Source: a virus
Strand: one strand, 5' to 3'
Virus record (IMG/VR): IMGVR_UViG_3300010885_057220
Span: 1-24,968 of that record
DNA: 24,968 bases
Shown one piece after another: positions 1 to 24,968 of this stretch (position 1 is the first letter of the stretch; each line of letters opens with the position of its first letter). A program made the translations under genes and the position numbers. The notes under the pieces are model-generated. The model ran no database searches. It was not told the DNA's origin and saw nothing but the letters and a program-made list of their open reading frames with translations.

Positions 1-315
1 GAAGGAATGGAAATGTTTCCTACTCTTGTTAAAACTCAGAGTGGTGGTAAGGGGCCGATTTATCTTGCTTCGGTTCTTGTGCAACTTAGTACGAAGAACG
101 AGAAAACTAGTGACAATCCTAATGAACAATCTGTGGCTATTGCCCATAATATTTCAGGTGTTACGCTAGGTGCAATGACTGTAAAGAACCGCTTTGTACC
201 ATCTTATCTTAAGACAGAGCTTTATCTTAATTTTAAAACCGGTCTAGATAAGCATGCCGGACTTTTTGAAATTGCTGAAGCGTTGGCGTTATTGAAAAAC
301 CTGGACGTACAGTAA
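1..315 (+). CDS. uvsX: UvsX/RecA-like recombinase, C-terminal part (5' end outside window)
   Basis: This is the 3' part of a strand-exchange recombinase; the reading frame is open from base 1, so the gene begins upstream. The segment with EMFPT, then SGGKG, the basic stretch VKNRFVPSY and the ending GLDKHAGLFEIAEA corresponds to the C-terminal half of the RecA/UvsX core. There is no ATP-binding site here, since that lies upstream. UvsX pairs single-stranded ends with duplex DNA for repair and recombination-dependent replication. The frame stops at 313-315 after residues that no longer resemble RecA. The overlapping -1 frame, from about 279 onward, continues the expected family sequence (VGVIEKPGRTVMYKGESLG). 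The gene is therefore interrupted by a -1 shift around 279-300. The helicase gene follows directly, as in T4 (uvsX-40-41). Confidence 0.75.
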   Translation, partial: EGMEMFPTLVKTQSGGKGPIYLASVLVQLSTKNEKTSDNPNEQSVAIAHNISGVTLGAMTVKNRFVPSYLKTELYLNFKTGLDKHAGLFEIAEALALLKNLDVQ

Positions 316-476
316 TGTATAAAGGAGAAAGTCTTGGTTATAGAAAAGATCTCGAAAAAGATCCTAAATTCTGGGAAAAGATTATGCCAGAATTAGAAAA
401 AGTCTTACAAGAGAAACTTTGCTATGGCACTAGTTCTACAGTAGATATTGAAGAAGAAGTCGATAATATCGAATAA
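315..476 (+). CDS. 53-aa ORF that reads as the displaced C-terminal tail of UvsX
   Basis: An ATG overlapping the previous stop (TAATG) opens a 53-codon frame whose own stop overlaps the helicase ATG in the same TAATG arrangement. The product starts MYKGESLGYRKDLEKD, continues with FWEKIMPELEKV, and ends in an acidic tail. This matches the end of RecA-type proteins, where IEKxGxxYxYKGExxG is followed by a helical segment and an acidic tail. Upstream of the ATG the same frame stays open back to 279 and reads VGVIEKPGRTV, exactly what should follow the UvsX frame. It is most likely the frameshifted UvsX C-terminus. It could instead be translated separately by reinitiation at TAATG. An independent gene at the T4 gene-40 position is less likely. 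Confidence 0.6.
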   Translation: MYKGESLGYRKDLEKDPKFWEKIMPELEKVLQEKLCYGTSSTVDIEEEVDNIE

Positions 477-1825
477 TGTCTAATCCAGAACCTGGTAAAC
501 TCGATCTCGATTATTACGAGAACATTATTCTTTTTAACTCTCTTCTTAGTCAAGAATACCTATCATCAATTATTGAATATGCTGATCCCGCTTACTTTAA
601 TGATAAAAGCATTCAAACAGTTTTTAAGTGCATTGCTGCATTCTTTATTGAACGCGGAGCAGTGCCTTCAACTACTGAAATTAAATCAAGACTCACAACC
701 GACGAAGAAAGAAGATCGTTTAACGAAGTAGTAACACGTTTTAAAGAGCTCGATACAAAGTTTAATAAAGAAGAGCTTCTTAATAATACAGAAAGGTTTT
801 TAAAAGAAAGATGTTTGTATAAAACAATTGTTGATACTGCTGAGAAGTATTCACAAGGTAAAGTAGATCCTGAAACTACTTTAAAGGAGTTTGAAAAGGC
901 TTATAATATTAACCTCGGTGAGGATATGGGTCATTGGTATTTTGAAGAGGTAGATAATCATATTCAAGAACTTACAAAAATTTATAATCCTATTCCAACA
1001 GGATGGAAATTCTTAGATGAAAAGCTAGAGGGTGGTTTATTTCCTAAAACGTTAACTTGTTTAGTAGGTCAGGTAAATATTGGTAAGAGTATTTTCCTAG
1101 GTAATATTGCCGCTAATATGGTTATGAAGAATAAGAACGTACTTCTTATTTCATTAGAAATGTCTGAGTTTATGTACTCAAAGAGAATTAGTGCACAACT
1201 CACTCAGATACCTCATAATAGTCTTAAATTATATACTGATGAACTTAAACAACAGATCTCTCATATTGAGAGACAACTAGAAAGTAAACTTGTTGTTAAA
1301 GAATATGCTCCTAAAACTATTACAGTTAGACATATTGATGGTTATATTTCTAAACTAGCACATAAAGGCTTTAAACCTGAAGTAATAGTTATTGACTATA
1401 TTAATCTTTTAAAGCCTCCTACAAAGAATTTAAATTCGTACGAGTCAGTTAAAGAAACTGCAGAACAATTAAGAGCTTTATCCTTTAAATATAATATACC
1501 TATTGTTACTGCCTCTCAGCTTAATCGAGGAGCATTTAATACAGCTAGTCCTGGTATGGAAGGTATTTCAGAGAGTATTGGTCTAGCGGCAACATGCGAT
1601 GTAATTTGTTCGTTGTGGCAAGAGGAAGAAGATAAGGAACTCGGTATTATCAATCTCGGAATGCAAAAAAATAGATTTGGTGCTAATTTTGGTAGTTGTG
1701 CTTTTAGAGTTAAATACGAAACATTAACACTTAACGAAGTTAATCCGGATCATTTTTCAGCGGAAAATCCGCAACAAACAGTTTCTGATGCACAAAGCAC
1801 TTTAGAAAGATTATCTGAACCTTGA
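476..1825 (+). CDS. 41: replicative DNA helicase, DnaB/gp41-like
   Basis: A 449-residue helicase close in length to T4 gp41. It is a hexameric ring motor that unwinds the fork on the lagging strand and works with primase. Visible motifs are a Walker A GQVNIGKS at about residues 198-205, a following LISLEMS (about 224-230), Walker B VIVIDYINLL with Asp at about 307, the sensor-like TASQLNRG near 345-352, and a finger-like QKNRFG near 397-402. The N-terminal about 150 residues are helical, as in DnaB N-terminal domains. The ATG overlaps the preceding stop (TAATG), so it is probably translationally coupled to the recombinase. No Shine-Dalgarno sequence precedes it. The family is clear; orthology to gp41 follows from similarity and position. 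Confidence 0.9.
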   Translation: MSNPEPGKLDLDYYENIILFNSLLSQEYLSSIIEYADPAYFNDKSIQTVFKCIAAFFIERGAVPSTTEIKSRLTTDEERRSFNEVVTRFKELDTKFNKEELLNNTERFLKERCLYKTIVDTAEKYSQGKVDPETTLKEFEKAYNINLGEDMGHWYFEEVDNHIQELTKIYNPIPTGWKFLDEKLEGGLFPKTLTCLVGQVNIGKSIFLGNIAANMVMKNKNVLLISLEMSEFMYSKRISAQLTQIPHNSLKLYTDELKQQISHIERQLESKLVVKEYAPKTITVRHIDGYISKLAHKGFKPEVIVIDYINLLKPPTKNLNSYESVKETAEQLRALSFKYNIPIVTASQLNRGAFNTASPGMEGISESIGLAATCDVICSLWQEEEDKELGIINLGMQKNRFGANFGSCAFRVKYETLTLNEVNPDHFSAENPQQTVSDAQSTLERLSEP

Positions 1826-1828
1826 TAA

Positions 1829-2173
1829 ATGTTACAATATGTAGTAAATACTCTACATATGTTTAATGAGAAAGTATTAGGTGACTTTATATCTAAAAAT
1901 GATCCTTTAAGACAGATTTGTACAAAAGAGTACATTTTAGGTGTTTTTAAATTTGGGTCGTTTTTATCCATTTTACATAATAAAAGATTAAACCCATCTT
2001 CAATTTTTGTTTTAATTTTAGAAAATAAAGAAATAAGAGATCTGTTTGTAGAAGTTACTCATTCTGAAAATGCAAAAGATGCTCTACTTAATCTCTTGCA
2101 ACTTTACCCACCGCTATTAAAATCAAAAAATACTAAACGGCTCTTTAAAAAATCAATAACCAGTAAAAAGTGA
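1829..2173 (+). CDS. hypothetical protein, 114 aa, between helicase and helicase loader
   Basis: I do not recognise this protein. It is small, mostly helical in appearance, with a hydrophobic middle (GVFKFGSFLSIL, SSIFVLIL) and a strongly basic C-terminus rich in Lys. The ATG lies 3 nt after the helicase stop, and the TGA overlaps the GTG start of the gp59-like gene (GTGA), so translation is probably coupled on both sides. In T4 the gene just before and overlapping gene 59 is gene 33, the late-transcription co-activator, of similar size. However, I do not see gp33 hallmarks: gp33 ends in a hydrophobic clamp-binding motif, whereas this one ends SKK. The function remains unknown. Confidence 0.6.
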   Translation: MLQYVVNTLHMFNEKVLGDFISKNDPLRQICTKEYILGVFKFGSFLSILHNKRLNPSSIFVLILENKEIRDLFVEVTHSENAKDALLNLLQLYPPLLKSKNTKRLFKKSITSKK

Positions 2174-2424
2174 CAAAATTAGAAGAACGCATTTACAATA
2201 AACATTTAGCAGTATCTCGTTCTTTGCGTAATAAACCTTTTAAACTTAAAAGTGACTTTAGTGGCTTTGAAGAAAATGCAAAGTACGTTCCCATTAAAAG
2301 ATTAGCAGTATTTTTTAACAAGTATCCTGATATTAGTATGGATACATATTTTATAGCACCTTATAAGCTTTATCCTGATACAAATTACTTTGATTTAAAT
2401 TATTTTCTTCACCTAGAGCTTTAA
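2170..2424 (+). CDS. 59: gp59-like helicase loader, N-terminal segment (frame 1 of 3)
   Basis: Starts with GTG overlapping the upstream TGA. The 84 residues look like the N-terminal domain of T4 gp59: the order of the YNKHL, LRNKPF, IKRLAVFFNKYPD and MDTYFIA segments parallels gp59, which loads gp41 helicase onto gp32-coated forks and D-loops. The frame stops at 2422-2424. The -1 frame, open from 2394, continues the homologous text (FSSPRALKAYTVYKQQL). A U UUA AAU heptamer lies in the correct register at 2394-2400, and a TTTT run follows at 2403-2406. If two -1 changes are allowed, the whole gene 2170-2836 encodes 222 residues, against 217 for T4 gp59. The position just upstream of gp32 matches T4 (33-59-32). 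Confidence 0.6.
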   Translation: MTKLEERIYNKHLAVSRSLRNKPFKLKSDFSGFEENAKYVPIKRLAVFFNKYPDISMDTYFIAPYKLYPDTNYFDLNYFLHLEL

Positions 2425-2435
2425 AAGCTTATACA

Positions 2436-2696
2436 GTGTACAAACAACAGCTTAAACAATTATCACCTGATAGTCAATTACCTGAAGTAAAAGAGTCAAT
2501 TGTTTTTATAACGAAGTTTTGTTTAGAACATAAAATTCAATTGCACGATTACCCAACATTTAATTTAAAAGGTATGGCTCCTGAATGGGTATATCATTTA
2601 AAAAATAATAAAATAAATCCATACTCTCTTATGGAATTTACCGGCATTTTATCTTATATAAATGAGATGCCTTTTACGAAAAAGAGTTATTACTAG
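2436..2696 (+). CDS. 59: gp59-like helicase loader, central and C-terminal-domain segment (frame 2 of 3)
   Basis: An 86-residue frame with a possible GTG start 11 nt after the previous stop. The same frame is already open from 2394, where it encodes FSSPRALKAYTV, so the GTG need not be a real start. The text KESIVFITKFCLEHKIQL followed by EWVYHLKNNKINPYSLMEF parallels the gp59 C-terminal domain (there a SSYIFKLLQSNIISFETF-type segment). The frame ends at TAG 2694-2696 after MPFTKKSYY. The -1 frame, open from 2666, continues with YEKELLLGNFGKSFLDYK. The second switch region contains a TTTT run (2672-2675) and G AAA AAG (2678-2684). It is either a broken gene, a sequence error, or frameshifted translation. 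Confidence 0.55.
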   Translation: MYKQQLKQLSPDSQLPEVKESIVFITKFCLEHKIQLHDYPTFNLKGMAPEWVYHLKNNKINPYSLMEFTGILSYINEMPFTKKSYY

Positions 2697-2836
2697 GAAA
2701 TTTTGGTAAAAGCTTTTTAGATTATAAATCGAAATACAACTGTTCTAAAGAACTTAAACCCTTCTTAAACACAGCTTTTGAGAAACTAAAATTTTTTATA
2801 GATAAAACCTTGAACTCTTTAAAATCATCCGTATAA
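2666..2836 (+). pseudogene. 59: gp59-like helicase loader, C-terminal fragment without a start codon (frame 3 of 3)
   Basis: An open frame running from just after a TGA at 2663-2665 to TAA 2834-2836, with no ATG, GTG or TTG start. Its text (ELLLGNFGKSFLDYKSKY, then ELKPFLNTAFEKLKFFID) parallels the end of T4 gp59 (KLKAYRKILN...FIETVK). It fills what would otherwise be a 190-base gap before gp32. It can only be expressed as a -1 continuation of the preceding frame, around 2666-2693. The labelling as pseudogene is provisional, because a programmed frameshift or a missing T in the sequence is equally compatible. Confidence 0.5.
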
Positions 2837-2837
2837 T
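2810..2837 (+). promoter_or_regulatory. candidate sigma70-type promoter for gp32
   Basis: TTGAAC (2810-2815), a 16-nt spacer and a perfect TATAAT (2832-2837). It lies inside the end of the gp59 reading frame and about 48 nt before the gp32 ATG. A strong separate promoter is expected for gp32, which is needed in stoichiometric amounts. Confidence 0.5.
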
Positions 2838-2885
2838 ACAAACAAATAAACAACCCTACATATAACCCATACAAAACAAATAACT
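2832..2885 (+). promoter_or_regulatory. G-free A/C-rich leader of gp32
   Basis: From 2832 to the ATG no G occurs; the stretch is A- and C-rich and so cannot form stable structure. T4 gp32 represses its own translation by binding an unstructured leader. A similar role here is an inference from composition and position. There is no Shine-Dalgarno sequence. Confidence 0.4.
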
Positions 2886-3782
2886 ATGACATTTAGCAAA
2901 AATATATTCGCCGAAATTAAAGCCTCACTCTCGAACAAGAGTGATAATTCATATAAGGACATCATGAAGTTCGAGTCCGGTAAGACCTATCTCGTACGTC
3001 TTGTCCCTAACGTTAACGAACCAAAGAAGACCATCTACAATTACAAGCATCACTCTTGGAAGAGTCATTCTAACGGTCAGTTTATTACCTCACTCTGCCC
3101 AAGTACTCACGGAGAGTTATGCCCGATTGATTCTTATGTCATGAAGACATACAATACAGGTACCGAAGAAGAGAAGAAGAAGCTTGGAGAGGTTTCTCGT
3201 AAGGAGAATTGGATGGTAAATGCTTATGTTATTACCGATCCTACTAACCCTGAAAACGAAGGTAAGGTTAAGGTTATTCGCTACGGTAAGGAGCTTGCAA
3301 AGATTATTACTAGTGCAATTGATGGAGATGATTCTTCTGAATTTGGCGATAAGATCTTTGATGTAGCTAATGGTAGCACTCTTCGTATTAAGTGTGAAGC
3401 CCGTGCTGGTGCAGCAAATTCCAGAACGTTCGTTACATACGCTTCGTCTAAGTTCTTGTCACCATCTAAGCTTGATGGTTTTGACGATGCTAAGCTTCAA
3501 ACAGTCTATCAAGGTATTTTTGACCTTGAGAAGTTTAACAAGGCTAAGACCTCTACTGAACTACAACGTCTTCTTGATCAGCATTTCTTCTGTATTCAAG
3601 ACGTAACAAGTGAAGAGGAAGTAGATGAAGATACTGTACCTGAACCGGTCACAGCTAAGCCTACTAAGGCGGATATTGTCAATAGTGTTTTTGAAGGAGT
3701 TGCCGAAGCTAAGGCTCCAACCCCATCACCTGCTGTAGATGATACCGATGCAAAACTTAAAGAACTACTTGCTGGACTCTAA
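2886..3782 (+). CDS. 32: single-stranded DNA-binding protein, gp32-like
   Basis: 298 residues, against 301 for T4 gp32. It coats ssDNA at forks and recombination intermediates and organises gp59, gp41 and UvsX. The layout matches: a short basic N-terminus for cooperative binding, a core starting MKFESGKTYLVRLVPN (about 27-42), a zinc-site region with His 55/56, CPSTHGELCPID (about 71-82), and a C-terminal acidic Pro/Ala-rich tail ending DDTDAKLKELLAGL that in T4 recruits partners. The last zinc-ligand Cys of the usual CPxC is Asp (CPID), so the metal site may be altered or lost. Codon use is richer in AAG, GGT and C-ending codons than in the baseplate genes, consistent with high expression. 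Confidence 0.9.
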   Translation: MTFSKNIFAEIKASLSNKSDNSYKDIMKFESGKTYLVRLVPNVNEPKKTIYNYKHHSWKSHSNGQFITSLCPSTHGELCPIDSYVMKTYNTGTEEEKKKLGEVSRKENWMVNAYVITDPTNPENEGKVKVIRYGKELAKIITSAIDGDDSSEFGDKIFDVANGSTLRIKCEARAGAANSRTFVTYASSKFLSPSKLDGFDDAKLQTVYQGIFDLEKFNKAKTSTELQRLLDQHFFCIQDVTSEEEVDEDTVPEPVTAKPTKADIVNSVFEGVAEAKAPTPSPAVDDTDAKLKELLAGL

Positions 3783-3807
3783 AATATTAGCAACTATACT
3801 CAAATTT

Positions 3808-4641
3808 ATGCCTAGAATCAAAACTAACGCCGATATCCCCGACATTCAGAATACTGTTGACGGGTTCCCTAAGAAGTATATCCCTAAGGTTGGTACCCGA
3901 GATGCAACGCTTCCCGTTAAGATCATTCGTAAGGATGGCACGGTGAACGAAGGCTCTGGTAAGTTCAGTATGTATACCGATCTCACTCCTGAGAATAAAG
4001 GTACAAATATGAGCCGTTATCGTATCCTTATTGAGGAGGTTGTAGCAAAGGATGGATACTTTGTTCATGAAGTTATTAAGGATCTTCTTCATGAGTGTAA
4101 GTCCAGACTTAAGTCTGATAACGCTTATGTAAAGATTAAGTTTGACTACTTCCTTAAGCGTCTAGCCCCTGTATCTAAGGTAGAGTCTCATATGGACTAT
4201 CGCGCTAATATGGAAGGCAGGCTTGTTGATGGTAAAGAGAGACTCTATCTTACCGTTCACGTTATGTACGCTTCTCTTTGCCCTTGCTCGAAAGAGATCA
4301 GTGATTACGGAGCTCATAATCAACGTTCAGTAGCTGACGTTACTGTTGAGCTTGATGAGTCAAAGGGCATTATGTGGATTGAAGAGATTATCGATATTGT
4401 TGAGAAGTGCTCTTCAGCCCCGATTATTAATGCTCTTAAGCGTGTAGACGAAGCTTATCAGACTGAGCTTATGTATGAGAATCCAGTCTTCGTTGAAGAT
4501 ATGGTTCGTAAGGTAGCTGTTGAGCTTGATAAGGAGCTTGATAACCGTATTAAGGATTACTCGGTAGTTGTTAATCACTACGAGTCCATTCACACCGCCG
4601 TTGCCGTTGCAGTTATTAACGCAGGCAGAGAATTAAAGTAA
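3808..4641 (+). CDS. folE2: GTP cyclohydrolase IB (FolE2/COG1469 family)
   Basis: 277 residues from the ATG at 3808. An in-frame ATG at 3739 lies inside gp32 and is not needed, and the family begins at MPRIKTNADIPDIQNT. The enzyme converts GTP to 7,8-dihydroneopterin triphosphate, the first step toward folate and toward 7-deazaguanines (queuosine, archaeosine and phage DNA base modifications). The diagnostic motif SLCPCSKEISDYGAHNQRS is present: Cys158 corresponds to the catalytic/metal Cys and His170 to the metal His 12 residues on. LKRVDE and YENPVFVEDMVRKVA follow. Two usually conserved spots differ: MSR is preceded by GTN rather than GTH, and SIH is followed by TAV rather than NHD/PHD. 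It sits between gp32 and the clamp, with codon use like gp32. Confidence 0.9.
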   Translation: MPRIKTNADIPDIQNTVDGFPKKYIPKVGTRDATLPVKIIRKDGTVNEGSGKFSMYTDLTPENKGTNMSRYRILIEEVVAKDGYFVHEVIKDLLHECKSRLKSDNAYVKIKFDYFLKRLAPVSKVESHMDYRANMEGRLVDGKERLYLTVHVMYASLCPCSKEISDYGAHNQRSVADVTVELDESKGIMWIEEIIDIVEKCSSAPIINALKRVDEAYQTELMYENPVFVEDMVRKVAVELDKELDNRIKDYSVVVNHYESIHTAVAVAVINAGRELK

Positions 4642-4642
4642 T

Positions 4643-5101
4643 ATGGCCGTATCCGAAGAGCAATTAGCAGCAGCCATTATGGCTAAGATTACAGGCAACA
4701 ATCTTCAAAGGATTGATGAAAGTTCTGTAACTCAGGGTATGACTGCTCCTGCTAATAGATTAGACCCAATGAGCTTTGTAAGACAGACAAGCCCTACAGG
4801 TCCCTCTCTGCAGCAAGTTCAAATGATGGAACAGCTTAATAAAGCAGCAGAGCAAATGTATCCGTTGCCATCAGACCCTACATCAGCCCCGGTACCTACA
4901 GTAATTGCTTCGATGCCTTCCCCTATTGGTGTAACACCTACAGCACCAGCACCTCAACAAATTGATTTATCTGTTCTTACAAGAGAAGATGTACAATCAA
5001 TTCGTTCTCAGTTGGAAAAGACTAACGCTACACTTACGAAAATGGCCGGTATGTTAGGCAAGGTGTTTGCAACCTTTACAGAAAAAAATAAAAACTTGTA
5101 A
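4643..5101 (+). CDS. hypothetical protein with Pro-rich linker, 152 aa
   Basis: I do not recognise this protein. The ATG begins 1 nt after the FolE2 stop (TAATATG). Visible architecture: an N-terminal helix (SEEQLAAAIMAKITG), a Gln/Met-rich middle (VQMMEQLNKAAEQM), a disordered Pro/Ala/Thr linker (about 75-107), and a C-terminal heptad-like helix (DVQSIRSQLEKTNATLTKMAGMLGKVFATF). This could be an adaptor or oligomerising protein. Its place between gp32/FolE2 and the sliding clamp suggests it belongs to the replication operon. The function is unknown. Confidence 0.6.
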   Translation: MAVSEEQLAAAIMAKITGNNLQRIDESSVTQGMTAPANRLDPMSFVRQTSPTGPSLQQVQMMEQLNKAAEQMYPLPSDPTSAPVPTVIASMPSPIGVTPTAPAPQQIDLSVLTREDVQSIRSQLEKTNATLTKMAGMLGKVFATFTEKNKNL

Positions 5102-5104
5102 CAA

Positions 5105-5842
5105 GTGTCTTTTAAACTAACATTAAACAAAGAACTTTTTGTACAAAAGTTTTTGTTACCTATTAGTAAATTAGCTGATAATGTATCGTTAATACCTGAA
5201 GGTGATGAGCTTTATTCTGTTTGTTCTTCTCAAGATGGTAGTATAGTTTTATTAGCTACATTAAAATTAGATACTACCCTTGACGGTATTGTTAGAATTA
5301 ATTTACCTGATGTTAAGAAGTTTGTAAGACTTCTTGAGTGTATAGAGGATAATAATATTGAACTTACTTTAGAAGATAATCATATAAAGTATAATACATC
5401 TAATTTTAAGTTCAATTACTTCTTACTTGAAGATAGTTACATGCAGAGGTGTCCGGTAAACCCTACAAAGATTAAATCCTTAAAATACGATTCAGGGTTT
5501 TTACTACCTAATACAAAATTTAATGAAGTATTAAAAGGTAGCTCAATAGCTACAGATTCTGATAAGCTTTATTTTTATACAAAAAATGAAGAAGTATACG
5601 CTGAACTAAACGATTACGAAAGACAGAATATCAACAATCTTACATATCTTGTTACTGATAAGTTTGTTGGAGAACCTATTAAGAATGTTCTTCCGCTTAA
5701 TTTAGAAAATATACGTATGCTTGCCGGCCTTCGTGTTGATAGCATTACTGTTAAAATTAACAATACTTTAAAGGTAACACTTTTTGAAGTAGAAGATCGT
5801 AACGTTAATATAAAATTTGTTATATCTGCGCTGGTAAAATAG
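5105..5842 (+). CDS. 45: DNA polymerase sliding clamp, gp45-like
   Basis: 245 residues, slightly longer than T4 gp45 (228). The trimeric clamp tethers the polymerase to DNA and in T4 also activates late transcription through gp33/gp55. The sequence shows the repeating beta-alpha pattern of clamps: an N-terminal FVQKFLLPISKLADNVSLIPEGDELYSVCSS, a strand-rich middle with IELTLEDNHIKYNTSNFKFNYFLLED, and a second domain ending in the DRNVNIKFVISALVK strand. The start is GTG three nt after the previous stop; no ATG lies near it in frame. The clamp loader ATPase subunit (gp44) is encoded 15 kb away on the other strand; gp62 was not seen in this window. Confidence 0.8.
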   Translation: MSFKLTLNKELFVQKFLLPISKLADNVSLIPEGDELYSVCSSQDGSIVLLATLKLDTTLDGIVRINLPDVKKFVRLLECIEDNNIELTLEDNHIKYNTSNFKFNYFLLEDSYMQRCPVNPTKIKSLKYDSGFLLPNTKFNEVLKGSSIATDSDKLYFYTKNEEVYAELNDYERQNINNLTYLVTDKFVGEPIKNVLPLNLENIRMLAGLRVDSITVKINNTLKVTLFEVEDRNVNIKFVISALVK

Positions 5843-5867
5843 TAAAGTACTAATTAAATTAAATTAT

Positions 5868-6218
5868 ATGTCAAACAAATTAACTACACTAGGATATACT
5901 CTCAAAAGGTTACGTGATAGTGGATATTACGCACATAGGCTTTTTACAGAATATAATCAAACCGATCCCCGTGCTTGGTCAATTGTTATTGACCCAGGTG
6001 TATCATCTATTTTTTGTACATGTTATGTTAATGACCCTTTTCTTGATGAATCGTATTTTGAATTATTTGATGGAGGACAATTTATACCAGGCCGTTTAAA
6101 AATTAAAACAAGCTCATTTGAGGTTCTTGTTGAGCATCTTGTTAAATACAACATAAACAATAAGGCTTCTGGGTATATACAAAAATCAAGTTCACCTTCT
6201 TCCCTGCATAAAGAATAA
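5868..6218 (+). CDS. conserved-looking hypothetical protein, 116 aa
   Basis: A small globular-looking protein of mixed alpha/beta pattern: TLGYTLKRLRDSGYYAHRLF, then DPRAWSIVIDPGVSSIFCTCY, FELFDGGQFIPGRLKI, and a helix SSFEVLVEHLVKYNI. It is reminiscent of unnamed small proteins of T4-like phages, but I cannot assign a function. It follows the clamp after 25 nt of A/T-rich DNA and precedes a late promoter box, so it marks the end of the replication block. The C-terminal 15 residues are Ser/Lys-rich and probably flexible. Confidence 0.6.
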   Translation: MSNKLTTLGYTLKRLRDSGYYAHRLFTEYNQTDPRAWSIVIDPGVSSIFCTCYVNDPFLDESYFELFDGGQFIPGRLKIKTSSFEVLVEHLVKYNINNKASGYIQKSSSPSSLHKE

Positions 6219-6221
6219 ATA
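6215..6221 (+). promoter_or_regulatory. T4-late-type promoter box ATAAATA
   Basis: ATAAATA, 7 nt before the ATG at 6229, overlapping the end of the upstream gene. If T4 geometry applies, transcription would begin within a few bases of the start codon. Confidence 0.5.
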
Positions 6222-6228
6222 TCTATGT

Positions 6229-6597
6229 ATGGATGCAGAAAATAACAAGAAGAAAGTACCTTCAAAAAGAAAAACTACTAAGAAGGTAAAACCAGCATCA
6301 ACTAAATTAAGTGCAGTAAAAATAGACCCTACAGAATCTGCTTTATACATTGAGGATGTTATAAAGCAAGCTTTTCTTCGTTTTTACGATACTGCATCTG
6401 TTAAACAGTCTAAGGTAAAAGATCTTGAACATCTTGATCATATTGCCGAAGAATATTTAAAAGCTTACATGATTTTAGGTTATGATATAAACGGTGAAAA
6501 AGTTTCTATCCTACATGCAGAAAATCCTCACGATAAGGATGCGTTAGTAGAGCATTTACGTACAACACTATTAGGCATTGTAGGTAACAATAATTGA
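6229..6597 (+). CDS. hypothetical protein upstream of terL, basic N-terminus, 122 aa
   Basis: The first about 25 residues are Lys/Arg-rich (KKKVPSKRKTTKKVK) and could bind nucleic acid. The rest is helical (ALYIEDVIKQAFLRFYD, HLDHIAEEYLKAYMILGYDI, DALVEHLRTTLLGIVG). Its place directly before the large terminase suggested a small terminase, but the better gp16 candidate is at 21996-22496, so the role here is open. It could be a DNA-binding accessory of packaging or late transcription. A late box lies 7 nt upstream of the ATG. Confidence 0.6.
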   Translation: MDAENNKKKVPSKRKTTKKVKPASTKLSAVKIDPTESALYIEDVIKQAFLRFYDTASVKQSKVKDLEHLDHIAEEYLKAYMILGYDINGEKVSILHAENPHDKDALVEHLRTTLLGIVGNNN

Positions 6598-6607
6598 TTT
6601 CTAATAA

Positions 6608-6632
6608 CAGTACCCCTTAAATAAGGCTACTG
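6608..6632 (+). promoter_or_regulatory. inverted repeat with late box, abutting terL start
   Basis: CAGTA-CC-CCTTA and TAAGG-C-TACTG pair into an imperfect hairpin whose apex holds TTAAATA (6617-6623), ending at the base before the terL ATG (6633). It may be a late promoter with overlapping operator or RNA structure that hides the start. Its role is inferred. Confidence 0.4.
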
Positions 6633-8387
6633 ATGTCAGATGATGAAATAATTGAAAACCCTATAGACGATTCTCAATACTATAGAGGGGATAAAAATGT
6701 TCCAAAGGAGGATGCTCAGTTTGAGTGGACTCCTAAGATGGTTAAGGAGATTAAAAAGTGCAAAGAGGATATTATTCACTTTGCCGAAGAGCATTTTTAT
6801 ATTGTAAATTTAGATCGAGGCAAAGAAAAAATAGATCTTTATAAAGCACAAAAAAAAGCTCTTAAGAGTTTAGCTGATAATAGGTTTGTCTGTGTACTAG
6901 CCAGCCGTCAGTGCGGTAAAACAACAATTACTACTATCTATGCATTATGGAATACTTGCTTCTATGATGATCAGAGAGTTATTATTGTAGCTAACAAAGA
7001 AAATACTGCGATTAATATCTTTAAGCGTATTAGATTAGCTTACGAAATGTTACCTAACTATCTTAAACCCGGAGTTAAAGAATATGGTAAAACGGGTGTA
7101 ACATTTGCTAACGGTTCTAGTATTGGTATTAGTACTACAACATCAACAGCAGCCAGAGGTGATTCTGCTTCTATTCTTTGTATTGACGAGGCTGCATTCA
7201 TTGAGCCTCACTTCATGGAAGATTTTTGGAAATCAGTTATCCCTATTGTATCTTCCGGTAAAAAGACTAAAATCTTTATGGTTAGTACTCCTAATGGTAC
7301 GGGTAATAAATTCTATGAAGTTTATTCAGGTGCTGAAAAGGGTACTAACGGGTGGCATTACGAACGTATTGATTGGTGGGATGTACCAGGGAGAGGTGAG
7401 AAGTGGCGTAAGCAAATGGCTGCTGCTTTAGGATCAGATGAAGCGTTTCAACAAGAGTTTGGTAATACATTTTTAGATGCAGGTAACTCTGCAGTAGGGG
7501 CTTCTGTTATTGAAAGGTTTAAAGAGAAAAAGAAACCAGTTATTTGGGACTCAGAAGAAGGACATTATAAAGTATTTGAACGACCAGATGCTTCTAAGCT
7601 TTATGTAATAGGGGTTGACGTTGGAGAGGGTATAGGAAGAGCATCTTCTGTTGCCCAGGTATTAGATATAACAGATTTAACTGAAATAAAACAAGTAGCG
7701 GTATTTGGTACTAATATTATTGAACCTTATCATTACTCTAATAAACTCGTTGCATTAGCTAGTCAATGGGGTAACCCTCCTTTACTTGTAGAAAGAAATA
7801 ATTGTGGTGCTCAAATTATTGATAACCTCTTTCATAAGCATTATTACGAAAAGATAGTTAGTTGTTCAAAGCTTGCTAATACTGGTTCCTTTTCTAACAC
7901 CCGTCATTTAGGTATCCTAAGTCATAATAATTTAAGATTTGCAGGAGTAGCTAATATGCGCTACTGGCTTAACTTCTTACAAACCGTTCATATTAATGAT
8001 ATAGATACTATTAAAGAGCTTGAAACGTTTATTAGATACCCTAACGGTACATATAGAAAAAAGAATGATAACTTCTATGATGATAGAGTTATGGCTCTTG
8101 TTTGGACATTATTTGCATTAGAACCGGAAATATGTCAACAGTATTTTCAAATAGATGAATACGATGAACAAAATAAACCTTTAAAGATATCTAATTTAGG
8201 ATACGACGAAATTGATCCAAAACTTTTCACGTTAAGAGAGTTGAGTGTAGAAAATAATATAACAAATATAGGATCAGAAATAGTAGAAAGTTACACCCCT
8301 CTTATGACAGAAGAGGAGCTTAACAAAGCATATAGTAATTCTGATCATTGGGATCTATTAAATAATGGTTGGATACCATTAGACTAA
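6633..8387 (+). CDS. 17: large terminase subunit, gp17-like
   Basis: 584 residues, comparable to T4 gp17 (610). It is the packaging motor ATPase and headful nuclease. N-terminal ATPase: Walker A SRQCGKTT (about 91-98), Walker B ILCIDEAA (about 181-188) with catalytic Glu, and coupling motif STPNGTG (about 218-224). C-terminal RNase-H-like nuclease: VIGVDVGEG (Asp329), LLVERNNCG (Glu387) and NFYDDRVMAL (Asp483/484), which supply the acidic triad. The ATG directly follows an inverted repeat with a late box. The next gene starts one base after the stop. Unlike T4, the probable small subunit is not next door but about 13.6 kb downstream. Confidence 0.95.
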   Translation: MSDDEIIENPIDDSQYYRGDKNVPKEDAQFEWTPKMVKEIKKCKEDIIHFAEEHFYIVNLDRGKEKIDLYKAQKKALKSLADNRFVCVLASRQCGKTTITTIYALWNTCFYDDQRVIIVANKENTAINIFKRIRLAYEMLPNYLKPGVKEYGKTGVTFANGSSIGISTTTSTAARGDSASILCIDEAAFIEPHFMEDFWKSVIPIVSSGKKTKIFMVSTPNGTGNKFYEVYSGAEKGTNGWHYERIDWWDVPGRGEKWRKQMAAALGSDEAFQQEFGNTFLDAGNSAVGASVIERFKEKKKPVIWDSEEGHYKVFERPDASKLYVIGVDVGEGIGRASSVAQVLDITDLTEIKQVAVFGTNIIEPYHYSNKLVALASQWGNPPLLVERNNCGAQIIDNLFHKHYYEKIVSCSKLANTGSFSNTRHLGILSHNNLRFAGVANMRYWLNFLQTVHINDIDTIKELETFIRYPNGTYRKKNDNFYDDRVMALVWTLFALEPEICQQYFQIDEYDEQNKPLKISNLGYDEIDPKLFTLRELSVENNITNIGSEIVESYTPLMTEEELNKAYSNSDHWDLLNNGWIPLD

Positions 8388-8388
8388 A

Positions 8389-8976
8389 ATGACAACAAAC
8401 CCTACCCAGCAATCCGTTCTTAACCGTTCAAGTAAAGATAAGTTTATACTACTTTTAAACTTACCTGACATTCTTAGAAAGAACTCTCTTACCGATGACA
8501 CTATTAAGCTTAATCCGTTAGAAATAAGTGTGCATGGAACTATTGTACCTGCCATACAGGTACCATCTGTTGAAGTTCGTTTTGGAGGTCAATCTCAAAA
8601 CGTTTCAAGCTACAGTCGACCGAACTATCCCCCCTTAGATGTTAATTTTATTGTTGATAACGCTTTTAGAAATTATTGGTTACTTTGGAATTGGTTATCT
8701 ATACAAAATTCTCCATTAGGTAGTTATTATTCAGGTACTGATCCGAAATATCAAACATACAAAGATCTTATACAAACAGGGGTTGAAGCTGAGTATTGTA
8801 CTACTTTTTCTATTTTTGGTCTAGATGAATACAATAAAAAAACAATTGAATTTAAATATCATAACGCCTTTATAACAAACTTAGGAGCCATTACCTATAG
8901 TTATAAAGACCCTGATTTTATCGAGTCAACAGCTCAATTTCAATTCAGTCAGTTAGACATTAATTTGTTAAAATAA
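8389..8976 (+). CDS. tail-tube-fold protein between terminase and sheath
   Basis: 195 residues with the strand pattern of gp19-like tube proteins: SVHGTIVPAIQVPSVEVRFGGQ, SRPNYPPLDVNFIVDN, an FRNYWLLWNWLS helix, and a closing FKYHNAFITNLGAITYSYKD followed by a final strand. T4 has no gene here between 17 and 18, so this is an extra member of the tube superfamily, perhaps a tube-initiator, terminator or baseplate adaptor. The ATG begins one base after the terL stop (TAAAATG). The assignment rests on pattern and context and not on a catalytic motif. Confidence 0.55.
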   Translation: MTTNPTQQSVLNRSSKDKFILLLNLPDILRKNSLTDDTIKLNPLEISVHGTIVPAIQVPSVEVRFGGQSQNVSSYSRPNYPPLDVNFIVDNAFRNYWLLWNWLSIQNSPLGSYYSGTDPKYQTYKDLIQTGVEAEYCTTFSIFGLDEYNKKTIEFKYHNAFITNLGAITYSYKDPDFIESTAQFQFSQLDINLLK

Positions 8977-8996
8977 AAAAAATACACCAGAAAAAC

Positions 8997-9003
8997 ATAA
9001 ATA
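8997..9003 (+). promoter_or_regulatory. T4-late-type promoter box ATAAATA for the sheath gene
   Basis: ATAAATA in the 40-bp A/T-rich gap, 13 nt before the gp18 ATG. This is the longest spacing among the boxes found here and would leave a leader of about 8 nt. Confidence 0.55.
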
Positions 9004-9016
9004 ATAATATAACAAT

Positions 9017-11185
9017 ATGGCTCTCTCAATACTATCTCCCGGTGTTCAAATCACAGAAACCGATTTATCCCAGACAATAGCAATTCCAGGAGGTACATTC
9101 ATTTATGTACCCGGATTTGCTCCTCAAGGTCCTACTGATGAAGTCCTTCAAATTACTTCTATTTCAGAGTTTGAACAGATTTACGGTACACCTACTACAG
9201 CTGCAGAGCGTTATTTCTACTATAATAGCCGTGCCGTACTCAATAGCAACGGTAATCTCCTAACAACACGTCTACCATATGGTTCTGCAGCCGGTGAAGG
9301 ATTTACAAATCTTTATAGTGCTCTTTTCTATCCAGTAGCTTCCGGTAGTAATGATACCGTTACTCAATACACTGTTGGTGCACCAGTACACTTAACATTT
9401 GGTGAAGATACATACCTCTCCCTTCTTCAGAACAATTTTAATTGGAGCGGTTTAACACACGAACTTGGTAAAGTTTATTCTGAAGGTGATGATGCTTATG
9501 TAGATGGTGCTTACGATCCAATGTACGAAATCGGCGGACAACTTGACGCCGGTATTGTTATTTTAAATAGTGCTCAAACAGCTATTGATGAAGCCAATCA
9601 AGGGTATTATATATCTATTGCCGATAATACAAATTGGGGTCCATCCCATCCGTTCAATTCTGTAACTAATATTTGGAGTCTTTCATCAGCAGATTATTTC
9701 ACTTCTGTATCAAATACTAATTTAGGTTTTACCTTATCTGCAGCAGCAGGAACAATTGGTAGTTCAGTATCTCAAGCTGTTGAAGCTACAAACTCGTACA
9801 ACTTCGGTCAAGATTACTATAATGATTCCGTTGTTCTTAACGTATTCAAGGTACGTAATTCTACCTATCAGCCAGGTACTTTAATTTACTCTATTGCTGA
9901 AACATTTACAGGTTCTTTAAACTCTCAAAAGAAATCTATTGCCATTATTGGCGGAACACCAGCAACTAACTATCTTGAAGATATTGTTAATAATGGTTCG
10001 AAGAACGTTAAGATTCTTATTAACCCTGCTATTTCTAGATTAACAAACTGGCAGAGTGTATCTTCAGCAAACCCTGCTGTTAGTGTAAGAGTTGACGATG
10101 GTGCTAAGGCTCTTTATGCCGAAGGTGTATGGGCTCCTACATATAACTATACAACAAGTAATACAGTAGGTTCTGTTGATCAGAAAGTTTCCAGAGCTCT
10201 TGACTTAGTAAGTTCACCAGAGAATACAACTATTGACATTGTTGTTGACGCCGGGTTATCTACTATCTTTGCTAACACATCTGCAAATGAAGTGTACAAC
10301 GATAAGAAGTTTACAGATACATCTTCATTATCCAGTTATGGAGAATCAGATACATTACAAAAATGGAAAGTAATTTTTGACTTGTTTAACAATTACGTTC
10401 AAAACACACGTAAGGATTGCGTATTTATTTCCGATCCTTTAAGACAGATATTCGTTAATGGTTCCGATGTTAAGACATTAGCAAATAGAGGAGCTACCTT
10501 TACAAAGAATATCTTTATACCGTTAGCACAATCCGTTGTTACTATTGACACTAATTACTCAACCATTTATGGTAACTGGGTAAAGGTATTCGATACATAT
10601 TCAAATACATTCTCGTGGGTCCCTGCTTCAGGGTTCGTCGCCGGTGTTTATGCTAATTCTTCTGCTGCTACCCAGCCTTGGGTTGCTCCTGCAGGATTAA
10701 ATCGCGGTATAATAAACAATATTACTGACATTGCTTTTAATCCAAATCAAAAGCAAAGAGATTATCTCTACACAGTAGGTGTTAACCCAATTGTACTCTT
10801 CTCAAATGAAGGTTACGTTGTATACGGTCAAAAGACCTTACAGAATAAGCCATCTGCGTTTGATAGAGTTAACGTCCGTCGTTTATTCCTTACCTTAGAA
10901 AGAGCAGTACAAAATGCTGTTAAGTACTTCGTATTCGAACCTAATACTGACTTTACACGTACAAGGTTGGTAAACACTATCACACCTATCTTTGAATTAG
11001 CTAAGAATACCCAAGGCTTATACGATTACTTGATTGTATGTGACGAAAGAAATAATACATCTGCTTCAATTGATAATAATCAGCTTAATGTTGACATTTA
11101 CATTAAGCCGGTAAGAGCTGCAGAGTTTATCTTGGTAAACTTTATTGCAACCCGCACCAGTCAAAGCTTTAACGAACTTATCTAA
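9017..11185 (+). CDS. 18: contractile tail sheath protein, gp18-like
   Basis: 722 residues (T4 gp18 has 659). It polymerises around the tail tube and contracts to drive infection. The N-terminus has the sheath signature SPGVQITETDLSQT, then a variable outer region (about 100-450) rich in Ser, Asn and Gly. The conserved C-terminal domain (about 575-722) carries GVNPIVLFSNEGYVVYGQKT, FDRVNVRRLFLTLERAV, FEPNT and the last strand IKPVRAAEFILVNFIATRT. Preceded by a late promoter box and followed 12 nt later by the tube gene, as in T4 (18-19). Codon use resembles that of gp32, consistent with an abundant structural protein. Confidence 0.95.
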   Translation: MALSILSPGVQITETDLSQTIAIPGGTFIYVPGFAPQGPTDEVLQITSISEFEQIYGTPTTAAERYFYYNSRAVLNSNGNLLTTRLPYGSAAGEGFTNLYSALFYPVASGSNDTVTQYTVGAPVHLTFGEDTYLSLLQNNFNWSGLTHELGKVYSEGDDAYVDGAYDPMYEIGGQLDAGIVILNSAQTAIDEANQGYYISIADNTNWGPSHPFNSVTNIWSLSSADYFTSVSNTNLGFTLSAAAGTIGSSVSQAVEATNSYNFGQDYYNDSVVLNVFKVRNSTYQPGTLIYSIAETFTGSLNSQKKSIAIIGGTPATNYLEDIVNNGSKNVKILINPAISRLTNWQSVSSANPAVSVRVDDGAKALYAEGVWAPTYNYTTSNTVGSVDQKVSRALDLVSSPENTTIDIVVDAGLSTIFANTSANEVYNDKKFTDTSSLSSYGESDTLQKWKVIFDLFNNYVQNTRKDCVFISDPLRQIFVNGSDVKTLANRGATFTKNIFIPLAQSVVTIDTNYSTIYGNWVKVFDTYSNTFSWVPASGFVAGVYANSSAATQPWVAPAGLNRGIINNITDIAFNPNQKQRDYLYTVGVNPIVLFSNEGYVVYGQKTLQNKPSAFDRVNVRRLFLTLERAVQNAVKYFVFEPNTDFTRTRLVNTITPIFELAKNTQGLYDYLIVCDERNNTSASIDNNQLNVDIYIKPVRAAEFILVNFIATRTSQSFNELI

Positions 11186-11191
11186 TAAATA
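11185..11191 (+). promoter_or_regulatory. T4-late-type promoter box ATAAATA for the tube gene
   Basis: ATAAATA overlapping the sheath stop codon and 6 nt (CTATAT) before the gp19 ATG. No ribosome-binding sequence is present. Confidence 0.5.
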
Positions 11192-11197
11192 CTATAT

Positions 11198-11746
11198 ATG
11201 GCACAAAACATCTCTGACTTCTATACATCGATACAACAGCAGGACTTTGCACGTACCTTTCAGTTTCGTGTAACCCAGCTTGCAAATACTAACTTAGGAG
11301 AAAGCTCTCTTGTTTATCTCGAGACTGCTTCCCTTCCAGGTAGAAACATAACAAACGTACAGGTTCCCTTTATGGGATTAAACTTCAACGTTCCTGGTAC
11401 AGCCACCTACCCTGGTTCTGATGCTTATAACGTTGTTTTCCGTTGTGATGCCAATTATAATATTCGTACTGTTCTTGAAAATGCTACCTTCAATACTTTT
11501 GATGATAGTACTTCAACAGGTAATTATAATGTTGCAAGAAATTCTTCTATTATTGGTTTAAGTCTTTTAAATAAGACCGGTGGTACAGTAAGAAAATACA
11601 CTCTTTATGGTGCTTATGTAGTAAACGTCGGAGCAATGGATTATAATATCGGTGCAGCAGGTGAAATACAAAAAGTTCCTACCACCCTTGCGTATCAATA
11701 TTGGAGAGTAACACAAGCTAATTCGTCTTTACCAAATCTTCTCTAA
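11198..11746 (+). CDS. 19: tail tube protein, gp19-like
   Basis: 182 residues (T4 gp19 has 163). It stacks as hexamers inside the sheath to form the DNA channel. Features fitting the family: N-terminal helix DFYTSIQQQDFARTFQFRVTQL, ETASLPGRNITNVQVPFMGLNFNVPG (the usual sites around the PG loop), a middle strand NVVFRCDANYNIR, and a C-terminal GAYVVNVGAMDYNIG followed by a final strand TTLAYQYWRV. Directly downstream of the sheath gene, as in T4. It ends one base before a perfect 8-bp inverted repeat. Confidence 0.85.
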   Translation: MAQNISDFYTSIQQQDFARTFQFRVTQLANTNLGESSLVYLETASLPGRNITNVQVPFMGLNFNVPGTATYPGSDAYNVVFRCDANYNIRTVLENATFNTFDDSTSTGNYNVARNSSIIGLSLLNKTGGTVRKYTLYGAYVVNVGAMDYNIGAAGEIQKVPTTLAYQYWRVTQANSSLPNLL

Positions 11747-11747
11747 T

Positions 11748-11771
11748 TTGATACTTAAATAATAGTATCAA
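11748..11771 (+). promoter_or_regulatory. perfect 8-bp inverted repeat filling the 11746/11773 intergenic gap
   Basis: TTGATACT and AGTATCAA are perfect reverse complements around an 8-nt loop TAAATAAT. The late box TTAAATA (11755-11761) lies at the apex. The hairpin starts one base after the gp19 stop and ends one base before the next ATG. There is no U-run, so it is not a classic terminator. Confidence 0.55.
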
Positions 11772-11772
11772 T

Positions 11773-12888
11773 ATGGCTGATAGAGTAATTCCATGGACTA
11801 ATCTACCTGACGGTGGTAGAGTCGCTACCGCTACCGGTCTTACACCTTTCCCACCCTTCACACCTGATGTACCGCCTAGTAAGACTATAACTCTTGCAGT
11901 ACCCGCCAATTTAGCAGGTCAGGGTACTCAAGCACCTCCTCAAGCGCCACCTCAATCTCCGACCCCTCCTGCTCCTCCTTCCCCTAATACAGCTTCGTCT
12001 TCAAGTGTACCTACCCCCCCTTCAGGAGTTTCAAAAGATATACCGGTATCTGAAATTAGCCATCAGATACCTCACTTCTTACAATCAGTACTCTCAACCC
12101 CTGCAGGTGCTTTACCTAAAGGACCTCTTTGGGCTGTTGTATTTGAAGATTCGTATGCAGTAAACAGTACAACAATTAACGGGTGTGGTATACCAAAAGT
12201 AATAACGAAAGTTTCTCAGTACGAACCGCGATCTCCGCTTCCATGGAAAATTGAAGCTGCAGTAAAAGAAATTTGTTCAGCTCAATATATGACTACAAAG
12301 GCATGTATATTAGCACAAAATGTAACATTACCAGGGGAGGGAATTGTTTCAACAGGTGTTGAAGGTTTACAGTATAACGGATTTATAAGAGGTAAAGTAG
12401 GTAATGGTAGAGATGATTATGAACCTATAAAAATTAGTTTCTTAAATACTAATGTAAGTTTTGTTGATAATGTTATTAGACCTTGGGTTATTATGACTGG
12501 TCACTTAGGCTTGATAGCAAGAGATGGAGATCTAACCTATAGAACTAATATGAAAATAATTAGGTTTGGTAGCTCTGATAGAAAGAAACCTCCTTTTATT
12601 TTACAGACGTTTACCTTTTATGGGGTATGCCCGGTAAGTGTAGACGCTGAAGAATATACTCAAGACGGTTCTGTAAATATAACTAAATCAGCAAGTTTCA
12701 TATATCAGTGGTACACAGTTGATTCATCAAAAAATGCATTTAATGATCCTTCTCTCAATAAGCCTGATATATACACGGTCCCGCCAGCAAATAATGGAGG
12801 TGTTACAATAAACCCTCCTGCAAGCTATAGCTACTTTACTCAAACAAATTTAGAATTGCCGGTTAATCTGGAAAAACAAACTTTTTAA
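11773..12888 (+). CDS. tail-tube-fold structural protein with disordered N-terminus
   Basis: 371 residues in two parts. Residues about 1-100 are Pro/Ala/Ser/Thr-rich and disordered. Residues about 115-330 show the tube/junction pattern: VTLPGEGIVSTGVEGLQYNG, RDDYEPIKISFLNTN, the helix VDNVIRPWVIMTGHLGLIAR, then TFTFYGVCPVSVDAEEYT and a final strand SASFIYQWYTV. That suggests a tube-associated or baseplate-junction protein, perhaps an alternative minor tube ring. It stands where T4 would have the portal gene after gp19, but it is not a portal. The start follows the late-box hairpin. Family-level assignment only. Confidence 0.55.
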   Translation: MADRVIPWTNLPDGGRVATATGLTPFPPFTPDVPPSKTITLAVPANLAGQGTQAPPQAPPQSPTPPAPPSPNTASSSSVPTPPSGVSKDIPVSEISHQIPHFLQSVLSTPAGALPKGPLWAVVFEDSYAVNSTTINGCGIPKVITKVSQYEPRSPLPWKIEAAVKEICSAQYMTTKACILAQNVTLPGEGIVSTGVEGLQYNGFIRGKVGNGRDDYEPIKISFLNTNVSFVDNVIRPWVIMTGHLGLIARDGDLTYRTNMKIIRFGSSDRKKPPFILQTFTFYGVCPVSVDAEEYTQDGSVNITKSASFIYQWYTVDSSKNAFNDPSLNKPDIYTVPPANNGGVTINPPASYSYFTQTNLELPVNLEKQTF

Positions 12889-12890
12889 TG

Positions 12891-12897
12891 TTAAATA
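12891..12897 (+). promoter_or_regulatory. late-type box TTAAATA upstream of the gp26/51-like gene
   Basis: TTAAATA, 7 nt before the GTG start at 12905, in the short gap after the previous stop. Confidence 0.4.
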
Positions 12898-12904
12898 GCT
12901 AATA

Positions 12905-13786
12905 GTGAACGGTCTCATAACATTAGTATCTTTACCAGATAAAGAAATTCAACACGGAGAATTAAGTGTTAAAAATTATAAAACTTTTTTAAAAGTTTTA
13001 TTAAACGTAGATGATACTACATCTTTACTTTTAAATCTCAATAATATTCTTATTGAAATTACTAACTATACTTTAGAGCAGTTATTAAATTTAAATATTA
13101 TAGAATATTTTTTATTACTCTTAAGCATAAGATCAACAAGTATAGGGGGTATTATCTTTGCTACATACAACGGTGAGAAAAAAATTAATTTACAAATACC
13201 GCTTAATGAGTGTATAGAAGAATTAAATTTATTTTTAGATAGTTATCAGCCTACAACGTTTAATGTAAAAAATGTTAACGTAGCTCTTTGCTTACCTAAG
13301 ATAAGAGATTTTATAACAAATAAAGAAACAGTGTTTATAGAGAGTATAAAAGTAGATGGTAATAATTTTTTAGATATTGAATCTCTACCTGTTAAAGTTT
13401 ATAAACAAATAAACAAAAATATAAATTATCTTAAACAAGATATAGATAATTTATGCTTTTTTAATTCTGTAGTTGAGAACTACTCTATTAATTTTTCATC
13501 TAAGTTAAAAGAATATATATCTTTAATAAGAATTTTATTTAACGAAAATCTAACATACGTTTACGATAATATTTTTTATCTTAGTAAAATTAGTAATATT
13601 TCAGCAGAGTATTTAGAAAATTGTACATACGGAGAATTTAAATTTTTTGTTAAAAAAACTGAAAGCTTACATAAGAGTACTCCTTCAACAAATAATTTAC
13701 CTATCGAAGAAGATTTTGAACAAGTTGATATTAATTCGTTATACGGTAACGATATACAAGTATCACCTTCTGAATTTACACCATAA
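12905..13786 (+). CDS. baseplate hub assembly / tail chaperone-like protein, gp26/gp51 family
   Basis: 293 residues, GTG start, very AT-rich. The N-terminal half has the pattern of the T4 gp26/gp51-type baseplate family: a short strand start LITLVSLPDKEIQHGELSVKNYK, a helix, then LEQLLNLNIIEYFLLLLSIRSTSIGG, the recognisable D/E-hydrophobic-LL-LR-S-G segment, followed by strands. The C-terminal half is helical with an acidic tail. In T4, gp26 and gp51 are needed for hub assembly. It is followed after one base by a second, shorter gene of similar layout. The assignment is by pattern and location. Confidence 0.5.
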   Translation: MNGLITLVSLPDKEIQHGELSVKNYKTFLKVLLNVDDTTSLLLNLNNILIEITNYTLEQLLNLNIIEYFLLLLSIRSTSIGGIIFATYNGEKKINLQIPLNECIEELNLFLDSYQPTTFNVKNVNVALCLPKIRDFITNKETVFIESIKVDGNNFLDIESLPVKVYKQINKNINYLKQDIDNLCFFNSVVENYSINFSSKLKEYISLIRILFNENLTYVYDNIFYLSKISNISAEYLENCTYGEFKFFVKKTESLHKSTPSTNNLPIEEDFEQVDINSLYGNDIQVSPSEFTP

Positions 13787-13787
13787 T

Positions 13788-14378
13788 ATGTATACTGAAT
13801 TTACATATAACGTTTACATACCTTCTCAAAATAAAGAAGTACAATTTAAACCTTTACTTGTTAAACAATTTACTGACTTATTAAATTGTTCATACAATAT
13901 ACCGTTCTTAAATATAAGCTTTAATTTAAAATTAAATGAAATTATAAAACATAATATTGTTACAGAAGATTCAATAACCGAATTTGATAAATTTGTTATC
14001 GCCTTATATATTAGACAAAACGATCTATCTTTTGATACTACTATTAATAGTACTGAGCATCCTAAAGATACTACAATACAAACAATACCCTGTAGTGTTC
14101 CTACTATTGAAAAGGAAGATGAATATTTAAATTATATTACATCTCTTTTAAAACAAAATAACTTTAATAAAGACACTCTTCTTATAGCAGAAATAGCAAA
14201 GTATATTAACTGGGATATTTCTTTTGAAGAAAAAGTTAAACAAACTTTTAGCTTATCTATAGATATATTAGCTAAAATAATAAAATATATAGATTCAGTA
14301 AAGAATACAGTAGCCGGTATTTACAAACAACCTAACTCCATAACTCTACCTTATAACGTATCTTTATTTATAGAATAA
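13788..14378 (+). CDS. second gp26/gp51-like baseplate assembly protein, 196 aa
   Basis: The start chosen is the ATG at 13788, right after the previous stop (TAATATG); an upstream in-frame ATG at 13647 lies wholly inside the preceding gene. The product opens with a strand TEFTYNVYIPSQNKEVQFKPLLVKQ and then TEFDKFVIALYIRQNDLSF, the same layout as the neighbour's IIEYFLLLLSIRSTS, so the two are probably related as T4 gp26 and gp51 are. The remainder is helical. Extremely AT-rich. A role in hub or tail assembly is inferred from position. Confidence 0.45.
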   Translation: MYTEFTYNVYIPSQNKEVQFKPLLVKQFTDLLNCSYNIPFLNISFNLKLNEIIKHNIVTEDSITEFDKFVIALYIRQNDLSFDTTINSTEHPKDTTIQTIPCSVPTIEKEDEYLNYITSLLKQNNFNKDTLLIAEIAKYINWDISFEEKVKQTFSLSIDILAKIIKYIDSVKNTVAGIYKQPNSITLPYNVSLFIE

Positions 14379-14390
14379 CATTTTCTACTA

Positions 14391-14397
14391 ATAAATA
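14391..14397 (+). promoter_or_regulatory. T4-late-type promoter box ATAAATA, leaderless geometry
   Basis: ATAAATA followed by exactly 5 nt (CTTAT) and the ATG at 14403. With T4 spacing the first transcribed base would be the A of ATG. Confidence 0.5.
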
Positions 14398-14402
14398 CTT
14401 AT

Positions 14403-15707
14403 ATGGCCGATAATATTAATAATAGCATTACAAATGCGTTACAGAGTGTGCTAGGAGATTCTAGTACCTTAAAATCGTATGTTGCTAACCAGCCTGTTAG
14501 TACGGAGCAGGTACAAACTAAAGCACCAGAAAGTAGTATAGTTAATAATATTGAGCCTAGTGTTCCTACTGATAATACCCCTATTGATAATAATCCTGTA
14601 CCTACAGATAATAACCTTGGAGAGGTTAAACAAGTACCTAATAACAGTACTACTTCTACTAAACCAGAATTAACTGTAACACCTAATTTTCCTATTAGTG
14701 TTCCTCCAGAACAACCTACCAGCAGTACACCAATTGTTGTTAACAATGATGACATACTTAAAAAAATATCATCTATACAAGACTCATTAAATCGTTCTCC
14801 TTTAGAGGAACCTAAAGCACCTGATTTAACTAAAAAAGAAAATGATGTCGTACAACCTGTAAATACATCAAAAGATAATTCATCTCTTTTTACCCCTACA
14901 ACACCTAAGGTTACACCTGTTGAAAATAAAGATCTCACTACAGCAACTTCTCTTAAAGAAAATGTAAATACTGAACCTGTACCTACAGAAAAAGTAACTC
15001 CTACTGTTCAACCTTCTTTAGAAAAAACTACCCCTACAGAGAATATAGTACCTACTGTTCAGCCTACTTTAGAGGAAACCACTCCGGTAGCTAAGGCTGA
15101 ACAACCTATTAATACTGATAACGTTGAGCCTGCTAAAAATTATTATACTACATATAATATACCTCTTAATCCACAACCCGATAAATCTTTAGATACAACT
15201 AAAATAAATGAACAGGTAGATGATAGTAATATAAAGTTAGAAGATGTATTTAACCGTGTTAATAAACAAGACGTAGCACCTCTTACCGATAATGTAGAGC
15301 CTACTATTTTTAATAGTTCTAAACCTCTTACAGAACAACCTCCACAATTACCTAATACAACTTCAACAGTAGATAAAGATAATATTACACCTTCTTCCAT
15401 TACTCCTTCTTCTCTTAACACTGAAACAGAACCAAATAATTTATCTCCGTTAAGTGATATCACTTTAGATCATACTCCTACTTTTAAAGAGATAGCAAGT
15501 AATACCGGTCATACAAACAAGTTAATTGAGAATTTAACAAAGGCTGTTTACACCATGGCTAAGAGTACAGCAGGTAATTCTGTTTCCATGCCCCCGATGC
15601 CAGTACAAATGCCTTCTTCCGGAGGCAGTCAAATGAATGCTGTACCTGATGCCGTTAACGCAACTTACAGCGGTATGATACCTACTGTACGTAGCAAATT
15701 TTTATAA
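14403..15707 (+). CDS. large intrinsically disordered Pro/Thr/Asn-rich protein at the tape-measure position
   Basis: 434 residues, mostly low-complexity Pro, Thr, Asn, Val, Glu and Lys. Short helical islands occur at the N-terminus (INNSITNALQSVLGD), near 118-130 (DDILKKISSIQDSLN), and near 361-390 (FKEIASNTGHTNKLIENLTK, then AVYTMAKS). A 17-residue unit is repeated in tandem at 194-210 and 211-227 (PTEKVTPTVQPSLEKTT and PTENIVPTVQPTLEETT). It lies between the gp26/51-like and gp48/54-like genes, where T4 has genes 27-29 including the tape measure gp29. Composition is unlike the helical tape measures, so the function is unknown; a virion or scaffold role is plausible. Confidence 0.55.
   Translation: MADNINNSITNALQSVLGDSSTLKSYVANQPVSTEQVQTKAPESSIVNNIEPSVPTDNTPIDNNPVPTDNNLGEVKQVPNNSTTSTKPELTVTPNFPISVPPEQPTSSTPIVVNNDDILKKISSIQDSLNRSPLEEPKAPDLTKKENDVVQPVNTSKDNSSLFTPTTPKVTPVENKDLTTATSLKENVNTEPVPTEKVTPTVQPSLEKTTPTENIVPTVQPTLEETTPVAKAEQPINTDNVEPAKNYYTTYNIPLNPQPDKSLDTTKINEQVDDSNIKLEDVFNRVNKQDVAPLTDNVEPTIFNSSKPLTEQPPQLPNTTSTVDKDNITPSSITPSSLNTETEPNNLSPLSDITLDHTPTFKEIASNTGHTNKLIENLTKAVYTMAKSTAGNSVSMPPMPVQMPSSGGSQMNAVPDAVNATYSGMIPTVRSKFL
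14982..15083 (+). repeat. tandem 51-bp repeat (2 copies) inside the disordered protein gene
   Basis: Copies 14982-15032 and 15033-15083 encode 17-residue units differing at a few positions (PTEKVTPTVQ... and PTENIVPTVQ...). The nucleotide copies have diverged at synonymous and non-synonymous sites. Confidence 0.7.
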
Positions 15708-15710
15708 AAA

Positions 15711-16829
15711 ATGCCTCCTCCCTTTTTATATACAAAAACAGATATTACTTCACAGAATTCTGTTGATACAAAAAAATTAGCACCGTGGTTAAAACCATCT
15801 GTACCCGCTATTGATGTAATACAAGACTTTCCTTGGACATTAACTCCCACCTCTCAAAAAGCACGTGAGAGTGCCCCTGTAATTTACTTAAATGAATACT
15901 ATCAATTAGAAACTCAGCTTAATCAATCTCTATTACCTTACGGTAGAGATAAAGTAGGCCAGGGCGGTTTAACTGATTTAACCTCTGCATTGAGTATTCT
16001 CGGTCAATATTCCTCTATAGATGCTAACACTGAATATTTATATGAAGGACTTTTCGATCATTTTACAGACCGTAAAGGTTTTAGTTATAAACTACCTTAC
16101 TTTACTGAAAGTTATTTTGATTTAGATAATACTTGGCAAAGAACAGATATTTTAGATACTTTATTAAGTATACAAGAAGAGATAGGTGGTTTTGTTCAAG
16201 GAGGAATTAAAAATGTAGTAGATACTGTTAAAACAGCACTTAAAAAGGAAATAGAAGAAAAAAAAGGTGGCGGTTTATCAGATTATCTTAATAAAATGCC
16301 TAGAATTTTAAAAGACATAGAAAGGTTTAATTTAGCGTCTCAAAATCCTGCAGTAGGCTTAATGGATCCACCAAGTGTCTGGCAGTCTACAGCACAAAGA
16401 CAGTATACGTTTCAATTCCCTCTTTATAATATAGCTGTACTTAATAGTTCAAATAGTGTAGATGCAATTGTTAAAAATTGGGAAATCTGTTATATTTTAA
16501 CATATCAAAATTTAGTTAATAAAAAGAATTTTTATTCAGGTATACCTCCAGTATTTTATGAAGTTACTATTCCAGGTATACATTACAGTAAAGCAAGTTA
16601 CATAAGTGATCTTAGTATAAGCAATGTAGGTAATATAAGAGTGTTACGTTTACCTATAGATGGTGCTGCTCTTACTGATGTTAACGTACCTGATGCCTAT
16701 ATGATATCTATCACGTTAACAGACTTTCTTATGCCTAGTAAAAATTTACTTGATGCAGCTGTTAATTTTAAAGTAACAAGTAATATTATCGCAACAACCA
16801 CAAATCCGTTAGGAGCAGCAACAAGATAA
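15711..16829 (+). CDS. baseplate tail-tube junction protein, gp48/gp54 family (copy 1)
   Basis: 372 residues. Shared segments with the next gene: DVIQDFPWTLTP near residue 42, APVIYLNEYYQLE, LYEGLFDH...GFSYKLPYF, and a C-terminal tube-like domain with FQFPLYNI, VKNWEICYILTYQNLVNKKN, PPVFYEVTIPGIHYSKASYI and VPDAYMISITLTDF. FPLFNT-type and IPG segments are typical of T4 gp48 and gp54, the proteins that cap the hub and start tube growth. The centre (about 160-205) holds a Lys/Glu-rich helix, unlike copy 2. The start is 3 nt after the previous stop. Confidence 0.65.
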   Translation: MPPPFLYTKTDITSQNSVDTKKLAPWLKPSVPAIDVIQDFPWTLTPTSQKARESAPVIYLNEYYQLETQLNQSLLPYGRDKVGQGGLTDLTSALSILGQYSSIDANTEYLYEGLFDHFTDRKGFSYKLPYFTESYFDLDNTWQRTDILDTLLSIQEEIGGFVQGGIKNVVDTVKTALKKEIEEKKGGGLSDYLNKMPRILKDIERFNLASQNPAVGLMDPPSVWQSTAQRQYTFQFPLYNIAVLNSSNSVDAIVKNWEICYILTYQNLVNKKNFYSGIPPVFYEVTIPGIHYSKASYISDLSISNVGNIRVLRLPIDGAALTDVNVPDAYMISITLTDFLMPSKNLLDAAVNFKVTSNIIATTTNPLGAATR

Positions 16830-16833
16830 TAAT

Positions 16834-18099
16834 ATGGCTGAAATAAGAAGATTATTTAATAGATCTCAAGCTAATGCAGTACCAGGTTACACTAACCCCT
16901 TAGGTACTACAAAACCGCAAACCCCTTTAGGTCTTGCACCTATATTAACTGTAGGAGGAGAAGGGCCTGATATTGATGTTGTTAAAAATTTTCCTTGGAC
17001 ACTTACCCCTCAAAGCTCCCCTGCAAGAGATGAAACTCCTTACATAAGACTACAAGAATATTATTTACTTGATTCGTATATTGATCAACTTTTTAGTGCC
17101 TACGCTACAAAACCTGCAAATGCTCAAGATATTTTAGATCTAATTGATACACCAGGATTATTAACAGGAAAACAATTATATGATGGACTTTATGATCATA
17201 AAAACCCTACAGGCTTTAGTTATAAGTTACCGTTTTTTAGCTCTAACTATCTAACAACAAGTAATAGCTGGACAGAAAAAGCTATGTATGAAGAAATAAT
17301 TAGCTTACAAAAAATATCTTCATCAATAGAAGCAGGAGGCGCTGCAGGAGCAGTAGGTGCAGGTCTCGGTCTTGCACTTGGTGGTGAAGCCTCTCCAATG
17401 GTTTCTATGTATACTTTTGGAACAAAGGGAGCATCTCTTGGAGCAAAATTAGGTTCAGCTAGTGTTGTAACAGAAAAATTAATACAACAACTTGAAATAG
17501 GGTTAAAAAATGCTGCAGGTAGATTAGGGGACCCGGCTTTAGATGTACCGCATATTTGGAATACTACAACCCCTCGTACCCATAATGTAACTTTTCCTTT
17601 GTTTAATATTTTAGATACTGCTTCTATTGTAAGAAATTGGGATCTATGTCATTTACTCTGCTATCAAAATCTCTATAATAAACGTAATCTATTTACAGGT
17701 TTACCTCCTGTATTTTATGAAATAACTATACCAGGCGTTCACTATTGTAAAGCGGGGTATGTAAGTAAACTCAGTATACAAAACATCGGTAACATACGTA
17801 GTTATGGTTTACCAATAGGTGCAGATGGAAGTAATGTACCGGTTAATGTACCTGATGTATATCTTATTAATATGACAATAAATGACTTTTTTATACCGAG
17901 TAAAAATTTCTTAGATGCAATAGCCAGTCCTACAAAAGTAACTACTTTAAATAAATTTGCTCAAATAGATGGTAAAGATGTTTCAATAAACGGTAAAGAT
18001 TACTTTAGAACCTCAAACGGCGCTCTTATACCTGTAGGTAGCGGATCTACCTCTGATAAGCCTGATCGTACAGATTTTAAGAGAGAAAAACATCAATAA
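16834..18099 (+). CDS. baseplate tail-tube junction protein, gp48/gp54 family (copy 2)
   Basis: 421 residues, a clear paralogue of the preceding gene: DVVKNFPWTLTPQS, TPYIRLQEYYLLD, LYDGLYDHKNPTGFSYKLPFF, VTFPLFNI, VRNWDLCHLLCYQNLYNKRN, PPVFYEITIPGVHYCKAGY and VPDVYLINMTINDFF line up in order. It differs by a Gly/Ala-rich hydrophobic segment at about 167-210 (EAGGAAGAVGAGLGLALGG and on), glycine-zipper-like, and by an extra C-terminal tail of about 45 residues. In T4 the neighbouring genes 48 and 54 are likewise paralogues, so this pair probably takes both roles; which copy is which cannot be told from here. Confidence 0.65.
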   Translation: MAEIRRLFNRSQANAVPGYTNPLGTTKPQTPLGLAPILTVGGEGPDIDVVKNFPWTLTPQSSPARDETPYIRLQEYYLLDSYIDQLFSAYATKPANAQDILDLIDTPGLLTGKQLYDGLYDHKNPTGFSYKLPFFSSNYLTTSNSWTEKAMYEEIISLQKISSSIEAGGAAGAVGAGLGLALGGEASPMVSMYTFGTKGASLGAKLGSASVVTEKLIQQLEIGLKNAAGRLGDPALDVPHIWNTTTPRTHNVTFPLFNILDTASIVRNWDLCHLLCYQNLYNKRNLFTGLPPVFYEITIPGVHYCKAGYVSKLSIQNIGNIRSYGLPIGADGSNVPVNVPDVYLINMTINDFFIPSKNFLDAIASPTKVTTLNKFAQIDGKDVSINGKDYFRTSNGALIPVGSGSTSDKPDRTDFKREKHQ

Positions 18100-18102
18100 A
18101 TA
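18096..18102 (+). promoter_or_regulatory. T4-late-type promoter box ATAAATA, leaderless geometry
   Basis: ATAAATA overlapping the previous stop codon, exactly 5 nt (ACTAT) before the ATG at 18108. Confidence 0.5.
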
Positions 18103-18107
18103 ACTAT

Positions 18108-18458
18108 ATGAAACAAAATAACATTCAAGATTTACCATTATTAACGCAAGATCGTTATGAAAATATCTTTAATGTGTATCAAGATGAAAATAATAACTAT
18201 TATTACAATCTTTTAAATACTATTGTTTTACCGTCTAATTTACCTGATTCTCTTTTTACTAGTTACATAACTAAACCTGGAGATACCTTACCGTTTATTT
18301 CGTATAAAAACTATGATACTATTAACCTATGGTGGGCAATATGTATAGCTAATAATATAACAAACCCTATTGATCCTCTTGATTCAGGAATCGTATTAAG
18401 ATTACCCGGTGTACCTATTTTACGGGAAATAATAAATCAAATAAATTATGCCTCTTGA
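18108..18458 (+). CDS. 53: baseplate wedge protein, gp53-like (LysM-type segment)
   Basis: 116 residues, shorter than T4 gp53 (196). The middle carries the gp53/LysM-like pattern: ITKPGDTLPFISYKNYDTINLWWAICIANNITNPIDPLDSGIVLRLP, meaning a GDT start, a short helix, the WWAI motif, an Asn-rich turn and a final strand. gp53 joins baseplate wedges around the hub in T4. Its last 11 nt overlap the hub gene start, so translation is probably coupled. A late box lies 5 nt upstream of the ATG. Confidence 0.6.
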   Translation: MKQNNIQDLPLLTQDRYENIFNVYQDENNNYYYNLLNTIVLPSNLPDSLFTSYITKPGDTLPFISYKNYDTINLWWAICIANNITNPIDPLDSGIVLRLPGVPILREIINQINYAS

Positions 18459-20154
18459 AACTCCTACATCTAGCTTCATAACTACTAAAGTAGCGTCAAC
18501 AAATTTAATTAGTGAATACGCTTTTAATAATCATTTACATGAAATAGAAATATACATTCGTAATGAATCCGGTATCTATAATATAGCTCCTACTAGTATA
18601 TTATCTTTAAATTTAGAAAACTCATTATCAAATTGGGTTGTAAACGGTGATTTAACCGTTCTTTATAGTAACGAATTAGGGGAATATTTAAACGGTAATT
18701 TTGCATTCCGTAATGATGGCAACGATCTCTTACGTTTAAGAATAATACCAAAAAATCAAAAATTACCGGGTCAATACAACTCTTTAAATTTAGATAAAAA
18801 AGTCTGGGAACTTAACTACATCTTTTCGATTTACAATGTAGAGGATACAACACCTCAAACTGGAGGCAACTCTACATCTCAAGTACTTAAAAAGTATAGA
18901 AAGTTTTACTTCTGGGATGTTCGTTACCAGAAAATGATAACAAAAAGTATTGAGTATTCTACAGCAACAAGTGAACGAAATCCTTATAGTAAGTCAGCTA
19001 GTACAACAAGTGATGAAACCCGTTCTTTAGATACCGATCTTGCAATGCACGATATTATTAACAAGGCCTTAGGTTATGATCCTTTATTATCTAAAACTGG
19101 ACTTGAGCAAGACCCTAAAAATAGTTGGGAAAAAGGAGCTACTAAATTATTTTATACATCTCCTGCTGCATGTAATTCACTTGAAGATTTAATGTATATT
19201 TACAGTAGACATACAAGCTCTAGTTCACCAGACGATTTTTCAATATTAGATATAGAAAGAGGTAACGGCGATTTAGGATATTTTTCTCTTCGCTCTCTTT
19301 CAAAATATTTTGAAAAAGCAGGTAGTAGTAGTAAAGCACCTGGTGAGTACCAATTAGAACATTTTTATTTACAATCTGATACTAAAAAGAAAACTGGTAT
19401 CGGTACCTATCGTGCCCCTAGATCAAATGCTGTACCAAATAGAGATTTAACATTTAGAGATTATAGTTATATTATCAAATACGAATTTGTAGATATATCT
19501 CCCATTGTTCATTCAAAAGCTTTTGTTACTACACCTGTTTACTCTTTTGATTTTGCCCAAAGACAGTACAATGTCGAATTTAAAAATAACAGTGTATCTA
19601 GAGCTGAAGATTTTTTTAATCAACATTATATTAACTATCTTTTCAAGAGAGGTAATACAAGCGGTAATAACTTTTTATTAAAGACAGACGATCTAAATAA
19701 ACAAAACAACTATAATATTAACCCTGTTTATTCCCTTTACGGTAGTAGTGCTGATGTTCAATCTCGTAATCCAGATGGGCTACATAATTTATTACGTACA
19801 GGTTTATTTCAAAATACGTGTATTAGCTTTACAGTCCCCGGACTTACAATGCGTGAACCTGGAAAGTTTATAGCTATAGATAGACCTGAAGGAAGTATGG
19901 ATGGTTCATTTGATGATAAGCTTTGTGGTCAATGGTTTGTAATAAACGTTATACATACATTTTCTAATGGAGCTTATTATAATAACATTACTGCCGTTAA
20001 AATACATAGGTTTCAGGGTATATCTTATTTTAATAATGCTCAGAACTTTAGCAATTTACAAAAAGGTTATACCCCCCCTATTCAGCCAACATCAAAATTC
20101 GCTCCCTTCAATAACGCTTCAAATTTTAGTAATTTAAATAAAACTTTTCAATAA
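18448..20154 (+). CDS. 27: baseplate hub protein, gp27-like
   Basis: 568 residues (T4 gp27 has 391). The C-terminal region has the hub/late-control pattern: CISFTVPGLTMREPGKFIAI, DDKLCGQWFVINVIHTFSNG, YYNNITAVKIHRF, that is, a barrel with a pGxxi strand, then a (S/C)GxWfV strand and the vxHxf strand. N-terminal and middle parts (YAFNNHLHEIEIYIRNESG; YPYSFDFAQRQYNVEFK-type strands) fit the remaining hub domains. The last about 40 residues contain two FNNAxNFSNL repeats, probably an exposed tail. The start overlaps the gp53-like gene. The hub sits on the central spike and below the tube; no gp5 spike gene is in this window. Confidence 0.6.
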   Translation: MPLETPTSSFITTKVASTNLISEYAFNNHLHEIEIYIRNESGIYNIAPTSILSLNLENSLSNWVVNGDLTVLYSNELGEYLNGNFAFRNDGNDLLRLRIIPKNQKLPGQYNSLNLDKKVWELNYIFSIYNVEDTTPQTGGNSTSQVLKKYRKFYFWDVRYQKMITKSIEYSTATSERNPYSKSASTTSDETRSLDTDLAMHDIINKALGYDPLLSKTGLEQDPKNSWEKGATKLFYTSPAACNSLEDLMYIYSRHTSSSSPDDFSILDIERGNGDLGYFSLRSLSKYFEKAGSSSKAPGEYQLEHFYLQSDTKKKTGIGTYRAPRSNAVPNRDLTFRDYSYIIKYEFVDISPIVHSKAFVTTPVYSFDFAQRQYNVEFKNNSVSRAEDFFNQHYINYLFKRGNTSGNNFLLKTDDLNKQNNYNINPVYSLYGSSADVQSRNPDGLHNLLRTGLFQNTCISFTVPGLTMREPGKFIAIDRPEGSMDGSFDDKLCGQWFVINVIHTFSNGAYYNNITAVKIHRFQGISYFNNAQNFSNLQKGYTPPIQPTSKFAPFNNASNFSNLNKTFQ

Positions 20155-20159
20155 TAAAG

Positions 20160-20167
20160 TATAAATA
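20160..20167 (+). promoter_or_regulatory. perfect T4 late promoter box TATAAATA
   Basis: The only full TATAAATA among the boxes listed, 5 nt (AAATT) before the ATG at 20173. Confidence 0.6.
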
Positions 20168-20172
20168 AAATT

Positions 20173-20409
20173 ATGTTAAAATGTTTTACAACAATTGATT
20201 TAGTAGAAGGTTCATTTGTCGGTACAATTTATAATTCAAATACTAATACTGTTATATACAAGACAATACCTTACGAGAACCAATCTCAAGCTTTACAAGA
20301 TATAAACATATATCTTAAGACGTTAAAATCTCCAGACTCTGCACCTGTACCGATTTCTAATACTTTTACTCAAGTTACTCAAGAAGTAAGAAAGTGTTGC
20401 GGTCGTTAA
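20173..20409 (+). CDS. small hypothetical protein, 78 aa
   Basis: I do not recognise it. It has a short beta-like N-terminus (CFTTIDLVEGSFVGTIYNSNTN), a helix (YENQSQALQDINIYLKTLK) and ends in KCCGR. A perfect late promoter box precedes it, so it is likely a real late gene. Its stop overlaps by 4 nt the stop of the convergent gp44 gene on the other strand. The double cysteine near the C-terminus is the only unusual feature. Confidence 0.55.
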   Translation: MLKCFTTIDLVEGSFVGTIYNSNTNTVIYKTIPYENQSQALQDINIYLKTLKSPDSAPVPISNTFTQVTQEVRKCCGR

Positions 20410-21317
20410 AAAAGTTTCTGTAAACAGATACAGCAACTAAACCAGTTAATCTCTTTATCGATAACAATACTGTCTTTGTACATATACTCAGATATTAGAA
20501 TAAGACGTTCACTATCATTCTCTGTATTAAAGATAACTTCAAACATCTCTTTTAAGAGTTGTAAATAATCTCCAGAAAACTCTTGTTCCCTTTCTATAAC
20601 GTATTTACGTATAGTAGTAAGATCAGTCTTATCTTTAATTTTATGTACCACATTTTCTGCTAACCCTTTAACTTGATTATCTTTAATAACAAGGGTACCT
20701 GTATAAGAGAACTTCTGAATATCATTTAGAATACGTCGAAGATCAGGGTAACCATTCCTTACTAGTTCTACTAATCGACTCTTCTCAGTATCAGGTACAT
20801 TAATACTCTGCTGTTTAAGTACATAAACAACCCTATTTAAAACGCCATCTAAAGGAGGAGTTAAATTAAAAATCTGACATCTAGATTGTAAAGCAGGTAT
20901 TACCTTAAAAATATAATTACAGGTAAAGATAAAACGGGTATTAGATGAATACTCCTCAATAACGTTACGAAGAGCTTTCTGGGAATCTAACGATAAAGCA
21001 TCACACTCATCAAATAATACAACCTTTATCTTACCATCTAAAGACTTTGTAGATGAGAAACCAATAACTTTACTTCTAATAGTATCAATACCGTTTTCAT
21101 CTGATGCATTAATATAAAGATATTGACAATCTAGTACATCGCTTACAATAATCTTAGCAAGAGAGGTCTTACCAGTACCAGGGCTTCCGGCAAAGAGTAA
21201 ATTAGGAATTTCTTCTTTACCTTTTAAAGATAAAAAGTAATTCTTCTCTTCTGGGGTTAAAACAATATCATCTAAAGTCTTAGGACGATAACGCTCAACT
21301 AATAAATCTTGGAACAT
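20406..21317 (-). CDS. 44: sliding-clamp loader ATPase subunit, gp44-like
   Basis: 303 residues (T4 gp44 has 319). An AAA+ subunit that opens and loads the gp45 clamp. N-terminal VERYRPKTLDDIV, Walker A GSPGTGKT (about 44-51), Walker B VLFDECDAL (about 100-108), sensor 1 FTCN (131-134) and the SRC arginine-finger motif (145-147) are all present; a C-terminal helical collar follows. It lies on the opposite strand, with dut and a 54-aa ORF upstream of it. A TTGGCT-17-TATAAT promoter sits at the end of dut, so it can also be transcribed alone. The small loader subunit gp62 is not in view. Confidence 0.9.
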   Translation of the reverse strand: MFQDLLVERYRPKTLDDIVLTPEEKNYFLSLKGKEEIPNLLFAGSPGTGKTSLAKIIVSDVLDCQYLYINASDENGIDTIRSKVIGFSSTKSLDGKIKVVLFDECDALSLDSQKALRNVIEEYSSNTRFIFTCNYIFKVIPALQSRCQIFNLTPPLDGVLNRVVYVLKQQSINVPDTEKSRLVELVRNGYPDLRRILNDIQKFSYTGTLVIKDNQVKGLAENVVHKIKDKTDLTTIRKYVIEREQEFSGDYLQLLKEMFEVIFNTENDSERLILISEYMYKDSIVIDKEINWFSCCICLQKLF

Positions 21318-21323
21318 GTAGCT

Positions 21324-21352
21324 ATTATACGCTTATTTTCCAGAAGAGCCAA
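21324..21352 (-). promoter_or_regulatory. candidate sigma70-type promoter for gp44
   Basis: On the minus strand TTGGCT (21352-21347), a 17-nt spacer and TATAAT (21329-21324), then 6 nt to the gp44 ATG. The -35 lies in the 3' end of dut. The geometry again predicts a transcript starting at or next to the ATG. Confidence 0.4.
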
Positions 21353-21788
21353 ATCCTTTTTCACCTCTTTGAGCAGGAATAATTTCTTCAATAAAAGAAA
21401 CTTTTGTTTCCCATACTCGTTCAATCTTAATCTGAGCAGTACGTTCATCCTTCTTTACGGTATAATCGTTGTCAGTAAAATTATACATCTTAACCCCTAA
21501 ATCCCCTCGATAACCATTATCGATTTCGCCTAAATGAGGTTGAAGCCCGGCCTTAAAACCAAGACCTGAACGAGGTCGAATAACAAATCCGTAGCCAGGT
21601 GAAATATAACCACAAGTTAATCCTACAGGAACAACAGCACTACCTCTAGCAGGTATAGTAGTATCTTCTACCGAGTAGAGATCAAAGCAGTTATCTTCAT
21701 CGTATGCCTTTGTAGGAAGTTTAGCATCTAAATGAGTTTTAACAAACTTAACCTCAACAGGACATTGAGTATAGCTAACGTTATTCAT
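21333..21788 (-). CDS. dut: dUTP diphosphatase (trimeric dUTPase)
   Basis: 151 residues, the usual trimeric dUTPase size. It hydrolyses dUTP to dUMP and PPi, keeping uracil out of DNA and supplying dTMP synthesis. The five motifs appear in order: I DNCFDLYS (about 32-39), II RPRSGLG (71-77), III GEIDNGYRGDLGV (87-99, catalytic Asp90 with Tyr93), IV RTAQIKIERV (116-125), V RGEKGFGSSG (141-150, the mobile arm). Motif III reads IDNGYRG, versus the common IDSDYRG. It overlaps the 54-aa ORF by 8 nt upstream and is followed by gp44 after 15 nt. Confidence 0.95.
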   Translation of the reverse strand: MNNVSYTQCPVEVKFVKTHLDAKLPTKAYDEDNCFDLYSVEDTTIPARGSAVVPVGLTCGYISPGYGFVIRPRSGLGFKAGLQPHLGEIDNGYRGDLGVKMYNFTDNDYTVKKDERTAQIKIERVWETKVSFIEEIIPAQRGEKGFGSSGK

Positions 21789-21945
21789 TGATAAGCTTAC
21801 GTCCAGTATACTCCCCTTGCTTCACTTCTCCAATAGGTTGTTGTCCAGGCTTAACAGCATTTGCCTGAAGCCAGGCAATGAGTGCGTCAGTCTTTTCCCT
21901 TGGTACAATAAAAGTACCATACATAGTATTTACAGTGATTTCCAT
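21781..21945 (-). CDS. small hypothetical protein, 54 aa, upstream of dut
   Basis: The start chosen is the ATG at 21945 (MEITVNTMYGTFIVPREKTD). A longer in-frame start at 22044 would run through the divergent promoter region and into the terminase gene on the other strand, so it is unlikely. The product has a strand pair, a helix DALIAWLQANAV, and a Gly/Gln-rich end. It overlaps dut by 8 nt, which suggests translational coupling. Function unknown. Confidence 0.55.
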   Translation of the reverse strand: MEITVNTMYGTFIVPREKTDALIAWLQANAVKPGQQPIGEVKQGEYTGRKLINE

Positions 21946-21952
21946 ATACAAT

Positions 21953-21980
21953 ATATTAGCAGATAGTTTAAGAATATCAA
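21953..21980 (-). promoter_or_regulatory. candidate early promoter for the 54-aa ORF/dut/gp44 operon
   Basis: On the minus strand TTGATA (21980-21975), a 16-nt spacer and TAATAT (21958-21953), then 7 nt to the ATG at 21945. It lies in the 50-bp divergent region before the + strand terminase gene. Confidence 0.4.
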
Positions 21981-21995
21981 CTACGAGCTTAATTA

Positions 21996-22496
21996 ATGTT
22001 AATGTCCGATAACCTTGATACCCTTCTTGATGAACTATCTTCATTTACTTTACCTACAAGTACACCTAAACAGGAAGTAAATAACTTTGAAATAACTGAA
22101 GATAATATTAATGAATATATTGTTAAGAGAACAGGTAACTTAATTGATACAGGTATCCAGGCAATAGACGATATTAAAGATTATATCGTTCAAGGTCAAA
22201 ACCCTGATGAACTAGCTGCTCTTTCTGAGTTAATATCATCCACAACAAAAGCCATTGAAGCTTTAAATAGAATCAATCTTCTTAATAAGAAAGGTAAAAT
22301 TGATAAAGAATTAAAAGAAATGGATTTAAAAAATAGAAAAGAGGTAGCAGGTATATTACCAGGTAATAATATTGTAAATAACAATTTAATAGTAGCTTCT
22401 AGAGAAGAAATCTTTAAGCAATTATTAAATGAACCAGAACCTGAAGTAGTAGAAATACTAGATAATGTAGTTATCGAAGAAAAAGAAGATAAATAA
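21996..22496 (+). CDS. 16: probable small terminase subunit, gp16-like
   Basis: 166 residues (T4 gp16 has 164). It resembles gp16 in layout: an acidic N-terminus, a long central helical pair (NINEYIVKRTGNLIDTGIQA, then PDELAALSELISSTTKAIEALNRIN), a basic segment, and a C-terminal strand-and-helix NNNLIVASREEIFKQLLNEP, comparable to the gp16 VFMGSPTELMDEI segment. gp16 recognises DNA and stimulates gp17. Two ATGs lie close together (21996 and 22002); the second, MSDNLDTLL, is equally likely. The large subunit is about 13.6 kb upstream, so the usual 16-17 pair is split. The tail-collar gene follows after 5 nt. Confidence 0.55.
   Translation: MLMSDNLDTLLDELSSFTLPTSTPKQEVNNFEITEDNINEYIVKRTGNLIDTGIQAIDDIKDYIVQGQNPDELAALSELISSTTKAIEALNRINLLNKKGKIDKELKEMDLKNRKEVAGILPGNNIVNNNLIVASREEIFKQLLNEPEPEVVEILDNVVIEEKEDK
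22489..22495 (+). promoter_or_regulatory. T4-late-type promoter box ATAAATA within a palindrome
   Basis: ATAAATA overlaps the gp16 stop codon and forms the palindrome ATAAAT-A-ATTTAT (22489-22501) directly before the ATG at 22502; 6 nt separate box and ATG. Confidence 0.5.
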
Positions 22497-22501
22497 TTTA
22501 T

Positions 22502-23122
22502 ATGCCCCAATCTATTAACAACGGTAGAGCTCCTTGGCTTTTAGAACCTAATGACTGTATAGGTGACTCTTTAGGATTTCTTAATCAAAACACTTCATTT
22601 TTAAATACATTTATACAATCGGTATCATCCACACTTGCCACTTCTATGGGCTTACTCGTACCAACAGGGGCAATTATGCCCTTTTATAGGTCTTCAGCCC
22701 CAGCAGGATGGCTAGCCTGTAACGGAGGCACTATCACAGGAGTAGGAGATACAGCAGCTCTTTACGCAGTTTTAGGAAGCACCACTTTACCTAACCTTCA
22801 AGGTAAGTTTATTAGAGGTTACACACTTACCCCTGGTAACGGATCTTCAGATCCTGATTACTTAACAAGAACACTTGGAAGCCCTCAAACCGATGCCTTA
22901 CAGGGTCACTTTCATACCGCTAATGACCGTAATTGGCGATTAGATGCTAGAAGTTCACCAAATGCACAAATTCTTGCTCCTAACGTTTTTGCCGGTCTTT
23001 ATTCCGAAGCACATACTTCTCCAACCACTGATCCTATAACAGACGGTGCAAATGGAACACCACGTATAGCAACAGAAACCCGTCCTACTAATATTACCTT
23101 GCTATATTGTATTAAGTTGTAA
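22502..23122 (+). CDS. tail-collar domain fibre protein (gp12-like collar)
   Basis: 206 residues. A Phage Tail Collar domain spans about 50-107: LLVPTGAIMPFYRSSAPAGW followed by LACNGGT, ALYAVLG, LPNLQGKFIRGY. The C-terminal part keeps fibre-tip features: GSPQTDALQGHFHTA, with the HxH that in T4 gp12 binds metal, and the ending ETRPTNITLLYCIKL typical of such fibres. The long shaft of gp12 is missing, so this is a compact baseplate or receptor-binding component; host adhesion is inferred. It starts 5 nt after gp16 and ends 5 nt before the convergent nrdA. Confidence 0.85.
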   Translation: MPQSINNGRAPWLLEPNDCIGDSLGFLNQNTSFLNTFIQSVSSTLATSMGLLVPTGAIMPFYRSSAPAGWLACNGGTITGVGDTAALYAVLGSTTLPNLQGKFIRGYTLTPGNGSSDPDYLTRTLGSPQTDALQGHFHTANDRNWRLDARSSPNAQILAPNVFAGLYSEAHTSPTTDPITDGANGTPRIATETRPTNITLLYCIKL

Positions 23123-23140
23123 GCTCTTTAAGCTTCACAA
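23117..23140. terminator. hairpin between convergent collar and nrdA genes, possible bidirectional terminator
   Basis: TTGTAAGCT, loop CTTTA, AGCTT, a bulged C and ACAA form a 9-bp stem with one bulge. It spans both stop codons. Only a weak T-rich run (CTTTTACATT) follows on the + strand, so termination is uncertain. Confidence 0.35.
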
Positions 23141-24777
23141 CTTTTACATTCCAAGATACTTCTAGCGAGTTCTTGACTTGGATTAGCTGAACGCTGATAG
23201 TATAGGGATTTAATACCCGACTCCCAGGCAAAGATCATAAGCTCATTTACATCTTTTGGTCTTGTATTAGGAGGAATCATAAGGTTTAAAGACTGACCTT
23301 GATCGATGTATTTTTGACGTGCTGCAGCCTGAATAATAATCTCCTTCTGTGAGATCTCACCAAATGTCTTAAAGACATCTTTTTCATCTTGAGTTAAGAA
23401 ACTTAAATGTTGAACCGAGCCACCCTTAACAAGAATAGACTTCCAGGTATCGTCATCATGCTTACCCTTCTCCTTGAGAAGAGCCTTAAGATAAGGATTC
23501 TTAAACGTAAACTTACCCTTTGCTAAATCTTTAACGAAGTAATTACTATTAAGTGGTTCAATAGATGGTGATACCTGACCGAGAATAAACGAACTTGATG
23601 TTGTAGGAGCTACAGCAAGTGTTGTCGTATTACGGCGATTGTAACCTTTAAGTAAAGGTGCTTCCCCATACTCTTTAGCTAAGTCTTCAGATGCCTTATC
23701 TGCCTTCTCTCTAATAAGCTTCCAAATCTGGTTATTGAGCATCTTAGCGCCCATTGATTCAAACCCAATCATCTTCTGCTGAAGAAGAGAATGCCATCCA
23801 AGAACTCCAACACCTAAAGCCCGTTGATTAATAGCAAAGTTTCTAGGATGATCCATAAACTTCATTCCTTCAGTCTTATTAATAAACTCTGTCATTACTG
23901 AATCAAGGAAGTAAACTAATGTTTCAACTGCATCAGTATCCTTCCAATCATCCCAACGTTCAAGATTTAAAGAAGATAAATCACAGACAAACGATTCATC
24001 AATACCATTTGAAAGCATGATCTCTGAACAAAGATTGGAATGACTAATCTTAAGACCTTTATCCTTATAAACTTGTGGAGCCTGCTTATTAACGTTATCG
24101 GTAAAGAATATGTATGGGTACCCGGACTCAAAGCGTTTCTTAATGACTAGGCCCCAGAGACTACGCTTCTCTTTATCGCCATCAAGCATTGACTTCATCC
24201 ATTTATCAGATACACATACACCAATTGAGAGATCCTGAATAGAATCTCCTTCTGATCTAATCTTAAGAAACTCTTCAATGTCGGCATGATCAATAGGTAG
24301 GTAAGCAGCAAACGATCCACGACGTACATTACCTTGGGAAATATAACTAGTAAGAGAATCAAAAACAGAAAGCTGATGATGAACCCCTGTTGCTTCACCC
24401 CCTGATGAGATAGGTGTACCTCTAGGACGGATAGCACCAAAATAACCGGATGTACCTCCACCTACCTTTGACATAACGCCAACCTCAGCAATCTTATAGA
24501 GGATATCATCCATGTCATCATTAACATAAGATCCGAAACATGAAATAGGCAATCCACGCTTACGACCGAAGTTAGACCAAATAGGAGAGCTTAGAGAGTA
24601 ATAACCTTTATGTACATAAGATTCAAATCTATCTGCAAAACCAGGTAGGTTAAGATAGTGTTCTGCTTTTTCAGCAATATCTCTTATACGTTGTTCGGCA
24701 GTTTCTCCTTCTAAAAGGTAACCACGTTCTAGAAATTTTCTAGAATCTTTATTAAGCCAATAGATATGTTCTGTCAT
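23128..24777 (-). CDS. nrdA: ribonucleotide reductase large (alpha) subunit, class I, without ATP-cone
   Basis: 549 residues, much shorter than T4 or E. coli NrdA (about 755-760). It makes dNDPs from NDPs. Catalytic residues are all visible: Cys80 in PISCFGS and Cys265 in FVCDLSSLNL (redox pair), Asn248/Cys250/Glu252 in NLCSEI (radical Cys), Tyr526/Tyr527 in SLYYQR (radical transfer), and a C-terminal CKSC (544/547) for reduction by thioredoxin/glutaredoxin. GGGTSGYFG and QGNVRRGSFAAYLPIDH are family hallmarks. The first catalytic Cys lies about 145 residues earlier than in E. coli, so the ATP-cone activity domain is missing. Starts 6 nt after nrdB. Confidence 0.95.
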   Translation of the reverse strand: MTEHIYWLNKDSRKFLERGYLLEGETAEQRIRDIAEKAEHYLNLPGFADRFESYVHKGYYSLSSPIWSNFGRKRGLPISCFGSYVNDDMDDILYKIAEVGVMSKVGGGTSGYFGAIRPRGTPISSGGEATGVHHQLSVFDSLTSYISQGNVRRGSFAAYLPIDHADIEEFLKIRSEGDSIQDLSIGVCVSDKWMKSMLDGDKEKRSLWGLVIKKRFESGYPYIFFTDNVNKQAPQVYKDKGLKISHSNLCSEIMLSNGIDESFVCDLSSLNLERWDDWKDTDAVETLVYFLDSVMTEFINKTEGMKFMDHPRNFAINQRALGVGVLGWHSLLQQKMIGFESMGAKMLNNQIWKLIREKADKASEDLAKEYGEAPLLKGYNRRNTTTLAVAPTTSSSFILGQVSPSIEPLNSNYFVKDLAKGKFTFKNPYLKALLKEKGKHDDDTWKSILVKGGSVQHLSFLTQDEKDVFKTFGEISQKEIIIQAAARQKYIDQGQSLNLMIPPNTRPKDVNELMIFAWESGIKSLYYQRSANPSQELARSILECKSCEA

Positions 24778-24783
24778 AAAAAT

Positions 24784-24968
24784 TTAAAATAAGTCGTCTT
24801 CGGAGAAAGATTGGTTCTTCTTAGCGTATTCAACAGGACGGGAGTGAAAGAAATCCGTCATGTTGTTACCGTGAAGCTCTTCTTCGAACCATATTGTAGA
24901 CTTAATCAAATCTTTATCAATATCAAATACTGTTTTAAATCCAATTTGTTTGAGCGATTCGTTGATTC
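24784..24968 (-). CDS. nrdB: ribonucleotide reductase small (beta) subunit, C-terminal end (gene runs out of window)
   Basis: The last 61 codons of a NrdB: INESLKQIGFKTVFDIDKDL, then WFEEELHGNNMTDFFHSRPV, and the end KKNQSFSEDDLF, the acidic C-terminal tail that docks on NrdA. The frame is open to the window edge, so the diiron/tyrosyl domains are outside. It is directly upstream of nrdA, the reverse of the nrdA-nrdB order in T4. Confidence 0.85.
   Translation of the reverse strand, partial: INESLKQIGFKTVFDIDKDLIKSTIWFEEELHGNNMTDFFHSRPVEYAKKNQSFSEDDLF

What the first reader, a model, noticed from the sequence alone, without database searches (positions are those of the whole stretch)
3808..4641. 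FolE2-type GTP cyclohydrolase inside the replication operon
FolE2 starts the pterin route to folate and 7-deazaguanine bases. Phages with preQ0/archaeosine-type DNA modification carry early genes of this pathway. Placement between gp32 and the clamp, with gp32-like codon use, suggests a role during DNA synthesis, for example supplying a modified guanine that protects the genome.
Basis: partly seen in the sequence, partly recalled or inferred. Interest (0 to 1): 0.6.

Follow-up and report, generated by a model that had tools for sequence, protein, structure and literature searches.

The report
FolE2 feeding phage DNA-guanine modification
An uncultured T4-like virus of bacteria carries, inside its DNA-replication genes, the enzyme that starts the synthesis of altered guanine bases; its near relatives carry all the other enzymes needed to make such a base and swap it into DNA, which probably shields the viral genome from the host's DNA-cutting defences.

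Summary
Window 3808-4641 encodes a full-length FolE2 (GTP cyclohydrolase IB), 25 bp behind gp32, under strong purifying selection. The window (24,968 bp) is a fragment and holds no other pterin or 7-deazaguanine gene, so I tested the interpretation in relatives. A contig of the same virus (99.96% identical) carries QueF just upstream. Relatives with FolE2 at the same place carry QueD, QueE, QueC and a TGT-fold transglycosylase: all 20 FolE2 loci with enough upstream sequence have it. In the window's clade the order is transglycosylase, formyltransferase, nucleotide kinase, QueF, UvsX, DnaB, gp32, FolE2. In an unrelated phage contig (L175), FolE2 lies in one cluster with QueD, DpdA, formyltransferase, kinase, QueF, QueC and QueE. 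FolE and FolE2 never co-occur (55 FolE2, 17 FolE, 0 both). DHFR, HPPK and FolE were not found in 18 relatives. FolE2 therefore most likely starts a phage-encoded route to a 7-deazaguanine placed in the phage's own DNA, in this clade probably preQ1 or formyl-preQ1. Chemistry is unproven. This is a new variant of a known kind: FolE2 instead of FolE, inside a T4-like replication operon. Why a deoxynucleotide-type kinase accompanies the transglycosylase in 60 of 61 loci is open.

The parts
3808..4641 (+). FolE2, GTP cyclohydrolase IB (GTP to 7,8-dihydroneopterin triphosphate)
   Evidence: PF02649 E 4.4e-70; NF010200 equivalog above cut-off; LCPCSK and ESIH motifs kept
1..474 (+). 3' part of uvsX (RecA-like recombinase); the reading frame is broken near 284 by a base missing in this assembly. 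In relatives QueF, kinase, formyltransferase and DpdA lie just upstream of uvsX
   Evidence: PHROG UvsX-like; 93% to G001; missing C against L002
476..1825 (+). DnaB-like replicative helicase
   Evidence: PHROG_19 E 1.3e-81
2886..3782 (+). gp32-type ssDNA-binding protein, directly upstream of folE2
   Evidence: PHROG_224 E 5.7e-40; codon use nearest to folE2
4643..5101 (+). 152-aa protein of unknown function, directly downstream of folE2 and conserved in place
   Evidence: orthologues in G001, G004 and G009; no PHROG
   Evidence: no PHROG; conserved order
6633..8387 (+). terminase large subunit (gp17-like)
   Evidence: tblastn to annotated terminases in 2507 phage records

Best explanation
FolE2 is the entry enzyme of a phage-encoded pathway that replaces guanine in the phage's DNA with a 7-deazaguanine. 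Proposed steps: FolE2 makes dihydroneopterin triphosphate from GTP; QueD and QueE make CDG; QueC makes preQ0; QueF reduces preQ0 to preQ1; a TGT-fold DpdA-type transglycosylase exchanges guanine for the 7-deazaguanine; and, in the window's clade, a 10-formyl-THF-dependent formyltransferase (DpdN-like) formylates the preQ1 amine. Shown here: the genes, their families, motifs and fold, their linkage, and that FolE2 takes the place of FolE in the same kind of cluster. Inferred: that the window's own genome holds the whole set (only FolE2 and QueF are shown for that virus), the chemistry, the order of the exchange and formylation steps, protection from restriction, and co-expression with gp32, which would make the precursor available while DNA is copied.
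For: FolE2 identity. Same virus has QueF upstream. QueD in 16/18 records, QueC in 10/18, QueE in 6/6 genomes; the 218-kb relative G004 has every step. DpdA candidate: model pLDDT 90.5, the 19 best PDB matches all TGT, E 1.7e-7, probability 1.00; 46% identical to a protein annotated DpdA in Flavobacterium phage immuto and 44% to one of Campylobacter phage CP220; invariant D52, D83, D225 in 101 sequences. DpdA in 20/20 FolE2 loci with at least 8.6 kb upstream. L175: QueD-DpdA-formyltransferase-kinase-QueF-QueC-QueE-PRTase-FolE2 in one run. FolE and FolE2 exclusive: 55, 17, 0 both. QueF C200/D207 and ESKSxKLY invariant; formyltransferase N94/H96/D135 invariant and found only with QueF (32 loci, 0 without). 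No FolE, DHFR or HPPK.
Against: No chemistry. In the window's own virus only FolE2 and part of QueF are seen; the rest comes from relatives at about 70-82% DNA identity. The DpdA candidate has no Pfam hit and hhalign does not link it to phage 9g DpdA or nt-1 DpdA2 by sequence. Most contigs are fragments, so absences are weak. NCBIfam scores for QueF, QueD and QueE are below the equivalog cut-offs.
Confidence: 0.87

Rival explanations
1. FolE2 mainly boosts folate, for thymidylate synthesis (ThyX in some relatives) or for the 10-formyl-THF used by the formyltransferase.
For: Dihydroneopterin triphosphate is shared by both pathways (established knowledge). ThyX sits beside DpdA in the second clade, and a formyltransferase family protein lies in the window's clade.
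Against: No DHFR or HPPK in 18 records. FolE2 co-occurs with DpdA in 20/20 loci and is inside the que cluster in L175. It replaces FolE there.
Confidence: 0.07
2. The pathway supplies preQ0/preQ1 to host tRNA (queuosine) and not to DNA.
For: Proposed in PMC6884629 for phages with preQ0 genes but no DpdA. QueF is also the tRNA-pathway enzyme.
Against: A TGT-fold protein of the phage DpdA type, related to one in Campylobacter phages whose DNA is reported highly modified (PMC6884629 citing Crippen 2019), is always present. A formyl step is not part of queuosine synthesis (general knowledge).
Confidence: 0.04
3. A variant of the best explanation, differing only in the insertion step: modified guanine is built at the nucleotide level. 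The DpdA-like enzyme acts on a (deoxy)guanine nucleotide, the adjacent kinase raises it to the triphosphate, and the phage polymerase inserts it.
For: Kinase directly downstream in 60 of 61 DpdA loci. Its model matches NadR, dTMP kinase and deoxyadenosine kinase. A DNA polymerase-like gene lies just upstream of the cassette in 39 loci. A modified-dGTP route was suggested for Campylobacter phages.
Against: TGT enzymes act on polynucleotides. The kinase could instead serve salvage of the displaced guanine, together with the phosphoribosyltransferase found in all four large relatives. From memory, later work (Cui et al. 2023, not readable here) argues for post-replication exchange in all such phages.
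Confidence: 0.12

Closest known systems
FolE2 / GTP cyclohydrolase IB (PF02649, NF010200)
   Same: Full-length match above curated cut-offs, same motifs, 40-44% identical to the nearest bacterial proteins found
   Different: Phage-borne clade separate from the bacterial rows sampled; the bacterial ESIHNHSA motif reads ESIHTAVA, so the second His is lost
Phage 9g / nt-1 / VH7D 7-deazaguanine DNA modification (Hutinet et al. 2019, PMC6884629, for 9g and nt-1)
   Same: GTP cyclohydrolase, QueD, QueE, QueC, a TGT-fold enzyme and, as in VH7D, QueF; nt-1 and VH7D are also T4-like
   Different: FolE2 instead of FolE; folE2 sits behind gp32; the transglycosylase is not linked by sequence to 9g DpdA or nt-1 DpdA2
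Flavobacterium phage vB_FspM_immuto_2-6A cluster (NC_055915)
   Same: Same order DpdA, formyltransferase, kinase, QueF, with QueD, QueE and a phosphoribosyltransferase nearby
   Different: Uses FolE next to dpdA; DNA polymerase family A follows the cluster; no FolE2 hit
Campylobacter phage CP220 group (DNA reported highly modified by a 7-deazaguanine)
   Same: Related DpdA-like protein followed by a P-loop kinase; QueD and QueE encoded
   Different: No formyltransferase or QueF annotated in the parts read; no FolE2 hit in this group
DpdA3 / DpdN / fdPreQ1 (Cui et al. 2023, from memory; paper not held)
   Same: I recall DpdA3 as the subfamily allowing full G replacement and DpdN as a dPreQ1 formyltransferase, matching this cassette
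   Different: Could not be checked here; FolE2 is not part of that description as I recall it

Membership tests
FolE2 (GTP cyclohydrolase IB) | Full-length PF02649 / FolE2 equivalog match above curated cut-off | tested here: met
   236.6 bits against 25; 228.1 against 215
FolE2 (GTP cyclohydrolase IB) | Conserved Cys, Glu and His motifs of the active-site region (LCPCSK, YENP, ESIH) | tested here: met
   Aligned with 2r5r, 8g6c and bacterial rows; their catalytic role is from memory
FolE2 (GTP cyclohydrolase IB) | Converts GTP to dihydroneopterin triphosphate | not testable with these tools
   Needs an assay
MptA (archaeal GTP cyclohydrolase) | TIGR00294 above cut-off | tested here: not met
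   109.6 against 220
Phage 7-deazaguanine DNA modification system | GTP cyclohydrolase, QueD, QueE and QueC encoded together | tested here: met
   Met in relatives (G004, G009, G011, G014; L175); in the window's own virus only FolE2 and QueF are visible
Phage 7-deazaguanine DNA modification system | Modified base in virion DNA | not testable with these tools
   Uncultured viruses
DpdA (DNA guanine transglycosylase) | TGT fold | tested here: met
   pLDDT 90.5; top 19 PDB matches TGT
DpdA (DNA guanine transglycosylase) | Sequence kinship to 9g DpdA or nt-1 DpdA2 | tested here: not met
   hhalign E 0.26 and 0.018, probability under 3%; kin only to immuto, named DpdA by its annotators, and CP220. 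An nt-1 protein appears among viral fold matches, E 6e-4. I therefore call it DpdA-type by fold and context only
QueF (preQ0 reductase) | QueF_N and QueF domains above cut-off, with catalytic Cys/Asp and ESKSxK motif | tested here: met
   82.5/25.6 and 41.1/27.3 bits; motifs invariant; TIGR03138 174.8, below its equivalog cut-off of 293
DpdN-like preQ1 formyltransferase | Formyl_trans_N domain with the N-H-D catalytic triad | tested here: met
   39.6 against 26.1 bits; N94, H96, D135 invariant
DpdN-like preQ1 formyltransferase | Formylates preQ1 or dPreQ1 | not testable with these tools
   Only co-occurrence with QueF shown: 32 with, 0 without
Phage folate-synthesis set | Further folate enzymes (DHFR, HPPK) | tested here: not met
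   0 of 18 records for each

The most novel reading that the evidence does not exclude
In this widespread T4-like lineage guanine is largely or wholly replaced by a formylated preQ1. The replacement involves a deoxynucleotide-kinase step tied to the transglycosylase: either the modified guanine is made at the nucleotide level and inserted by the polymerase, or the displaced guanine is recycled by a dedicated phosphoribosyltransferase and kinase. FolE2 feeds the route from within the replication operon.
Probability: 0.2. Interest if true: 0.75.

Novelty: new variant of a known kind. Interest (0 to 1): 0.52.

Why it matters
It ties a large uncultured lineage of T4-like phages to guanine modification of the genome, a defence against restriction enzymes. 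It shows that phages have taken up FolE2, in at least two separate protein lineages, in place of FolE; annotation screens that look only for FolE would miss these. FolE2 is known as the enzyme that does not depend on zinc (general knowledge), so the swap may suit zinc-poor waters, which is untested. The near-constant pairing of transglycosylase and kinase makes the open question of how guanine is replaced on a large scale directly testable.

Tried and rejected
Annotated phages with FolE2: only three records, one unverified 6.7-kb faecal scaffold and two Staphylococcus records without annotation, probably host sequence; not used. hhalign of the DpdA candidate against 9g DpdA and nt-1 DpdA2 found no link; structure settled the fold instead. 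Pfam, PADLOC and PDB sequence search gave nothing useful for that protein. A T4 late-promoter motif (TATAAATA) near folE2: absent, and not enriched in the window. Extending the window's virus further left by an exact 43-mer found only the same contig. A PHROGs call failed on coordinates and was repeated; an alignment failed on in-frame stops in L044. Papers on FolE2 mechanism and on DpdA3/DpdN are not held; a literature search for FolE2 in phages returned nothing relevant.

Full report
Observation. The ORF at 3808-4641 encodes 277 residues that match PF02649 end to end and the FolE2 equivalog model above its cut-off; the MptA model is far below its own. Solved FolE2 structures align with the SLCPCSK, GAHNQRS, NP.FVED and ESIH motifs kept. 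The gene begins 25 bp behind a gp32-type ssDNA-binding gene, its codon use is nearest to that gene, and its dN/dS against relatives is 0.017-0.045, lower than its neighbours wherever it could be computed.

Scope of the window. The window is the whole viral record, 24,968 bp, and it starts inside uvsX. Only folE2 in it concerns this pathway, so the interpretation had to be tested on other contigs. L002 is the same virus, 99.96% identical over 11,965 bp. It reaches 1.8 kb further left and shows the last 242 residues of QueF, with the catalytic Cys/Asp and ESKSxKLY motif.

Relatives. A scan gave 49 FolE2 loci. In the window's clade every contig that reaches far enough carries DpdA-like, formyltransferase, kinase, QueF, (small gene), UvsX, DnaB, SSB, FolE2, putative clamp, TerL in that order. 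A second clade has DpdA-like, ThyX, UvsX, QueD, DnaB, SSB, FolE2. All 20 FolE2 loci with at least 8.6 kb upstream have the DpdA-like gene. Among 18 longer records, QueD is in 16 and QueC in 10. QueF and the formyltransferase occur in the same five records. QueE was found in all six genomes read through. The 218-kb record G004 has every step, including a QueC above the TIGR00364 cut-off.

The transglycosylase. The DpdA-like protein has no Pfam or PADLOC match. Its predicted structure (pLDDT 90.5) matches tRNA-guanine transglycosylases as the 19 best PDB hits (E 1.7e-7, probability 1.00). Its nearest isolates are Flavobacterium phage immuto, whose annotators call it DpdA, and Campylobacter phages of the CP220 group. 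PMC6884629 placed Campylobacter phages among those without a recognised DpdA and cited a report that their DNA is highly modified. From memory, Cui et al. 2023 later named such proteins DpdA3 and a dPreQ1 formyltransferase DpdN; that paper is not held, so this is a lead. Residues D52, D83 and D225 are invariant in 101 sequences and fit the TGT motifs DSGGFQ, the second Asp and FDC..PTR; that mapping is inference. By sequence the protein could not be linked to 9g DpdA or nt-1 DpdA2, so it is called DpdA-type by fold and context.

The cassette is widespread. A scan with the DpdA alignment matched 562 stretches; the 80 best were kept. Of 61 with enough downstream sequence, 60 have the kinase, 57 QueF and 39 the formyltransferase; with at least 4 kb downstream, the formyltransferase is never without QueF (32 with, 0 without). 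This fits a formylation of the preQ1 amine. The formyltransferase triad N-H-D is invariant. Many of these contigs carry FolE beside DpdA. Over 129 loci, 55 have FolE2, 17 FolE, none both. In L175, FolE2 (274 bits against a cut-off of 215) lies in one run with QueD, DpdA-like, formyltransferase, kinase, QueF, QueC, QueE and a phosphoribosyltransferase. This FolE2 is only 33% identical to the window's and branches apart, so FolE2 seems to have been recruited more than once; the bacterial sampling was narrow. This is the strongest evidence for FolE2's role: it replaces FolE as the first enzyme of a 7-deazaguanine cluster.

Alternatives. DHFR, HPPK and FolE were not found in 18 records, which weighs against folate supply, though many are fragments. 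A tRNA role is disfavoured by the DpdA-type protein and the formyltransferase. The kinase, whose model resembles NadR, dTMP kinase and deoxyadenosine kinase, is unexplained: it may act on a modified nucleotide, or on salvage of displaced guanine together with the phosphoribosyltransferase seen in all four large relatives.

Conclusion. FolE2 very probably feeds a phage 7-deazaguanine DNA modification pathway. The kind of system is known; the use of FolE2, its place behind gp32 and the scale of the uncultured lineage are the new parts. The end product (preQ1 or formyl-preQ1), the extent of replacement and protection from restriction remain to be measured.

Noticed in passing
window 284, 2406, 2675: The window lacks single bases that are present in L002 (same virus). 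They truncate uvsX and split a 222-aa gene into ORFs 2170-2424 and 2436-2696; most likely assembly errors, not biology.
   Followed up: yes
L175:9776-10297; L012:3659-4213; 60 of 61 DpdA loci: An AAA_28 P-loop kinase follows the DpdA-like gene almost always; its model matches NadR, dTMP kinase and deoxyadenosine kinase. Role unknown.
   Followed up: partly
L068:10259-12284 (G004) and the same genes together in G009, G011, G014: QueC is neighboured by a class II glutamine amidotransferase and a Glyco_tranf_2_5 protein, conserved in four large relatives. The separate amidotransferase recalls the fused Gat-QueC of phage 9g; the glycosyltransferase-like protein is unexplained.
   Followed up: partly
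L044:10001-10942 (and L045): FolE2 of this divergent phage has two in-frame TGA codons, the first at a Trp position conserved in other FolE2; reading TGA as Trp opens the gene and raises long-ORF coverage of G016 from 0.46 to 0.63, which suggests a TGA=Trp code. ARAGORN also lists a tmRNA and a tRNA with anticodon CTA.
   Followed up: partly
G004, G006, G011: Two QueD/PTPS-family genes per phage, one near QueE or in the replication operon and one elsewhere.
   Followed up: no
L175:12769-13302; G011 132831-133223: A phosphoribosyltransferase lies within or beside the que genes; it could recycle guanine released by the transglycosylase.
   Followed up: partly
window 23128-24777, 21333-21788, 20406-21317: Ribonucleotide reductase large subunit, dUTPase and clamp loader lie on the minus strand at the right end.
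   Followed up: no
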